Below are positions 1 through 64,000 of a stretch of DNA of 64,000 nucleotides, piece after piece. The notes beneath the pieces were generated by a model, which worked only from the letters and a program-made list of their open reading frames with translations, made no database searches and was not told the origin of the DNA. The stretch spans positions 62,001 to 126,000 of the forward strand of contig JAABSW010000003.1 of the NCBI GenBank assembly GCA_011390155.1, written 5' to 3'. A program made the position numbers and the translations under genes. Every line of letters starts with the position of its first letter. The first letter of the stretch is position 1. This DNA is from Clostridiaceae bacterium. Lineage in GTDB: Bacteria > Bacillota > Clostridia > Peptostreptococcales > Tindalliaceae.

Positions 1-42
1 CATACGTGCAAACATGATATCTCTTTCATCAAAGCGCTTCAT
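1..42 (-). CDS. N-terminal fragment of a protein cut by the window edge
   Basis: Only the first 14 codons are present, reading leftward from an ATG at 42-40 (peptide MKRFDERDIMFARM). A strong ribosome binding site (GGAGGAG, reverse of about 45-52) precedes it, so the start is well supported. The FDERDxMFAR opening resembles the N-terminus of some clostridial 4Fe-4S / reductive-dehalogenase-like proteins. That comparison is from memory over 14 residues and is weak. The gene is divergent from the SRAP gene. Confidence 0.5.
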   Translation of the reverse strand, partial: MKRFDERDIMFARM

Positions 43-170
43 AAGTCTCCTCCTTATCATTGCGATCCACTACTCACAGCATACCAGAAAACAAAAGTAG
101 AATCACCGTGGAATAAACATTCTCGTTATTTACTTTTCCTGCTATGACTGAAAAATGCCTTCAGATAAGC

Positions 171-176
171 TATAAT
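171..176 (+). promoter_or_regulatory. Putative -10 box (TATAAT) ahead of the SRAP gene
   Basis: A perfect TATAAT lies about 75 bases upstream of the chosen SRAP start. No good -35 box sits at 17 bases; the nearest candidate (TGACTG at 145-150) is 20 bases away, so the promoter is only partly supported. Confidence 0.4.
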
Positions 177-253
177 ACAAATATGTTAAGTTTAATCTGG
201 AAAACAGGCATTAAAAGGTGACTGACAATAAAATCCTGGACAGGAGTGAGAAC

Positions 254-853
254 ATGTGCGGCCGATTTGCCTTATTTGATGAAAAAGAAACCAAAGAGAT
301 CAATGAAATCATTCAGGAAATTGAGCAAAGAAAAAACATTACCATCAACAGGGGAGAAATATTTCCAACTCATCTGGTTCCTACAGTTGCCAAAGAATCA
401 GATCACCAGGGTGTTGATGCCATGGTCTGGGGGTTTCCTCACTTTAAAGGCAGTGGTGTGATTATCAATGCCCGGTCTGAAACAGCTCACGAAAAGCCCA
501 TGTTCAGGAAACACCTGGCAACAAGAAGATGCCTGATCCCTTCCACAGGTTTTTTTGAATGGTCAAAGAAAGATCCCAAACGTAAAACGAAATACCTGTT
601 TCAACTCTCAGAAACCCCTGTGTTATACATGGCAGGGATCTACAGTGAGTTTAGCGGAGAAAAAAGATTTGTCATTCTGACAACCAATGCCAATGACTCA
701 TTAAAGGACATTCATGATCGAATGCCTGTGATTGTTCGTAAAGAGTATTTTGATGACTGGCTGCATGATGAGGACCGTGCCAGGGCGTTACTAAAGAGTG
801 ATGTGGCAAGACCGCCGCTGGTTAGACGAGAAGCGATGGCAGACATGGGATAA
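254..853 (+). CDS. SRAP (HMCES/YedK-type) abasic-site crosslinking protein
   Basis: The 199-residue protein belongs to the SOS-response-associated peptidase family, whose members covalently trap abasic sites in single-stranded DNA through Cys2. The start was set at the ATG at 254 because the family needs Met-Cys-Gly-Arg-Phe at its very N-terminus so that Cys2 is exposed; an upstream in-frame GTG at 218 would bury it. Other family residues are visible: the NARSET motif (Asn72), GFFEW (Glu102) and HDRMPV (His154). GGAG lies just upstream. It appears to be a single-gene unit. Function rests on the family; an SOS link is not shown here because I see no LexA box. Confidence 0.92.
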   Translation: MCGRFALFDEKETKEINEIIQEIEQRKNITINRGEIFPTHLVPTVAKESDHQGVDAMVWGFPHFKGSGVIINARSETAHEKPMFRKHLATRRCLIPSTGFFEWSKKDPKRKTKYLFQLSETPVLYMAGIYSEFSGEKRFVILTTNANDSLKDIHDRMPVIVRKEYFDDWLHDEDRARALLKSDVARPPLVRREAMADMG

Positions 854-933
854 AAAACATAAAATAACCTTTTTCAAGGTGTTCGCAGTTCACACTGTTA
901 CAGATAATACTTGCATTTAATCTCCACAAAAGG

Positions 934-1019
934 CATACTAATACGTAGTATTTCATAAACAGGATTATTAACTTCTGGTGGAGCTTTAACGCCATCAGAA
1001 GGTTAGAATGCGTTATCCA
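934..1019 (-). repeat. Dispersed palindromic repeat A, copy 1
   Basis: Read on the minus strand this stretch matches 44661-44735 over roughly 80 bases at about 80 percent identity by eye. The match starts with GGATAACGCATTCTAA and includes inverted arms CTTCTGATGG and CCACCAGAAG, ending AATCCTGTTT. The outer ends (GGAT and ATCC) also pair, so the element can fold as one imperfect hairpin. It carries no ORF. A MITE/REP-like element or a structured RNA would both fit. Confidence 0.65.
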
Positions 1020-1073
1020 TAAGTAGATGGCCCAAATGTACCATTTGGTGGCAGATACTAAGTTTTTTCACCT

Positions 1074-1143
1074 GGGAACGTAGCATCGCTTATCTCCCTC
1101 TTGCAGACAGAGGGAGTCTTAGTGGTGGTAGTTATCATATAAA
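1074..1143 (+). repeat. Dispersed hairpin repeat B, copy 1 (5' UTR of EamA gene)
   Basis: This 70-base stretch matches 30082-30150 at about 80 percent. It has an outer stem (CATCGCTTA with TTAGTGGTG, including G-U pairs), a perfect inner stem (CTCCCTCT with AGAGGGAG) and a shared tail GTCTTAG-GGTGGTAGT ending ATAAA. It ends immediately before the AAGGAG site of the downstream gene, as copy 2 ends shortly before its own downstream gene. No known riboswitch class is recognised. Confidence 0.6.
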
Positions 1144-1156
1144 GGAGATCTGGCAG

Positions 1157-2047
1157 ATGAATCAGCGCAAAGCATGGATATTGTTAACATTGTGCACTTT
1201 GTTTTGGGCAGGCAATTACGTGTTTGGACAATTTGTTGTGGGAGAATTGACACCCTTGGTGCTTACCTTTCTCAGGTGGTTCTTTGCTACTGTGTTGCTT
1301 CTTTTAATCGCTTCACACATGGAAAAACCCAACTGGCGTGAAGTAATAAAGTCATGGCCAATGCTGCTGGCCATGGCGGTATCCGGGATTGTTGCCTATA
1401 ACATGATCCTTTACACAGCCCTCACCTATACATCCTCTGTGAATGCCAGTGTGGTGAGTGCGTTAAACCCAGCCCTTCTGGTTGCTTTTTCGGCACTGTT
1501 ACTTCGTGAAAAACTATCACTTATTCAAGTGGCAGGGGTTCTGGTTTCTTTCTCAGGAGTGCTGGTGATCATTACTCAGGGAAATGTAAATCGGCTTATG
1601 CAGTTTCAGATCAATCGGGGGGATTTATTGATGCTGGCAGCCATCACAGTGTGGACGGTGTATTCTATTTTAGGAAAGCGGTTGACGAAAGTGCCGCCAA
1701 TAACGGCAACGGCTTGCAGTGCGTTAATGGCAACGCTTATATTGGCTCCCTTTGCCCTCTACCAGGGAATATCATTTGATCATGTCAGCGGACTGGCATT
1801 GGTGGGGGTGCTATACATTGTTCTTTTTCCTTCGGTTGGTTCATTTATTTTCTGGAACCTGGGCGTTAGGGAAATTGGTGCAGGAAGGGCTGGCATCTTT
1901 TTAAATCTGATCCCTGTTTTTACAGCGTTGATCAGTCTGGTCTTAGGTGAACCTGTGACCCTTGTCCAGCTTACTGGAGGCCTGTTGGTGTTTTTTGGCG
2001 TTTATGCCACAACAGGGTTGTTGGAAAAACGATTAACTATTAAGTGA
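1157..2047 (+). CDS. EamA/DMT-family transporter
   Basis: This 296-residue integral membrane protein of the drug/metabolite transporter superfamily has about ten hydrophobic segments arranged as two EamA repeats. Typical segments are the N-terminal LFWAGNYVFGQ and, in the second repeat, the FPSVGSFIFWNLGV stretch. Members usually export amino acids or metabolites; the substrate cannot be read from sequence. The ATG at 1157 follows AAAGGAG with a fairly long spacing. The 5' UTR carries repeat B, which could be regulatory. The gene for a small membrane protein starts about 10 bases after the stop, suggesting co-transcription. Confidence 0.85.
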   Translation: MNQRKAWILLTLCTLFWAGNYVFGQFVVGELTPLVLTFLRWFFATVLLLLIASHMEKPNWREVIKSWPMLLAMAVSGIVAYNMILYTALTYTSSVNASVVSALNPALLVAFSALLLREKLSLIQVAGVLVSFSGVLVIITQGNVNRLMQFQINRGDLLMLAAITVWTVYSILGKRLTKVPPITATACSALMATLILAPFALYQGISFDHVSGLALVGVLYIVLFPSVGSFIFWNLGVREIGAGRAGIFLNLIPVFTALISLVLGEPVTLVQLTGGLLVFFGVYATTGLLEKRLTIK

Positions 2048-2057
2048 TGAAAGTGGG

Positions 2058-2546
2058 GTGAATGTTTTGGCGAAAAATAAGCAAACGAGAATCGTTTATG
2101 AGGAATCGTTACTTTCAGTGGTTAATGTTGGCGCGTTTGCCATCATAACATTGGTATTGCTTTATGCAATGTTTAGTCAGTCTGGTGCGTCACCGGGATT
2201 TCTATCTTACCTGTTACTCGGGTTTATGATTCTTGCTGGTGTAAATTTCAGTAAGCTTTCTATTTTGATCACCACAGGGGGCATCATCGTTGGGTTTGGT
2301 TTTTTCAAGCAGGCACTCTCATGGAATCAAATATCTTCCTGTTCCATCGACCGGGTTCCTTCGGTGGGGTGGTTGATCCAAATGAGCGCTCGCCAGGGAA
2401 AGCATCAGGTGGGGTATCACGTGTTTGGCAAACCTAAAATCAAGCTGGGGGTTCAGGGCACTTGGATCAGTGAACTGAGCTTTTCCACCAACCATCCGGA
2501 CCATGTGTTGGAACTGTTGACAAAAGGGGAAAGTAAGAAAAGGTAA
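2058..2546 (+). CDS. Hypothetical membrane protein
   Basis: I do not recognise this 162-residue protein with certainty. It has two to three hydrophobic segments in the first 90 residues (VVNVGAFAIITLVLLYAMF, then LLLGFMILAGVNF), followed by a soluble tail with a TTGGI-VGFGFF-WNQI pattern reminiscent of small bacterial membrane proteins of DUF5673 type. Translation could begin at GTG 2058 or, with better spacing from GGGGTG, at TTG 2067. It directly follows the EamA gene and probably shares its transcript. No function is proposed. Confidence 0.6.
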   Translation: MNVLAKNKQTRIVYEESLLSVVNVGAFAIITLVLLYAMFSQSGASPGFLSYLLLGFMILAGVNFSKLSILITTGGIIVGFGFFKQALSWNQISSCSIDRVPSVGWLIQMSARQGKHQVGYHVFGKPKIKLGVQGTWISELSFSTNHPDHVLELLTKGESKKR

Positions 2547-2571
2547 AAATAAAAAAACTGTAGGTAAAATC

Positions 2572-2622
2572 GTTGCATCTGCAACAAATCAGGGGTATAA
2601 TACTGGTTGTTGCATCTGCAAC
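2572..2622 (+). promoter_or_regulatory. Promoter with two identical palindromic operators (MarR autoregulation)
   Basis: GTTGCATCTGCAAC occurs at 2572-2585 and again at 2609-2622. Each copy is a palindrome (GTTGCA, TC, TGCAAC). Between them sits TATAAT (2596-2601); TTGCAT inside the first copy (2573-2578) is placed exactly 17 bases upstream as a -35 box. The two operators therefore cover the -35 box and the transcription start. The flanks also make the pair one large inverted repeat (AAAATCGTTGCA and TGCAACGATTTT). The layout is typical of a MarR repressor controlling itself. Confidence 0.8.
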
Positions 2623-2654
2623 GATTTTTTTCTTTTCTGAAAGGTGGGTATCTA

Positions 2655-3091
2655 TGGGAAAAACGTATTACCTTATTGGGAAATATAATTCCATTCTATA
2701 CCGTTTAAGCCAGGCATATATATCGGCAGAATTGAAAGAGGATGCTATTGGAAGCGGACAATATCCTTTCCTGTTAATTCTATACCAGCAAGACGGAATT
2801 CCTCAGGAAGAACTGTCGTGTCAATTGAGTATTGATAAGGGAACGACGGCACGAGCTGTCAGTAAGCTGGAAGCCGCAGGGTATGTCCAGCGGAAAAATG
2901 ACCCGGATGATCGCCGTTTGAACAGGGTGTACCTAACCACGAAAGGACGGGAAATCAAACCCAAGTTATACGAAGCATTGGAAAAATGGACACATGTGAT
3001 GCTTCAAGACCTTAGTCAGGATGAACAATCATTTTTACTGCGCACGCTGGAAAAGGTGGTTGCAAGCGTTCAGAAGCATCACAGGGAGTAA
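2655..3091 (+). CDS. MarR-family transcriptional regulator
   Basis: The protein has 145 residues from the ATG at 2655 (MGKTYYLIGKYNS), which follows AAAGGTGG. A longer reading from 2573 would run through the promoter and operators and was rejected. The winged helix-turn-helix is visible: LSIDKGTTARAVSKLEAAGY as recognition region, then the DPDDRRLNRVYLT wing. MarR proteins are dimeric repressors that release DNA when bound by a ligand. The MATE gene starts 45 bases downstream, and the palindromic operators upstream imply co-control of repressor and pump. Confidence 0.9.
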
Positions 3092-3136
3092 CAGGATCTG
3101 GCAAAGCCACATCATTCAGTTGAAAGGGTTGGAAAC

Positions 3137-4495
3137 ATGGATCGAAGTAAACAGCTGGAAGAAGAAAAAATACTTACGTTATTGTTTAGATTATCCTTGC
3201 CGGCGACCATCGCCATGATCGTTAATGCACTTTATAACATAGTGGACAGCATTTTTATCGGGAGAGGTGTGGGATACCTTGGCATTGGTGGATTAACGGT
3301 GGCTTTCCCCGTACAAATGGCCATCATGGCGTTGGCGCAAATGGTGGGAATAGGAGCAGCTTCCGCTTTCTCCAGAAACTGGGGTGCGAAGGACCATGAA
3401 AAGGCAAGTCGTGTTGTCGGTAACTCCTATTCTTTGGTGATACTTGTGGGCGCAACGATTTGTGTAACAGGACTGGTTTTTACTGATCCCATCCTGCGGA
3501 TTTTTGGTGCCACTGATTTACTGTTGCCCTACGGGCGGGAATATTTACAGGTGATTCTCATCGGCAGTCTGTATTTTCCTTTTGTGGTATCAGGAAATAA
3601 TTTGATTCGTGCCGAAGGAAATGCCAGGGTGGCCATGTTTTCCATGTTGCTGGGAACCATTACCAATATATTCCTGGATTATCTGTTTATTTTTCCATTA
3701 CAAATGGGAATCAGAGGGGCGGCGCTGGCCACTATCATATCTCAATTTCTATCACTGGTATATGTATTGATTTATATGAATGGTGAACATAGCACATTAA
3801 AGATAAAATGGCACCATTTAAAACCTGACAGAGATGTGATCGGTGAAATTCTTGCAGTGGGATCATCATCCTTTGGCAGACAGGTTGCCGGCAGTGCCAT
3901 GTCCATTGCACTTAATAATTCCCTTGCTTTTTACGGCGGTGAAATGGCATTGGCTGCTTTTGGTATTGTCCACCGGGTAATCATGTTTTTATTCATGCCC
4001 ATGTTCGGCATTGTTCAGGGGATGCAGCCCATTGCAGGTTATAACTACGGTGCAAAGAGAATGGACAGGGTTAAGGAAGTGGTGCGTATTGCCATTATAG
4101 GCACAACAGTTTTTGCCACTTTCAGTACAGTCTTCGGTGAATTGTTCCCGGGAACTATCATCCGTCTGTTTAATGACGATCCTGAGCTGATTGCCACTGG
4201 TACAGTTGCCTTACGCATTGTGATTGCCATGATCCCTGTTGTGGGGGTTCAAATCATAGGAGGAGCGTTGTTTCAGTCTGTGGGGAAAGCTTTGCCTGCC
4301 ATGGTGCTGACCCTGTCGAGGCAAATTCTCTTCCTGATTCCATTGGTGTTGATACTGCCACGCATCGGTGGACTGGGTCTTATGGGTATATGGATCTCCT
4401 TTCCCATATCAGACTTATGTTCAACGGTGTTCACCTCTTTATGGTTGAGAAAAGAAATGAAACTGATGGAAAAGGAAATGGTTTCCTCCAGTTAA
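3137..4495 (+). CDS. MATE-family efflux transporter
   Basis: This 452-residue membrane protein of the multidrug and toxic compound extrusion family has twelve predicted segments. The N-terminus LFRLSLPATIAMIVNALYNIVDSIFIGRGVG is the usual MATE opening in clostridia, and the pseudo-repeat recurs in the second half (FGIVQGMQPIAGYNYGAK). Members exchange Na+ or H+ for cationic drugs. It follows the MarR gene on the same strand, so the pump is probably induced by a ligand of that repressor. The substrate is unknown. Confidence 0.9.
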   Translation: MDRSKQLEEEKILTLLFRLSLPATIAMIVNALYNIVDSIFIGRGVGYLGIGGLTVAFPVQMAIMALAQMVGIGAASAFSRNWGAKDHEKASRVVGNSYSLVILVGATICVTGLVFTDPILRIFGATDLLLPYGREYLQVILIGSLYFPFVVSGNNLIRAEGNARVAMFSMLLGTITNIFLDYLFIFPLQMGIRGAALATIISQFLSLVYVLIYMNGEHSTLKIKWHHLKPDRDVIGEILAVGSSSFGRQVAGSAMSIALNNSLAFYGGEMALAAFGIVHRVIMFLFMPMFGIVQGMQPIAGYNYGAKRMDRVKEVVRIAIIGTTVFATFSTVFGELFPGTIIRLFNDDPELIATGTVALRIVIAMIPVVGVQIIGGALFQSVGKALPAMVLTLSRQILFLIPLVLILPRIGGLGLMGIWISFPISDLCSTVFTSLWLRKEMKLMEKEMVSSS

Positions 4496-4604
4496 ATGGT
4501 TGTTTAACAAAGTTGATAGTTAGAGGATAAAAAGGGTATCTCTTTAATGCAAGGGTTCAGTGAACTGTTTTCAAAACCGTGCCGGCAGAACGGAGGGAAC
4601 GGGT

Positions 4605-5042
4605 ATGAAGAAAATAATGGTAGCTGTTGATGGTTCGGAAATGTCGAAAAAGGTATTACAAAAAGCCCGTGTGATTGCTGAGAAATTTGAATCGGAAGTG
4701 CTGATTCTAACTGTGGTGAAAAGACTTCGTCTCGTGCATTATCATGTGGGTGAAGAGTCAGCCCTAACGGAACAAATGGACAGGGAATTAGAACATGATG
4801 CACAGACGACACTTGAACAGGCAAAAAAAGTGTTTGATAACTATCCAGTAAAATATGAAACGCTGTTGGCCTATGGCGAACCTGCTGAAGAAATCCTTAT
4901 CTTGGCAGAGAGGGAAAAACCAGAGCTTTTGATCATGGGTAACAGAGGATTGGGTGGTTTTGGAAGAGTTATGCTGGGGAGTGTATCAACAAAAGTACTG
5001 CACCATATCCACTGCGATATGATGATAGTAAAAGCAGAATAA
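4605..5042 (+). CDS. Universal stress protein (UspA family), first copy
   Basis: The protein has 145 residues starting MKKIMVAVDGSEMS at the ATG at 4605, preceded by GGAGGG; in-frame upstream codons were rejected because UspA domains begin at the first beta strand. The ATP-binding signature GNRGLGGFGRVMLGSVS is present near residues 112-128, so it is probably of the nucleotide-binding type. A close paralogue of identical length lies at 5714-6151. UspA proteins act in the cytoplasm under starvation or energy stress; the partner is unknown. A strong terminator follows. Confidence 0.92.
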   Translation: MKKIMVAVDGSEMSKKVLQKARVIAEKFESEVLILTVVKRLRLVHYHVGEESALTEQMDRELEHDAQTTLEQAKKVFDNYPVKYETLLAYGEPAEEILILAEREKPELLIMGNRGLGGFGRVMLGSVSTKVLHHIHCDMMIVKAE

Positions 5043-5057
5043 ACGCTGAAATATGTG

Positions 5058-5082
5058 AAACACCCCGAAAGGGGTGTTTTGT
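5058..5082. terminator. Terminator between uspA and the convergent PPC gene
   Basis: AAACACCCC, loop GAAA, GGGGTGTTT (5058-5079) followed by T-rich sequence. The A-run on the other side lets it serve the reverse-strand gene ending at 5101 as well. Confidence 0.88.
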
Positions 5083-5100
5083 TGCATTAAACAAACGTTG

Positions 5101-5553
5101 TCATGACATCTCTAATAAGTTGAAGCCGGTTTCAACATCCAATTTTCGTCGGGCATGGCACTGGTCCAGTTCAATCAGGACAACTTCCATGTACTTCCAG
5201 ATCGGAATGCCTTCACGTATACAACCGGTTACTGTGCTGTTTTTCCTTCCGAAGGCTGCATGGAGGTGTAACACTGGCTTTTCTGACTCGTTGAGAAAAA
5301 GAGTACCTATTCCCAGGGTTTCATGGACATGGCTCAAATGATTTCTGTGAAGAGGGAAAGGAAGTGCACGAGAACTTTCATCAACGGGTGCAGAAATCAC
5401 TGTGCTGCCTTTGTCAGCACCTCCCAAAAGATACACCAACGCAGATTGGATTTCTTTTTCAACAGCGAAGGATTCAATGGTATGGGGAAGAATGTCACCC
5501 TGTTCCAGTCGCAGGATAAAAATACGGCCTTGTGTAGCCTCTGTGTATTTCAT
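5101..5553 (-). CDS. PPC-domain (DUF296) DNA-binding-type protein
   Basis: This 150-residue single-domain protein belongs to the plant-and-prokaryote-conserved (PPC/DUF296) family. The start is the ATG at 5553, eight bases after AAAGGAG; an earlier GTG (5562) overlaps that site. Conserved features are FAVEKEIQSALVYLLGGA and the metal/substrate-site histidines in PVLHLHAAFGR followed by TGCIREG. The bacterial role is poorly defined; plant homologues carry AT-hooks, which this one lacks. It lies on the opposite strand between two uspA paralogues. Confidence 0.85.
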   Translation of the reverse strand: MKYTEATQGRIFILRLEQGDILPHTIESFAVEKEIQSALVYLLGGADKGSTVISAPVDESSRALPFPLHRNHLSHVHETLGIGTLFLNESEKPVLHLHAAFGRKNSTVTGCIREGIPIWKYMEVVLIELDQCHARRKLDVETGFNLLEMS

Positions 5554-5713
5554 TGGATTCACTCCTTTAATACACTATACCACGAAACCGTTCAAATCAG
5601 TCTTTAGAATCCCGTGTTTACTCATTTACAAATGTCATAAAAATTGTTAATTGGGGTATATACACAATAAGAAAACGATAACCAACAGCTTGATGGTGAA
5701 AGGGGTGTTCGAA

Positions 5714-6151
5714 GTGAAAAAGGTTATGATTGCAGTAGACGGCTCTAAAATGGCGGATAAAGTACTTCTGAAAGGTCGCATGGTTGCCGAGCAATTTGGA
5801 TGTGACGTTATTATAATGACGGTGGTTAAAAAAATGCAGATGATTAATTACTACACAGGAACTGATTTGAGTGATAGACTCAACAAAGAATTTGAAAGCA
5901 GCGCTGAAAAAACAATGGAACAGGCAGAAAAATTGTTCGAAGGTTTTCAGGGAGGTTTTAAGACGAGCATCACCGAAGGAGATCCTGCGGAGGAAATATT
6001 ACAGGCCACCGAAAACGAGAAACCTGATTTGCTGGTGATGGGCAGCAGAGGATTAAGTGGCTTTGAACGTGTGATGTTGGGAAGTGTTTCACTTAAAGTA
6101 TTACACCATGTAACATGTGATATGATGATCGTAAGAAATGAAGCTGCGTAA
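5714..6151 (+). CDS. Universal stress protein (UspA family), second copy
   Basis: The protein has 145 residues from the GTG at 5714 (KKVMIAVDGSKMA), seven bases after AAAGGGGTG; the ATG at 5651 has no ribosome binding site. The ATP-loop signature GSRGLSGFERVMLGSVS is intact. It is clearly paralogous to 4605-5042 over the full length, with the same unusual VVKK-RL/MQMI-Y-TG region after strand two, so a local duplication is likely, with the PPC gene lying between on the other strand. Its own promoter should lie within 5563-5700. Confidence 0.9.
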   Translation: MKKVMIAVDGSKMADKVLLKGRMVAEQFGCDVIIMTVVKKMQMINYYTGTDLSDRLNKEFESSAEKTMEQAEKLFEGFQGGFKTSITEGDPAEEILQATENEKPDLLVMGSRGLSGFERVMLGSVSLKVLHHVTCDMMIVRNEAA

Positions 6152-6196
6152 TTTTCAATGAGCAGCAGTCCTGAGAAGGCATTATTTGTTGTGTCA

Positions 6197-6925
6197 CTAA
6201 TCGTAGAGGCAGTGATAATGCCCATCCTCATAGAAACAACGATATTGCCATCTTTTTTTGCGAATAAGAGGAATCACCAATAGACCAAAAATAAATCCCC
6301 CCACATGAGCCCACCATGCGATTCCTCCGTCGGAAAAAGGGACAATAATAGAGGAAACTCCTGAAAAAACTTGAGTGACGAACCAGAACCCAATAAACAC
6401 CAAAGCAGGGACTTCGAAAAAGAAGGGAATAAAAAAGAGCGGCACCAAGGTGTGTATACGAGCTAAGGGAAACATAAGCAGGTAGGCGCCCATGACAGCC
6501 GCAATTGCCCCTGAAGCGCCAACGGTTGGCAAAGAAGAAACGGAATTAAAAAAATAATGAGCCATCGAAGCGGTGACACCCCCTGCCAGATAGAATAACA
6601 GAAAACGAAAATGGCCAACACTGTCTTCAACGTTATCGCCAAAGAGCCATAAACTCCACATATTGCTGATAACATGAAGCCAACTCCCGTGGACAAAGAG
6701 GCTTGACAGCAGTGTTGGACCGACAGATAACAGATGAAGTCCAAAACCCTGGGAAATGCCCTGGTTCAGGTCTAGGGGAATAAACCCATATTGGTTGAAA
6801 AAGGAGATGATCTCTTGCTGAGGCAGAGAGGATTGATAGCCAAACAGCAGCAGATTGACTGCGATCAGCAGCCATGTGATCCAGGGGGTGTTTTGTCCAG
6901 GTACGTTATCACGAAGTGGAATCAT
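6197..6925 (-). CDS. Rhomboid-family intramembrane serine protease
   Basis: The 242-residue protein starts at the ATG at 6925 (MIPLRDNVPG, the usual opening), eight bases after AAAGG; the GTG at 6934 overlaps that site. Six membrane segments carry the catalytic set: HVISNMW (oxyanion His and Asn), GASGAI with the nucleophilic Ser, and AHVGGF with the catalytic His. The C-terminal tail RKKRWQYRCFYEDGHYHCLYD has the basic stretch and paired Cys seen in many bacterial rhomboids. It is second in an operon behind pgsA. The substrate is unknown. Confidence 0.92.
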   Translation of the reverse strand: MIPLRDNVPGQNTPWITWLLIAVNLLLFGYQSSLPQQEIISFFNQYGFIPLDLNQGISQGFGLHLLSVGPTLLSSLFVHGSWLHVISNMWSLWLFGDNVEDSVGHFRFLLFYLAGGVTASMAHYFFNSVSSLPTVGASGAIAAVMGAYLLMFPLARIHTLVPLFFIPFFFEVPALVFIGFWFVTQVFSGVSSIIVPFSDGGIAWWAHVGGFIFGLLVIPLIRKKRWQYRCFYEDGHYHCLYD

Positions 6926-6943
6926 GGGGTTCACCTTTCCTCA

Positions 6944-7474
6944 CTATAAAAATTCTCTTCGCCGCCAGTAAAAATGAATATATGACAGAAGAGCAGCCAT
7001 CATGAAAATCATTGCAATCAATATCAAAACCGAGCTGATGGCGTTACCAGGTTTCATGATCCAGATGGGAATGGCAAGAAATAACAGTGCAGTGGCCGCT
7101 TTCCCAAAGTAGTTGGAAGGAATCACAAACCGGCTTTTTTTGAAATAGAGAAATGTGCCGGCAAATATCATAAATAACTCCTTCAGTGCAATCACCACCA
7201 CAAGCCATACAGGCAACGTCCCGCTTATACTAAGTGTTGTCAGTACGGTTAACAGCATCAGCTTATCGGCAAGAGGGTCCAACACGGTACCCAGTTCAGT
7301 AATCATATCATAACGGCGTGCAATATAGCCGTCGAGAAAATCGGTGAATCCAGCCGTGAGAAAGATACACACTGCTATAAAATGAGCTTGTGGATGACCT
7401 GAAAAATAGACTGCAGGGAAAACCGGGACCAGCAATAATCGAATGGCTGTCAAAATGTTTGAAATATGTTTCAT
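6944..7474 (-). CDS. pgsA: CDP-diacylglycerol--glycerol-3-phosphate 3-phosphatidyltransferase
   Basis: This 176-residue membrane enzyme makes phosphatidylglycerol phosphate from CDP-diacylglycerol and glycerol-3-phosphate. The CDP-alcohol phosphotransferase motif D-G-x2-A-R-x8-G-x3-D-x3-D is complete in TDFLDGYIARR through LGTVLDPLADK. The N-terminal ISNILTAIRLLLVPVF is typical of PgsA. The ATG at 7474 follows GAGG with good spacing. The rhomboid gene starts about 18 bases downstream, so the two are likely co-transcribed. Another CDP-alcohol transferase of the same fold is possible but the N-terminus favours PgsA. Confidence 0.88.
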   Translation of the reverse strand: MKHISNILTAIRLLLVPVFPAVYFSGHPQAHFIAVCIFLTAGFTDFLDGYIARRYDMITELGTVLDPLADKLMLLTVLTTLSISGTLPVWLVVVIALKELFMIFAGTFLYFKKSRFVIPSNYFGKAATALLFLAIPIWIMKPGNAISSVLILIAMIFMMAALLSYIHFYWRRREFL

Positions 7475-7631
7475 CGTTTATGCCTCGCTTTGTGATGTTT
7501 ATTGGCTTGCGCATCACACTATAGATACCCATAAAACGATGGATGAATAATCGGTTTAAAGCCTTCCTTGCCTTTATGATACAACAAAGGCGATCATGGA
7601 CTTTAAGAAGCTGTACAGAGAGGTTGGAACA

Positions 7632-8150
7632 ATGAATAAGATAACCAGAAACATTCTATACCTTATTATCGTATCAATACCATTGGCCGGCTTGGTTTAT
7701 ACACTGCCCAGAGATGTGCAACCAGAGTATACTGGTGTTGAATACCGTCTGGGGGAGTTGGAATCCGGCGATCAAATCAACATTCAGATTACAGGCACCC
7801 TGCAAAAACGGTTTTTTGAACAAAACAGGTTTCGTGGTACTCTCGTGTTTGGAGATCATTTATTGGAGAACATGGATGTGGCATTAAACCCGGATGGTTC
7901 TTTACTTATGGTGAAAAATAATGAAACAGGTAAACTGGAAAGATTTGGAGTTATGTATTCATCCAGCGATTTAAGCAAATGGACCATCGCTGTGCTGGAA
8001 CCGGTCGTACTTTTTGGAGAGACCAGCGAAGAAAGGTTTTGGGACACTGAAGACGGATTGATGATCAGTGCTCCTGCAGAAACCCGACAGGAGGCACTGG
8101 ATATCTCTAATGAACTGATGGGCAATTTACTGGAAGAGCCATTAATGTAA
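7632..8150 (+). CDS. Hypothetical membrane-anchored protein
   Basis: I do not recognise this 172-residue protein. The ATG at 7632 follows GAGAGGTTGG, and residues 8-24 form a single hydrophobic segment (ILYLIIVSIPLAGLVY) acting as a signal anchor. The rest is a soluble, beta-rich extracytoplasmic domain with a GTLQKRFFEQNRFRGTLVFGD stretch. No Cys lipobox is seen. It is divergent from pgsA and convergent with the polymerase gene, so context gives no help. Confidence 0.65.
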   Translation: MNKITRNILYLIIVSIPLAGLVYTLPRDVQPEYTGVEYRLGELESGDQINIQITGTLQKRFFEQNRFRGTLVFGDHLLENMDVALNPDGSLLMVKNNETGKLERFGVMYSSSDLSKWTIAVLEPVVLFGETSEERFWDTEDGLMISAPAETRQEALDISNELMGNLLEEPLM

Positions 8151-8173
8151 TGGTGAAAAGGTCCAGGTATGCG

Positions 8174-9385
8174 CTAGTCGGAAGATTGTTTTTGTTTGAG
8201 TAATGAGGCGCGGGCAATTTTGTCTGCGCCATATTTTTGTCTGATTTGATCCATCACCTTATCGATCTTTTGATGGGAAGTATCTGTCCCTTTATACACC
8301 TCAGTATCTTTGGAAAGTTCAAAAATAGATATTTGGTGTGTTTTAGCGTCTGCAAAATGGCTTAAACTGATGCCGATCAGTCGCACACCCTTTTTGACAG
8401 GCCAATGAACCTTCATTAAGGTATAAGCGGTATCGAACAACTCCTGGGTATAATAGGTGGCAGTCTGCAGTTGTACCTGCCGGGTAATTGATGTAAAGTC
8501 ATTGAATTTTAATTGTATTTGTACCGTATAACCTTTTTTTTCATGTTGACGCGCACGTCTGCCCACATCTTCAGCCAATGACATCAACACGTTTCTAACT
8601 TCATCAATGTGGTAAACATCTTTCGCTAAAGTGGTGGACCTGCCAATGGATTTCATGTCGTCTTCTGCTTGACTGATCAAAGCAGCGTGGTCATGACCAT
8701 TGGCTTTTTGATAAAGGGATACTGCATTGTCACCCAGGCCTTGCGTCAACTGATAAAGATCAACGTGGGCAAGGTCGCCAATAGTGAAAATATTAAGTGC
8801 TTTCAATTTGGCACTGGTTTTTTCGCCAATCCCCCACATTTTGCTAACGGGAAGAGGCCACAGCTTTTCTGGAATCTCAGAGTGCCACAATGTGGTGATG
8901 CCAAGGGGCTTTTTCATGTCAGAGGCCATCTTTGACAGAAATTTATTGTCTGAGATGCCAATGGAACACCAAAGGGACAGGTTCGTTTTCAGGTCATGCA
9001 TGATTTTTTCTGCTGCTGCCACAGGCGTGCCGAAAATATGTTCCGTACCTGTCATGTCCAACCAGGCTTCATCAATACTGTTTTGTTCCACCAAGGGAGA
9101 ATAGTGTGTGAGCCTGCCCATAAATGCCTTGGATTTTTCACTGTAAAAAGCATGATCTGGTGGTACACATACCAAGTCCGGACACAACCTCAATGCCTCC
9201 CCCGTTGTCATGGTCGTTCTAACACCCAGGGAACGGGCGGGATAATTGGGTGCAAGAATAATACCCGTTCTTTTTGCCGGATCTCCTGCGACAGCTGCCG
9301 GTCGTTTCCACAGTTCAGGCCGCCGGCTCATTTCGCAGGTGATATAAAAGGCATTCATATCCACTAGAAAAATGACGCGTTTCAT
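8174..9385 (-). CDS. dinB: DNA polymerase IV (Y-family translesion polymerase)
   Basis: The 403-residue protein begins at the ATG at 9385 (MKRVIFLVDMNAF), eight bases after GGAGGGG. Catalytic carboxylates are in LVDMNAFY and in NSIDEAWLD; fingers, a helix-hairpin-helix region (KLKALNIFTIGDLAHV) and the little-finger domain follow. Y-family enzymes copy damaged templates with low fidelity. The C-terminus lacks a clear QLxLF beta-clamp motif; a weaker candidate is ISIFELSKD near residue 365. No LexA-type operator is visible upstream. Confidence 0.9.
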   Translation of the reverse strand: MKRVIFLVDMNAFYITCEMSRRPELWKRPAAVAGDPAKRTGIILAPNYPARSLGVRTTMTTGEALRLCPDLVCVPPDHAFYSEKSKAFMGRLTHYSPLVEQNSIDEAWLDMTGTEHIFGTPVAAAEKIMHDLKTNLSLWCSIGISDNKFLSKMASDMKKPLGITTLWHSEIPEKLWPLPVSKMWGIGEKTSAKLKALNIFTIGDLAHVDLYQLTQGLGDNAVSLYQKANGHDHAALISQAEDDMKSIGRSTTLAKDVYHIDEVRNVLMSLAEDVGRRARQHEKKGYTVQIQLKFNDFTSITRQVQLQTATYYTQELFDTAYTLMKVHWPVKKGVRLIGISLSHFADAKTHQISIFELSKDTEVYKGTDTSHQKIDKVMDQIRQKYGADKIARASLLKQKQSSD

Positions 9386-9579
9386 AAACATATCCCCTCC
9401 CTCTAGGGAATATTATACTATAACGATAGGAGAGAAAGAAAAACCAGATAAAAAGTCCAGTAAAGTAACCAGATTTTTTGGCTGTAACCCTACTCGATGA
9501 GATTGGCCAGCTTTTCGCTTATGTTTTGATTCTCAGGGTATAAATGAACTACTACATCTTATGTAAGCGTGGTGAAACG

Positions 9580-9984
9580 ATGGAAAGAACAGCCCGTGTT
9601 TTATTTGTTGAAGACAATGATATAAGTCGTGAACTGATCAGGCGAATTTTTAAAAGAATTGAGCAGATTCATGTTGATGTGGCAAGGGATGGGGAAGAAG
9701 CACTGAACCTCTTTGGGACGCATGAATATGACATTGTTTTCATGGATATCCAACTGCCAAGAATGGATGGATTCGAAGTGACCCGGCAGATAAGAGAAGA
9801 GGATCACAAATTGAGCCGGCGAACACCGGTGATTGCTGTTACAGCGTTTGTTGGGAAGGAAGACCAGCAACGATGCCGTGAAGCTGGCATGGATGACTAT
9901 GTGCCTAAGCCGGTAAACACACATGATTTATTGGAAAAGATTGAAAAATTTATACCGAATATATCCCCTAACCAGAAACTTTGA
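9580..9984 (+). CDS. Stand-alone CheY-like response regulator
   Basis: A 134-residue receiver domain and nothing else, starting at the ATG at 9580 (MERTARVLFVEDND). The acidic pair is in FVEDND, the phosphoacceptor Asp in VFMDIQLPRMDG, the conserved Thr in AVTAF and the Lys in YVPKPV. The sequence is closest in style to receiver domains of hybrid histidine kinases rather than chemotaxis CheY. There is no kinase next to it, so its partner must be encoded elsewhere. A start at 9544 is possible but has no ribosome binding site. Confidence 0.87.
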   Translation: MERTARVLFVEDNDISRELIRRIFKRIEQIHVDVARDGEEALNLFGTHEYDIVFMDIQLPRMDGFEVTRQIREEDHKLSRRTPVIAVTAFVGKEDQQRCREAGMDDYVPKPVNTHDLLEKIEKFIPNISPNQKL

Positions 9985-10108
9985 AAGGGTAATGACGTCT
10001 GTGTTGGCGAGGAGCTTATTAAGGCAAAAAGCTGAGGCAAAAAGCTGATCATTGACCCTTATACAGATGTGTGTTAGAATCATAATGATTTTTAAGGGGG
10101 ATGAGCCA

Positions 10109-11464
10109 ATGGATGAACAGGATTTTTTGCTGCACGAGATATTAGAAGCAATAAAAAATGAAGATGCTCATGCCCTGAGAAACTTTTTGGAAGAAATTCA
10201 TCCTTTTGATATGGCGCAAGCTTTGTTGCAAATGGATGAAGATGAACGCATTCTGTTTCGGAAATTGACGGATGAAGAACTGGCGGACTTAATAGAAGAA
10301 CTGGATTACGAAGAGCAACAGTCGCTCCTGCAGAAAATGGGACCGACCAGGGGCATCAGAATCATCGAAAAAATGGCTCCCGATGACGCAGCAGACTACC
10401 TGGGCGAACTTGACGAAGAGGAACGGACAGATATAATCGCCAAACTTAGACCGGATTTTGCTGCTGACATCAACCAGTTACTGGATTATCCTGAAAACTC
10501 AGCCGGGGGGTTGATGACCACTGAGTTTTTCGTTCTCTATGCACACAACACAGTGGAAAAAGCCATTGAAAGGTTGCGACAATTAGCCCCTGATGCTGAA
10601 AGTGCCTATTATCTCTACGTGGTGGATGATCACCATCAATTGAGTGGGGTCGTTTCCATCCGGGAATTGATCGTTTCACCGCCGCAGACAAAAATAAAGG
10701 AGATCATGTCTGAACGCGTGGTTTCTGTTCCGGTTGAGATGGACCAGGAAGAAGTGGCCCGGACAATGAACAACTATGGATTCCTGGCTGTGCCGGTTGT
10801 TAAAGGAAACCGGATGGTGGGTGTTATTACCGTTGATGATGCCATGGATGTTATGGAAGAAGAAGCTTCGGAAGACATGATGAAATTTGGTGGTATTACC
10901 GGACCGGAAGCGGGTATGCAAGACTTAAGTGTGGGTGCTGTTAAGTCCGCCATGGGGCGCATTCCCTGGCTTGTAGGTTTGCTGGGTGTTGGCGTTATGG
11001 CAGGCAACATCATTTCACATTTTGAAGAAACCCTGAGTGCCGTCGTGGTGTTGGCCATGTTTATACCAATGATAGCTGGTATGGCTGGTAACACAGGGAC
11101 ACAGTCTCTGGCGGTTGTGGTGAGAGGTTTAACCATGGGTCAGTTTAAAGGCAGGGATGTCTGGAGGCTTATTCGAAGGGAAGCAGCGGTTGGGTTCCTC
11201 ATCGGTGTGGTAAATGGACTTCTCATTAGTATTATCGCAGCAGTGTGGCACGGCAGTTTAATGCTGGGGTTTGTCATTGGCCTGTCATTATGGATCACCA
11301 TGTTTTTTGCCACTTTGGCAGGCACCATCGTGCCCCTGCTCATGACCAAGTTAAAATTTGATCCTGCTGTGGCATCAGGACCCTTCATTACGACGCTCAA
11401 TGACTTGGTGGGACTCACCATCTACTTTACGGTGGCCACATGGTTTATGAAATATCTTGTGTAA
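10109..11464 (+). CDS. mgtE: MgtE-type magnesium transporter
   Basis: The 451-residue protein starts at the ATG at 10109, eight bases after AAGGGGG; this gives the usual MgtE length, whereas the ATG-less extension upstream does not. Order of parts: helical MgtE N-domain (to about 130) with acidic DEEER repeats, paired CBS domains (about 130-255, ending MVGVITVDDAMDVMEEEASEDM), a plug helix, and five membrane helices with AGNTGTQSLAVVVRGL lining the pore. MgtE is a Mg2+-gated Mg2+ channel. No Mg2+ riboswitch is seen upstream. A small acidic gene follows. Confidence 0.94.
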   Translation: MDEQDFLLHEILEAIKNEDAHALRNFLEEIHPFDMAQALLQMDEDERILFRKLTDEELADLIEELDYEEQQSLLQKMGPTRGIRIIEKMAPDDAADYLGELDEEERTDIIAKLRPDFAADINQLLDYPENSAGGLMTTEFFVLYAHNTVEKAIERLRQLAPDAESAYYLYVVDDHHQLSGVVSIRELIVSPPQTKIKEIMSERVVSVPVEMDQEEVARTMNNYGFLAVPVVKGNRMVGVITVDDAMDVMEEEASEDMMKFGGITGPEAGMQDLSVGAVKSAMGRIPWLVGLLGVGVMAGNIISHFEETLSAVVVLAMFIPMIAGMAGNTGTQSLAVVVRGLTMGQFKGRDVWRLIRREAAVGFLIGVVNGLLISIIAAVWHGSLMLGFVIGLSLWITMFFATLAGTIVPLLMTKLKFDPAVASGPFITTLNDLVGLTIYFTVATWFMKYLV

Positions 11465-11509
11465 TCGACTTATATAATGTATCATTATTTGGGCAAAGGA
11501 GGATATAAA

Positions 11510-11725
11510 ATGGAGCAAAAAGAGCGCAATAAATTGAAAGAACAAATACAGCAGATTAACGGCACTTTGTCCGATAGTGATGCCCAGAAAATTATGGAAT
11601 TGTTGGACAAAGAAGTTTCCAAAGTAGAGAAAAAAATGATGATCACACTGGAAATAAAAGATTTGCTGGAAGGTTGGCTTGAAGAGGAATATGATGAGGA
11701 AGACGGAGAGAGAACATTACACTAA
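11510..11725 (+). CDS. Small acidic hypothetical protein
   Basis: The 71-residue protein starts at the ATG at 11510, six bases after AAAGGAGG. It is helical and highly charged, with a strongly acidic C-terminus (EGWLEEEYDEEDGER), no Cys and no membrane segment. It lies 45 bases after mgtE and before a terminator, so it is likely the second gene of the mgtE transcript. I do not recognise a family. Confidence 0.7.
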   Translation: MEQKERNKLKEQIQQINGTLSDSDAQKIMELLDKEVSKVEKKMMITLEIKDLLEGWLEEEYDEEDGERTLH

Positions 11726-11738
11726 GGCAAATTAGTTT

Positions 11739-11770
11739 ATCCGGGAGTCTTGAGACTGCCGGATTTTTTA
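11739..11770 (+). terminator. Rho-independent terminator after mgtE operon
   Basis: ATCCGGGAGTCT, loop TG, AGACTGCCGGAT (11739-11764) with one unpaired position, followed by TTTTTT. Confidence 0.88.
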
Positions 11771-11931
11771 TAAGAAAGGAGGAACCCTTGTCAAATAATG
11801 TCATGAATAATGTGAAATTTGAATAATAGATCTTTTCAAACATCACTGGTTTTGATAGAATGTAAATATTAACATTGATTAACAGAAAAATAGGAATTTG
11901 ATACTATACAGATTCGATAAGAGGTGATTCC

Positions 11932-12681
11932 ATGGCTATGATGGAAATGCTTCGGGAGGCCAGGAGCCAAATTATCAGAAAACTTTCGTATCTGTCAGAA
12001 GGAGTTTATTTTGTCTCGCCGGAGGAACTTGGTGAACAGCATTATCATAAACAGGAGATGTACCAATTTCCCCGGGACCCAAACTACTTGAATAAAAACA
12101 TAAACACGGTGACAGATTTAATTCTTTATGTCAGAACATCGTTTTTTCAGCCGCGAATGGGAGACCTGCGGCTGCGTGAAGGAGAAATGATCTGGCACTT
12201 CAACCGAACGGGGCCTGAAACCATATGTGCTAACAAAGGAAACTGTGGTGGTATATCAAGCATGTTGGCCTATATATTACAAGACAACTATGAAGAGGTG
12301 GGGTTCATTGCCTTTACAGACCAAATAGGGGGACACGTTTTTAATTATATTAAACATCAGAATAAGTATTACTTTATTGACTTGTTAAATTACCTATATG
12401 CCAGTAAATCAATGGAGCATTATTCCACCATGATTTATCAAGGGGACTCACTGCAAACTTATGCAGATTATTATCGAAAAAAAACCAGAAAAGACATAAA
12501 AATTATGGTGTCATATTCTGGCGACCAGGTACTGCCCATTGGAAGGTTTCATCAAAAACCATTGATGTTTTTACCTGAAGGTAGTCAATACCACGTTTTG
12601 CATGAATCGCCACAGGAGGGTATTGTGGTGAGGGAAAAAACAGTATATCAGTGCCCGGAACAATTAAACAACTGTGTTTAA
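11932..12681 (+). CDS. Transglutaminase-like fold protein of unknown function
   Basis: This 249-residue soluble protein has no signal peptide. A Cys-His-Asp set in transglutaminase order is visible: Cys105 in NKGNCGGISS, His135 in QIGGHVFNYI and Asp150 in YYFIDLLNYL. This suggests a papain/transglutaminase-like fold acting as a protease, amidase or crosslinker, but no specific family is recognised. The ATG at 11932 follows GAGGTG. The PAS-GGDEF-HD-GYP gene begins 43 bases downstream, making co-expression plausible. Function is inferred from the triad alone. Confidence 0.65.
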   Translation: MAMMEMLREARSQIIRKLSYLSEGVYFVSPEELGEQHYHKQEMYQFPRDPNYLNKNINTVTDLILYVRTSFFQPRMGDLRLREGEMIWHFNRTGPETICANKGNCGGISSMLAYILQDNYEEVGFIAFTDQIGGHVFNYIKHQNKYYFIDLLNYLYASKSMEHYSTMIYQGDSLQTYADYYRKKTRKDIKIMVSYSGDQVLPIGRFHQKPLMFLPEGSQYHVLHESPQEGIVVREKTVYQCPEQLNNCV

Positions 12682-12724
12682 TTGTTCAACAAGGTTGTAT
12701 TTCCAACTGTGAAGGATGATTTGT

Positions 12725-14908
12725 ATGAATCATCAATTTGGTCAAAAGGGTATTATTCCAAGGCATGTCATTCTTTCTACAATGATAGAAGGGTATGCAT
12801 ATTTTCGCGTGCTAACAGATTCTTTTGGAAAACCAACCGATTTCTTGTTTTTAGAAACCAATGATTCATTGGAACATATCTTAACCAGCAATCAGCAGGA
12901 TCTGATTGGGAAACGTTGGACAGAGATCTTCGGAAAACCGGTGCAAGACGATTTTGACTGGATCTACTTTTTGGGACAGACTGCAGTTACGGGCGAACCT
13001 TGCCAGTACACAGGACACATGAAGAACCTTAAGAAAGAGCTATCAATTGGGGCATTCAGTGAAGAACCCGGCTATATATCTGTGTTGTTTTACGATGAAA
13101 TGTTAAAAAAGCAATGGGAACACAACAAAAACCACAGCCAGAAGGAAACTGACAGCATTTTGGAAGCTGTACCTGAAGCATTAATGATGGTTAACCAGGA
13201 TGGCACCGTCACTGATATCAAAGGCCTTAGTAAGCGTCTTCTTGTCAAGGCACCTGACCAGGCAATTGGGAAAAGAATACATGATATATTTGACCGTGAG
13301 AATGCTGTTAAACTGATGCTGAGTGTCAGCAGAGCTCTTGGAACTAAACAGGTGCAACGGGATGAATTATGCCTGACACAAGATGGACATGTAAAATGGT
13401 TTGAAACAAGCACCACGCCTGTCAATGCATCCGGAGTGGTTTCCAGTATTCGGGAAATTACGGAAAGAAAAAAAGCAGAGCAGGCCTTGTTGGAAAACGA
13501 ACGACGATGGCAGTATGCATTGGAAGGTAATGGGGATGGTGTTTGGGACTGGAATATCCATGAGAACAGAATGTTTTTATCAAAACGATTCCGTGACATG
13601 ATGCAATTGCCACTGAAGACAGAAGCCGAAACCATTGAACCGGAGGAGTTGCTTGGCCAGGTAGATCCCCGTGATTTTCAAAAAGTATTTGACACAATTC
13701 AGGATGTAAGGGAAGATAAACTGAGTGTCATCGATTTAGAATACCGGGTGCTTTTTCCTGATAAGACCATTAAATGGTTTCAGGCAAGAGGAAAACGCAT
13801 CAGTTATCGCGATGAAGAGCAGGTATCCCGCATGGTGGGTACTCTTTCAGAAATTACACTGCGTAAACAAGCGGAAGAGGAAATTAAATACCTTAGTTTC
13901 CATGATAAATTAACCGGTTTATACAACAGAGCCTTTTTTGAAGAAGAAATTAGCAGGATGGACACACAAAGACAGCTGCCTTTGTCCATTATTATTGGCG
14001 ATGTCAATGGGTTGAAACTGACGAATGATATTTTTGGGCATTTGGAAGGCGATAAACTGCTCATTGAAATTAGTCGTATTCTCATGGAATCCTGCCGCAA
14101 GGAAGACATTGTTGCCAGATGGGGTGGCGATGAATTTGCCATAATCCTACCCAGAACTGCGGAAGATAAAGCGGAAGAAATATGTGAGCGTATTCGGGAT
14201 GGATGTCAGCGGGTACAGGTTGATTTTATTCAAATGAGCATCGCGTTGGGAGTTGCCACAAAATACCAGAAACAGATTAATATTCACGAAATCATTAAAG
14301 ATGCTGAGAATCAAATGTATCGCAACAAACTTGAAAAAAACAAGAACAATAAGGGTTACATGCTCTCTTATCTGGAAGAGATTCTCTATAAAAAAACTGA
14401 CGAAACCCGGGAACATGGAGAACGGATTCGAAGCATGGGTATGAAGTTGGCTGAGTTTATGGAAGACCATCCAAGTTTTAATGAAATTAGATTGCTTGGG
14501 ACCTTCCATGACGTGGGCACCATTGCCTTGGAAAATGAAATACTTATGAAAAAAGGAGCTCTCTCGGAGGAAGAGTGGGAAAAAATTAAAAAGCACCCGG
14601 ACATTGGTTATCGAATTGCAGAATCCATTCACGAGATTTCTCACATTGCAGATTATATACTGACTCACCATGAACACTGGGATGGTACAGGTTATCCCCG
14701 GGGCTTAAAAGGTGAGGAAATACCCAAAATTTCCAGAATGCTGGCTATTTTGGATGCGTATGATATAATGACACATCCCAAAGGGTACAAACGTTCAAAG
14801 ACCCATGAAGAGGCCATTAATGAACTAATACGCTGTGCAGGGAAACAGTTTGATCCTGAGTTGGTGGAGTTGTTTAGTACCTTTATGGGAAAAAGTGAAG
14901 TGGTTTGA
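12725..14908 (+). CDS. PAS-PAS-PAS-GGDEF-HD-GYP cyclic-di-GMP signalling protein
   Basis: The 727-residue cytoplasmic protein was started at ATG 12725, nine bases after GAAGG (ATG 12716 is too close). About three PAS regions cover residues 15-385 (segments ending EITERKKAEQ and EITLRKQAEEE are PAS-to-next linkers). GGDEF lies at about 390-550 with the intact signature RWGGDEFAII; HD-GYP follows, with HD in TFHDVGT and the HHEHWDGTGYP signature. It could both make and degrade cyclic di-GMP. The usual HDxGK is HDVGT here, so the hydrolase half may be altered. No membrane segments. Confidence 0.9.
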   Translation: MNHQFGQKGIIPRHVILSTMIEGYAYFRVLTDSFGKPTDFLFLETNDSLEHILTSNQQDLIGKRWTEIFGKPVQDDFDWIYFLGQTAVTGEPCQYTGHMKNLKKELSIGAFSEEPGYISVLFYDEMLKKQWEHNKNHSQKETDSILEAVPEALMMVNQDGTVTDIKGLSKRLLVKAPDQAIGKRIHDIFDRENAVKLMLSVSRALGTKQVQRDELCLTQDGHVKWFETSTTPVNASGVVSSIREITERKKAEQALLENERRWQYALEGNGDGVWDWNIHENRMFLSKRFRDMMQLPLKTEAETIEPEELLGQVDPRDFQKVFDTIQDVREDKLSVIDLEYRVLFPDKTIKWFQARGKRISYRDEEQVSRMVGTLSEITLRKQAEEEIKYLSFHDKLTGLYNRAFFEEEISRMDTQRQLPLSIIIGDVNGLKLTNDIFGHLEGDKLLIEISRILMESCRKEDIVARWGGDEFAIILPRTAEDKAEEICERIRDGCQRVQVDFIQMSIALGVATKYQKQINIHEIIKDAENQMYRNKLEKNKNNKGYMLSYLEEILYKKTDETREHGERIRSMGMKLAEFMEDHPSFNEIRLLGTFHDVGTIALENEILMKKGALSEEEWEKIKKHPDIGYRIAESIHEISHIADYILTHHEHWDGTGYPRGLKGEEIPKISRMLAILDAYDIMTHPKGYKRSKTHEEAINELIRCAGKQFDPELVELFSTFMGKSEVV

Positions 14909-14912
14909 TGTT

Positions 14913-14946
14913 GAAAATCCTCTGGCAATTGCATGAGAGGATTTTC
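14913..14946 (+). terminator. Inverted repeat, likely terminator
   Basis: Perfect 11-base arms GAAAATCCTCT and AGAGGATTTTC around a 12-base loop, just after the stop at 14908. The second arm supplies the T-run; beyond it the sequence is not T-rich, so termination may be partial. Confidence 0.6.
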
Positions 14947-15037
14947 TCTGTGAGAGAGAACTATCATCAGGTTTATTAATATGATAGAATACGCCATGAC
15001 GATCATATCATTGTAGAATTGAACGGGAGTGAGCAAT

Positions 15038-15136
15038 TTGAACAAGAGAACTAAAAAGATGCTGGCCATTATCATTGCTTTCATGATGATCATGTCCACC
15101 TTTGCAGCACTGATAACAGCTGTGGCGGGGGTTTAA
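15038..15136 (+). CDS. Small single-span membrane protein (32 aa)
   Basis: TTG start at 15038, eight bases after GGGAG, reading 32 codons to TAA. A basic N-terminus (NKRTKKM) is followed by one hydrophobic helix ([18 protein letters not shown]). Similar tiny proteins of the DUF4044 type are common in Firmicutes; that match is tentative. It lies 17 bases before deoD and probably shares its transcript. No function is known. Confidence 0.55.
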
Positions 15137-15153
15137 TAAAGGAGGAAGAACAA

Positions 15154-15855
15154 ATGAGCATTCATATTGGGGCCGCCAGGGGAGATATCGCAGAAACAAT
15201 ATTATTACCGGGCGATCCCCTGAGAGCAAAAATGATCGCTGAAACATTTCTTGAAAACCCGGTTTGTTACAATGAAGTGAGAGGTATGTACGGATACACA
15301 GGCACCTACCAGGGCAAACGTATCTCTGTGCAGGGAACCGGTATGGGAATTCCTTCCATTTCAATCTATGCCAATGAGTTGGTCAGCGAATATGGAGTTA
15401 AAAACCTGGTTCGTGTAGGGACATGTGGTGCATTGCAGGAAAAAGTGGGCGTAAGGGATGTCATACTGGCCATGGGCGCCTGTACTGATTCAAATGTTAA
15501 CAATATTAGGTTTAAAGGTATGAACTACGCACCCACAGCCAGTTTTGACCTGTTGACAAAGGCTGTAAAGGTGGCTGAAGAAAAAAAGATAAAACCTCAT
15601 GTGGGCAACATCATGACTTCGGATACCTTCTACCAGGATGATTCCGACAGCTGGAAGCTTTGGGCTTCCTATGGTGTGCTGGCAGTTGAAATGGAAACAG
15701 CAGAATTGTATACACTGGCAGCAAAACATGGCGTGAAGGCATTGGCCGTTTTGACGGTTAGCGATCACATTGTCACACATGAAATAACATCAGCGGAAGA
15801 ACGGCAAAATACATTTAAACAGATGATAGAAATAGCATTATCCCTGGCTGAATGA
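15154..15855 (+). CDS. deoD: Purine-nucleoside phosphorylase (DeoD type)
   Basis: This 233-residue cytoplasmic hexameric enzyme cleaves purine (deoxy)ribonucleosides with phosphate to base and pentose-1-phosphate. DeoD-type signatures: [56 protein letters not shown] for ribose binding, and Asp in VLTVSDHI for the base. AAAGGAGGA precedes ATG 15154. It stands apart from deoC and the nucleoside importer at 42.7-48.5 kb, so nucleoside salvage is split between two loci. Confidence 0.96.
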
Positions 15856-15877
15856 GTCTAACGTTAAGGAGATCAAG

Positions 15878-16969
15878 ATGAAGAAATTATACCTGGCACA
15901 AATACCAAATGGTGATCCCATACAACAGGATTTATTTAATGCCAATGGCGCTATACTGGTAAAAAAAGGAAAAATAATGACACCCAGGCTTCGAGAGCAG
16001 TTATTGAGAAACAACATTGAATATTTTTTACTGGATGTCACAGGTTACGATGAGGTGGAATCTCACTACAATCATTTTGATGATGAAACAATCAGACAGA
16101 TTGAAGAAGTAAAAAACGTATACACACAATCCTTTGGCAACCTGAGCAGCGAATTCGAACGCATGAGAAAAACCGGCAGATTGGATAAGCATGTCATTGA
16201 AGAAACTGCTCATGAACTGGTTGATAGCATTGGCAGATACCAGCAGGTATATTTGGGGCTGGAAGGGATCCGCCGAAAAGATTTTTATACCTACATCCAC
16301 TCCATTGACGTGGCTGTTTTTATGATAATTTTAAGTAAAAGTTTAAAATTGGATAAAGCACAACAGGAAAGGGCTGCGCTGGCCGGTTTGCTGCATGACA
16401 TTGGCAAAACACGGATCCATGATTCCATTTTGTTAAAACCAGGCCGGTTAACGAATGATGAGATGAGGATTATGCAGGAACATTCCCGTGTGGGCCACCA
16501 AATTATAAGCAAGGAATTGAAATATGGGCAGGAAATTGCCTGTGCAGCGCTGGAACATCACGAACGGATGGATGGTACCGGTTATCCCATGGGAGTTAAC
16601 TGGAATCATCTGCATTTGCATTCAAAAATGGCGGCGGTGTGCGATATATACGATGCTGTAACCGGAGAACGGGTTTATAAAAAGGCCATGCTGCCTCATG
16701 AGGCAGTGGAATTTCTCATGACCATTGTGGATAAACACTTGGACAGGTCACTGACCACATTATTTGTCAGAAACATTGCAGTCTATCCACTTGGAACCAA
16801 AGTGGTTCTAAACAATGAAGAGGAAGGCATCGTGGTAAAAATTCATGACGGTTTTCCCACCAGGCCAGTGGTTAAAATTCCTAAAAGGGGAATGTTGCGG
16901 GATATGATGGTGGAAAAAACATTGTTGGTAACCCGTGTGTTGAATACGAAGCATGAAACAGCCGGGTAA
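15878..16969 (+). CDS. HD-GYP domain cyclic-di-GMP phosphodiesterase
   Basis: The 363-residue protein starts at ATG 15878 after TAAGGAG. Residues 1-125 form an N-terminal domain of the kind often preceding HD-GYP; the catalytic domain spans about 135-300 with complete signatures LLHDIGKTRIHD and HHERMDGTGYPMG, then a C-terminal segment with PLGTKVVLNNEEEGIVVKI typical of the family. It should hydrolyse cyclic di-GMP. Its motifs are all intact, unlike the HD-GYP half of the protein at 12725. It follows deoD by 22 bases, so both may be co-transcribed. Confidence 0.92.
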   Translation: MKKLYLAQIPNGDPIQQDLFNANGAILVKKGKIMTPRLREQLLRNNIEYFLLDVTGYDEVESHYNHFDDETIRQIEEVKNVYTQSFGNLSSEFERMRKTGRLDKHVIEETAHELVDSIGRYQQVYLGLEGIRRKDFYTYIHSIDVAVFMIILSKSLKLDKAQQERAALAGLLHDIGKTRIHDSILLKPGRLTNDEMRIMQEHSRVGHQIISKELKYGQEIACAALEHHERMDGTGYPMGVNWNHLHLHSKMAAVCDIYDAVTGERVYKKAMLPHEAVEFLMTIVDKHLDRSLTTLFVRNIAVYPLGTKVVLNNEEEGIVVKIHDGFPTRPVVKIPKRGMLRDMMVEKTLLVTRVLNTKHETAG

Positions 16970-16980
16970 AAAGGCAAGAC

Positions 16981-17009
16981 TTGACCCTGTATGACATAGG
17001 GTATATAAT
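16981..17009 (+). promoter_or_regulatory. Sigma-A promoter for T-box/ileS
   Basis: TTGACC (16981-16986), 17 bases, TATAAT (17004-17009). Transcription should start near 17016, giving a leader of roughly 285 bases. Confidence 0.85.
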
Positions 17010-17015
17010 GAGCCA

Positions 17016-17268
17016 TATGGAAAAAGCGATGATGAGGACGGCACGACAGTACCTTTAGCAAAGAGAGTCAATCCACGGCTGAAAGATTGATGTAAAGGCT
17101 GGATGCAGATCACCTCTAAGCTGGCAACCTGACCAGTAATAACTGCCAGGGTTACCCGCAGACATGCGTTACAATGTGAATGAAGTGACAAGTGTAAAGA
17201 ACACTTGTAAACAGGGTGGTACCGCGGTAAATCCGTCCCTGGGCTGGTGATCAGCTCAGGGATTTTTT
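17016..17268 (+). ncRNA. T-box leader of ileS (tRNA-Ile sensing)
   Basis: The T-box sequence AGGGTGGTACCGCG is at 17213-17226. Stem III is a perfect hairpin (ACAAGTGT, AAAGA, ACACTTGT, 17188-17208). The terminator is TCCCTGGGCTG, loop GTGAT, CAGCTCAGGGA then TTTTTT (17236-17268). ATC at 17109-17111 in GCAGATCACC is a plausible isoleucine specifier codon; I could not fold Stem I fully by hand. Uncharged tRNA-Ile should stabilise the antiterminator and allow ileS expression. Confidence 0.93.
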
Positions 17269-17301
17269 ATTGTCAAAGTAATGGTTGAAAGGATGAATGA
17301 A

Positions 17302-20300
17302 ATGAAAAAATTTAAAGCCCTCTCCACTCTTCCTGTGGCAGAGCGCGAAAACCAGGTAAACGGTTTTTGGGATGAAGTGAACATCCTGGAAAAAAACATT
17401 GAAAACAGAGAAGGTAAACCCAGTTTTGTATTTTATGAAGGACCACCAACGGCCAATGGCAGACCGGGTATACACCACGTCATTTCACGAACCTTAAAGG
17501 ACGCAGTTTGCCGGTACCATGCAATGCTTGGTAAACAGGTGAAGCGAAAAGCCGGATGGGACACTCATGGACTTCCCGTGGAAATTGAAGTTGAAAAGCA
17601 GTTGCAGCTTTCCAGCAAACAGGACATTGAAGCCTATGGCATAGCCGCCTTTAACAAAAAGTGCAGGGAATCAGTTTTTTCATATGAAAAACAGTGGCGT
17701 GAAATGACCAGACGAATGGGCTATGCCATCGACATGGATAACCCCTACATCACATTGGATAATAATTATATTGAATCGGTTTGGTGGATCTTAAAGCAAT
17801 TTTTTGATGCTGACATGATCTACGACGGCCATAAAATATTACCCTATTGTCCCCGTTGTGGCACAGGTCTGGCCTCCCACGAAGTATCACTGGGATACAA
17901 AGAAATCAAGAGCGAAACCGTTACTGTTGCCTTTAAGCGTAAGGATGCAGATGAATATTTTCTGGTTTGGACCACAACACCCTGGACCCTGGCTTCAAAT
18001 GTGGCCCTTTGCGTAAACCCGGAGCTTGATTACCTGAAAGTCAAAGCGGAGGACACTGTTTATTATATAGCCAAAGACCTGGCCCATGATGTGATTGGCC
18101 ATGAATACGAAGTACTGGAAGAATTAAAGGGAAAAGAGCTGGAGTATATGGAGTATGAGCAGCTGATGCCCTTTGTGCAGCCGGACAAAAAAGCTTTTTA
18201 TGTAACCTTGGGAAATTTTGTTACCACCGAAGATGGCACAGGCATTGTTCACATGGCGCCAGCCTTTGGAGAAGACGACTATAACACTGGACGGGCTTAC
18301 GGACTTCCTGTGTTGCAACCCGTTGACGAAGAAGGTAAATACACTGCCACTCCCTGGGAAGGTCAATTTGTTATTGATGCTGATCCAGACATTGTGAAGT
18401 GGTTGAGGGAACAGGGAAAACTTTTCAAAAAAGAAAAACTGGCCCACAATTACCCCCACTGCTGGCGTTGTTCAACGCCGCTGCTGTATTACGGAAAACC
18501 CAGTTGGTATATTGAAATGACGCGCATCAAAGACCGTCTAATTGCCAATAATAACAGTGTCAACTGGTACCCTGATTTTGTGGGTGAAAAAAGATTCGGG
18601 AACTGGCTTGAAAACCTGAACGACTGGGCTCTGTCTCGAAACCGTTATTGGGGAACTCCGCTGAACATCTGGCGTTGCGATTGTGGCGAACTGGCCTCCA
18701 TTGGATCAAGGGAAGAACTGGTAAACAGAGCTGTGGAAGACATTGATGAATCCATTGAACTTCATCGTCCCTATGTGGATGATGTTCATCTGACCTGCGA
18801 GAAATGCGGTGGCACCATGACAAGGGTGCCGGAAGTGATTGATTGCTGGTTTGACAGTGGGGCCATGCCGTTTGCCCAACATCACTACCCCTTTGAAAAC
18901 AGTGAACATTTTGATGAAGAACTATTTCCCGCAGATTATATCTGTGAAGGTATTGATCAAACCAGGGGCTGGTTCTACTCCCTAATCGCTATTTCATCCT
19001 TTATCAAAGGAGTGTCACCCTATAAGAATGTACTGGTAAATGACTTGATCCTGGACAAAGACGGACAAAAAATGTCCAAATCCAAGGGTAATACGGTGGA
19101 TCCTTTCAAACTCTTTGACGAATATGGAGCAGATGTGCTGCGTTGGTACCTCCTGTATGCTTCGCCGGCATGGACACCCACCCGCTTCGACATTGAGGGT
19201 CTGAAAGAGGTGAAAAGTAAGTTTTTCTCCACTTATGAAAACATTTATACCTTCTTTACGCTATATGCCAACACAGATGAAGTGGATCCCAGAACCTTCC
19301 ACATTCCTGAAACAGAAAGACCAGAACTGGATCGATGGATTTTATCCAAATATAACCATCTCATTGAAGGGGTTCGCAAAGAAATGGAAGTCTTTGACCT
19401 GACGAGAGCCGTTCGGAAAATTCAGGATTTTGTTAATGAAGATTTTTCCAACTGGTACATCCGGAGAGCACGACGTCGTTTTTGGGCATCTGAACTGAAC
19501 GATGATAAAAAAGCGGTGTACAACACAACGTATGAAATTCTTGTGGGTGTCTCCAAGTTGGCAGCCTCTTATGCACCTTTCATCACAGAAGAAATCTACC
19601 GCAGTTTAACAGGTGAGCTCTCAGTTCATCTGGCAGACTTGCCGGAAGTGAACCAATCACTGAAGGACGAGGCCGTTGAAGCAAAAATGGACCTGGTGCG
19701 GGACCTGGTAACATTAGGCAGAGCTGCACGGGAAAAGAACAGATTAAAAGTGCGGCAGCCGTTGCAAAAAATACTGATTGATGGAAAGTATGAAAGTGAT
19801 ATTGGTCATTTGGTACCACTACTGAAAGAGGAACTGAACATAAAAGAAGTTGTTTTTGAAAAAGATTTAAATGTTTTTATGAATTTCAGCCTAAAACCGG
19901 ATTTTAAAACAGCAGGTCCTCTGTTGGGCAAAAAGATAAAAGCCCTCGGGAAAGCCCTGGCAACTCTTAATGCCAATGAAGTGGCACCAAAGCTGGAAAC
20001 TGGTGAAACTATTCACTTGGAGTTGGATGGTGAACCCACAGAGATCAGTAAGGATATGGTCATGATTGCCATTGCAGCCAAAGAAGGGTTTACCGTGGAA
20101 ATGGAAAACAACCGGTTTGTGATTCTGGACACTACCTTGACAGATGAATTGGTTTATGAGGGGTTAGCCCGGGAGTTTGTTTCAAAAGTGCAACAAATGA
20201 GAAAAAACAATGGGTATGAAGTGATGGATCAAATCACCATTGAATATAAAGGTGATGAAGAGATTGGTAAGGCCATAGAACTTCATCGGGACTATATCAT

Positions 20301-20409
20301 GAAAGAAACCCTGGCCCTTAGTATTGAGGCATCCTCTGATGAAAAACTGGAAATGCAAAACTTAAATGGGCATGAAACAGGTATTGGATTAACCAGATTT
20401 GAAGGGTAA
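17302..20409 (+). CDS. ileS: Isoleucyl-tRNA synthetase, eukaryote-like (type 2)
   Basis: The 1035-residue class I enzyme starts at ATG 17302, nine bases after AAAGG; in-frame ATGs at 17281 and 17293 have no usable site. The HIGH region is PPTANGRPGIHHV and the adenylate loop is KMSKSKGN, with an editing domain between. The PPTANGRPGIHH form and the GWDTHGLPVEIEVEKQL segment place it in the eukaryote-like IleRS clade, known for tolerance to mupirocin in some members. It is regulated by the T-box leader immediately upstream. Zinc-type Cys pairs occur (YCPRCGTG; CEKCGG). Confidence 0.95.
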   Translation: MKKFKALSTLPVAERENQVNGFWDEVNILEKNIENREGKPSFVFYEGPPTANGRPGIHHVISRTLKDAVCRYHAMLGKQVKRKAGWDTHGLPVEIEVEKQLQLSSKQDIEAYGIAAFNKKCRESVFSYEKQWREMTRRMGYAIDMDNPYITLDNNYIESVWWILKQFFDADMIYDGHKILPYCPRCGTGLASHEVSLGYKEIKSETVTVAFKRKDADEYFLVWTTTPWTLASNVALCVNPELDYLKVKAEDTVYYIAKDLAHDVIGHEYEVLEELKGKELEYMEYEQLMPFVQPDKKAFYVTLGNFVTTEDGTGIVHMAPAFGEDDYNTGRAYGLPVLQPVDEEGKYTATPWEGQFVIDADPDIVKWLREQGKLFKKEKLAHNYPHCWRCSTPLLYYGKPSWYIEMTRIKDRLIANNNSVNWYPDFVGEKRFGNWLENLNDWALSRNRYWGTPLNIWRCDCGELASIGSREELVNRAVEDIDESIELHRPYVDDVHLTCEKCGGTMTRVPEVIDCWFDSGAMPFAQHHYPFENSEHFDEELFPADYICEGIDQTRGWFYSLIAISSFIKGVSPYKNVLVNDLILDKDGQKMSKSKGNTVDPFKLFDEYGADVLRWYLLYASPAWTPTRFDIEGLKEVKSKFFSTYENIYTFFTLYANTDEVDPRTFHIPETERPELDRWILSKYNHLIEGVRKEMEVFDLTRAVRKIQDFVNEDFSNWYIRRARRRFWASELNDDKKAVYNTTYEILVGVSKLAASYAPFITEEIYRSLTGELSVHLADLPEVNQSLKDEAVEAKMDLVRDLVTLGRAAREKNRLKVRQPLQKILIDGKYESDIGHLVPLLKEELNIKEVVFEKDLNVFMNFSLKPDFKTAGPLLGKKIKALGKALATLNANEVAPKLETGETIHLELDGEPTEISKDMVMIAIAAKEGFTVEMENNRFVILDTTLTDELVYEGLAREFVSKVQQMRKNNGYEVMDQITIEYKGDEEIGKAIELHRDYIMKETLALSIEASSDEKLEMQNLNGHETGIGLTRFEG

Positions 20410-20428
20410 ACAAAAATAGTGGGATCAG

Positions 20429-20472
20429 AAAAGCCAAAGCTGGATTCCTTGAAGGAGCAGCTATGGCTTTTT
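20429..20472. terminator. Terminator between ileS and convergent nhaC
   Basis: AAAAGCCAAAGCTG pairs with CAGCTATGGCTTTT around a 15-base loop and is followed by TTC-rich sequence. It lies against the nhaC stop, so it may serve both strands. Confidence 0.75.
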
Positions 20473-20474
20473 CT

Positions 20475-21806
20475 TTAAGCTTTGTAAGATGACCTGGATT
20501 TCAAACGGTAACTTAAAAGGTTCCACAAAGGCAGCAGGTAGAGGAAGAAAGCGAAAGGAATAAAGGAAAGCCGGTCCACCTCCAAAAGGGTTGTGGGCAA
20601 AAGTGAAGCGATGTTCCAGGGAATAAGTGCTGAAAGTACAATGGCTGTGTCTTCGATGTCCACAGCTAAATCTTCTTTGCTGATGCCTGGGGCATGATGA
20701 TACGCTTCGTCCATCACATGTGCTGTCATGATGACAGAAACGGCCTGGGTGCCTCCAAAGGCACCTGTGATCAGGCTGACCATCAACGTATAGACGAATA
20801 GCTGAAAACGGCTTTTAGCACGGGTAAACCACTGGACAATTGAATCCAGAAAATGTGCGCCATGAATAACTTCTGCCAAGGCACAGGAGGTCATGACGAT
20901 AAAAGCCGGTCGCGACATTGACACTAATCCACCACCTTTGATGATGGTGTACAATGGATCTTCAGAGGGGAGCAAAAAACCAGTCAACAGATACCGAAAC
21001 ACTTCCCCAAAAGAGTGATGTTGGTAAAAAAAAGCCAGCAGGACAGCGGTCAACATGCTCAGTGTCATGGAGCGTTTGACGCCCACCTTGAGTGTTGACA
21101 GCAGCAACATCACGAAAGCGGGCAGTAAAACCAAAGGGTGAATTTGGAATGAAGCCACGATAAAACGGTCAATCTCTGTGCCCGTTAGCTGAAGAGGATA
21201 ACGAAAGGATAGTAAGAGGTAAAGAACCATTGATACAACGAGAGGAATGGCCATGGAACGTGCCATGTTGCGGAGGTTATCAAACAGATTGGTGCCCGTG
21301 ATATTGGCCACCAGATTGGCACTGGAGGACATGGGAGAAAAACGGTCGCCAAAATAAGCACCTGCAATTAAGGCACCTGCAGCCAAAGGGATATGGCCTT
21401 GACCGCTTCTGGCCAGCATCATCAGAGCTACGCCTAAGGTACTGGCTGTTCCAAAGGATGTACCTATTAAAAAAGACACTAGACAGCTGATGGAAAAAGC
21501 AATGACGTAAAAAAAACTGGGGTGAATGATTTGAAGACTGTAGTAAACAATGGCAGGCACGGTGCCCGAAGCCATCCATGCGGCTGTTAAAAAACCAATC
21601 AATACAAAGATTTTTATCACCAATAAGGATTTTTGAATGCCGGATCGCCAGAATGTGACAAGATGTTTCATGGGCAACCCTCGTTTTAGTGCAAGCAAAC
21701 TGAAGAGAAGCAAGCCTGCAAACAAGGCATAACCCACAAACAGATTAAATTGTAAGCTGAAGATGATCATGGCAAATGTAACAATAAAAACCAGTAGCAG
21801 TAGCAT
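20475..21806 (-). CDS. Na+/H+ antiporter, NhaC family
   Basis: This 443-residue polytopic protein has about eleven membrane segments. The NhaC signature GDRFSPMSSSANLVANITGT is present near residues 155-175, preceded by a FGTASTLGVALM segment and followed in the second half by TGAFGGTQAVSVIMTAHVM. GGGAGG precedes the ATG at 21806. NhaC-family members exchange Na+ for protons or organic acids (for example malate/lactate), so the exact couple is open. It stands alone between a terminator and a divergent gene. Confidence 0.88.
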   Translation of the reverse strand: MLLLLVFIVTFAMIIFSLQFNLFVGYALFAGLLLFSLLALKRGLPMKHLVTFWRSGIQKSLLVIKIFVLIGFLTAAWMASGTVPAIVYYSLQIIHPSFFYVIAFSISCLVSFLIGTSFGTASTLGVALMMLARSGQGHIPLAAGALIAGAYFGDRFSPMSSSANLVANITGTNLFDNLRNMARSMAIPLVVSMVLYLLLSFRYPLQLTGTEIDRFIVASFQIHPLVLLPAFVMLLLSTLKVGVKRSMTLSMLTAVLLAFFYQHHSFGEVFRYLLTGFLLPSEDPLYTIIKGGGLVSMSRPAFIVMTSCALAEVIHGAHFLDSIVQWFTRAKSRFQLFVYTLMVSLITGAFGGTQAVSVIMTAHVMDEAYHHAPGISKEDLAVDIEDTAIVLSALIPWNIASLLPTTLLEVDRLSFIPFAFFLYLLPLWNLLSYRLKSRSSYKA

Positions 21807-21989
21807 AATAACCTCCCAGGTTGCGTGAAATTAAAATCACTAGCCCTATTCTAACACATCCAGGTAGATGTCAACAGTGAGAAGAGATCTCAACAGTGTT
21901 GATCAAAGAATAAACAGGTACTTTGATGAAAAAAAGGGTAATGCCATAATGGATAATAAATTCATGAAAAAAACAAAGGATGTGAGCAA

Positions 21990-22469
21990 ATGTCAGTGGA
22001 AGAAGTCAAAATTTATTTGAGCAAATGGAATCTTCATAAAGGTGTAATGGAAATGAGTTCTTCTAGTGCAACGGTGGAACTGGCAGCAGAAGCGGTGGGT
22101 GTCATTCCCGCAAGAATTGCCAAAACACTGTCTTTTAAACAAGGGGAAAGTTGTCTGCTGATTGTTACTGCAGGAGACGCTAAAATAGATAATTCAAAGT
22201 TTAAATCTGTCTTCGGCATGAAAGCAAAAATGTTATCAGCCGACGAGGTTGAAACATTAACAGGGCATCCAGTTGGCGGTGTATGTCCTTTTGCATTGAA
22301 GCATCCGGATATTCAGGTGTACACAGATACATCAATGAAACGATTTGAGACGGTTTACCCAGCCTGTGGCAGTGGGAACAGTGCTGTGGAACTAACCTGT
22401 GATGAGTTGTTCACTGTGTCCCAGAGCAGAGGATGGATAGACGTTTGCAAAGGATGGCAGGTTGAGTAG
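21990..22469 (+). CDS. YbaK/EbsC-family aminoacyl-tRNA deacylase
   Basis: The 159-residue single-domain protein is related to the ProRS editing domain (YbaK, ProXp). The conserved Lys of the active site lies in IAKTLSFKQG, and the GDAKIDNSKFK, HPVGGVCPFAL and ACGSGNSAVELTCDEL segments are characteristic. Such proteins hydrolyse mischarged Cys- or Ala-tRNA. ATG 21990 is preceded by a modest GGATGTGAG site. It lies 97 bases before the LacI gene. Specificity cannot be decided here. Confidence 0.9.
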   Translation: MSVEEVKIYLSKWNLHKGVMEMSSSSATVELAAEAVGVIPARIAKTLSFKQGESCLLIVTAGDAKIDNSKFKSVFGMKAKMLSADEVETLTGHPVGGVCPFALKHPDIQVYTDTSMKRFETVYPACGSGNSAVELTCDELFTVSQSRGWIDVCKGWQVE

Positions 22470-22566
22470 GTTTAAAAAGGCCTGGACAAGGGTATTTTTA
22501 ATTCTGACTATAAGCAAACATGGATCAATGGGTACATGACCGGAGACAGATGAAAGGGTGAAGCAG

Positions 22567-23556
22567 GTGAAGTTTAATATCAAGGATGTGGCAAAAAAAG
22601 CCAATGTATCGATCTCAACAGTGTCAAGGGTCATTAACCAGAGCAAACCGGTGCGTCCCAAAACCAAGGAACGGGTGCTGGAGGCAATCGAAGAGCTGGG
22701 TTACAGACCTAATGCCATTGCCAGAAGCTTGAAAGTCAAACACACCCAGTCCATTGGCATTATGGTGCCAGACATTGCCAACCAGTTTTACCCGGAAGTG
22801 GTCAGAGGCATAGAAGACGTTGCCAACATGTATGAATACACCATTTTTCTATGCAACACTGATTTGGACGATGACAAAGAACTGAAATATTTTTCTGAAA
22901 TGGAAGAGAAACAAGTGGATGGACTCATTTTTATGGGCAATATTCTGTCGGACCGTCTGGCATTGGAAATGAAAAAGGCTGACATGCCAGTGGTACTGAT
23001 TGGGTCAGATCACCCTGATTTGCCATCCGTAACGATTGACAACACCCTGGCTGCGAAGAAGGCGGTAGAGTATTTGTTGAATATGGGTCATCGCCGCGTT
23101 GCTGTGATTACTGGTAAAATGAAAGACCCAATGATGGGAAGAGCCCGGTTGAAGGGTTATCGGGAAGCGTTGGAGAACGCTGGCATTGATTGGAAATCTG
23201 AATGGGTGGTTCAAGGTGGTTATCGTTTCAAGAGTGGGTACGAAGGAGCACGGCAATTGTTGATGCTGGAAGAACGGCCGACGGCCATCTTTGTTGCCAG
23301 TGATGAAATGGCCATTGGGGCCATGCGGGCGATTCTTGAAAAGGGTCTTCAGGTTCCCCGGGATATTGCTGTGGTGGGATTTGACAACATCGACATGTCA
23401 GGCAAAGTGTACCCCTCACTGACAACCATGGGACAGCCAATGTATGAGATGGGTGCCATCGGTATGAGACTCTTGACCAAATACCTGCAAGGAGAAATCG
23501 TGCAGGACAACAAAGTGGTTTTGAATTTTGAGCTGACGGAAAGGGAAAGTTCATAA
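22567..23556 (+). CDS. LacI-family transcriptional regulator
   Basis: The 329-residue repressor starts at GTG 22567, about nine bases after GAAAGG (GTG 22558 is adjacent to that site). An N-terminal LacI helix-turn-helix (IKDVAKKANVSISTVSRVIN) and hinge helix (NAIARSLK) precede a periplasmic-binding-protein-like effector domain with IGIMVPDIANQFYPEVV and a C-terminal DNIDMSGKVYPSLTT stretch. The residues favour the CcpA/PurR/RbsR group. No sugar operon is adjacent, so the targets lie elsewhere. Confidence 0.92.
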   Translation: MKFNIKDVAKKANVSISTVSRVINQSKPVRPKTKERVLEAIEELGYRPNAIARSLKVKHTQSIGIMVPDIANQFYPEVVRGIEDVANMYEYTIFLCNTDLDDDKELKYFSEMEEKQVDGLIFMGNILSDRLALEMKKADMPVVLIGSDHPDLPSVTIDNTLAAKKAVEYLLNMGHRRVAVITGKMKDPMMGRARLKGYREALENAGIDWKSEWVVQGGYRFKSGYEGARQLLMLEERPTAIFVASDEMAIGAMRAILEKGLQVPRDIAVVGFDNIDMSGKVYPSLTTMGQPMYEMGAIGMRLLTKYLQGEIVQDNKVVLNFELTERESS

Positions 23557-23576
23557 CCCACACTGATTAACAGCAA

Positions 23577-23613
23577 AACACCTAAGGATCAAACCTGATC
23601 CTTAGGTGTTTAT
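23577..23613. terminator. Strong terminator after lacI-type gene
   Basis: Perfect 15-base arms AACACCTAAGGATCA and TGATCCTTAGGTGTT (23577-23610) around four bases, then T-rich sequence. It lies between two convergent genes and could act on both. Confidence 0.88.
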
Positions 23614-23634
23614 GTTTCTTTTCTTGATGAAAGT

Positions 23635-24573
23635 TTAAATCAGATCAATAGAGGAAAGGAACTCCCGTGCCACTTCGTCTTCTGTCATTCCCAGTTCGTC
23701 AACCTGATAATTCAACTCTGCCATGAGTTCGTCGTCAATCATGTTATGAAGTTCATTTAAGATTTCGAGTTGAGGGTATTGTTCCAGTGTGTCCATTCGA
23801 ACCAACGGTGCAGCAAAATAAGGTGGGAAGAAGTTTAAATCATCTTCCAGGATACCCAGTTCATAGGCTGGAATTCGTCCGTCGGTGGCAAAGGCACTGA
23901 TCACATCTACGTCTTCACTGCGAACAGCTGTGTACATCAATCCTGGGTCAAGGCCCATGACGTTGCCAAACTCAAAACCGTATAATTCAGACAAACCAGG
24001 CAGTCCGTCCTGGCGCTCCACAAATTCCATGGTGGCACCGAAGGTCAAATCCTGGTCATGCTCCAGCAGATCACTGAATGTTTCCAGGCCCAGTTCATCA
24101 ATCATACTTTGGCGAAGGGCTAAAGTATAGGTGTTGTTAAAGCCAAGGGGTTCCATCCAAGTGAGATCCCATCGTTCCTGAAACTCTTGTTGAACAATAT
24201 CATAGGTTTCTTCTGCCGGTAGTATTTCTGTTTCTTCCAGGAGGGTTATATAACCGGTCCCAGTGTATTCAGGGTACATCTGAATGTTATCGTTCTGAAG
24301 GGCTTCAAAGGCAATAATGGTGCCGCCCAGCTCAGTAATTTCCACGGTCATGTTAGTGTTTTCTTCAATGAGAACACGAAAGATATGTGCCAGCAGGATG
24401 GATTCTGTGAAATTTTTGGTACCGATGGCGATGGTGCCACCTTCTTCTCCATTCTCCCCGGTTGGTTCTTCAGCTGGTTCTGCGGGTGCCTCAGTGCTGC
24501 AACCTGTCAATGCCAATGAAAAAACTAACAAAAGTGACAAGAATAGTAAGAGTGATTTGCGTGGTTGTTTCAT
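23635..24573 (-). CDS. Osmoprotectant/glycine betaine-binding lipoprotein
   Basis: The 312-residue protein has a lipoprotein signal peptide; the lipobox LALTGC gives a lipid-anchored Cys near residue 25, followed by an acidic Pro-rich linker. The mature part is a type II periplasmic binding protein of the OpuCC/ProX/YehZ (quaternary-ammonium) group: GTKNFTESILLAHIFRVLIE at its start, then the YPEYTGTGYITLL segment. It binds choline, betaine or related solutes outside the cell. It is last in an ATPase-permease-binding protein operon on this strand. Confidence 0.9.
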   Translation of the reverse strand: MKQPRKSLLLFLSLLLVFSLALTGCSTEAPAEPAEEPTGENGEEGGTIAIGTKNFTESILLAHIFRVLIEENTNMTVEITELGGTIIAFEALQNDNIQMYPEYTGTGYITLLEETEILPAEETYDIVQQEFQERWDLTWMEPLGFNNTYTLALRQSMIDELGLETFSDLLEHDQDLTFGATMEFVERQDGLPGLSELYGFEFGNVMGLDPGLMYTAVRSEDVDVISAFATDGRIPAYELGILEDDLNFFPPYFAAPLVRMDTLEQYPQLEILNELHNMIDDELMAELNYQVDELGMTEDEVAREFLSSIDLI

Positions 24574-24621
24574 AAAAATACCTCCTTACAACAAAAAAAC
24601 AATAACGAACAATGCGTTAAG

Positions 24622-25269
24622 CTATTTGCGCATTCCTTTGGGAGTAAGCCAAATTTCTACTCTGCCCAGGATAAAATCAACGGTTAACGCCAATACAGCA
24701 GCGGGTACAGCGCCTGTCAGGATCAAATTGTTGCTGCCCATGGAGATGCCGCGGAAAATAAAACTACCTAAACCCTGGGCACCAATCAGAGCAGCAATGG
24801 TGGCGGTTCCGATGTTGATCACTGCCGCAATACGTATACCGGCCATCATCACCGGAAGTGCCAAAGGAAGTTCAACCATGGTTAGCAGCTGAGCATTGGT
24901 CATGCCCATACCCCGTCCTGCTTCAGTCAGCGAATCGTCGACACCTTGAATGCCCGTGTAAGTATTTTTTATGATGGGCAGCAAGGCGTACAGGAACAGC
25001 ACGAAAATGGCCAAAGGTCTTCCGATTCCCAAAAAAGGTATCATCAATCCGAAAAATGCAAGGCTGGGGATGGTTTGCATCACGTTGGCAACACTTAGAA
25101 TAACCTTGGCAACCTGCCGGTTGCGGGTGATGAGAATGCCCAAAGGCACACCAATCATGATGGCAATGAAAACAGCCGTACCGGTGATGGACAAGTGCCT
25201 GACGGTTTGATTAAGCACCTCAGGTAATCGTCCAATAAAAAATTCCAGGAAGGAAACATTACTGGTCAT
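24622..25269 (-). CDS. Osmoprotectant ABC transporter permease
   Basis: The 215-residue membrane protein of the binding-protein-dependent permease family has about five or six helices and the EAA-type loop (DSLTEAGRGMGMTNAQLL). The start is ATG 25269 (MTSNVSFLEFF), six bases after GGAGG, overlapping the end of the ATPase gene by 11 bases (translational coupling). OpuC systems often carry two permease genes; only one is here, so it probably works as a homodimer. Confidence 0.92.
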   Translation of the reverse strand: MTSNVSFLEFFIGRLPEVLNQTVRHLSITGTAVFIAIMIGVPLGILITRNRQVAKVILSVANVMQTIPSLAFFGLMIPFLGIGRPLAIFVLFLYALLPIIKNTYTGIQGVDDSLTEAGRGMGMTNAQLLTMVELPLALPVMMAGIRIAAVINIGTATIAALIGAQGLGSFIFRGISMGSNNLILTGAVPAAVLALTVDFILGRVEIWLTPKGMRK

Positions 25270-26431
25270 GGGAAACCTCCTTCCCTTCATCAGATTCGAT
25301 CTCCGTTATGGCATCGGTGATGATGTTGACAATACTGCCATACGTAATCAGACCTTTAAAATACCCGTCCTCTTCCCCTAAAACAGGGATATTTCTTACG
25401 TGATGAGTTTTCATTAAGGATAAAACGTCCACCATGTTGGTTCGTTCCGTTACAGTGGGGTGATTTGTCCGCATTAAATCCCGCATTTTATTTTTTTCTA
25501 CGGTGCCTTTTCCTTTTAATTCTCTGGGAGTTATGACGCCCAGCATATGTCTGGGACGATCAGAAGGTGCGTCCACCACCACTAGAAATTCCGTCTCTTT
25601 TTCCCTCATCAGTTCCAGAGCGTAAGCGGGGGTTCGGTCTGCCAAAACCCCTGTGGGACGTTTGTGCATGATGTCCTGTGCAAAAAGCATTTCAGGTGAT
25701 TTCCATAACCTGTCTTTACCCACAAAGTATTCAACAAATTCGTTGATAGGGTTTTTCAGAATGTTTTCCGGTGTATCAAACTGAATAATTTTTCCGTCTT
25801 TCATGACTGCAATTTTATCACCCAGCTTTAAAGCTTCATCCATGTCATGGGTGACAAAGACAATGGTTTTTTTCACTTCATCCTGCAAACGGATCAACTC
25901 TTCCTGAAGTTGTTCCCGTGTAATAGGGTCAACAGCGCTGAAAGGTTCATCCATCAGGATAATGTCCGGGTTCACTGCCAGGGCCCGGGCAACACCAATG
26001 CGTTGTTGTTGGCCGCCGCTGAGTTCATGAGGGTACCTGTCCAGGTACAATGCCGGGTCCAGCCCAACCATGTCCAGTAATTCTGAAGATCGCTGTCGAC
26101 GTTTTTTTTTGTCCCATTTTTTTAGGTATGCAACCAATTCAATATTATCAGCCACAGTCATGTGGGGCATCAGGCCAACCTTCTGGATAACGTATCCAAT
26201 GTTGCGACGAAGTTCAATGGGGTTCATGGCTAAGACGTTTTCCCCGTTCACCAGTATTTCACCAGAAGTGGGTTCAATCAACCTGTTAATCATTTTCATG
26301 GTAGTTGTTTTCCCACAGCCACTTTCACCAATGAGCACCACCAACTCACCATCGTTGATGACCATATCCAACTGATCGACGACGTTGACCTTGTGGTCAT
26401 AAGATTTAGTCAGCTTTCGAAATTCAATCAT
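25259..26431 (-). CDS. Osmoprotectant ABC transporter ATP-binding protein with CBS domains
   Basis: The 390-residue protein starts at ATG 26431 (MIEFRKLTKSYD) after GGGAGG. Nucleotide-binding domain: Walker A GESGCGKTT, signature LSGGQQQR, Walker B IILMDEPFSAVD, and the switch His in VTHDMDEA. Residues about 265-385 form a CBS pair, the ionic-strength sensor in OpuA/OpuC-type ATPases (LLVV-type strands, HHVRNIPVLGEEDGYFKGLIT). It energises uptake of compatible solutes. It is the first gene of the three-gene operon. Confidence 0.94.
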   Translation of the reverse strand: MIEFRKLTKSYDHKVNVVDQLDMVINDGELVVLIGESGCGKTTTMKMINRLIEPTSGEILVNGENVLAMNPIELRRNIGYVIQKVGLMPHMTVADNIELVAYLKKWDKKKRRQRSSELLDMVGLDPALYLDRYPHELSGGQQQRIGVARALAVNPDIILMDEPFSAVDPITREQLQEELIRLQDEVKKTIVFVTHDMDEALKLGDKIAVMKDGKIIQFDTPENILKNPINEFVEYFVGKDRLWKSPEMLFAQDIMHKRPTGVLADRTPAYALELMREKETEFLVVVDAPSDRPRHMLGVITPRELKGKGTVEKNKMRDLMRTNHPTVTERTNMVDVLSLMKTHHVRNIPVLGEEDGYFKGLITYGSIVNIITDAITEIESDEGKEVSHDQ

Positions 26432-26581
26432 ATCCCGTCCTCCCTTCATAAATTATCTTATCATGTTTATCTTACCACCAAAGTTGGGTATTAATCATGA
26501 ACGGCATTAAATTGAGTGTTTTGAATGTTTTCAAGACTTGATTTCCTGTGGTGAAGTGGGTTATAATTATGGTTGATTTTA

Positions 26582-26610
26582 TTGACAATAGGGCTAAAAT
26601 CCGGTAGTAT
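26582..26610 (+). promoter_or_regulatory. Sigma-A promoter for tig-clpP-clpX
   Basis: TTGACA (26582-26587), exactly 17 bases, TAGTAT (26605-26610), about 90 bases upstream of tig. No CIRCE or CtsR-like repeat is seen. Confidence 0.85.
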
Positions 26611-26697
26611 AAGGATAGTCAACATCGGGAAGCTCTGCTGCCCGGTTGTTTTTTTCATAAATCAAATAAAATAGAATATCATGTCAGGAGGCTATTC

Positions 26698-28029
26698 ATG
26701 AGCTCAGAAATCATCAAACAAGAAGATAATAAAATCTCACTGCGGATTGCCGTGAGTCCGGAAAAATTTGAGGAAGCCGTTAACAAGGCTTATCATAAAA
26801 TGCGAAGCCGGTTTAACATTCCAGGTTTTAGAAAAGGGAAAGCACCACGAAAAATAGTTGAATTACATTACGGAACAGAAATATTTTTTGAAGAAGCCAT
26901 TAACTTATCATTTCCTGAAGCCTATGAAGCTGCATTGGAAAAGCACGACCTGGATCCGGTTGACCAGCCACAGGTGGACATTGAAAAAATGGAAAAAGGC
27001 GAAGAAGTTATTTTTATTGCCGACATTGAAATCATGCCTGAAGTACTGGTCGAGGGTTATAAGGGGGTTGAGGTTGAAAAAGTTGAGCACCCTGTAACAG
27101 AGGAGGCTGTTGAAGCAGCTTTAAAGGAGATGCAGGAAAAGAACGCTCGCATCATCACTGTCGAGGACAGACCTGTTAAGGACGGTGACCAAGTAATACT
27201 GGACTACGAGGGCAGTGTTGACGGTGAATTATTCCAGGGGGGCACAGCAGAAAAACAAAACCTTGAAATTGGCTCCGGAAGATTTATCCCCGGTTTTGAA
27301 GAACAACTCATTGGAAGAGAAATTGGGCAGGAATCGGTTGTTACTGTTACATTCCCGGAAGAGTACCAGGCAGAAGAGCTGGCAGGAAAAGAAGCCCAGT
27401 TCAAGGTGAAAATTCATGAAATTAAAGAAAAAGAAGTGCCTGAACTTGATGACGAATTTGCAAAGGATGTTTCTGAATTCGACACACTGGAAGAACTGAA
27501 GGCAGATATCAGAGCAAGTCAGGAAGCAGCTGCTAGAGAAGGAGAAGAACAGGAATTAAGAGCAAATGTGATTAAAGCTGTGACAGATAAAGTGGCTGTA
27601 AATATTCCGGAAGCGGTCATTGACCGTCAGATTGACCGAATGATGCAGGATTTCAGCTATCAGATGACTTCTCAGGGAATCAGTTTGGACCTATATTATC
27701 AAATGACGGGATCGACAGAAGAGGAATTGCGTGAGCGAATGAAACCGGATGCTGAAAGAAATGTTAAGGATCAGATGGTGCTGGATGAAATCACAAAGAT
27801 GGAAGAAATCTCAGCAACAGAAGATGAAATAGAACAGGAAATTGAAGTGTTGGCCAAACAATATGGCCAGGACGTTGATAAATTTAAGGAAACTGCTGCC
27901 AAACATGATAAAAAAGTGTTTGCCGACAATGTGACACTTAGAAAAACCATTGATTTTCTCGTAGAACATGCTACGATAAAAGAAAAGGAAGAAACAGAGC
28001 AGGCACAGGAAGCGGTAGAGACCGAGTAA
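26698..28029 (+). CDS. tig: Trigger factor
   Basis: This 443-residue ribosome-associated chaperone and peptidyl-prolyl isomerase has an N-terminal ribosome-binding domain with FNIPGFRKGKAPRK (the FRK signature), an FKBP-like domain at about 150-245 (GDQVILDYEGSVDGELFQGG), and a long helical C-terminal chaperone domain. TCAGGAGG precedes ATG 26698. It heads the usual tig-clpP-clpX order, with clpP 14 bases downstream. Confidence 0.97.
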   Translation: MSSEIIKQEDNKISLRIAVSPEKFEEAVNKAYHKMRSRFNIPGFRKGKAPRKIVELHYGTEIFFEEAINLSFPEAYEAALEKHDLDPVDQPQVDIEKMEKGEEVIFIADIEIMPEVLVEGYKGVEVEKVEHPVTEEAVEAALKEMQEKNARIITVEDRPVKDGDQVILDYEGSVDGELFQGGTAEKQNLEIGSGRFIPGFEEQLIGREIGQESVVTVTFPEEYQAEELAGKEAQFKVKIHEIKEKEVPELDDEFAKDVSEFDTLEELKADIRASQEAAAREGEEQELRANVIKAVTDKVAVNIPEAVIDRQIDRMMQDFSYQMTSQGISLDLYYQMTGSTEEELRERMKPDAERNVKDQMVLDEITKMEEISATEDEIEQEIEVLAKQYGQDVDKFKETAAKHDKKVFADNVTLRKTIDFLVEHATIKEKEETEQAQEAVETE

Positions 28030-28043
28030 TGGAGGATTGAGAT

Positions 28044-28628
28044 ATGTCATTAGTGCCGATAGTTGTTGAACAAACCAACCGGGGAGAGCGTTCATACGAT
28101 ATCTATTCCCGTTTATTAAAAGATAGAATTATTCTGTTAAACGAAGACATCAACGATGTAACAGCAGGGCTCATCGTGGCACAGTTGATTTTTCTTGAAG
28201 CCGATGATCCGGACAAGGACATTCAATTATACATCAACAGCCCGGGCGGATCCATTACAGCGGGGATGGCGATTTATGACACCATGAATTATGTGAAACC
28301 CAGTGTGTCGACCATCTGCATTGGTATGGCAGCCAGTATGGGCGCTTTTTTGCTAGGCGCAGGTGCCAAAGGGAAACGATTTGCATTGCCTAATGCAGAG
28401 ATCATGATTCACCAGCCCCTTGGTGGTACACGGGGCCAGGCTGAAGACATTCGGATTCATACCGACCGCATTTTAAAGATGCGTGATATTATTAATGAAA
28501 TATTGGCAGAACGCACAGGACAGGCGCTGGAAAAAATCAGAAAAGACACTGACCGTGACTTCTTCATGTCAGCGGAAGAAGCGAAAAACTATGGATTGAT
28601 TGATGAAGTAATCACGTCCAGGAAATGA
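28044..28628 (+). CDS. clpP: ATP-dependent Clp protease proteolytic subunit
   Basis: The 194-residue serine protease forms a double heptameric barrel. The catalytic Ser lies in [11 protein letters not shown], His in [10 protein letters not shown] and Asp in KDTDRDFFM; the N-terminus ([29 protein letters not shown]) is canonical across its first thirty residues. It works with ClpX, encoded 17 bases downstream. Length and all motifs are normal. Confidence 0.98.
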
Positions 28629-28645
28629 GTAAATGAGGTGTAATC

Positions 28646-29920
28646 ATGGCACGCTATGAAGAAAAAAAACAGCTGAAATGTTCCTTTTGCGGAAAATCAC
28701 AGGACCAGGTGAGAAGGTTGATCGCCGGCCCAAATGTGTATATTTGTGACGAGTGCATTGAGCTGTGCCAAGAAATCATTCAGGAAGAGCTGGACGATAC
28801 CATCGAGGTTGACTTGATGGACCTGCCAAAACCAAGGGAAATCAAGGATATTTTGGACCAGTATGTCATCGGGCAGGAACATGCGAAAAAAACGCTGTCC
28901 GTTGCGGTCTATAATCATTATAAACGGATCAATGCAGACAATAAAACCGACGACGTGGACCTGCAAAAAAGCAACATTTTACTGCTGGGACCCACCGGTT
29001 CGGGTAAAACCCTGCTGGCTCAAACAATGGCGAAACTGCTAAATGTACCATTTGCCATTGCCGATGCCACCTCCTTGACAGAAGCAGGTTATGTGGGGGA
29101 AGACGTGGAAAACATTCTGCTGAAAATTATACAGGCAGCAGATTATGACATCGAAAAGGCTGAAAAAGGAATTATATACATCGATGAAATGGATAAAATT
29201 GCGCGAAAATCAGAAAATCCATCCATCACACGTGATGTCAGCGGCGAAGGCGTTCAACAGGCATTGTTGAAAATTCTGGAAGGTACTGTTGCCTCTGTTC
29301 CTCCTCAGGGAGGCAGAAAACATCCGCACCAGGAGTTCATTCAGATTGACACCAGCAATATCCTGTTTATTTGCGGTGGTGCTTTTGACGGTATCGAAAA
29401 AATTATTCAAAAAAGAGTTGGAACAAAAGCCATGGGCTTTGGAGCTGAAATTCAGAGCAAAGAAGAACTGGACATTGGTGTGTTGCTTAAAATGATATTA
29501 CCGGAAGACTTGTTGAAATATGGATTAATTCCTGAACTGGTGGGAAGACTGCCAGTGGTGGCCACCCTTGACCTGCTTGATGAGGATGCCTTTATCCGTA
29601 TATTGACAGAACCGAAAAACGCTCTGGTTAAGCAGTATCAGAAACTTTTCGAACTGGATCAGGTTACCCTTGATTTCGAGAAAGGCGCTTATGAGCTGAT
29701 TGCCAAGAAAGCAAAGGAAACGAAGACCGGTGCAAGGGGACTTCGGGGGATCATGGAAAACATCATGATGGAAATTATGTATGATATTCCCTCTCGTGAC
29801 GATGTTGAGAAAGTGGTCATTACAAAAGAAACGGTAAAAAACAATGTGACGCCGACCATTATTTTACAAAAACCTGAAAATAAAAGCAAGAAAAAGGTGA
29901 AGGAAGAAACTGCGTCATAG
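28646..29920 (+). CDS. clpX: ATP-dependent Clp protease ATP-binding subunit ClpX
   Basis: The 424-residue AAA+ unfoldase has an N-terminal C4 zinc-binding domain (CSFCGK and CDECIELC), Walker A GPTGSGKT, Walker [12 protein letters not shown], the pore-loop region [11 protein letters not shown], the [13 protein letters not shown] segment and sensor 2 GARGLR. It delivers tagged proteins to ClpP. GAGGTG precedes ATG 28646, and a terminator follows, closing the operon. Confidence 0.98.
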
Positions 29921-29933
29921 CATATAAAAGACC

Positions 29934-29967
29934 AACAGCAGAGCTGCAAAGTTCTGCTGTTTTTTTA
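29934..29967 (+). terminator. Rho-independent terminator after clpX
   Basis: AACAGCAGA pairs with TCTGCTGTT (29934-29961 with a short loop), followed by a run of seven T. Confidence 0.88.
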
Positions 29968-30081
29968 ACGAAAAAATACAAATAATTCTGTCGAATGCCT
30001 TGTCAGAAGCAGGAATTGAGGGTCTGTGTGTCGAATATTTGTACAATCAGTCAACAATCGGTCAAAAAGTTTGTTCATCGA

Positions 30082-30150
30082 GGGACGGAGCACCGCTAAT
30101 CTCCCTCTTGGAAAAAAGAGAGTCTTAGCGGTGGTAGTCATGGGATAAAA
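30082..30150 (+). repeat. Dispersed hairpin repeat B, copy 2 (5' UTR of sigma-54 activator)
   Basis: Second copy of the element at 1074-1143. Outer stem CACCGCTAA with TTAGCGGTG is a perfect nine-pair helix here; relative to copy 1, paired positions differ but pairing is kept (C-G versus T-G, G-C versus G-T), which looks like structure conservation. Core CTCCCTCTT and tail AGTCTTAG-GGTGGTAGT are shared. It ends about 57 bases before the activator start. Confidence 0.6.
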
Positions 30151-30207
30151 CATGAACATGATTGATGAGGGTCTGAAGTGGGTCTAATAAAAGAGGAGCG
30201 TGCAAAC

Positions 30208-31971
30208 ATGTTGGAGAGTCAGCTTTTACAATACCCTGTGAGCAAGATGATGTCGGATAACATCCTGCGAATGAGTCCTGGAACGAGCATGCAGGAAGCC
30301 ATCAACAAAATGTTGGATGTCAATATATCAGAAGTGCTAATCATGAAACCTGGTTCAGATGAAATCCTGGGGATATTAACCTACAAAGATGTGTCGCAGG
30401 CCAGACAAAGTGGCGTTTCCATGGGGATGCCTGTGGAAAAGTGCATGAAAAAATCAGTGATCACCATACAGTCCAACACTCTTATTACAAGGGCGAGACA
30501 ATTGCTGATAGAGAAAAAAGTGGGACGGCTTCCGGTTTATGAAGGCACGAAACTTCGGGGAATCATTCGTATTGATGCCATTTTGAACATCTATTACAGG
30601 CATTTGGAAAATGTTAACCAACAATACATGGAAATCATCGATTGCATGCATGAAGCTGTCACTGTGACAGATCGATTTGGTAAAATCAGGGTGTGGAACA
30701 AAAGGGCTGAGCAAATTTACAACATACCTGCCGAAGAACTTCTGGACAAGAAACTGGAGGATTATTTTCCTAATGCACTTAGTTTATCAGTATTAGACAG
30801 CAAAATTCCCATTGAAAATGTATACCATTCACCAAAACCAAATTATCATGTCATTATCAGTGCGTTGCCAATTATGATTGATAGTGACTTTCTGGGAGTC
30901 GTATCAACGGAGCAGGATATTACTGAATATAAAAAAATGACCAGCGAACTTGAAAATGCAACCACTCAGATTCACCTCTTAAAAGAAGAGATGGAAAAGA
31001 TCAAACGAGGAGGTTTTTCCCTTGGTAAAATCCAGGGTAAAAATCCGGTTATACAAAACCGAATTCAGCTGGCCAGGCATGTTTCAAGAACCAACACGAG
31101 TGTGCTGATCACTGGTGAAAGTGGGACAGGCAAAGAGGTTTTTGCCCGGGCAATCCATGATAACAGCAAAAGAGTGGGCCCTTTTGTGCCGGTTAACTGC
31201 AGTGCTATACCATCCAGTTTATTTGAAAGCGAATTCTTCGGATATGTGGCAGGAGCCTTTACAGGCGCTCTTAGAACTGGAAAAGTAGGCTATTTTGAAT
31301 TGGCCGACGGAGGAACGCTTTTTTTGGATGAAATAGGTGATTTAGCCATCGAGTTACAGGCAAAACTATTGAGGGTGCTTCAGGAAAACGCAGTACGACG
31401 TGTTGGATCTGACAAACATACCTCTGTTGATGTGAGGGTGATCTCTGCCACAAACCATGACCTTAAACAATTGGTGAAGGAAGGACGGTTTCGAGAAGAT
31501 CTTTTCTACCGGCTAAATGTTGTCGAGATCAATTTGCCGCCTCTCCGAGAAAGACGAGAGGATATTGTTGTTCTCTTTAACGACTTTTTACAGGACATAT
31601 GCAGGGAAAACAGTATAAAGGTACCCAACGTTCAGCGCGATGTGTACGATGTGCTCCTGGCATACGATTGGTCAGGTAATATTCGAGAGTTAAAAAACAC
31701 AGTAGAGTACATGGTGGTCATAAGTGACGGACAGCCCATTTCCAGGGAGTTGGTACCCGGTTATATTCGTGATGCTGTGGAACTTCATGGTTTAGATCAC
31801 AACAGAAACGAGAACATGACAGAAAGTCTTGATTATGTAGAAAAAAACCTGATTCGGGAGGCCATGGCAAAAGCGGGGGGAAATAAATCCCAGGCTGCCA
31901 AAATGTTGGGCATTCCAAGAAGCACATTGTATTATAAACTCAGCAAAGATGGCGAAACGTCAGATAACTGA
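30208..31971 (+). CDS. Sigma-54-dependent activator with CBS pair and PAS domain
   Basis: The 587-residue protein starts at ATG 30208, nine bases after GAGGAG. Parts in order: two CBS motifs (about 10-130), PAS (about 140-255), a short coiled coil, the AAA+ sigma-54 interaction domain (about 280-510) with Walker A GESGTGKE, the sigma-54 contact loop GAFTGA and Walker B GGTLFLDEIGD, then a Fis-type helix-turn-helix (NKSQAAKMLGIPRSTLYYKL). CBS and PAS suggest sensing of an adenine nucleotide and a small ligand. The -24/-12 promoter 394 bases beyond its stop makes the amino-acid cluster its obvious target. Confidence 0.93.
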   Translation: MLESQLLQYPVSKMMSDNILRMSPGTSMQEAINKMLDVNISEVLIMKPGSDEILGILTYKDVSQARQSGVSMGMPVEKCMKKSVITIQSNTLITRARQLLIEKKVGRLPVYEGTKLRGIIRIDAILNIYYRHLENVNQQYMEIIDCMHEAVTVTDRFGKIRVWNKRAEQIYNIPAEELLDKKLEDYFPNALSLSVLDSKIPIENVYHSPKPNYHVIISALPIMIDSDFLGVVSTEQDITEYKKMTSELENATTQIHLLKEEMEKIKRGGFSLGKIQGKNPVIQNRIQLARHVSRTNTSVLITGESGTGKEVFARAIHDNSKRVGPFVPVNCSAIPSSLFESEFFGYVAGAFTGALRTGKVGYFELADGGTLFLDEIGDLAIELQAKLLRVLQENAVRRVGSDKHTSVDVRVISATNHDLKQLVKEGRFREDLFYRLNVVEINLPPLRERREDIVVLFNDFLQDICRENSIKVPNVQRDVYDVLLAYDWSGNIRELKNTVEYMVVISDGQPISRELVPGYIRDAVELHGLDHNRNENMTESLDYVEKNLIREAMAKAGGNKSQAAKMLGIPRSTLYYKLSKDGETSDN

Positions 31972-32016
31972 CAACTTAATATTGTATTGTAAATTCCTGC
32001 TGCCAAGAAAAAAAGT

Positions 32017-32035
32017 ATTGCGAAAATCACGCAAT
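32017..32035. promoter_or_regulatory. Inverted repeat, possible activator site
   Basis: ATTGCG, seven bases, CGCAAT: perfect six-base arms, about 330 bases upstream of the sigma-54 promoter. It could bind the Fis-type helix-turn-helix dimer of the activator, or be part of the activator gene's 3' end. Confidence 0.35.
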
Positions 32036-32155
32036 CACAAAAAATAAATGAGCTATAGTGCGAAAGAAGCAGGATAAAGACACTAAAAACTTAACATGTA
32101 TCAAGTCAATAATTTGCCGCAAATACGGTGAGGCTGAGAAGGTAACTGAAACAAC

Positions 32156-32190
32156 TGTCGAAAATAAGACACATTTGTCGGAAGACACAT
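32156..32190. promoter_or_regulatory. Direct repeats, candidate upstream activator sequences
   Basis: TGTCG followed by a purine stretch and AAGACACAT occurs twice, at 32156-32174 and 32176-32190; the second runs into the palindrome ACACATGTGT (32185-32194). They lie 175-210 bases upstream of the -24/-12 promoter, the usual enhancer distance for sigma-54 activators. Confidence 0.5.
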
Positions 32191-32364
32191 GTGTTGATTT
32201 CCAGGCAATAATCACGGAATGAATAAAATATTTGGAAAATTGAATCGAAAAAACGTCGAAAAACTGACAAATTTACACAAGGGTGTAAAGGTAGTACGAA
32301 TGAAAATATAATCAAAATGTTGAAAATACTGTTTCCTACCGCAGATGATATTATTGCATTTACA

Positions 32365-32380
32365 TGGCATCAAATTTGCA
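32365..32380 (+). promoter_or_regulatory. Sigma-54 (-24/-12) promoter of the amino-acid catabolic cluster
   Basis: TGGCAT, five bases, TTGCA: the invariant GG (32366-32367) and GC (32378-32379) are separated by exactly ten bases, as sigma-54 requires. It is oriented toward the transporter gene, and transcription should start near 32391. Confidence 0.85.
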
Positions 32381-32505
32381 TTAATAAGGGGGTGTGGATG
32401 AATCTGTTGATCAGTCTGATGCGGAATTATACTGAAAGGAGGTCAGCATTGTCCTTGACCGACATTTAGAAAGTTACTTAATGCGAAAAGGAGGAATCGA
32501 GAAAT

Positions 32506-34023
32506 ATGCAACAGAAAAAAGCTGAAACGTTTGCAACCAGGTTTGGATTTGTGGCAGCAGGTATTGGTATGGCTGTTGGAACGGGTAATGTATGGAGATT
32601 TCCCCGTGTAGCTGCAGCCAACGGTGGAGGTGCTTTCCTCATCGCGTTAACAGTGGCCATGTTTGTGTATGCGATCCCACTGTTGTTGGCTGAGATGGCC
32701 ATTGCCAGAAAAACACGCTTAGGGACCATTGGTGCCATGCGTGATTTCATGGGCAAGAAATTCACCTGGGTTGGCGGTTGGTTGGCGCTTGTGGCCCTCG
32801 GTGTTATGTTTTATTATTCTGTTGTTGCAGGATGGACAATGAAATACTTGGTTCTGTCACTGCAAGGCACTTTTTCTGGTCCTGATATAACACCTGAGGT
32901 GACAGAGAGTATCTGGTTGAATTTCCTGGATTCACCTGCTCAAACCATATTATTTCACGGCATAGCCATGTTTTTTGGTGCCATTGTCATTTACAAGGGT
33001 GTTACCGCTGGTATCGAGAAAGTGACCAAAATCATGGTACCCACTTTATTTGTTCTGTTAACCCTGGTTATGTTACGTGGTGTAACCCTTCCAGGAGCAG
33101 CTGACGGTTTGGTGTATCTATTCACACCTAACCTGGAGGTGCTATTGGGAAGTCAAGTGTGGCTGGAAGCTTTTACCCAGGCAGCCTGGTCAACAGGTGC
33201 TGGTTGGGCATTACTAATGACTTACGCAGTTTATACCAAAGACGAAGAAGACCTGTCGGTGAACTGTTTCATCATTGGGTTTGGTGATGTATTGGTGGGC
33301 CTGATTGCCGCCATGGCAATTCTGCCAACGGTTTACTCTTTGTCACCCACTATTGAAGCCGCTCAGGCAGCCATGGGTTCCGGTAACAACGGGTTAATCT
33401 TCGTATACTTAAGTGCTTTGTTTGCCAGAATGCCCGGTGGTACCATCGTGGCTGTTATTTTCTTCCTGGCACTGGCATTTGCCGCCTTGTCCTCTCTGTT
33501 GTCCATGATCGAGGTTGGTGTACTGAACCTGATGGACGCTGGATGGGAACGTGGTAAGGCAACCATTTATGTCTGTGTAGCTGGTTTTCTGGTGGGCGTA
33601 CCTTCTGCCTACAGCATCAGTTTCCTGGACAACCAAGACTGGGTATGGGGAGTTGGTCTGCTCATCAGTGGATTGTTGATCTCTGTGGCCATCATGAAAT
33701 ATGGGGTGGAAAAAGTACGAAATGAAGACATTAACCATGCCCACAGTGATATGGTCATTGGCCCCTGGTGGTCAATGATGATTCGAATCTTCCCTGCTGT
33801 CTTTGCAGTGATATTCGGTTGGTGGACCTGGCAGTCAATTGGCTGGTACCCAGGGGAATGGTGGAAACCGTTTGAAGTCTTTACACCTGGCACCATGTTC
33901 TTCCAGTGGGGTGTTGGTGCAATCATTCTGATAGCCCTCAATGATAAAATGGCCAACTGGATTCGCCCGGGGACTTTTGATCTTGAAAAACAATCACAGG
34001 CATCCATGAAGAAGGAGGGTTAA
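32506..34023 (+). CDS. NSS-family Na+-dependent amino-acid transporter (MetP-like)
   Basis: The 505-residue, twelve-helix protein belongs to the neurotransmitter:sodium symporter family. The opening RFGFVAAGIGMAVGTGNVWR is the conserved helix-1 substrate and Na+ site; GAGWALLMTYAVYT in helix 6 is also typical. AAGGAGG precedes ATG 32506. A 32-codon gene for a MetS-like small subunit follows two bases after the stop, which marks this as the MetPS type of NSS importer. Known MetPS imports methionine and alanine; with a proline-racemase-family enzyme downstream, a proline-like substrate is a reasonable inference here. Confidence 0.9.
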   Translation: MQQKKAETFATRFGFVAAGIGMAVGTGNVWRFPRVAAANGGGAFLIALTVAMFVYAIPLLLAEMAIARKTRLGTIGAMRDFMGKKFTWVGGWLALVALGVMFYYSVVAGWTMKYLVLSLQGTFSGPDITPEVTESIWLNFLDSPAQTILFHGIAMFFGAIVIYKGVTAGIEKVTKIMVPTLFVLLTLVMLRGVTLPGAADGLVYLFTPNLEVLLGSQVWLEAFTQAAWSTGAGWALLMTYAVYTKDEEDLSVNCFIIGFGDVLVGLIAAMAILPTVYSLSPTIEAAQAAMGSGNNGLIFVYLSALFARMPGGTIVAVIFFLALAFAALSSLLSMIEVGVLNLMDAGWERGKATIYVCVAGFLVGVPSAYSISFLDNQDWVWGVGLLISGLLISVAIMKYGVEKVRNEDINHAHSDMVIGPWWSMMIRIFPAVFAVIFGWWTWQSIGWYPGEWWKPFEVFTPGTMFFQWGVGAIILIALNDKMANWIRPGTFDLEKQSQASMKKEG

Positions 34024-34025
34024 AG

Positions 34026-34124
34026 ATGACTCCAGGTTCTATTGTATTTATGATTTTAATTTTGGGATTGTACGGTGGCGGATTTGCCTTTTTCATGCAT
34101 AAGGCTTTTGGAGTTAAAAAATAG
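34026..34124 (+). CDS. MetS-like small subunit of the NSS transporter (32 aa)
   Basis: ATG 34026 starts two bases after the transporter stop; AGGAGG lies at the transporter's 3' end. The peptide is 32 residues: MTPGSIVFMILIL, a G-rich bend LYGGGF, then FFMHKAFGVKK. One membrane helix with a TPGxIxFM start and basic end matches the MetS family, the small subunit needed by the Corynebacterium MetP transporter. It is too short for most gene callers. Function is inferred from family and position. Confidence 0.8.
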   Translation: MTPGSIVFMILILGLYGGGFAFFMHKAFGVKK

Positions 34125-34152
34125 CTCTGCGAACATCTACTGACGATAGTGT

Positions 34153-34175
34153 CGGGAGCAATCTATTTGCTCCCG
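34153..34175 (+). promoter_or_regulatory. Intercistronic hairpin without T-tract
   Basis: CGGGAGCAA, loop TCTAT, TTGCTCCCG: perfect nine-base arms between the metS-like gene and the racemase. No T-run follows, so it is more likely an mRNA-stability or processing hairpin, or a partial attenuator, than a full terminator. Confidence 0.55.
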
Positions 34176-34206
34176 GCAGAATATGATCCACCTAAGGAGG
34201 ATATCA

Positions 34207-35214
34207 ATGCAACTGATCGGTTCAATACGCACAGTGGACTCCCACACCATGGGGGAACCTACCCGTGTCGTTGTGGGGGGCATCAATGCCAAAGGCAATA
34301 CTGTGGCAGATAAAAAAGCCTGGTTGGAAAAGGAAAAGGATGAGCTGCGACAAGCCCTTATGTTGGAACCTCGTGGGCATGATGATATGTTTGGGTCTAT
34401 TCTGGTACAACCAGCAAATCCTGAGGCAGATTTTGGCATTGTTTTCATGGATGGCGGAGGCTATCTGAACATGTGTGGTCATGGAATCATAGGGGCCACA
34501 ACAGTGGTGCTGGAAACCGGTATGATGGCCATGATGGAACCGGAAACCCATGTTACATTTGAAACGCCTGCAGGACTGGTAAAGGCAAGGGCAAAAGTGG
34601 CAGGCACTTCTGTTGAGTCGGTGTCTTTTGAAAATGTACCTGCTTTCGTTGAACAGGATAACGTGAAGATACATCTTCCTGGTACTGGCGACGTTACCCT
34701 GGCTATTGCTTTTGGAGGCAGTTACTTTGCCATCGTATCGGCTGAGGAAATGAAAGTCAAAGTAGACCGATCCAACACACAGCAACTCATTGAGAAGGGA
34801 ATATTGCTTAGAAAAACATTGAACGAGCAAATTAAAGTTCAGCATCCATTACATTCACACATTCATTCCATTGATTTGGTTGAGGTGTATGATAGACCTA
34901 CAAACAAACAAGCGACACTTAAAAATGCAGTTATATTTGGAAACGGGCAAGTTGACCGATCACCTTGTGGTACAGGTACCTGTGCAAAAATGGCATTGTT
35001 GTATCACCAGGGAAAATTAAATTTGAATGAAACGTTTGTGTATGAGAGCATTTTAGGGACTATGTTCAAAGGCCGGCTGCTGGGAAAAACGGAGGTTGGC
35101 CATCGGAAAGCTGTTTCACCGGAAATCACGGGAAGTGCCTACATAACAGGGTTTAATCATTTTGTGATAGATCCGGATGATCCCTTGAAACATGGATTCA
35201 CCCTAAGAAGCTAG
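34207..35214 (+). CDS. Proline racemase / 4-hydroxyproline 2-epimerase family enzyme
   Basis: The 335-residue cofactor-independent enzyme starts at ATG 34207 after AAGGAGG. Both catalytic cysteines are present: Cys90 in GGGYLNMCGHG and Cys254 in DRSPCGTGTCAKMA. A Cys pair means racemase or epimerase rather than the related 3-hydroxyproline dehydratase, where one Cys is replaced. The next four genes encode a dehydrogenase resembling D-hydroxyproline dehydrogenase, so inversion of L-proline or trans-4-hydroxy-L-proline to the D-form is likely. Which of the two cannot be settled from the motifs. Confidence 0.9.
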   Translation: MQLIGSIRTVDSHTMGEPTRVVVGGINAKGNTVADKKAWLEKEKDELRQALMLEPRGHDDMFGSILVQPANPEADFGIVFMDGGGYLNMCGHGIIGATTVVLETGMMAMMEPETHVTFETPAGLVKARAKVAGTSVESVSFENVPAFVEQDNVKIHLPGTGDVTLAIAFGGSYFAIVSAEEMKVKVDRSNTQQLIEKGILLRKTLNEQIKVQHPLHSHIHSIDLVEVYDRPTNKQATLKNAVIFGNGQVDRSPCGTGTCAKMALLYHQGKLNLNETFVYESILGTMFKGRLLGKTEVGHRKAVSPEITGSAYITGFNHFVIDPDDPLKHGFTLRS

Positions 35215-35336
35215 TTATATACAAGCGATAGTTGCTATGAAAGCAGGATAGACACAGGTTGATAAGTTATAAAATTAACATACGCAATTACAATGTAATC
35301 ACATTAAATATTTTATGAGAAAAGGGGATGTAAACC

Positions 35337-35642
35337 TTGAGAATAGAATCCCATCCGGTGTTAACATTTAACAGAGGAAAGAAGGTTACATTTTTGTTCG
35401 ATGGTCAAAAGGTTGAAGGATATGAAGGTGAAACCATTGCTGCAGCCCTTCATGCTGCTGGAATACATGTACTGAGCCATAGCATTGAGGAACATCGACC
35501 GAGAGGGTTTTTCTGTGCCATTGGCAACTGCTCTTCCTGCATGATGGAAGTTAATGGAGAGCCTAATGTAAAGGTATGCGTTGAAAAACTACAGGAAGGT
35601 ATGGTTGTCAACACCCAGAAAGGAAAGGGGATGATCCTGTGA
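35337..35642 (+). CDS. 2Fe-2S subunit of D-amino-acid (hydroxyproline-type) dehydrogenase
   Basis: The 101-residue small ferredoxin-like protein resembles HcnA/LhpF-type gamma subunits. The cysteine cluster is CAIGNCSSCMMEV followed by VCVEKLQEG. The start is TTG 35337 after AAAGGGG, an uncommon but well-placed start. Its GKKVTFLFDGQKVEGYEGETI N-half is the usual plant-ferredoxin-like fold. It overlaps the next gene by four bases, so the subunits are translationally coupled. It probably passes electrons between the flavin subunits. Confidence 0.87.
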   Translation: MRIESHPVLTFNRGKKVTFLFDGQKVEGYEGETIAAALHAAGIHVLSHSIEEHRPRGFFCAIGNCSSCMMEVNGEPNVKVCVEKLQEGMVVNTQKGKGMIL

Positions 35643-36775
35643 AGACAGCAGATATTCTGGTGATTGGTGGAGGCCCCGCAGGACTTTGTGCGACGCTGAA
35701 TGCAGCAGAGATGGGTGCGAAGGTGTTGCTTGTGGAAAGAGATGATGCCCTGGGAGGGCAGCTGGTAAAACAGACGCATATGTTCTTTGGATCGGAAAAA
35801 CAATATGCCTCCACCAGGGGCATTGATATTGGGAAACTTCTCATTGAAAAGATTGGTACCTTTGAAAATGTGGAAGTGATGAAAGAAACCACGGTGATTG
35901 GCATTTACGAAGATGGGGTTGTCACACTGGAAGAGCGCCATGGAGGGTATCTCAAGGTAAAGCCGGAATCCATTATTGTAACCACAGGCGCCAGTGAAAA
36001 ATTCCTTGGTTTTCCCAACAATGACTTGCCAGGAATATACGGAGCAGGAGCAGTACAAACGCTGATGAACGTGTATGGGGTTAAGCCTGGGAACAATGTA
36101 TTGATGGTTGGAGCAGGCAACATAGGTCTAATTGTCAGTTATCAATTGACACAGGCTGGGGTTAATGTGGCTGGCATCGTGGAAGCCGCACCGAAAATTG
36201 GCGGCTATCTGGTTCATGCATCCAAAGTTCGCAGGATGGGGATTCCCATCTACACAAGCCACACTGTGAAACAAGCTCATGGCAGCGACAGATTAACAGG
36301 GGTAACCATGATCCAGTTAGATGAAAAATGGCAACAGGTACCCGGCACCGAGAAAGAAATTGAAGTGGATGTACTGTGCATATCCGTGGGTTTATCGCCT
36401 CTTTCAGAATTATTGCACCAGGCAGGTTGTGAGATTAAATATGTAGCCAGCCTAAGCGGCTTTGTTCCTGTGCGGGATGAAAACATGATGACCACACAGG
36501 AAGGCATTTTTGTAGCAGGTGATGTAGGGGGTATTGAAGAAGCCAGCAGTGCCATGGTTGAAGGTTACCTGGCCGGTTTATCAGCAGCTGAATGGTTAGG
36601 CTACTCCAGTGACACCCTCACTGAACGTAAGACAGACTTGAAGGAACAGTTAAGATCCCTGCGTTCAGGCCCTGAAGGAGCTCGCATACGCCAGGGAATT
36701 GAACAAATAACCAGACAGGCTCCTGGAAATGCGTCCCGTAAAGGACAGGCCATGGCAGCGGTACCTGGAAAATAA
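35639..36775 (+). CDS. FAD/NAD-binding alpha subunit of D-amino-acid dehydrogenase
   Basis: This 378-residue flavoprotein has an N-terminal dinucleotide motif VIGGGPAGLCATLNAAEMGA, a second fold motif MVGAGNIGLIVSYQLTQAG, and a C-terminal FVAGDVGGIEEASSAMVEGYLAG segment. It resembles the HcnB/LhpB-type alpha subunit, but in those proteins a BFD-like 2Fe-2S domain is fused at the C-terminus; here the protein stops short and that domain is in the next gene. It starts ATP-style at GTG 35639, overlapping the 2Fe-2S gene. Confidence 0.87.
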   Translation: MKTADILVIGGGPAGLCATLNAAEMGAKVLLVERDDALGGQLVKQTHMFFGSEKQYASTRGIDIGKLLIEKIGTFENVEVMKETTVIGIYEDGVVTLEERHGGYLKVKPESIIVTTGASEKFLGFPNNDLPGIYGAGAVQTLMNVYGVKPGNNVLMVGAGNIGLIVSYQLTQAGVNVAGIVEAAPKIGGYLVHASKVRRMGIPIYTSHTVKQAHGSDRLTGVTMIQLDEKWQQVPGTEKEIEVDVLCISVGLSPLSELLHQAGCEIKYVASLSGFVPVRDENMMTTQEGIFVAGDVGGIEEASSAMVEGYLAGLSAAEWLGYSSDTLTERKTDLKEQLRSLRSGPEGARIRQGIEQITRQAPGNASRKGQAMAAVPGK

Positions 36776-36788
36776 AAAGGAGGTGCAG

Positions 36789-37574
36789 ATGATGTTGGAA
36801 AAAACCGGCGTTGCCACACCGGAAGAGATAGAAAAAGTCTTTCCCAGCGAAGAACGATTGAAAAAAGGGCCAGTGGTGATTGTGGAATGTTTTCGGGAAA
36901 TTCCTTGCAATCCGTGTTATACGGCTTGTAACCAGAACGCCATCAAAGAGTTCATCGATATCAATGATTTACCAAATGTAGACCATGATAACTGCAACGG
37001 CTGCGGTCTGTGCATCAGTAAATGCCCGGGCCTTGCCATACGGGTGCTGGATATGACCTGGTCTGATGAAGAAGCCATGGTTCGGATTCCCTATGAATTT
37101 CTACCGTTGCCGGTGGCAGGAGACATTGTGGATGGACTTGACCGGGAAGGTAACAAACTTGTGGATGTCAGGGTTGAAAAGGTTCAAAATTCTAAAATGA
37201 TGGACAAAACACCCGTCCTTTGGCTGGCGGTGAAAAAAGCATTTGCGAAAGAGGTGGTTTTTATGAAACCACAACCCAGGAAAGACACAAGGGCCGATGA
37301 AACCATCGTGTGCCGCTGTTCAGATGTCACACTGGGGGACATCCGTCAAATGGTTGAAGATGGTTATACAACTGTTGATGAAATAAAAAGGCTTACCCGG
37401 GCTGGCATGGGTCCCTGCCAGGGAAAAACCTGTGGACAGATTATATTGAGAGAGATCTCCATGATGACGGGGAAATCCATGGAAGAATTGACCCTGGGCA
37501 CGTACCGTCCACCAATTAAATCTGTCAAGCTGGGCGAAATAGCCAAAACAGCTGAGAGGGGTGAGGAATCATGA
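36789..37574 (+). CDS. 4Fe-4S / BFD-type iron-sulfur subunit
   Basis: The protein has about 261 residues from ATG 36789 (ATG 36792 is equally possible) after AAAAGGAGG. One 4Fe-4S motif begins CNPCYTACNQNAI and a second is CNGCGLCISKCPG (total eight Cys near residues 37-85). The C-terminal third carries a BFD-like 2Fe-2S site: CRCSDVTLGDI then GPCQGKTCG. In pseudomonad homologues the BFD region is fused to the alpha subunit and the 4Fe-4S pair is absent. The added clusters imply electron transfer to ferredoxin rather than a quinone chain. Confidence 0.85.
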   Translation: MMLEKTGVATPEEIEKVFPSEERLKKGPVVIVECFREIPCNPCYTACNQNAIKEFIDINDLPNVDHDNCNGCGLCISKCPGLAIRVLDMTWSDEEAMVRIPYEFLPLPVAGDIVDGLDREGNKLVDVRVEKVQNSKMMDKTPVLWLAVKKAFAKEVVFMKPQPRKDTRADETIVCRCSDVTLGDIRQMVEDGYTTVDEIKRLTRAGMGPCQGKTCGQIILREISMMTGKSMEELTLGTYRPPIKSVKLGEIAKTAERGEES

Positions 37575-38719
37575 AAACAACAGCAGAAGTTGTGATCATT
37601 GGTGGAGGTATATCAGGCGCGGCTACGGCTTATTACCTGACAAAAAAAGGTGTAAAAGATATTGTGTTAGTTGAAAAAGAGTACATCTCCAGTGGGGCAA
37701 CGGGTCGATGTGGTGCAGGCATTCGTCAGCAATGGGGTACTGAAATGAACTGCATTATATCAAAACACTCCTGCGAGATGTTCGAACAGGCCCAGGAAGA
37801 ATTGGGATACGAGCACGACATTGAATTCAAACAAGGAGGCTATTTGCTTCTGGCCAGCACTGAAAAAGAAGAGGATCAGTTCAAAAAGAACATTAAACTG
37901 CAAAATTCCCTTGGGATAGACTCAAAATTACTCACCCTGGATGAGGCTAAAGAAATTGTCCCATTTCTTAACACTGATGGACTGGTGTGTTGTGCCTTTC
38001 ACCAGAAGGATGGTCATTTAAATCCTTTCCATGCAACCCAGGCATATGTCAACGCTGCAAAAAGATTGGGAGCGAAAATCTGCACCTACACAGAAGTCAC
38101 TGATATCATGGTTGAAAAAGGAAAGATTGTAGGGGTTAAAACCAATAAAGGGTACATTTCCACCAATGTTGTTGTCAATGCAGCCGGTGGTTGGGCTCAA
38201 AAGATTGGACAAATGGCAGGCGTGGATCTGCCGTTGTACTCTGAAAGACATCAGATTCTGGTGTCAGAACCTATTGATGAAATACTGAAACCCATGGTTA
38301 TGTCCTTCTCCCTTAATTTATACTGTCAGCAGGTACCCCATGGGGGAATTATCATGGGACGCGGTGACGAGAATGAACCAAAGGACCTTCGAGTAACCAG
38401 CAGCTGGCAATTTTTGGATGAAATGGCCAAAACAGTGACACGCATACTACCTCCGCTGAAAAACATCCGTGTACTTCGACAGTGGGCTGGTTTATACAAC
38501 ATGTCACCTGACAGACAACCAATCTATGGACCGGTGGATGAAGTGGAAGGGTTCTATGTAGCTGCCGGCTTTAGCGGTCATGGGTTTATGTTTGGACCCT
38601 CCACCGGCGTGATCATGTCAGAGTACATTCTGGGAGAAAAAATGTCCCTTCCCGTGGAAGGTTTGACGTTAAACAGATTTGAGGAAGGTAAATTGATCTT
38701 TGAACCCTCGGTTGTCTAG
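37571..38719 (+). CDS. FAD-dependent (DAO-fold) catalytic beta subunit
   Basis: The 382-residue D-amino-acid oxidase/sarcosine oxidase fold protein has the N-terminal FAD motif IIGGGISGAATAYYLTKKG, the SSGATGRCGAGIRQQWG loop, and a C-terminal GFYVAAGFSGHGFMFGPSTG segment. It resembles the HcnC/LhpE-type beta subunit that oxidises the amino-acid substrate. The ATG overlaps the preceding stop (ATGA), consistent with one complex. The substrate is probably the D-imino acid made by the upstream racemase-family enzyme. Confidence 0.9.
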   Translation: MKTTAEVVIIGGGISGAATAYYLTKKGVKDIVLVEKEYISSGATGRCGAGIRQQWGTEMNCIISKHSCEMFEQAQEELGYEHDIEFKQGGYLLLASTEKEEDQFKKNIKLQNSLGIDSKLLTLDEAKEIVPFLNTDGLVCCAFHQKDGHLNPFHATQAYVNAAKRLGAKICTYTEVTDIMVEKGKIVGVKTNKGYISTNVVVNAAGGWAQKIGQMAGVDLPLYSERHQILVSEPIDEILKPMVMSFSLNLYCQQVPHGGIIMGRGDENEPKDLRVTSSWQFLDEMAKTVTRILPPLKNIRVLRQWAGLYNMSPDRQPIYGPVDEVEGFYVAAGFSGHGFMFGPSTGVIMSEYILGEKMSLPVEGLTLNRFEEGKLIFEPSVV

Positions 38720-38792
38720 GGCTGGTCACATCATGTATAATAAGGTTGGTTAAGCAAAGGTGATTGGAAGAATTGAAGAGAGGTGAAACCTA

Positions 38793-39185
38793 ATGAAATT
38801 ACTGGAAAAAATGGAAGAACGATGTATTCAGTGCAATGCCTGTGAAAGCGTTTGTTCAAAGGCATACTTTAAGACAGATGACCGAACCAAATCCAGGATT
38901 GTTATCAATGACGATGCCAGCGCAACCCGTGATTGGACCATTAATGTATGTAACCAATGTGGTGAATGCATAGCTGCGTGTAGCGAAGAAGCCATTTATC
39001 GGAATAAGCAGGGTGTTGTCATGATTGACGCGAAAAAATGTGTGGGTTGCTATGTGTGTGTTGGTTTTTGTCCTACTTTGTCCATGAGAACCCACGACGA
39101 TGAGCTGGTGCCTTTCAAATGTGTGGCATGCGGCCTGTGTGCAAAAGAGTGTCCCACAGAAGCCATTTATATTGAATCAAAATAG
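38793..39185 (+). CDS. Polyferredoxin with four 4Fe-4S motifs
   Basis: The 130-residue protein has four CxxCxxCxxxC-type clusters: CIQCNACESVC, CNQCGECIAAC, CVGCYVCVGFC and CVACGLCAKEC. The first lacks the usual CP end (SK follows). It starts at ATG 38793 after GAGAGGTG, 25 bases before the aldehyde oxidoreductase gene. Small AOR partners of this kind carry electrons away from the tungsten enzyme; here it may also accept them from the dehydrogenase encoded upstream. Confidence 0.9.
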   Translation: MKLLEKMEERCIQCNACESVCSKAYFKTDDRTKSRIVINDDASATRDWTINVCNQCGECIAACSEEAIYRNKQGVVMIDAKKCVGCYVCVGFCPTLSMRTHDDELVPFKCVACGLCAKECPTEAIYIESK

Positions 39186-39210
39186 AACGTTGAAAGGAGG
39201 CAACAAAGAG

Positions 39211-41385
39211 ATGACGCAGCATATATCTCCTGAAAGAATTCAGGAAATCAAAGCGGCCCGGCAGGTGCTGAAAACCTATAAGTATTCCCCGGCAGCGGTG
39301 GATAAAGGTTACACAAATAAGACCTTGTATATAAACATCAGCGACAATACCATTGCTGAAAAAGAAATCACTGAAGAAATAAAAGATAAATTTATTGGAG
39401 GTAAAGGTTTCGGCCTCTGGTATCTTTGGAATGCAGTCAATAAAGACACAAAATGGAATGATCCTGAAAATGAAATTGTTATTTCGCCAGGACCCATCGG
39501 TGGCATTACCCAATACCCAGGGGCTGGAAAATCTCTGGTGGTAAGCCTGTCGCCAACCACTGACAGTGTGGTGGACAGTAATGTGGGAGGCCATTTCGGG
39601 CCGCTGCTAAAATTTTCAGGCTGGGACGTGCTCGAACTTCAGGGTAAATCAGAAGAAGAAATTATCATTTATATTAACGGTAATGAAGGTGCCATCAGCA
39701 TTGAAAAAGCTCCATTGGAAGAGCTGAACAGTCATATTCTTGCAGAGGAACTAACAGCCCTCTACGCTGATGACGAAGAAGACAAACGAAACATTTCCGT
39801 GGTATCTTCCGGAGCCGCCGCTGAACACGCTATGATTGGGTTGTTGAACTTTAGCTTTTATGACAAGCGAAGAGGTGGTCAACGGCTTAAACAAGCAGGG
39901 CGAGGAGGCATCGGCACTGTTTTTCGACACAAAAAAGTGAAGGCCATTGTGATTAAGTACAAAGGTGTTCGGGGAGACTCTAACCATCCTGCTGACCTGA
40001 AGAAAATCCAGGAACTGGGTGTAAAGCTTCACAAAGAAATTCACGATTATGATGACATTCAAACGCGAAAACGTCAGGTGGGAACAGCCAACCTGGTGGA
40101 AATCATGAATGATTATGACCTGCTTCCGGTGAACAATTTCAAATATGGGTATAACCCGGAAACATGGAGAATCAGTTCTGATATTTTAAAGACATATGTA
40201 ACGCAAAATGTACCAGATGGGTGTTGGTATGGGTGTTCTCTGGCATGTGCCAAAGCATGTGACAATTTTGAATTAAAAACAGGACCTTACAAAGGTCATA
40301 AGGTATTGGTGGATGGGGCAGAATACGAAACCGTTGCCGGTGTCGGCAGTTGTTGTGGTATTTTTGACATGGACTATGTTTTTGAATGCAACTTTTATTG
40401 TGATACCTATGGCCTCGATACCATTTCCTGGGGCACCACCGTGGCGTTCCTGATGGAATGTTACGAAAATGACATCATTAACAAAGACATAACCGGTGGA
40501 TTGGAATTGGTCTTCGGTAACCGGGATGCGGCCATGGAATTATTGCACCAGGTGGCCAAAGGCGAAGGATTCGGAAAATATGCAGGCCTGGGCGTTAAAA
40601 AACTGAAGAAAAGGTTTGTCGCTGAGTATGGTGCCGATAAAGACTTCCTGGAGGCCATTGGCATGGAATGTAAAGGCATGGAATACTCCCAGTACATGTC
40701 CAAAGAGTCCCTGGCACAGCAGGGTGGCTATGCACTGACCAACAAGGGACCACAGCATGACGAGGCTTGGGTCATCTTTACAGACATGGTCAACAACCTG
40801 ATTCCCACCTTTGAAGACAAGGCGGAAGCCCTGCACTACTTCCCCATGTTCAGAACATGGTTCGGACTACAGGGCCTGTGTAAATTACCCTGGAATGACA
40901 TTGAACCTGCAGACAATAAACAAACAGATGAGCCGGCAAAAGTACCGGAGCATGTCCAGAATTACGTTGAACTATACAATAGCGTGACGGGAAAAAACAT
41001 TGACAAGGAAGAGTTGATTCGTCAATCAGAAAGAGTCTATAACTTCCAGCGTGTGTTTGCTTTGAAGCTGGGCTTTGGGACAAGGGAATTTGACAAACCC
41101 CCTTATCGCTCCCTGGGACCTGCCACAAAAGAAGAATATTTCTCCCGTCAGGATCGTTACGATCAGCAGCTGAAAGAAAAAATGGGGATTGATCCTGAAG
41201 GTAAATCAGTGGAGGAAAAAATAGCTCTTCACCGCCAGTACAGAGAGCAACAGTTTGAGGAACTGACAGACGCAGTTTACAAAAGACGGGGATGGACAAA
41301 AAGTGGTGTGCCAACCATCGAGCACCTGCAAGCGTTGGGCATGGATTATCCGGAAGTAATCGAGCTGGTTAAGCCATACCAGTAA
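39211..41385 (+). CDS. Aldehyde:ferredoxin oxidoreductase family tungsten enzyme
   Basis: The 724-residue protein starts at ATG 39211, eight bases after AAAGGAGG; the reading from 39100 runs through the ferredoxin gene and was rejected. The AOR N-domain begins near residue 50 (FIGGKGFGLWYLW), and the 4Fe-4S Cys set is at Cys342, Cys346 and Cys350 (GCSLACAKAC), with a distal Cys557 in GLCKLPWND. It is longer than classical AOR (about 605) through N- and C-terminal extensions. Family members oxidise aldehydes to acids with ferredoxin and a tungstopterin. Confidence 0.9.
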   Translation: MTQHISPERIQEIKAARQVLKTYKYSPAAVDKGYTNKTLYINISDNTIAEKEITEEIKDKFIGGKGFGLWYLWNAVNKDTKWNDPENEIVISPGPIGGITQYPGAGKSLVVSLSPTTDSVVDSNVGGHFGPLLKFSGWDVLELQGKSEEEIIIYINGNEGAISIEKAPLEELNSHILAEELTALYADDEEDKRNISVVSSGAAAEHAMIGLLNFSFYDKRRGGQRLKQAGRGGIGTVFRHKKVKAIVIKYKGVRGDSNHPADLKKIQELGVKLHKEIHDYDDIQTRKRQVGTANLVEIMNDYDLLPVNNFKYGYNPETWRISSDILKTYVTQNVPDGCWYGCSLACAKACDNFELKTGPYKGHKVLVDGAEYETVAGVGSCCGIFDMDYVFECNFYCDTYGLDTISWGTTVAFLMECYENDIINKDITGGLELVFGNRDAAMELLHQVAKGEGFGKYAGLGVKKLKKRFVAEYGADKDFLEAIGMECKGMEYSQYMSKESLAQQGGYALTNKGPQHDEAWVIFTDMVNNLIPTFEDKAEALHYFPMFRTWFGLQGLCKLPWNDIEPADNKQTDEPAKVPEHVQNYVELYNSVTGKNIDKEELIRQSERVYNFQRVFALKLGFGTREFDKPPYRSLGPATKEEYFSRQDRYDQQLKEKMGIDPEGKSVEEKIALHRQYREQQFEELTDAVYKRRGWTKSGVPTIEHLQALGMDYPEVIELVKPYQ

Positions 41386-41408
41386 ATCAAATGAATTAGG
41401 TGATGTAA

Positions 41409-41606
41409 GTGATCCAACTAAACAATCGACGGGAAACCTATGACGAAGGCATGACAGTCAGCAGTTTGATCAAAAAAAAGAGATACACACACCCTATGCT
41501 CATCGTGCGTGTTAACGGCCAGTTTATTGAAGAAGAGATGTACGCTGAAACTCCCATCAACGATGGAGATGATGTTAAAATTATTCACCCCATTGCTGGT
41601 GGGTAA
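41409..41606 (+). CDS. MoaD/ThiS-like sulfur-carrier protein
   Basis: The 65-residue beta-grasp protein ends in GG (HPIAGG), the thiocarboxylate terminus. GTG 41409 follows TTAGGTGATG. The core is IQLNNRRETY, VSSLIKKK, NGQFI and DGDDVKIIHPIAGG. It directly follows the AOR gene, as MoaD-like genes do in several AOR clusters, so a role in making the tungstopterin dithiolene is more likely than thiamine synthesis. No activating E1-like enzyme is in the window. Confidence 0.85.
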   Translation: MIQLNNRRETYDEGMTVSSLIKKKRYTHPMLIVRVNGQFIEEEMYAETPINDGDDVKIIHPIAGG

Positions 41607-41625
41607 AGATTTAATACGAAGAAAG

Positions 41626-41688
41626 AAAACTCCCCTTTTAGCAGAAGCCTGAAGCAAAAAATCAGGATAGCTAAGGGGAGTTTTAACG
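41626..41688. terminator. Bidirectional terminator at the end of the AOR cluster
   Basis: AAAACTCCCCTTTTAGC pairs with GCTAAGGGGAGTTTT (41626-41684, two-base bulge, long loop). It separates the convergent MoaD-like and DeoR genes and has T- or A-runs on both sides. Confidence 0.82.
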
Positions 41689-41703
41689 TGTCGTTAAACT
41701 ATA

Positions 41704-42495
41704 TTATTTGACAGAGGGAACAATATGAATCTGAATTCCTTCTGATTCCATGAAATCCATCCAATGGGGCGAAATGCCGTCATCAGTAATGACGGTGTTA
41801 ATCTGCTGTAAATCACAAAAATAGGCAGGCCTTATTTTATCAAATTTACTGGAATCTGCCACAAGTATTTTTTGCAATGATGATTTTAGAATAGCATGTT
41901 TTGTGGGTACTTCATAGCTATTGACACAGGTAATCCCCAGTTCCGGGTGAATGCCTGCTGCAGAGATGAAGACTTTTTTAGCACGAATGCTTTGGATAAA
42001 GCTTATTCCCTGAGAACTTTCAAACATCTGGGTTTTTGGATGGTAGAACCCACCTGCAAAAAGCAAATGGATACTGGTTTTGGGGTGAAGTTCCTGCAAA
42101 ATGTTTGTACTATAGCACAAAACAGTGATGTTCTGGTTTTCAGGTATATAAGGTGCGATTTTTTCAGTCGTTGTGCCGGTGTCGATGATGACAATGTCAT
42201 CTTTATCAATCAGGGAAGCAGCAAAACGGCCAATATTGTCTTTTTGGATATTTTGTTTCACTAATTCTTCGGAAAGGTTATAATCAGGGTCATTTAGTGA
42301 GTAGGAGGATGATGGGCGATAAAAAGCGATTCCTCCAACATTTTCTGCCACATGGTTTTTTTTCAGAACGATCAAATCCCTGCGAATGGTCATTTCAGAC
42401 ACATGAAAGTGTTTTGATAATTCTTTTATGGAAACAAAACCCTTGTTTTGCAAGATCTCTGTCAAGGAATGAATACGTGATTCCCTTTTACCCAA
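41704..42495 (-). CDS. DeoR-family transcriptional regulator
   Basis: The 263-residue protein has an N-terminal DeoR helix-turn-helix (LTEILQNKGFVSIKELSKHFHVSEMTIRRDL) and a C-terminal sugar-phosphate isomerase-like sensor (VIIDTGTTTEKIAPYI; KVFISAAGI). The start is TTG 42495 (MGKRESRIH), eight bases after GGGAGG; the in-frame reading up to 42735 runs through the operator and was rejected. It is divergent from deoC and probably represses the nucleoside operon in response to a deoxyribose phosphate. Confidence 0.9.
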   Translation of the reverse strand: MGKRESRIHSLTEILQNKGFVSIKELSKHFHVSEMTIRRDLIVLKKNHVAENVGGIAFYRPSSSYSLNDPDYNLSEELVKQNIQKDNIGRFAASLIDKDDIVIIDTGTTTEKIAPYIPENQNITVLCYSTNILQELHPKTSIHLLFAGGFYHPKTQMFESSQGISFIQSIRAKKVFISAAGIHPELGITCVNSYEVPTKHAILKSSLQKILVADSSKFDKIRPAYFCDLQQINTVITDDGISPHWMDFMESEGIQIHIVPSVK

Positions 42496-42540
42496 TAACA
42501 ACACCTCCCAGCTCATCGACATTTTGCAACCCAAAATATA

Positions 42541-42558
42541 ATGTTTACATAGTAACAT
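42541..42558. promoter_or_regulatory. Palindromic operator between deoR-type gene and deoC
   Basis: ATGTTTAC, three bases, GTAACAT. The same eight bases ATGTTTAC recur at 42671-42678 inside the deoC promoter spacer. The two sites would let one dimeric regulator control both directions. Confidence 0.55.
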
Positions 42559-42665
42559 TATAGATATAAAATGAAAATAAATCAACATAATATTTAGTTT
42601 AAAGCATAAGAATGTAATATTATGCAAACTATTCGATGCAAATGTCAAGATAATCCAAGAATTTG

Positions 42666-42694
42666 TTGACATGTTTACTAAAATCCAGTACCAT
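42666..42694 (+). promoter_or_regulatory. Sigma-A promoter of deoC and nucleoside operon
   Basis: TTGACA (42666-42671), 17 bases, TACCAT (42689-42694), about 34 bases upstream of deoC. The spacer holds the repeated ATGTTTAC, so repressor bound there would block polymerase. Confidence 0.78.
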
Positions 42695-42727
42695 AGAAGT
42701 GTAATACAGATGTAAAGGAGGGATAAC

Positions 42728-43393
42728 ATGGACAATGCTGAGATCTTACAGCATGTGGATCATACACTGTTAAAACCAACAGCCAGCTGGGGAGACATAC
42801 AGACATTATGCAGGGAAGCCATTGAGCACCAGACTGCTTCTGTGTGTATACCACCTTCTTATGTCAGCCGCATCAAACAAACTTTTTCAGGAGACCTTAC
42901 AATTTGTACAGTCATAGGTTTTCCCTTGGGGTACCATACAACTAAGGTTAAAGTTACGGAAGCTGAAGAGGCTGTTAAACTCGGAGCAGATGAAATTGAT
43001 ATGGTCATTAACCTGGGTGATATGAAGAATGGTGACCATGATAAAATTGTTAATGAAATCGCAAGTGTCAAAAGCGCCATTGGAAGCAAAATTCTAAAAG
43101 TGATCATAGAAACCTGCTATTTAACAGAAGACGAAAAAGTTATTTTGTGCGATCTGATCACCAGGGGTGGGGCCGATTATATTAAGACTTCAACAGGGTT
43201 TGGTACCGATGGGGCAGTGTACGAAGACATCCTGCTTTTTAAAAAACACATCGGACCTGAAGTGAAAATAAAAGCAGCGGGTGGCATACGCTCAAAAGAA
43301 GACTTGATTAAATTCATTGAAGCAGGTTGTGACAGAATCGGCACCAGTAGTGCAGTATCTCTTTTGACTAAAGGAGAAACTTCTGGGTATTAA
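42728..43393 (+). CDS. deoC: Deoxyribose-phosphate aldolase
   Basis: This 221-residue cytoplasmic enzyme splits 2-deoxyribose-5-phosphate into glyceraldehyde-3-phosphate and acetaldehyde. The Schiff-base Lys is in YIKTSTGFGTDGA; the second active-site Lys is in VKIKAAGGIRS, and Asp in DEIDMVINLGD. AAAGGAGGG precedes ATG 42728. It heads the deoC-bmpA-nupABC set. Deoxyribose phosphate would come from nucleosides imported by the downstream ABC system and cleaved by DeoD at 15154. Confidence 0.96.
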   Translation: MDNAEILQHVDHTLLKPTASWGDIQTLCREAIEHQTASVCIPPSYVSRIKQTFSGDLTICTVIGFPLGYHTTKVKVTEAEEAVKLGADEIDMVINLGDMKNGDHDKIVNEIASVKSAIGSKILKVIIETCYLTEDEKVILCDLITRGGADYIKTSTGFGTDGAVYEDILLFKKHIGPEVKIKAAGGIRSKEDLIKFIEAGCDRIGTSSAVSLLTKGETSGY

Positions 43394-43407
43394 TAACCTG
43401 GTACGAC

Positions 43408-43429
43408 CTTGAATGATGAGCGATTCAAG
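43408..43429 (+). promoter_or_regulatory. Small hairpin between deoC and bmpA
   Basis: CTTGAAT, eight bases, ATTCAAG. No T-run follows, so read-through into bmpA is expected; it may stabilise the mRNA end. Confidence 0.35.
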
Positions 43430-43477
43430 CTCTTCGTTCAAGTTAATCACATATAAAAATGATCAGGAGGGAAAAAA

Positions 43478-44644
43478 ATGAAAAAAAGTATTGCCTTATT
43501 ACTGATCCTCATGATGACCTTGTCACTGGCGGCATGTGGATCTCCAGCCCCTGCAGAGGAGCCGGCACCAGAAGAACCAGCAGGTGAAGAACCAGCAGCA
43601 GAAGAACCAGCAACAGAAGAACCGGCAGAAGACGGTACCTTTGAACTGGCTCTCATCACAGACATCGGAACCATCGATGATAAGTCCTTCAACCAAGGAT
43701 CTTGGGAAGGCATGAGAGATTATGCTGTGGACAATGACGTTTCTCACAAGTACTACCAGCCTTCTGAAAAAAGCACAGATGCTTATCTTTCAGCCATTGA
43801 ACTGGCAGTTAGAGGCGGCGCAAAAGTGATCGTGACACCTGGGTTCCTCTTTGAAGAACCAATTTTCATTGCACAGGATGAATACCCAGACACAAACTTT
43901 ATCCTGATTGATGGTGTGCCCCACAGTGCAGATTATTCTGAGTTTAGAACAGAAGACAATGTTGTAGGTGTTTTGTACGCTGAAGACCAAGCTGGCTTTC
44001 TTGCAGGGTATGCAGCTGTAATGGACGGAAACCGCGACTTAGGTTTCATGGGCGGAATGGCCGTACCTGCAGTTGTTCGTTTTGGATATGGTTTTGTTCA
44101 GGGCGCGGAGTATGCAGCTGAAGAACTTGGTCTTGAGCCAGGATCCATTTCTTTAAACTATCACTACACGGGTGGATTTGATGCAACACCAGAGGTTCAA
44201 ACATTGGCTGCTTCCTGGTTCCAATCAGGCGTTGAAGTGATTTTCGCTGCTGGCGGAGCTGTAGGAAACTCTGTCATGGCTGCTGCTGAGCAGGCTGACG
44301 CCAAAGTAATTGGTGTTGATATTGACCAGTCCGCTGAGTCAGAAACTGTTATAACTTCAGCCATGAAAGGCTTGGGTGCTTCTGTTTACTCAGTACTGGA
44401 AGACTACTATGCCGGATCTTTCCCAGGTGGTGAAACCCTGGTTATGGACGCTTCCAATGACGGTGTAGCACTTCCCATGGAAACATCACGTTTCGAAAGC
44501 TTCTCACAGGCAGATTATGATGCAATCTTCAGCAAACTTGTGAATGACACTGATGGTATTGCCAGCGGCATGGTTGTAGACACTGACGTTGAGAGTGCCG
44601 GTGATATTGAGACAAGTGCTGTAACGGTGACATTGGTTAATTAG
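43478..44644 (+). CDS. BMP-family nucleoside-binding lipoprotein
   Basis: The 388-residue basic membrane protein family (BmpA/PnrA) binding protein has a signal peptide with lipobox SLAACG (Cys near residue 21), then an acidic Pro-Glu-Ala linker of about 30 residues built from repeated PAEEPA-type units. The BMP domain starts at FELALITDIGTIDDKSFNQ and includes DNVVGVLYAEDQAGFLAGYAA. It captures purine nucleosides outside the cell for the ABC importer next to it. The repetitive linker is encoded by short DNA repeats and could vary in length. Confidence 0.93.
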   Translation: MKKSIALLLILMMTLSLAACGSPAPAEEPAPEEPAGEEPAAEEPATEEPAEDGTFELALITDIGTIDDKSFNQGSWEGMRDYAVDNDVSHKYYQPSEKSTDAYLSAIELAVRGGAKVIVTPGFLFEEPIFIAQDEYPDTNFILIDGVPHSADYSEFRTEDNVVGVLYAEDQAGFLAGYAAVMDGNRDLGFMGGMAVPAVVRFGYGFVQGAEYAAEELGLEPGSISLNYHYTGGFDATPEVQTLAASWFQSGVEVIFAAGGAVGNSVMAAAEQADAKVIGVDIDQSAESETVITSAMKGLGASVYSVLEDYYAGSFPGGETLVMDASNDGVALPMETSRFESFSQADYDAIFSKLVNDTDGIASGMVVDTDVESAGDIETSAVTVTLVN

Positions 44645-44660
44645 TCCATTGAACATTCTC

Positions 44661-44735
44661 TGGATAACGCATTCTAAACTTCTTATGGTAAAACACCACC
44701 AGAAGCTAAGAATCCTGTTTTTTGATACTGTAGCA
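44661..44735 (+). repeat. Dispersed palindromic repeat A, copy 2
   Basis: Direct-strand counterpart of 934-1019: GGATAACGCATTCTAA, arms CTTCTTATGG and CCACCAGAAG, then AATCCTGTTT. It lies in the bmpA-nupA gap, 16 bases after the bmpA stop. Because the arms are conserved together with non-paired sequence, it is unlikely to be a chance hairpin. Confidence 0.65.
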
Positions 44736-44748
44736 TGAGTAGTTAAAT

Positions 44749-44783
44749 AAGAGGGATCTGTGCCATGTCGCAGACCCCTCTTT
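44749..44783 (+). terminator. Possible attenuator hairpin between bmpA and nupA
   Basis: AAGAGGGATCTG pairs with CAGACCCCTCTT around ten bases, with one mismatch. The T-run is short (TTTAT). Partial termination here would give more binding protein than transporter, as is common for ABC importers. Confidence 0.5.
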
Positions 44784-44850
44784 ATCCAATATATGGTCAA
44801 TTCACGTTGTGGTATAGCATGTTGTTAAGCAGTGATAAGGGGTGAGGGGA

Positions 44851-46374
44851 ATGGAATATATCATTGAAATGTGCAATATTAGAAAAGAATTTCCTGGAAT
44901 TGTTGCCAATGACGATATCACGCTGCGTCTGAAAAAAGGGGAAATTCATGCGTTGTTGGGTGAAAACGGCGCTGGAAAATCCACTTTAATGAGTGTTCTT
45001 TTTGGTTTATACCAACAGGAAAAAGGCATCATTAAGAAAAACGGTGAAACGGTTAATATTAAAAATCCAAACGATGCCAACCGGTTGGGAATTGGCATGG
45101 TTCACCAACATTTTAAACTTGTACATAATTTTACAGTATTGGAAAATATTATACTTGGGGCTGAAACCGTTGAGGGTGGAAGATTAAAAACCAGTGAAGC
45201 TTCTGAGCGTGTCCAACGTTTATCAGAAAGATATGGGTTAAAAGTCGATATTAACGCACTCATATCGGATATCGGTGTGGGGATGCAACAACGGGTGGAA
45301 ATATTGAAAATGTTATACCGCGAGAATGAAATACTCATTTTTGATGAACCAACAGCGGTCTTAACTCCCCAGGAGATTGATGAATTGATGAAAATAATGA
45401 AAGAATTGGTATCAGAAGGAAAAACCATTCTATTCATAACCCATAAATTAAACGAAATTAAGGATGTAGCAGATCGTTGCACCATATTACGCAAAGGAAA
45501 GCATATAGACACGGTGGAAGTGGCGGACACTACCAAGGAAGAAATGTCGGAGATGATGGTGGGCCGTAAGGTGGACCTGATGATTAACAAGGGAGAAGCA
45601 AAGACGGGTGATGTCATCGCTCGCGTACAGCATTTGAATGTCAGAAATCATTTATCCCAAAAACTGGTGGTTAATGATGTGACTTTTGAGGTGCGCGCCG
45701 GTGAGATTGTCTGTCTTGCAGGGATTGATGGTAACGGTCAATCAGAACTGGTTTATGCGTTAACAGGCCTGATTCAACCTGAGTCTGGTAAAATCGAAAT
45801 GAAGGGGCAGGATATAACAAAAACCTCAATCAGGGAACGAAACAATGCAGGGTTAGGCCATATTCCTGAAGACCGTCACAAACATGGTTTGGTGCTGGAT
45901 TATAATTTGGCTTATAACCTTGTGTTACAGCGATATTTTACAAAAGATTTTCAGGAAAATGGATTTTTGAAATACGATAAAATCTATGAATACGCGGATG
46001 AGCTGATCGAAAAATTCGACATCAGAAGCGGCCGGGGAGCCAAAACTCCCGTAAGAAGTATGTCTGGGGGTAATCAGCAGAAGGCCATTGTTGCCAGGGA
46101 AATTGACCGGGACCCGGATTTCTTAATTGCCGTACAACCAACAAGGGGGCTGGACGTGGGTGCCATCGAATACATTCATAAAACCCTGGTTGAAGAACGT
46201 GATGAGGGCAGGGGAATACTATTGGTTTCTCTGGAGCTGGACGAAGTTATGAATCTCAGCGATCGTATATTAGTGATTTATGAAGGAGAAATTGTTGCGG
46301 AACTGGATCCTGAAAAAGTGACAATCCAAGACCTGGGTCTTTATATGGCTGGTTCGAAACGAGGTGAACATTAA
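44851..46374 (+). CDS. Nucleoside ABC transporter ATP-binding protein (double NBD)
   Basis: The 507-residue protein carries two nucleotide-binding domains in one chain. First: Walker A GENGAGKST, signature IGVGMQQR (degenerate), Walker B LIFDEPTAVL. Second: GIDGNGQSE in place of a full Walker A, signature MSGGNQQK, and IAVQPTRGLDVGA. This is the RbsA/NupA arrangement. ATG 44851 follows AAGGGG. It energises purine nucleoside uptake with the BMP lipoprotein and two permeases encoded next to it. Confidence 0.93.
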   Translation: MEYIIEMCNIRKEFPGIVANDDITLRLKKGEIHALLGENGAGKSTLMSVLFGLYQQEKGIIKKNGETVNIKNPNDANRLGIGMVHQHFKLVHNFTVLENIILGAETVEGGRLKTSEASERVQRLSERYGLKVDINALISDIGVGMQQRVEILKMLYRENEILIFDEPTAVLTPQEIDELMKIMKELVSEGKTILFITHKLNEIKDVADRCTILRKGKHIDTVEVADTTKEEMSEMMVGRKVDLMINKGEAKTGDVIARVQHLNVRNHLSQKLVVNDVTFEVRAGEIVCLAGIDGNGQSELVYALTGLIQPESGKIEMKGQDITKTSIRERNNAGLGHIPEDRHKHGLVLDYNLAYNLVLQRYFTKDFQENGFLKYDKIYEYADELIEKFDIRSGRGAKTPVRSMSGGNQQKAIVAREIDRDPDFLIAVQPTRGLDVGAIEYIHKTLVEERDEGRGILLVSLELDEVMNLSDRILVIYEGEIVAELDPEKVTIQDLGLYMAGSKRGEH

Positions 46375-47534
46375 TGAAATTCAGTTGGAAGACATACATA
46401 CGCAGCCAACAGTTTTCCAGTTTCATGTCATCGTTTATGGCCATCCTGGTGGGTCTTTTTGTAGGTCTGGTGATCCTGCTGGTCAGTAATCCTGGCCAGG
46501 CAATCAGGGGATTCCTGGCCATTCTCCTGGGTGGATTCGTTGACATGAAAAATTTGGGACAGGTGTTTTACTTTGCCACACCAATTATATTGACAGGACT
46601 GTCTTTTGGTTTTGCCAATAAAACCGGGTTGTTTAACATTGGTGGAGCAGGACAATTTATCATTGGCGCTTACGCAGCTGTTTACGTTGGTGTAAGATGG
46701 GATTTTCTCCCAGGACATGCCCATTGGATGGTAGCCCTGGCAGCGGCCCTTTTGGCAGGTGCCTTATGGGGGCTGGTACCGGGCGTGTTAAAAGCATATT
46801 ATAACGTGAATGAAGTCATCGCTTGCATTATGATGAACTACATTGGTATGTACATGGTAAATTACCTGGTGGTCAAAACAATCTTCGATTCATTGCGTAA
46901 TCAATCACTGCGTGTTGCCTCAACGGCTGTTTTACCAAAGGCGGGCTTAAACAAACTGTTTTTCACAGGCAACAGTGCCTCCAGTGTTAACATTGGAATT
47001 TTTATTGCATTTTTGGCAGGGGTTGTGATTTACATTGTGTTGGACAAAACAAAATTTGGTTACGAACTAAAAGCCTGCGGATACAATCGAAACGCAGCAC
47101 AATATGCAGGCATTAACGAAAAAAGAAGCATCGTCATGTCAATGGCGATAGCAGGTGCCTTATCGGGCTTGGGAGGAGCCCTTTTGTACCTGGCCGGAGC
47201 CGGCAAAAGCATTGAGGTGATTGATGTACTGGCCATTGAAGGTTTCAACGGAATTCCGGTTGCCCTCTTAGGCTTAAGCCATCCCTTAGGCATTTTGCTC
47301 TCAGGCATCTTTGTGGCCCATTTAACAGTTGGTGGCTTTAACATGCAGCTTTATGACTTCGTGCCACAAGTCATCGACATAATTATTGCAGTTATCATAT
47401 ATTTCAGTGCCTTTGCCCTGGTGCTAAAAGGTTTTATCCAGTCCTTTTTCAAAAAAAGAGACGAACCTTCCGGAGACGTAAAAACCATTTTTCCAGATGT
47501 GGATATTCCTGAGAAAGGGGGCGATGCTTCATGA
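46374..47534 (+). CDS. Nucleoside ABC transporter permease, first subunit
   Basis: The 386-residue membrane protein is of the BPD_transp_2 family (RbsC/NupB/YufP-like), with about nine helices. Family segments: NIGGAGQFIIGAYAAVYVG, NVNEVIACIMMNYIG and YAGINEKRSIVMSMAIAGALSGLGG. The start codon overlaps the preceding stop (TAATG). A cytoplasmic charged tail (about 360-386) follows the last helix. It forms the channel together with the next gene product. Confidence 0.92.
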   Translation: MKFSWKTYIRSQQFSSFMSSFMAILVGLFVGLVILLVSNPGQAIRGFLAILLGGFVDMKNLGQVFYFATPIILTGLSFGFANKTGLFNIGGAGQFIIGAYAAVYVGVRWDFLPGHAHWMVALAAALLAGALWGLVPGVLKAYYNVNEVIACIMMNYIGMYMVNYLVVKTIFDSLRNQSLRVASTAVLPKAGLNKLFFTGNSASSVNIGIFIAFLAGVVIYIVLDKTKFGYELKACGYNRNAAQYAGINEKRSIVMSMAIAGALSGLGGALLYLAGAGKSIEVIDVLAIEGFNGIPVALLGLSHPLGILLSGIFVAHLTVGGFNMQLYDFVPQVIDIIIAVIIYFSAFALVLKGFIQSFFKKRDEPSGDVKTIFPDVDIPEKGGDAS

Positions 47535-48484
47535 GTACAGTATACTTCCTTGTCCAGCAAACCATGTTCTTTTCCATTCCACTGCTCATTGTGGCTTTGG
47601 GAGGGATGTTCTCTGAAAGAAGTGGTATCGTTAACATTGCCCTGGAAGGAATCATGATTACAGGAGCGTTTGCAGGCATCATTTTTATTAATGTTTTTCA
47701 GGGGGCATTGCCTGGGCAACCCATCCTTTTATTGGGGATTATTGTTGCGGCTTTATCCGGCATGCTGATCTCATTAACCCATGCCTATGCTTCTGTGAAT
47801 ATGAACGCTAACCAGGTGATCAGCGGAACGGCCATTAACATGTTTGCCCCCGCTTTTGCTATTTATGTGGCAAGAATGCTTAGAACGGTACAACAAATTC
47901 CTTTTGTCAACCAATTCAGGATTCGCAGTGTACCGGTGCTGGGTGAGATACCGATACTCGGCAACTTATTATTTCAAAACACATACTTAACCACTTACCT
48001 GGGATTTATCATTCTGGCGGTCAGCTGGTTTGTGTTATACAACACCCGTTTTGGACTGCGGCTTCGTGCCTGCGGGGAACACCCTCAGGCAGCAGATTCT
48101 GTGGGGATTAACGTGTATAAAATCCGCTATGCCGGTGTACTGATATCTGGTGCTTTGGCAGGCATTGGTGGATTGGTCTTTGTGGTACCAACCTCAACCA
48201 ACTTTAACGCCACTGTATCCGGCTACGGTTTCTTAGCTCTGGCAGTCCTGATTTTTGGCCAGTGGAAACCATCCCGTATTCTGGTAGCTGCCTTTTTCTT
48301 TGGGTTGATGAAAACCATTGCAGCAGCTTATTCCGGCATTCCTTTTCTTGTGGAACTGGGGATGCCCAGTGACTTTTACAAAATGACTCCCTATGTGGCA
48401 ACACTGGTTGTTCTTGCCTTCACCTCCAAGAAATCACAGGCACCCCGGGCGGCAGGAATACCTTACGACAAGGCCAGTCGATAA
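47531..48484 (+). CDS. Nucleoside ABC transporter permease, second subunit
   Basis: The 317-residue BPD_transp_2 permease (NupC/YufQ-like) starts within ATGA shared with the previous stop. The NIALEGIMITGAFAGIIF and ACGEHPQAADSVGINVYKIRYAGVLISG segments are typical. It completes the bmpA-nupABC importer; a strong terminator follows at 48538. Confidence 0.92.
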   Translation: MSTVYFLVQQTMFFSIPLLIVALGGMFSERSGIVNIALEGIMITGAFAGIIFINVFQGALPGQPILLLGIIVAALSGMLISLTHAYASVNMNANQVISGTAINMFAPAFAIYVARMLRTVQQIPFVNQFRIRSVPVLGEIPILGNLLFQNTYLTTYLGFIILAVSWFVLYNTRFGLRLRACGEHPQAADSVGINVYKIRYAGVLISGALAGIGGLVFVVPTSTNFNATVSGYGFLALAVLIFGQWKPSRILVAAFFFGLMKTIAAAYSGIPFLVELGMPSDFYKMTPYVATLVVLAFTSKKSQAPRAAGIPYDKASR

Positions 48485-48537
48485 CCATCGTGCCTGAATC
48501 GGTTTAACCGGGTTAGAACCTGTGAGTTCATAAAGAA

Positions 48538-48580
48538 AAGCTGTCAGTTCAAATTGAAGAACTGACAGCTTGTTTATTTT
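48538..48580. terminator. Terminator between nucleoside operon and convergent chromate-type genes
   Basis: AAGCTGTCAGTTC, eight bases, GAACTGACAGCTT: perfect 13-base arms (48538-48571), followed by TGTTTATTTT. Confidence 0.88.
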
Positions 48581-49099
48581 TTAGAAGAAAAATGCAGCGA
48601 TAAGGCCTGAAGCCACAACAATGGGTATGGGAGGCAGTTTAAACTTACCAAAGGCAAGAAAAGCTGCCAGCATGAGAAAGAACGCTTTCATATCGGGTAC
48701 AGACACTGGATACAGAGACAGAATGGCAGCGGCAATAAAGGAAACAACAGCTGGCCGGATCCCTTTAAAAAATCCCCGGGTTATAATGTGATCCGGATTG
48801 GCCAACAACGCCTTGGCAGCTACAAGCACCAGCAATGCCGTAAAAAACACAACACCGGAAGTGGCCATAAGCGAGCCCAATACACCGGCTTGTGTGTAAC
48901 CAATGAAAGTGGCCAAATTAATGGATATGGGTCCGGGGGACATCTGGGCAATGGCGATCATGTCCACCAAACCCTGTGAGCTGATCCAATGGTGGGACTC
49001 CACCACCTCTCTGGCCATGAGAGGCAGCATGGCATACCCGCCACCAAAGCTGAACAATCCAATTTTTGCAAAGGTATAGAGCAATTGTAAGTATATCAT
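48581..49099 (-). CDS. Chromate-transporter (CHR) family half-protein, second
   Basis: This 172-residue short-type CHR protein is one half of a split transporter. It opens with a FSFGGGYAMLPLM motif, then SPGPISINLATFIGYTQAG and about five further helices. AAGGAGG precedes ATG 49099, and the start overlaps the stop of the partner gene (ATGA). Short CHR proteins work as heterodimers. The natural substrate in anaerobes may not be chromate. Confidence 0.88.
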   Translation of the reverse strand: MIYLQLLYTFAKIGLFSFGGGYAMLPLMAREVVESHHWISSQGLVDMIAIAQMSPGPISINLATFIGYTQAGVLGSLMATSGVVFFTALLVLVAAKALLANPDHIITRGFFKGIRPAVVSFIAAAILSLYPVSVPDMKAFFLMLAAFLAFGKFKLPPIPIVVASGLIAAFFF

Positions 49100-49644
49100 G
49101 GCAGTTGTTCCTCCTTTAAACGCTCACTGATGAATCCTGCCAGCATACAACCAATGATGATGAGGATGGGGTGCAGGCCCACAAAATGGAGAAGGATCAG
49201 CGTAATGAAAGTGATGCTGTAGGAAAATGGGTTTTTCGGCACAGAGGGATAGAGTTTCATCAGGGAAACAATAAGTAACGCCACAATGGCAGGGCGTACA
49301 CCCAAGAAAAACTGCTGCATAAATTCCATGTCACGTATTTGCTGGTAGAACTGTGCGTAAACCAAGATGATTACGAAGGCGGGCATAACGGTGCCGAGGA
49401 CACAGGCAGCAGCGCCTTTTTTTCCTGCGATCTTATAGCCTGAATAAGTAGAAACATTAACGGCAATGGCACCAGGTAAACTTTGGCAAACAGCCAGTAC
49501 ATCAAGAAAATCTTCGTCATTCATTAAATGTGCACGGTCCACCAATTCTTTTTGAATGATGGGTACCATGGCATAACCTCCACCAAAGGTAAAGGCGCCA
49601 ACACGCAAAAAAATTGTAAACAGTTTCCATAAAGATACCTTCAT
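49096..49644 (-). CDS. Chromate-transporter (CHR) family half-protein, first
   Basis: The 182-residue partner of the preceding entry starts at ATG 49644 (MKVSLWKLFTIFLRVG), eight bases after GGAGG; an in-frame ATG at 49659 overlaps that site. The shared motif is FTFGGGYAMVPIIQ, followed by CQSLPGAIAVNVSTYSGYKIAG. The two genes are clearly related copies of one domain, transcribed leftward as a pair. Confidence 0.88.
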   Translation of the reverse strand: MKVSLWKLFTIFLRVGAFTFGGGYAMVPIIQKELVDRAHLMNDEDFLDVLAVCQSLPGAIAVNVSTYSGYKIAGKKGAAACVLGTVMPAFVIILVYAQFYQQIRDMEFMQQFFLGVRPAIVALLIVSLMKLYPSVPKNPFSYSITFITLILLHFVGLHPILIIIGCMLAGFISERLKEEQLP

Positions 49645-49932
49645 TGAACGAGCCTCCATTACATGAATTGTGTAAGAAAACAGTACAGTTGATACAGCGT
49701 CTTAAGGCACTGTGAAGGGACCTTAAGAGGCAAAGATGTAGACTTAGACAGAAAAAAGTTGCACATAACATGTCAAAAGTATATAATAAACTGTATTTTA
49801 TGGTCATTGATTGATATTTTGTTCTTTATTGGGTACTAATACAATAAAGGAAACAGGAGCTGGTAAATCAAGGTAATTGCCATGATACTAGCATAACGGA
49901 ATTTGATATAAGTTACAAGGAGATGATCGTGT

Positions 49933-52284
49933 ATGAACGAGGAAAATAACAGTAAAGAATTAAAAAACCTTCCATTAATCCCTTTGAGGGGTTTGACAGT
50001 GTTCCCTTATATGGTTTTGCATTTTGATGTAGGCCGGGAGCGATCCATCAACGCACTGGAAGAAGCCATGGTTAGTGACCAGATGATTTTTCTGTCATCA
50101 CAAAAAGAAGCTGAGACAACTTCACCTACTTCAGAAGATGTGTATGAAGTGGGAACCGTATCCCGTATTAAGCAAATGCTGAAACTTCCTGGTGATAATA
50201 TCAGGGTTTTGGTCGAAGGGATCGCGCGTGGGCGTGTTAAAAAGTTTGTCCAGGAAATACCTTATTTTATGGTGGAAGTGGAAGAATGGGTAGAACTGGA
50301 TGATGGCAAAGAACTTGTGGATACAGAAACGGAAGCTTTGATGAGAAGTGTCATTGATGCTTTTGAAAAGTACATTGAAGTCAGCAACAAAATTTCGCCT
50401 GAAATCTTTATGACCATCACAGAGATCGAACATCCAGGACGCCTGGCAGACAGTGTTGCCTCCAACATCATTTTGAAACCTAATCAAAAGCAGGAGGTTC
50501 TGGAGGCTTTTGATCCCATGGAACGATTGGAAGTGCTGTACCGGTTTCTTTTGGAAGAAATTGAAATCCTTGAAATTGAGAAAAAAATTAGTACCCGCGT
50601 TAAAAAACAGATTAACAAAGTGCAAAAAGAATACTATTTAAGGGAACAACTGCGAGCCATTCAAAAGGAACTTGGCGAAGATGAGGGTGTGTTGGAGGAG
50701 ATTTCCAACTACAAGAAGCAGTTGAAAAAAATTAAATTTCCCAAAGACATTCACCAAAAAATCGAGCGGGAAATAGACCGTTTAGCTAAATTACCGGCTT
50801 CTTCTGCGGAAACAGGTGTTATTCGTAACTACATTGACTGGGTATTGAATCTTCCATGGAACAAGGAAACGAAAGACCGTTTGGATTTAAAACGATCAGC
50901 AGAGATACTGGAAGAAGACCATCATGGATTGGAAAAGGTGAAGGAACGTATTCTGGAATATTTGGCCATCAGGCAACTGTCCAAATCAATGAAAGGGCCC
51001 ATCTTGTGTCTTGTGGGACCTCCCGGGGTAGGTAAAACATCCATTGCCAAATCCGTTGCACGTTCTTTGGATCGAAAATTTGTGCGCATGTCACTGGGTG
51101 GTATGAGGGATGAAGCAGAAATACGTGGTCATCGCCGTACTTACATTGGCGCGATTCCTGGCAGGATTGTCAGTTCCATTCGTCAATCAGGCACCCGGAA
51201 CCCTGTTTTTTTACTGGATGAAATTGATAAACTGGCCAATGATTTTAGAGGAGATCCTGCATCTGCTTTATTGGAAGTGCTTGACCCTGAACAGAACAAT
51301 GACTTTACAGATCATTTTCTGGAGATTCCCTTCAACCTCTCCAAAGTGATGTTTATCACCACGGCAAACACCATGGACACCATACCACGACCACTGCTTG
51401 ATCGTATGGAAGTGATTCGTATTCCCGGTTATACAGAAGATGAAAAACTGTCTATTGCAGAAAAATATTTATTGCCAAAACAAATCAAGGATCACGGCCT
51501 AAAAACAGAAAACCTGAAAATTTCTGAAAGTGCACTGCGGGAAATCATCAACAGCTATACGAGAGAATCAGGTGTTCGTAATCTGGAACGTCAGATTGCC
51601 AATATATGCCGAAAAGTGGTTCGTCGCATCGTAGAAGAGAAAATCAAATTTGTTCGGATAAATCCTGGCAACTTGAAAAAATACCTGGGTACGCCGCAGT
51701 ATCGTTACGAAATGGCTGCTCTTAAAGATGAAGTTGGGATTGCCCGAGGTCTTGCCTGGACGGTGGTGGGTGGAGATACCATCTCCATCGAAGTAACACC
51801 CATGAGGGGCACAGGGAAACTGGAATTGACGGGTCGACTGGGAGATGTGATGAAAGAATCTGCCAGGGCGGGGATCAGTTATATTCGTTCAAGGGTTGAA
51901 GTGTTCGGCATTGACCCTGATTTCCATTCAAACAAAGACTTGCACATACACATTCCCGAAGGAGGCACACCGAAAGATGGACCTTCTGCAGGTATTACCA
52001 TGGCGACAGCAGTGATTTCAGCCCTGGCCAACATACCTGTTCGTAAGGATGTGGCCATGACGGGAGAAATCACCTTGAGAGGGCGCGTGTTACCCATTGG
52101 TGGGGTGAAAGAAAAGGTATTGGCTGCCAAACGTGCAGGCATCAAAAAAGTGTTATTACCAAAAGACAACGAGAAAGACATGGATGAAATTCCTGAGAAC
52201 ATTCGCAAAATAATGGAATTTGTCTTTGTGGATCATATGGATGAGGTGTTGGAACACGCATTGGTACAGGGAGATAAAAAATGA
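49933..52284 (+). CDS. lon: ATP-dependent protease Lon
   Basis: The 783-residue LonA has an N-terminal substrate-recognition domain (1-300), AAA+ module with Walker [10 protein letters not shown] and Walker [12 protein letters not shown], and a protease domain with the catalytic Ser in [14 protein letters not shown] and the Lys in [23 protein letters not shown] precedes ATG 49933. engB overlaps its stop by four bases, the usual clostridial/bacillar pairing. No CtsR or CIRCE repeats were seen in the 288 bases upstream. Confidence 0.97.
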
Positions 52285-52913
52285 TTATTAAAGAGGCAAC
52301 TTTTATTGGAAGTTATGTGAAACTGGAACAGTACCCTGTGCCTGACATGCCGGAGATCGCCATGGCTGGCAGGTCAAATGTGGGTAAATCATCCCTGATC
52401 AACACGTTACTGAACCGAAAAAAGTTGGCAAAAATCAGTTCAACGCCTGGCAAGACAAGGACCATTAATTTTTACAATATCAATCAACATTTTTACCTGG
52501 TGGACCTGCCGGGTTACGGTTATGCAAAAGTGTCAAAGAAAGAAAGAGAGTCCTGGGGTGGAATGATTGGTAAATATTTAAGCCACAGATCAAGTTTACG
52601 GGAAGTTGTGTTATTGGTGGATTGCCGTCATGACCCATCGGGAGACGATAAACAGATGTATCAGTGGATACAGCAGCACGGTTTTGGAAGCATTGTGATT
52701 GCCACGAAATCAGACAAACTGTCCCGTTCAAAATTGATGCAGCAGTTGAAACGAATTCGTAACCAACTGGGAATGACACAGGAAGCAGTAATCTTGCCGG
52801 TGTCGGCTTTGAAAAAGGAAGGTGTTGAGCCGGTGTGGGATGCCCTGAAGCGACATTTGGAGCCCATAACCATTGAATTGCCAGCCTTGCCGGAACAGGA
52901 AGAAGTTGAATAA
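52281..52913 (+). CDS. engB: Ribosome biogenesis GTP-binding protein EngB/YsxC
   Basis: The 210-residue TRAFAC GTPase has G1 [12 protein letters not shown]2 around [11 protein letters not shown]3 [11 protein letters not shown]4 TKSDK and G5 VSALKKEG. Needed for assembly of the large ribosomal subunit in Bacillus. It is coupled to lon by an ATGA overlap, and a terminator follows. Confidence 0.96.
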
Positions 52914-52926
52914 AGGAATAATAAGC

Positions 52927-52963
52927 ACAGCCGCCTATGTTGATATGGGCGGCTGTTTTTTAT
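52927..52963. terminator. Terminator after engB
   Basis: ACAGCCGCC pairs with GGCGGCTGT (52927-52956), followed by a T-run to about 52961. The convergent EamA gene ends a few bases on. Confidence 0.88.
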
Positions 52964-52968
52964 CCTTT

Positions 52969-53868
52969 TTATGTTTCGGAAACTTTTTTTCGCTTAAAAG
53001 TGGCGTAGAGCATAATTTTCCGCCAATTAAGCTCTGAGATGATCATCCCTGTCAGAATAAGAAAACCGCCTGCAAAACTTCTGGGAGATAATGTTTCTCC
53101 AAGAAGGAGAAAAGCAAATAAGGCAGCAAAGACTGGTTCCATGGTAAAGATCAGGGCGGTTTGTGTTGGAGATGTAAATTTCTGCATATGGTTAAGGACA
53201 ATGTAAGCCACTGCAGTACATAAAACAATCAAAACTGAAAGGTTTACCCACACCTCTGTCCCGGTGGGAATGATGGGAGATTCCCACAAAAATGTAACGG
53301 GAAGGCTGAGCACACCAACGGTACTGATTTGAACAACCGCCAGGGCAATGGAATCAGCAGTGAGGGTAAACTGACCGATGGTGATGATATGCAGGGCAAA
53401 CATGAAAGCAGCGGCAAGGGTGAAAAGATCACCTTTCTGGAGGTGAAAACCACCTTCCAGTGAAAGAAAAGCCAAGCCGATCATCGCCAGAAATGCACCG
53501 GCCAGGGACGGGGCTGGAGGCATTTTTTTAAGGATTACAGCCGAAATGAGGGGCACTATGACAACAGAAAAACCAATGATAAAACCGGACTTTGAAGCTG
53601 ACGTAAAATTCAGGCCGTATGCCCATAAACCATAGGCACCAAACAATACAGTACCGATGATAACACCATGGGTAAAGCTGCGTTTAGTGAGAGTACGCAT
53701 ATTTTTATAGAACAGGGCACAACAGATAAGTCCAGACAAGATAAAACGAATTGCTAAAAAATTGAAGGTTGCCATATGTTCAAGAGATCCTTTGGAAAGT
53801 ACAAAGGAAGAGCCCCAGACCATAGCCACACCAAGCAAGGCCAAATTCGCTTTGTTTCGCTGTGTCAT
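52969..53868 (-). CDS. EamA/DMT-family transporter
   Basis: The 299-residue protein has about ten helices in two EamA repeats: N-terminal VAMVWGSSFVLSKGSLEH, mid SKSGFIIGFSVVIVPLISA and the second-repeat TSPTQTALIFTMEPVFAALFA. It is a probable exporter of a metabolite; the substrate is unknown. It resembles the transporter at 1157 only in family. It stands alone, divergent from the phosphate operon. Confidence 0.87.
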   Translation of the reverse strand: MTQRNKANLALLGVAMVWGSSFVLSKGSLEHMATFNFLAIRFILSGLICCALFYKNMRTLTKRSFTHGVIIGTVLFGAYGLWAYGLNFTSASKSGFIIGFSVVIVPLISAVILKKMPPAPSLAGAFLAMIGLAFLSLEGGFHLQKGDLFTLAAAFMFALHIITIGQFTLTADSIALAVVQISTVGVLSLPVTFLWESPIIPTGTEVWVNLSVLIVLCTAVAYIVLNHMQKFTSPTQTALIFTMEPVFAALFAFLLLGETLSPRSFAGGFLILTGMIISELNWRKIMLYATFKRKKVSET

Positions 53869-54008
53869 TCTTTCACATCCTTTAATTCAGCATTGACACC
53901 ATCATACCGTGTCTTAATGGGAAAATCAATTCCATTCTATCTTTACATAGATATTTTAGGGATTCAGCTCATAGGCAATAACCACCTTTACAATTTCTTA
54001 ATATAAGG

Positions 54009-54036
54009 TTAACCCTGGGATAACACTCTCATATGA
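54009..54036 (+). promoter_or_regulatory. Candidate PhoP boxes upstream of pstS
   Basis: Three 6-base half-sites in an 11-base period: TTAACC (54009), ATAACA (54020), ATATGA (54031), each separated by five bases. PhoP of Bacillus binds direct repeats of a TTAACA-like half-site at this spacing. They lie 65-90 bases upstream of pstS, and phoP-phoR are nearby. Confidence 0.6.
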
Positions 54037-54100
54037 TTTCTGGGGTAGACTCTATTTGTAAGACAAATCAAACGAAAATTGACTTGGGAGGTAATTGTTA

Positions 54101-55111
54101 ATGATGAAGAAGTTCTTTTTATTGCTCTTGGTGGCAGTGTTGATGGTAAGTGCGGTAGGGTGCGGTGGTTCAAATGATGAACCTGCAGCTGAAGCAGCGG
54201 AAACAAATGGTGGAGAAGAAGTTTCATCTGATCAGGAATTGGAAGGCGCGGTCATCGTTGACGGATCCGGCACAGTGTACCCTCTGATGGCAAACATTGC
54301 AGAAGAATACATGGTTAATGAGCAACCAGATGTAAGCGTGCAAGTGGGGCGTGCAGGCTCCAGCGCGGGGCTGAAAAAATTTGTTGTCGGTGAACTGGAT
54401 TTTGCAGATGCCTCAAGGGCCATTAAGGATGAAGAGATCCAGGCGCTTGAAGAAAACGGTTTTGTCTATGGCGAAGACATCCTTGAGTTCAAACTGGCAT
54501 TGGATGGGTTGACCATGGTTATCAACAGTGACAATGACTGGGCAGAAGAAATGACGGAAGAAGAAGTGCTTACCATGTATAAAGCAGGTGCCTATCGGGA
54601 TGATGACAAGGTGTTATGGTCAGACATTCGCCCGGAATGGCCCCAGGAAGAAATCAAATTTTACGGACCCAATGAAAACCACGGAACCTTTGAATTTTTC
54701 TATGAAGTGTTGCTGGACGAAGCGGATCTAGTGAAAACTGCAGATTTACAGCAGGAATATTCAACATTGGTTGACTTGGTGAGCAACGATAGAAACGCTA
54801 TCTCCTTCTTTGGCTTTGGATATTATGTGACCAACCAGGACATCATCAAAGCGGTAAAAATTGACTTTGGCAATGGCCCGGTGGAACCTTCTCTTGACAC
54901 AATTGGCGAAACCCTGCCCTATGCAAACTTTACCAGACCTGTGTTTACCTATCTGAACGCAGCCTATGCAAAAGAAAAGCCTCAAGTGCTGGATTATGCA
55001 AAATATGTAGTAAGTTCTGAAGGCGCTGCACGCCTTGCTGGGGAAAATGGATTTGCCCCTCTTCCGGCAGCAGAATACCAGGCATACATGGATCAGTTAA
55101 ACAATCTTTAA
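54101..55111 (+). CDS. pstS: Phosphate-binding lipoprotein PstS
   Basis: The 336-residue protein starts at ATG 54101, nine bases after GGGAGG. It has a signal peptide with lipobox SAVGC (Cys near residue 20) and a short Glu/Ala-rich linker. The PstS domain begins VIVDGSGTVYPLMANIAEEY and includes GRAGSSAGLKKFVVGELDFADASR, which lines the phosphate site. It delivers phosphate to PstCA. It is first in the pstS-C-A-B order and probably induced by low phosphate through the boxes upstream. Confidence 0.94.
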   Translation: MMKKFFLLLLVAVLMVSAVGCGGSNDEPAAEAAETNGGEEVSSDQELEGAVIVDGSGTVYPLMANIAEEYMVNEQPDVSVQVGRAGSSAGLKKFVVGELDFADASRAIKDEEIQALEENGFVYGEDILEFKLALDGLTMVINSDNDWAEEMTEEEVLTMYKAGAYRDDDKVLWSDIRPEWPQEEIKFYGPNENHGTFEFFYEVLLDEADLVKTADLQQEYSTLVDLVSNDRNAISFFGFGYYVTNQDIIKAVKIDFGNGPVEPSLDTIGETLPYANFTRPVFTYLNAAYAKEKPQVLDYAKYVVSSEGAARLAGENGFAPLPAAEYQAYMDQLNNL

Positions 55112-55234
55112 TAGAAGACATAAATGAAGACACAGAAAGCATGGTAATCAATCAATAAATCAAACCTGAGATGGGGTGGTAATCACCTCATCTTCGGTTT
55201 GTCATCGTTGGGTCATTGGGAAAGGGGTAAAAAA

Positions 55235-56164
55235 ATGAAACGGTCTGCCAACGTAAGGGAGATCATACAGAAGAATGGTGTCAATCGAAGCACGCAATGG
55301 ATGGAGAAAGGGATGCCCTTGTTTTTCATTGTCGCGGCGTTGATTTCCATTCTAACAACCTTGGGAATTGTGACGACGTTAGTGGTTGATGCTTCCAAAT
55401 TCTTTGCCGTGGTTCCCCTGGGGGAAATATTCAGTACAAACCTGGCACCCTTACGGGCGGAAAACCCGACCTTTGGGTTTCTTCCCTTGCTAACGGGTAC
55501 GTTAATCACCTCCATGATTGCCATGGTGGTGGCAGTGCCCATTGGTCTCACAGCTGCCATTTATTTAAGTGAATATGCATCGGCGAAAAAGAAGAAATGG
55601 CTTAAACCCATTATGGAGTTGCTGGCAGGAGTCCCTACCATCGTCTATGGATTTTTTGCCTATTCCTTTGTAACCCCGCTGTTAATGAACCTGATTCCAA
55701 GCTTGAACGCCAAAAATGCTCTCAGTCCTGGCATTGTCATGGGGATCATGATCATACCCATGGTCTCTTCCTTGTCTGAAGACGCCATGGAATCTGTACC
55801 CCATGTGATGAGGGAAGGTTCACTGGCCTTGGGTACCACAAGGTTGGAAACCACTCTTTTCGTTGTCATACCATCCGCCATATCAGGTATCGTGGCTTCC
55901 TTTATCCTGGCCATCTCCCGTGCCATAGGAGAAACCATGATTGTGGTCATCGCCAGCGGCAGTTCGAAAAACCTGACTTTTGATGTTACCCAGTCCATGC
56001 AGACCATGACGGCGTATATTGTTGAGTTCACCAGTGGTGATGCTGGCAGTGGCACCGTAGGTTATTACAGTTTATACGCAGTGGGTTTGCTGTTGTTCCT
56101 GTTCACACTGGCCATGAACCTGTTTGCCCAATATATTGCACGAAAGTACAGGGAGGAATATTAG
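55235..56164 (+). CDS. pstC: Phosphate ABC transporter permease PstC
   Basis: The 309-residue protein starts at ATG 55235 after AAAGGGG; the upstream ATG at 55199 has no site. Six membrane helices and the permease loop EGSLALGTTRLET with the GETMIVVIASGS segment are visible. It forms the phosphate channel with PstA. The gene stops one base before pstA. Confidence 0.93.
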   Translation: MKRSANVREIIQKNGVNRSTQWMEKGMPLFFIVAALISILTTLGIVTTLVVDASKFFAVVPLGEIFSTNLAPLRAENPTFGFLPLLTGTLITSMIAMVVAVPIGLTAAIYLSEYASAKKKKWLKPIMELLAGVPTIVYGFFAYSFVTPLLMNLIPSLNAKNALSPGIVMGIMIIPMVSSLSEDAMESVPHVMREGSLALGTTRLETTLFVVIPSAISGIVASFILAISRAIGETMIVVIASGSSKNLTFDVTQSMQTMTAYIVEFTSGDAGSGTVGYYSLYAVGLLLFLFTLAMNLFAQYIARKYREEY

Positions 56165-57127
56165 ATGAATGTTGAAACCAGCATGAAATCATTCCAACAA
56201 CAAAAGGCAAACCATATAAACAATACCTCATCGGCTAAAACAAAATCCTACTTTGAAAGTGAACAGGCCAAAGACCGGTTAGCACGACGTATACTGTTGG
56301 ACCGTGTACTGCAAAAGGTCTTTTTTCTATCCACCATTTTTGCCCTGTTGGTATTGGGAATTCTATTGCAGCGTATCATAGGGAACAGTATCGGTTGGTT
56401 AAACCTGGATTTTTTGACAGGACGTTTGTCCATTAACCCAGATAAAGCTGGGATCTCCGGGGCCATCATTGGTTCATTATGGTTAATGTCAGTGGTGATC
56501 CCGGTAACCTTGGTGCTGGGTGTTTCCACAGCCATTTACTTGGAAGAATATGCCAAAAATCCAAAATTGAAAAATCTGATTAATACAAACATATCCAACC
56601 TGGCAGGTGTGCCCTCGGTTATATTTGGACTATTGGGTTTAACGGTTTTTGGGCGGCTGCTTGGCCTCGGTTCCAGTGTGCTGGCAGGTGGATTGACCTT
56701 ATCATTGCTGGGGTTACCCATTGTGGTAGTGTCCAGCCAAGAAGCCATTCGTGCAGTTCCTGGGTTTTTGAGAGAAGCCTCTTATGCCATGGGGGCTACC
56801 AAATGGGCAACCATTCGTCGTGTTGTGGTGCCCACAGCGTTGCCGGGAATTTTAACGGGAGCCATCCTGGCAGTTTCCAGGACCATTGGAGAAACAGCAC
56901 CCCTTGTTGTGTTGGGCATTCCAACGTTAATCCTGAAATCTCCTCAGGGAGTCATGGATGACTTTACAACCTTGCCAATACAAATCTATTACTGGACCCT
57001 GGACACAGTTTTAACCAGGGAATACGCAAATCTGGCTGCAGCCACCATTGTGGTGCTCATGGTAGTATTGTTAACACTAAACGCTTCAGCAATCATCATT
57101 AGAAATAAGTTCCAGCGCAGGTATTGA
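56165..57127 (+). CDS. pstA: Phosphate ABC transporter permease PstA
   Basis: The 320-residue protein has a hydrophilic N-terminal extension of about 50 residues before the first helix, then six helices. Loop [21 protein letters not shown] and [12 protein letters not shown] are the PstA signatures. Start ATG 56165 directly abuts the pstC stop, with GGGAGG upstream inside pstC. Confidence 0.93.
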
Positions 57128-57131
57128 TGCT

Positions 57132-57944
57132 ATGAAAAAAAATGGAGTGATCATGTTGAACCAGGAAAAGCGAAAACAACCTCAAGGGGAAAATTCAATT
57201 TATAAAGTGAGTCATTTGAACCTGTGGTACGGTGATTTTTTAGCACTAAATGACCTGACATTTGACATTCAAGAAAAAGAAGTGACGGCCATCATCGGAC
57301 CCTCAGGGTGTGGAAAATCGACTTTTATAAAAACCCTTAACAGAATGGTGGAGCTTAACACAAATGTGAGAACAGAGGGGGAGATTCTGTACCATGACGA
57401 GAACATCTTTGGGGACGCCATAAAAGTGGAAACCTTAAGAACCCAGGTGGGGATGGTGTTCCAGAAACCCAACCCTTTTCCCAAATCAGTCTTTGAAAAT
57501 GTGGTGTATGGTCCCCGAATACACGGCATTAATGACAAAAATAAGCTTATGGAGATTGCAGAGATCAGTTTAACCAACGCAGCTTTATGGGATGAAGTCA
57601 AAGACAGGTTGCATAAAAATGCGTATGATTTATCTGGAGGACAGCAACAACGTTTATGCATCGCAAGAAGTTTGGCCACTGAACCGGATGTGCTTCTCAT
57701 GGACGAACCCACTTCGGCATTGGACCCCATTGCCACCTATAAGATTGAAGAGTTAATTGATCAAATTAAAAAAGATTATACCATCGTTATTGTGACACAT
57801 TCAATGCAGCAAGCCAGCCGCATTTCCGATAAAACAGCCTTTTTTCTCATGGGTGAATTGATTGAATATGATAAGACAGAAAAAATATTTTCCAGCCCGG
57901 CAGACCAGCGGACGGAAGACTATATAACGGGACGATTTGGGTAA
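57132..57944 (+). CDS. pstB: Phosphate ABC transporter ATP-binding protein PstB (first copy)
   Basis: The 270-residue ATPase has Walker [10 protein letters not shown], signature [15 protein letters not shown], Walker [15 protein letters not shown] and His switch VTHSMQQA. It is about twenty residues longer at the N-terminus than the second copy; ATG 57153 with GGAGTG just before it is an alternative start. It belongs to the pstSCAB transcript. A second pstB lies at 61205-61957, next to phoU. Confidence 0.93.
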
Positions 57945-57962
57945 TATACAGTGATGAAATCA

Positions 57963-57998
57963 TGAAAACAAAAAAGGCTGCTGAAAAACAGCAGCCTT
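57963..57998 (-). terminator. Terminator of the reverse-strand rubredoxin gene
   Basis: AAGGCTGCTG, five A, CAGCAGCCTT (57974-57998). The A-rich stretch to its left gives TTTTTTGTTTT on the minus strand, so it terminates rubredoxin; it may also end the pst transcript, though without a plus-strand T-run. Confidence 0.85.
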
Positions 57999-58026
57999 AC
58001 ATGTGTTTTAAACCCCTTCTTTTAAA

Positions 58027-58188
58027 TCAGCTTTCAGGTTCAAACATATCTTTCCCTGCACCACAAACAGGACATACCCACTCTTCTGGCACATCTGCAA
58101 AAGCAGTACCTGGAGCCACTCCGGAATCTGGGTCACCCTCCGCCGGATCATAAACATAACCACATGGCATGCATACATATTTTTCCAT
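58027..58188 (-). CDS. Rubredoxin
   Basis: This 53-residue protein on the reverse strand runs from ATG 58188 to TGA 58027. The two iron-binding pairs are [10 protein letters not shown] and CPVCGAGKD, with the conserved [12 protein letters not shown] and PEEWVCP segments. AAGGAG lies upstream (reverse of about 58198-58203). It is inserted between pstB and a CsoR-type gene. Rubredoxin transfers single electrons, often to oxygen- or peroxide-detoxifying enzymes in anaerobes. Confidence 0.95.
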
Positions 58189-58287
58189 TTAAAAATCTCC
58201 TTTCGGGAATAAAATAATTTAATTCACAGGTTAAATACCCGATCCCGTTCCTGATAAACAATATTTCATCTTGTCGCAAAAAAATTA

Positions 58288-58296
58288 TGGTATAAT
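58288..58296 (+). promoter_or_regulatory. Extended -10 promoter of the csoR-type gene
   Basis: TGGTATAAT, an extended -10 element, 41 bases before the ATG. No good -35 box is present, as is normal for this class. Confidence 0.5.
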
Positions 58297-58336
58297 TACT
58301 ATAAGAATTCATGGAATGCCACAAGGAGCTGATGAA

Positions 58337-58594
58337 ATGGAACAACAGGATCGTGCTGATGTGATTAAAAGACTGAAAACCATACGAGGCCATATCCAGG
58401 GTGTTGAAAAGATGGTTGAAGATGGAAAAAACTGTGACGATGTTATGCAGCAGATTGCAGCCATTAAGTCTTCTGTTGAAAAAGTGGGCTGGATGATTAT
58501 TAGGGATCATGCAGCTGACTGTTTGATGAACGAACCAATGTCAAAGGAAGAGGTCAACAAAACAATTCACCGCATTGCACAATTTCTTAAATAA
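58337..58594 (+). CDS. CsoR/DUF156-family metal- or sulfide-sensing repressor
   Basis: The 85-residue all-helical repressor starts at ATG 58337, eight bases after AAGGAG. The sensing residues Cys-His-Cys are in place: Cys in KNCDDVMQQI, His and Cys in IRDHAADCLM. CsoR, RcnR and persulfide-sensing CstR share this set; the fourth ligand needed to separate them is not decided here. No copper pump, sulfurtransferase or nickel gene is adjacent. The phoP gene starts 26 bases downstream. Confidence 0.9.
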   Translation: MEQQDRADVIKRLKTIRGHIQGVEKMVEDGKNCDDVMQQIAAIKSSVEKVGWMIIRDHAADCLMNEPMSKEEVNKTIHRIAQFLK

Positions 58595-58620
58595 TGTCTG
58601 CACAATAAATGGAGGTTTAT

Positions 58621-59319
58621 ATGATGAACCAATCACAACGGCATATACTGGTCACAGATGACGAAGAGCATATCTCAGAATTGGTTAAATTTAACCTTGA
58701 GAAAGCAGGGTTTATCGTGTCAGTATGCTATAATGGATCAACTGCCCTGCAAAAACTGGAAGATGAGAAAATCGATCTCTTGGTGCTGGATTTAATGTTG
58801 CCCGATATTGATGGCATTGAAGTGTGCAAACGAGTGAGAAAATCCGAAAAAAACAGTGAGTTGCCCATTATTATGCTGACAGCAAAATCGGAAGAGATCG
58901 ACCGTATTTTAGGCCTTGAACTGGGGGCCGACGATTACATGACAAAACCCTTCAGTGTGAAAGAGCTGGTAGCCCGGGTAAAAACAGTGTTGCGACGCAC
59001 AGAGCATCATGTAGAAGAACCTTCCACGGTAATCCAATGGCAAAACATGATCATGGACCTGGAACGGCATGAAGTTACCATTGATGGGCAATTCATTGAA
59101 TTAACCCTAAAAGAATATGAACTTTTGAAATATTTATTGAAGAACAGGGGAAGGGTCATGTCACGCAACTTTTTATTGGACGAAATCTGGGGATATGACT
59201 ATTTCGGGGAAACACGTACGGTGGATGTACACATTCGGAACATACGAAAAAAAATCAGTGAATACAGTGAAAATGATTATATTGAAACCGTTAGAGGGGT
59301 AGGATACAAAATCAAATAG
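58621..59319 (+). CDS. phoP: PhoP/PhoB-type response regulator
   Basis: The 232-residue OmpR-family regulator has a receiver domain with DDEEH acidic pair, Asp57 in VLDLMLPDIDG, and Lys in MTKPF; a winged-helix C-domain with TLKEYELLKYLL and TVDVHIRNIRKKI. ATG 58621 or 58624 follows GGAGG. It is encoded beside the kinase and pst/phoU genes, so it is very likely the phosphate-starvation activator. Confidence 0.93.
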   Translation: MMNQSQRHILVTDDEEHISELVKFNLEKAGFIVSVCYNGSTALQKLEDEKIDLLVLDLMLPDIDGIEVCKRVRKSEKNSELPIIMLTAKSEEIDRILGLELGADDYMTKPFSVKELVARVKTVLRRTEHHVEEPSTVIQWQNMIMDLERHEVTIDGQFIELTLKEYELLKYLLKNRGRVMSRNFLLDEIWGYDYFGETRTVDVHIRNIRKKISEYSENDYIETVRGVGYKIK

Positions 59320-59329
59320 GAGAATTCAA

Positions 59330-61096
59330 ATGAAACGAAAAATAATGAGCGCTTTTATTGCCATTATGCTGTTGAGCGTTCTCATCATCGGGTTGTTGTC
59401 CATTAATCTGGTGACACAAAACTATACTGCTGATTTGGAGAGCCGGCTGGTAACCAACGCCGGCCTCTTGGTTTCCTTTCTGGAAACCCAGCGCATCACG
59501 CCGGATGAAGAAGCGTTTATTGCCATCATTGAAGATTTAGCCCGTTCTGAAAATATAAGGGTGACCATTGTGAGCCATGATGGCGGAGTGGTGTACGACA
59601 CACATGCCGATGAACAGTTGATGGAAAACCATGAGAATCGTCCCGAGATAGTAAAAGCCTTGGAGAATGGTTATGGAAAGGAAATTCGTTACAGCACAAC
59701 GGTGAACCAGGACATGATGTATGTGGCAGTTCCCGCCTTTGTCATGGGTGACATGACTCATATCATCAGGTTATCCATGGATTTAAGCGAGATCACAGCC
59801 TTAACAAGAAACATCGTTTGGTATATTGCTCTTTCGGCTCTTACAGGTCTGGTCATTGCCATGGTATTAGGGTTTAGCCTCATTGACAGGATGGTGATTG
59901 GCATCAAAGACATTGTTAGAATGACCCAACGCATGACAGATGGGCACTATGACAGCCATATTTATCTTACATCAAACGACGAACTGTCGGAATTGGCAGA
60001 TCATTTTAACCTGATGGCCGACCGGTTAAACAGCACAATAAAACAGTTATCACAAAGCAATGCCCGGTTCACAGCTTTGTTGGCCAGCCTTCGGAACCCC
60101 ATTGTTGCCGTGGACAGGGACAAACATATCACCTTAATGAACTCAGCAGCAGAAAAACTGTTCAATCTTAATGCGGCAGAAGTGATGGGTAAACACATTC
60201 TTGAACTGGCAAGGCACACTGAACTGGATGATGTGATTCAGGAAGCCCTGGAAGCACAGTCGGAACGGGAAATTGAAGTGACCCTTCGTGACCCTGTTGA
60301 AAAAACCCTGCGTATCATGACCAGCAGAATTTATGAAAATGAGGACCCGGGTAAAACGACAGGGTTAGTGGTTTTTATGGATGACGTCACTGAGATTAGA
60401 AAACTGGAAAAAATCAGATCAGATTTTGTCACCAATGTTACCCACGAATTAAAAACACCACTCACGTCCATCAGCGGTTTTGTTGAAACCTTGAAGTCCG
60501 GTGATATTGAAGATGAAAACACCAGACAACGGTTTCTTGATATCATCGAGATTGAAACAGAAAGGTTAACCAGGCTAATTGACGACATATTGACCCTTTC
60601 TGAAATAGAAAACATAAAGATAAAAGATCAAAAAAGAAGTATGTCTCCCAACGATTTACTGTTGGAAGTGATTTCTATCATGAAAACTATTGGAAAAACA
60701 AAGGAAATTACCATTCGCCATCAGATTTCAGAAGATCTTCCCTTAGTGAAGCTGAATGAAGATCGTTTTAAGCAGATGGTCATTAACCTGGTGGACAATG
60801 CCATCAAATACACACCTTCCGGAGGTTCTATTACCATCAGCGCAAAACAAGAAAAAAACAACTTTGTCTTATCGGTAAAAGACACAGGCATTGGTATACC
60901 CCGGAAAGACATTCCCCGACTCTTCGAAAGGTTTTACCGTGTTGACAAGGGAAGGTCTAAAAAAGTGGGAGGAACCGGCCTTGGACTGGCCATTGTGAAA
61001 CACATCGTTTTGTCCATGAGTGGCACCATTCGGGTGGAAAGTCAGGTTGGTACTGGCACGGAATTTATCGTATCAATCCCTGCAACGAAAGATTAA
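59330..61096 (+). CDS. phoR: Phosphate-responsive sensor histidine kinase PhoR
   Basis: The 588-residue membrane kinase has N-terminal helix 5-28, an extracytoplasmic PAS-like domain, a second helix about 162-185, HAMP (about 186-240), PAS (about 245-355), HisKA with His372 in THELKTPLTS, and HATPase with LVDNAIKYTP, DTGIGIPRKD and GTGLGLAIVK. It should phosphorylate the PhoP-type regulator encoded ten bases upstream, under control of the Pst complex and PhoU. Confidence 0.94.
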   Translation: MKRKIMSAFIAIMLLSVLIIGLLSINLVTQNYTADLESRLVTNAGLLVSFLETQRITPDEEAFIAIIEDLARSENIRVTIVSHDGGVVYDTHADEQLMENHENRPEIVKALENGYGKEIRYSTTVNQDMMYVAVPAFVMGDMTHIIRLSMDLSEITALTRNIVWYIALSALTGLVIAMVLGFSLIDRMVIGIKDIVRMTQRMTDGHYDSHIYLTSNDELSELADHFNLMADRLNSTIKQLSQSNARFTALLASLRNPIVAVDRDKHITLMNSAAEKLFNLNAAEVMGKHILELARHTELDDVIQEALEAQSEREIEVTLRDPVEKTLRIMTSRIYENEDPGKTTGLVVFMDDVTEIRKLEKIRSDFVTNVTHELKTPLTSISGFVETLKSGDIEDENTRQRFLDIIEIETERLTRLIDDILTLSEIENIKIKDQKRSMSPNDLLLEVISIMKTIGKTKEITIRHQISEDLPLVKLNEDRFKQMVINLVDNAIKYTPSGGSITISAKQEKNNFVLSVKDTGIGIPRKDIPRLFERFYRVDKGRSKKVGGTGLGLAIVKHIVLSMSGTIRVESQVGTGTEFIVSIPATKD

Positions 61097-61204
61097 CTGG
61101 GTTTTTACCTTGCCTTTACCCAACCTTAACGATTTTTGATGTGATGCAAGGTATACTGGATTGTAGATCATAATCTTTAGAAGTTCTGGAGTGGAGGCAT
61201 TGTT

Positions 61205-61957
61205 GTGGCTGGAATTATTGTGAAAAACTTGGATTTGTATTATGGTGAGTTTCATGCCCTTAAAAATATTAATATCGAGATTCACGAGAGAGAAGTGATG
61301 GCCCTCATCGGACCTTCCGGTTGCGGAAAATCTTCTTTTATCAGAACATTAAACAGAATGAACGACTTGGTGGAAGAAGCCCGGGTTGAAGGAGAGATCT
61401 TGGTGGGCGACATTAACATTTGCGATCCGGGTGTGGATGTTGTGTCACTGAGACGAAGCATGGGAATGGTTTTTCAGAAGCCGAACCCATTCGGAAAATC
61501 AATTTTTGAGAACGTTGTGTATGGTCCACGGCGGTATGGAATCAAATCCCGCAGCCAATTAGATGAAATTGCAGAAAAAAACCTTCGAAAAGCCGTTTTA
61601 TGGGATGAAGTAAAAGACAGGCTGAAGGATTCAGCGTTGGGTCTTTCCGGCGGACAGCAACAACGATTGTGCATTGCCCGGGCCCTTGCCATGGAGCCTG
61701 AAGTGATATTAATGGATGAACCGACTTCAGCCCTTGACCCCATTGCCACATCTAAAATCGAGGAATTAATTGGGCATTTGAAAGAAGATTATACCATTGT
61801 CATCGTCACCCATTCCATGCACCAGGCGGCACGGATCTCAGACAGAACATCCTTCTTTTTAATGGGTGAAATTGTTGAATCAGATTATACACAGCAAATA
61901 TTTACTCAACCTGGTGACAAACGGACGGAAGATTATGTTTCCGGCAGATTTGGTTAA
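61205..61957 (+). CDS. pstB: Phosphate ABC transporter ATP-binding protein PstB (second copy)
   Basis: The 250-residue ATPase, starting at GTG 61205 seven bases after GGAGG, has Walker [10 protein letters not shown], signature [15 protein letters not shown], Walker [15 protein letters not shown] and VTHSMHQA. It is strongly similar along its whole length to the protein at 57132 and closer to the canonical PstB length. It lies between phoR and phoU with no permease of its own, so both ATPases probably serve one PstCA, perhaps under different conditions. Confidence 0.93.
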
Positions 61958-61975
61958 AAAAATGGGGGGCTTAAA

Positions 61976-62626
61976 ATGAGAACAGAGTACACAGAACAAC
62001 TAAAAAACCTTAAAGTCAAACTGATAAAAATGGGTTCGTTGGTGCAGCAAATCATCGAAGAATCACTGGTTGCACTTTTAGACCAGGACATGGAAAAAGC
62101 AAGAAAAATATACCAGTTGGATGACCGGATTGATGAACTGGAACTGGAGATTGAAACTGAATGTATGCGTTTAATCGCCCTTCAACAGCCAATGGCAAAG
62201 GACCTGAGAGTCATCGGTACCATTTTAAAAGCCATCACAGACCTTGAACGCATGGGAGATCATGCCGTTAACATTGCCAAGCAAACAGAAATCATTGGTG
62301 AAGAACCTTTTGTTAAACCTTTGGTTGATATACCACGCATGGCGCACTTGGCGGAAGACATGGTGGCCAAGGCCTTGGATGCCTTCATAAAGGAAGATGT
62401 TGAATTAGCCAGAGAAGTGGCCCACGATGACGACGCCGTGGATGACTTGTATGAATCCATCTACATAGAACTATTGGAGATGATGATTCACGACCAGAAG
62501 ATCATCAAACAAGCCATCAACTTACTGTTCATTGGTCGTTTTCTGGAAAGAATTGCAGACCATGCTACCAACATCGGCGAGCGAGTTATTTATATGGTCA
62601 CGGGGGAACGTGTGGAAATAAATTGA
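61976..62626 (+). CDS. phoU: Phosphate signalling protein PhoU
   Basis: The 216-residue protein is all-helical with two PhoU repeats (about 15-105 and 118-208). Metal-binding EDxxD-type motifs are visible: DDRIDELELEIE in the first repeat and HDDDAVDDLYESI in the second, plus DLERMGDHAVNIA and FLERIADHATNIG. PhoU links the Pst transporter to PhoR to shut off the regulon when phosphate is high. It is the last gene of the cluster. Confidence 0.96.
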   Translation: MRTEYTEQLKNLKVKLIKMGSLVQQIIEESLVALLDQDMEKARKIYQLDDRIDELELEIETECMRLIALQQPMAKDLRVIGTILKAITDLERMGDHAVNIAKQTEIIGEEPFVKPLVDIPRMAHLAEDMVAKALDAFIKEDVELAREVAHDDDAVDDLYESIYIELLEMMIHDQKIIKQAINLLFIGRFLERIADHATNIGERVIYMVTGERVEIN

Positions 62627-62650
62627 GCAGTTTGCATATTTAACACAAAA

Positions 62651-62683
62651 AAACGGACATTATTGACAAATGTCTGTTTTTTT
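62651..62683 (+). terminator. Terminator after phoU
   Basis: AAACGGACAT pairs with ATGTCTGTTT (62651-62679) around nine bases, then a run of T to 62683. Confidence 0.87.
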
Positions 62684-62702
62684 AATGAAACATGTGATAA
62701 AA

Positions 62703-62731
62703 TTGACAAAGAAATGATTGCTATTTACTAA
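62703..62731 (+). promoter_or_regulatory. Sigma-A promoter of the arsR-type gene
   Basis: TTGACA (62703-62708), 17 bases, TACTAA (62726-62731), 37 bases before the ATG. Confidence 0.65.
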
Positions 62732-62768
62732 CCAAGCGGGGTCAGATTCCAAAGGAAGAGGTGTTTAA

Positions 62769-63128
62769 ATGCGTGAACAGGCAGATTGTTTTAAAGCACT
62801 GGGTGATGTAACACGCCTTCGTGTATTAATGATGCTGGCAGATGGAGAAAAGTGCGCCTGTGATATTCAGGAGAACTTTGATCTCAAACAACCAACGATC
62901 TCTCACCATATGAAAATTCTGCAACAATCCGAATTGGTCCAGGTGGACAAACGGGGTAAATGGATGTTTTATTCACTTAACATAGATAAATTGGAAGAAA
63001 TTCGATTGTTTCTGGGAGACAACCTGATTAACCTCACCTGTTTTCCTTATAAGCTGGCAAGTCATGACTGTGAAGGTGCCAGAAAAGAAACAGGCAATGT
63101 GTGTTGTTCCACCATTGAAGAACAATAG
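62769..63128 (+). CDS. ArsR/SmtB-family metalloregulator
   Basis: The 119-residue winged-helix repressor starts at ATG 62769 after AGAGGTG. The recognition helix is LKQPTISHHMKILQQSELV; the GEKCACDIQE segment on helix 3 has the paired Cys of arsenite/antimonite-type (alpha3) sensors. The C-terminus adds further Cys (LTCFPY, SHDCEG, VCCST), unusual for the family. No arsenic-efflux gene is adjacent; a selenoprotein glutaredoxin follows about 140 bases on. Confidence 0.9.
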   Translation: MREQADCFKALGDVTRLRVLMMLADGEKCACDIQENFDLKQPTISHHMKILQQSELVQVDKRGKWMFYSLNIDKLEEIRLFLGDNLINLTCFPYKLASHDCEGARKETGNVCCSTIEEQ

Positions 63129-63201
63129 AACCATAAAATGATTTGAGATTGTCATGAAATTTTTCGTTCCGGAAGGTTGGGTTGAGTTAGTTGAGGTAGG
63201 G

Positions 63202-63231
63202 TTGTTTTAACTTTCTCTTGCGGGGTATAAC
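63202..63231 (+). promoter_or_regulatory. Putative promoter of the selenoprotein gene
   Basis: TTGTTT (63202-63207), 18 bases, TATAAC (63226-63231), about 40 bases before the ATG at 63272. Moderate match. Confidence 0.5.
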
Positions 63232-63271
63232 TTTTGATGTGACAGTGTTTATATTGAAGGGAGGCAGAATA

Positions 63272-63502
63272 ATGGACAAAAAAGTCGTGGTTTATACCAG
63301 TAATACATGACCCCATTGTGCGACGGCTAAGGATTATTTAGCCCAAAAAGGCATCGAATTTGTTGAAAAAAACGTACAATCCGATGTTTCAGCCCGCAAA
63401 GAATTGATGTCAGCAGGTATCATGGCGGTTCCTGTCATTAAAATTGGGGACGAAATGATTGTTGGTGTGGACAAAGCCAAGATCGATAGTCTTCTGGATT
63501 GA
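63272..63502 (+). CDS. Glutaredoxin-like selenoprotein with in-frame UGA (Sec)
   Basis: The 76-codon gene runs from ATG 63272 (eight bases after GAAGGGAGG) to TGA 63500-63502, with an in-frame TGA at 63308-63310, codon 13. Reading it as selenocysteine gives a full glutaredoxin-like protein: MDKKVVVYTSNT-Sec-PHCATAKDYL, with Sec in the first position of the CPxC redox motif and the TVP-like cis-proline in MAVPVIKIGDE. A hairpin GGCTAA, GGATTAT, TTAGCC (63325-63343) starts 14 bases after the UGA and has G at the start of its loop, as a bacterial SECIS should. Coding similarity is unbroken on both sides, so a stop mutation is unlikely. Confidence 0.88.
63325..63343 (+). promoter_or_regulatory. 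Candidate bacterial SECIS element
   Basis: GGCTAA, loop GGATTAT, TTAGCC inside the coding sequence. The apical loop begins 20 bases after the UGA and starts GG, both within the known bacterial SECIS rules (loop 16-37 bases from UGA, a G in the first two loop positions). Confidence 0.75.
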
Positions 63503-63516
63503 TAGGAAACAATGAT

Positions 63517-63543
63517 AAAAACCTCCCTAGGGAGGTTTTTTCT
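63517..63543 (+). terminator. Terminator after the selenoprotein gene
   Basis: AAAAACCTCCC TAGGGAGGTTTTT: an almost loopless perfect palindrome (63517-63540) with further T. Any loop must open at the centre. Confidence 0.85.
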
Positions 63544-63580
63544 TGATGGATTGATGTCTGTGATATAATATGGTATAAAC

Positions 63581-63796
63581 ATGAAACTGAAAGATGGGTC
63601 TGCGATGAATATATTTATGTACCAAATTATGAACATGCTTCTGATTATTGCGCTGCTGGGAGCCCCGGTGGCTGTCGCAGTGGTGATATTCAGGCACTTT
63701 AACAAAAAAGATAAGATGATTGAACTGGAAGCACGTTTAACATCACGGATCAACGAGTTGGAAGAAAGAATAGAACAATTGGAAGAGGTACAGTAA
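63581..63796 (+). CDS. Small membrane protein with C-terminal coiled coil
   Basis: The protein has up to 71 residues from ATG 63581, or 63 from ATG 63605. One hydrophobic helix (MLLIIALLGAPVAVAVVIF) is followed by a basic turn (RHFNKKDK) and a heptad-like charged helix (LEARLTSRINELEERIEQLEE). Neither start has a strong ribosome binding site. It precedes trpS by 50 bases. Not recognised. Confidence 0.6.
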   Translation: MKLKDGSAMNIFMYQIMNMLLIIALLGAPVAVAVVIFRHFNKKDKMIELEARLTSRINELEERIEQLEEVQ

Positions 63797-63846
63797 TGAA
63801 CTACCAGATGACCAACACTACATATCAATTAAAGAAGGAGCCAACT

Positions 63847-64000
63847 ATGGAAAAAGAACTTAAGGTGATTTTCAGTGGTGCACAGCCAACGGGCAGTTTA
63901 ACATTAGGCAACTACATCGGTGCAATTCAGAATTGGAAAGAATTAGAAAAAGATTATGAGTGTTATTATTCCATTGTTGATTTGCATTCATTGACCGTCA
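63847..64000 (+). CDS. trpS: Tryptophanyl-tRNA synthetase, N-terminal part
   Basis: The gene is cut by the window end after 51 codons. ATG 63847 follows AAGGAG. The opening VIFSGAQPTGSLTLGNYIGA is the class I TrpRS signature (PTG, with LGNYIGA at the HIGH position), then the YYSIVDLHSLTV segment. No T-box or trp leader is seen in the short region upstream. Confidence 0.93.
   Translation, partial: MEKELKVIFSGAQPTGSLTLGNYIGAIQNWKELEKDYECYYSIVDLHSLTV

Follow-up and report, generated by a model that had tools for sequence, protein, structure and literature searches.

A glutaredoxin gene with an in-frame selenocysteine codon beside an ArsR-type regulator in an alkaliphilic clostridium

The glutaredoxin locus

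The stretch of DNA analysed here (the window) comprises 64,000 nucleotides of a contig from a Clostridiaceae bacterium of the family Tindalliaceae, and close to its end lies a short glutaredoxin gene, the features of which are collected in Table 1. Its frame consists of 76 codons plus a stop, opens with the ATG at 63272, 7 nt behind a GGGAGG sequence, and carries a UGA at codon 13, the position of the first catalytic Cys of a CPHC motif. The readthrough translation is MDKKVVVYTSNTUPHCATAKDYLAQKGIEFVEKNVQSDVSARKELMSAGIMAVPVIKIGDEMIVGVDKAKIDSLLD. Glutaredoxin matches span the whole length of this product, both to the Pfam family PF00462 (2.1e-16, 60.3 bits vs. a cutoff of 22.9) and to the YruB family TIGR02196 (1.9e-23; with U read as C, 82.8 bits, just below the curated cutoff of 88.55).

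Table 1. Features of the glutaredoxin locus, in positions of the window
Feature	Position	Strand	Basis
ArsR/SmtB metalloregulator with conserved CxC (EKCACDI)	62769..63128	+	profile matches; ahead of the glutaredoxin gene in 7/7 family genomes
Ribosome binding site GGGAGG	63259..63264	+	sequence; GGAGG kept here in 7 genomes
Gene of a 76-residue Sec-glutaredoxin of YruB/Grx1 type, UPHC with Sec at residue 13	63272..63502	+	frame, profile matches, solved homologue
UGA codon read as selenocysteine	63308..63310	+	TGC or TGT here in orthologues
SECIS hairpin GGCTAAGGATTATTTAGCC; G-initial loop of 5-7 nt on a 6-7 bp stem	63325..63343	+	folding, shuffles, published rules
Palindromic intrinsic terminator 3' of the glutaredoxin gene	63517..63540	+ (- in the scan listing; palindromic)	terminator scan, sequence
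Small protein, hydrophobic N-terminal stretch	63581..63796	+	open reading frame; also downstream of the Natronincola Sec-glutaredoxin
trpS	ATG at about 63847, runs off the window	+	follows the small protein, also in Natronincola

These results bear out the sequence-only reading, which had described a 76-codon frame split at codon 13 by a UGA in the place of the first Cys of CPxC, with a good ribosome binding site, a glutaredoxin pattern on both sides and a terminator shortly after the natural stop. It had also proposed an alignment with Cys-containing homologues, and this places TGC or TGT at the UGA codon. The natural stop is itself a TGA (63500-63502), and an in-frame TAG comes directly after it (63500-63505). 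The region 63272-63502 is a real, intact selenoprotein glutaredoxin gene, corrected here, which standard gene callers would shorten or miss altogether.

Selenocysteine decoding and its alternatives

The hairpin begins 14 nt past the UGA, its loop lies 20-21 nt past the UGA, and the loop opens with GG, as the sequence-only reading had described. Published rules for bacterial SECIS elements call for a loop of 3-9 nt, a stem of 4-16 bp, a G at loop position 1 or 2, a distance of 16-37 nt from the UGA and a minimum free energy of -7.5 kcal/mol or lower (PMC13188914). Stem, loop, loop G and distance of the hairpin lie within these limits, as does the energy of a 43-nt segment (-8.0 kcal/mol), whereas the bare 19-nt hairpin (-6.9) falls short. 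Since the terminator hairpin lacks a G-initial loop, the SECIS would also distinguish the internal UGA from the terminal one.

In our SECIS test, we looked in the 48 nt after the codon for hairpins that keep to the loop-G rule, with synonymous-codon shuffles as the comparison. None of 20 such shuffles of the glutaredoxin gene gave an equally good SECIS-like hairpin. However, a plain dinucleotide shuffle of the single sequence was only mildly significant (z -1.6); the case draws its strength from the comparison between genomes. Of the 37 UGA genes read, a set that includes four copies of a paralogue, 35 have a SECIS-like hairpin, as opposed to 2 of 17 Cys orthologues with one of comparable strength (Mann-Whitney p 6e-7, where the Cys set also takes in six Grx3-type Cys genes). 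The two Cys exceptions (L033 in G073 and L040 in G107) carry TGC, as though Sec had lately given way to Cys in them and the SECIS had stayed behind as a relic. The share of paired cells in the best register was 79% for the UGA genes and 59% for the Cys genes, and several pair types occur in the lower stem. Further, between UGA genes of two genera, eight of nine codons in the SECIS stretch (codons 17-25) are identical, compared with 18 of 50 in codons 26-75. An Rfam scan of the glutaredoxin region returned only sub-threshold chance matches, and a promoter scan upstream of the gene gave nothing useful.

The genome encodes the machinery that such decoding would call for. SelA (608 bits, TIGR00474), SelB (396 bits, TIGR00475) and SelD (372 bits, TIGR00476) all score above cutoff, and tRNA-Sec (SelC) reaches 73.4 bits, where the gathering score is 47. 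The genes for tRNA-Sec, SelB and SelA are clustered, and selD follows at a distance of about 2 kb, so that the absence of selA, selB or selC, which the sequence-only reading had named as the finding that would tell against it, is not what the genome holds. The selD gene is itself interrupted by a UGA (SAGUAAKI; L010:10779-10900, - strand, on G000:C28) and its frame extends back through this codon, and a standard caller would thus place its start too late. In the same genome, an MsrA gene (G000:C44:6479-6895, L172) also contains a UGA (GUFW), and its product has a C-terminal extension. In addition, a second Sec-glutaredoxin paralogue (UPHC) lies on the same contig as the window, about 6.3 kb before its start (G000:C58:55514-55735; L023, L073). 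This paralogue has a hairpin after its UGA and a zinc-ribbon-like C-terminal tail (CPSCGAK...CHQC), and its counterparts in G001, G002 and G005 have a UGA too.

Across the order, 112 of 297 genomes gave a glutaredoxin match at E<=1e-18, at least 37 of them with one in-frame UGA, and wherever the homologous sequences were read the UGA sits at the catalytic codon; that so many homologues share the position of the UGA places it beyond chance. SelA, which is common in the order, was present in all 37 listed genomes with a UGA-interrupted glutaredoxin, compared with 69 of the 75 other glutaredoxin carriers, a difference that is not by itself significant (Fisher p 0.18).

Alternatively, the UGA might be a true stop, either in a pseudogene or through a sequencing error in a Cys glutaredoxin. 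Such a reading could draw on the close relatives: among seven genomes of the family, that of the window included, which represent two genera and in which the relatives' glutaredoxins are 72-97% identical to that of the window, codon 13 is UGA in three and TGC in four, the latter including G003-G005 and the orthologue of Anoxynatronum buryatiense, which is 88% identical. However, the identical UGA recurs in the independent genomes G002 and G006, the hairpin is nearly confined to UGA genes, and the Sec machinery is complete. Moreover, codons 26-75 differ between the genome of the window (G000) and G002 by 13 synonymous changes to one nonsynonymous change, a ratio by which the codons downstream of the UGA are evidently under purifying selection. 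We reject the stop or error reading, which is very improbable in light of the shared UGA and the downstream selection. Equally rejected, and still more improbable, is a genome-wide reassignment of UGA to an ordinary amino acid, since 8 of the 38 open reading frames of at least 220 aa in the window end in TGA, as does the glutaredoxin gene itself. Readthrough of the UGA as selenocysteine, by contrast, appears close to certain from these comparisons.

A tree of 50 glutaredoxin proteins, built from few columns and weakly resolved with many unresolved forks, contains at least five Sec/Cys changes forced by well-supported branches, and parsimony counts 11. From these changes, it is likely that Sec and Cys were exchanged repeatedly. 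Close orthologues that carry Sec or Cys at one catalytic residue, and that have or lack the SECIS accordingly, offer a clean case in which repeated Sec/Cys exchange becomes directly testable. In Caloranaerobacter azorensis (L112, 101-1291), an ArsR-type gene is followed by a UGA-interrupted glutaredoxin and then by a Cys glutaredoxin in tandem.

The ArsR neighbourhood

In each of the seven family genomes, whether the glutaredoxin is of the Sec or the Cys form, an ArsR gene with its CxC kept precedes the glutaredoxin gene on the same strand. The pairing put forward in the sequence-only reading thus stands as an adjacency that is conserved in the family. The sequence-only reading also took the pairing to be possibly undescribed; titles and abstracts searched in the open-access literature included none on a selenoprotein glutaredoxin paired with ArsR, which is weak evidence that it is undescribed. 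From the adjacency, it is possible that ArsR controls the glutaredoxin gene, and the conserved neighbour is a concrete lead on the inducer of the glutaredoxin.

Going further, the Sec-glutaredoxin could be chiefly an arsenic-response protein, repressed by an ArsR that senses As(III) at its CxC, and could either give electrons for arsenate reduction or repair arsenic-induced oxidation; this would add to the selenoprotein reading rather than replace it. Besides the conserved ArsR, the gene order in Natronincola peptidivorans (L089, 1-4100) is consistent with such a role: a CsoR-like gene, ArsR, an ACR3 arsenite exporter, the Sec-glutaredoxin, a small membrane protein and trpS follow one another there, and the window, too, has a CsoR-like gene upstream, at 58271. 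The ArsR of the Natronincola locus is related to that of the window, and the order there suggests an old link between the Sec-glutaredoxin and arsenite efflux. However, ACR3 stands beside a Sec-glutaredoxin in no locus but that of Natronincola, elsewhere the majority of UGA orthologues lack an ArsR neighbour, and the genome of the window has its own arsR-acr3 pair at a separate site; in the window, the interval from arsR to the terminator contains no arsenite exporter or arsenate reductase. The intergenic gap between arsR and the glutaredoxin gene measures 98-183 nt, and an operator search by alignment of the seven short intergenic regions revealed no conserved block beyond the ribosome binding site, nor one upstream of arsR. 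On balance, we consider a chiefly arsenic-related role rather unlikely. Somewhat more doubtful still is the broader proposal that an ArsR-controlled metalloid response has recruited a glutaredoxin, of the Sec or the Cys form, in Natronincola and the Anoxynatronum/Tindallia family. If it were true, an arsenic sensor would govern a selenium-dependent redox protein, and selenium use and arsenic stress would be tied together at one locus.

Outside these groups, some glutaredoxin genes have an ArsR-type gene of a different subtype ahead of them, as in Peptoniphilus/Aedoeadaptatus and Caloranaerobacter. The CsoR/RicR/FrmR-like repressor gene of the window (58271-58594) lies just ahead of a two-component pair of the phosphate type, with which comes a second set of pstB and phoU.

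Predicted function and known relatives

The sequence-only reading had called the gene a hidden selenoprotein and had noted that selenocysteine glutaredoxins occur in some clostridia. Its selenoprotein interpretation holds, and the family itself was already known. The closest solved protein is Grx1 of Clostridium oremlandii (7C10; 7.5e-29, 46 of 75 residues identical). The selenocysteine-containing Grx1 of that organism was reportedly the subject of work by Kim et al. in 2011.

C. oremlandii Grx1 occurs naturally as a selenoprotein (PMC7642778), its Sec at position 13 being known from a U13C construct (PMC7642778, PMC4479559), and it reduces the organism's own Sec-MsrA, a reaction that thioredoxin is unable to carry out (PMC4479559). 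Given this precedent, the window glutaredoxin is, judged by its sequence, a fresh member of an already known and characterised Sec-glutaredoxin family.

We propose that SelB, acting on the SECIS hairpin just past the UGA, would deliver Sec-tRNA-Sec, allowing the ribosome to read through and insert selenocysteine. The product would be a dithiol-type glutaredoxin with selenocysteine as its catalytic first cysteine (U13-P-H-C16). The selenolate of U13 would attack a substrate oxidised to a disulfide, sulfenic acid or selenenic acid, after which C16 would resolve the mixed bond; the scheme also presumes an upstream electron donor. By analogy with C. oremlandii Grx1, the product probably has the Sec-MsrA as one of its clients, and since the genome of the window, too, encodes a UGA-containing MsrA, this pairing is our best guess for the function.

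Among known systems, Grx1 of Clostridium (Alkaliphilus) oremlandii (PDB 7C10, 7C12, 7C13) is the nearest, having Sec at the same residue 13, the same CPHC/UPHC motif and the same length class, and the likeness extends to the Sec-MsrA gene. In contrast to it, the window gene adjoins an ArsR gene, an arrangement kept in the Anoxynatronum/Tindallia family. To the YruB family the protein is a full-length match, but below the cutoff, with Sec replacing Cys. The UXX-star glutaredoxin-like (seleno)proteins (NF041212 and relatives) likewise have Sec at the first active-site position; however, all matches to them are below cutoff (NF041212, 54.2 vs. 66 bits), and the window protein differs in that its resolving Cys is retained (UPHC), with YruB as the better match.
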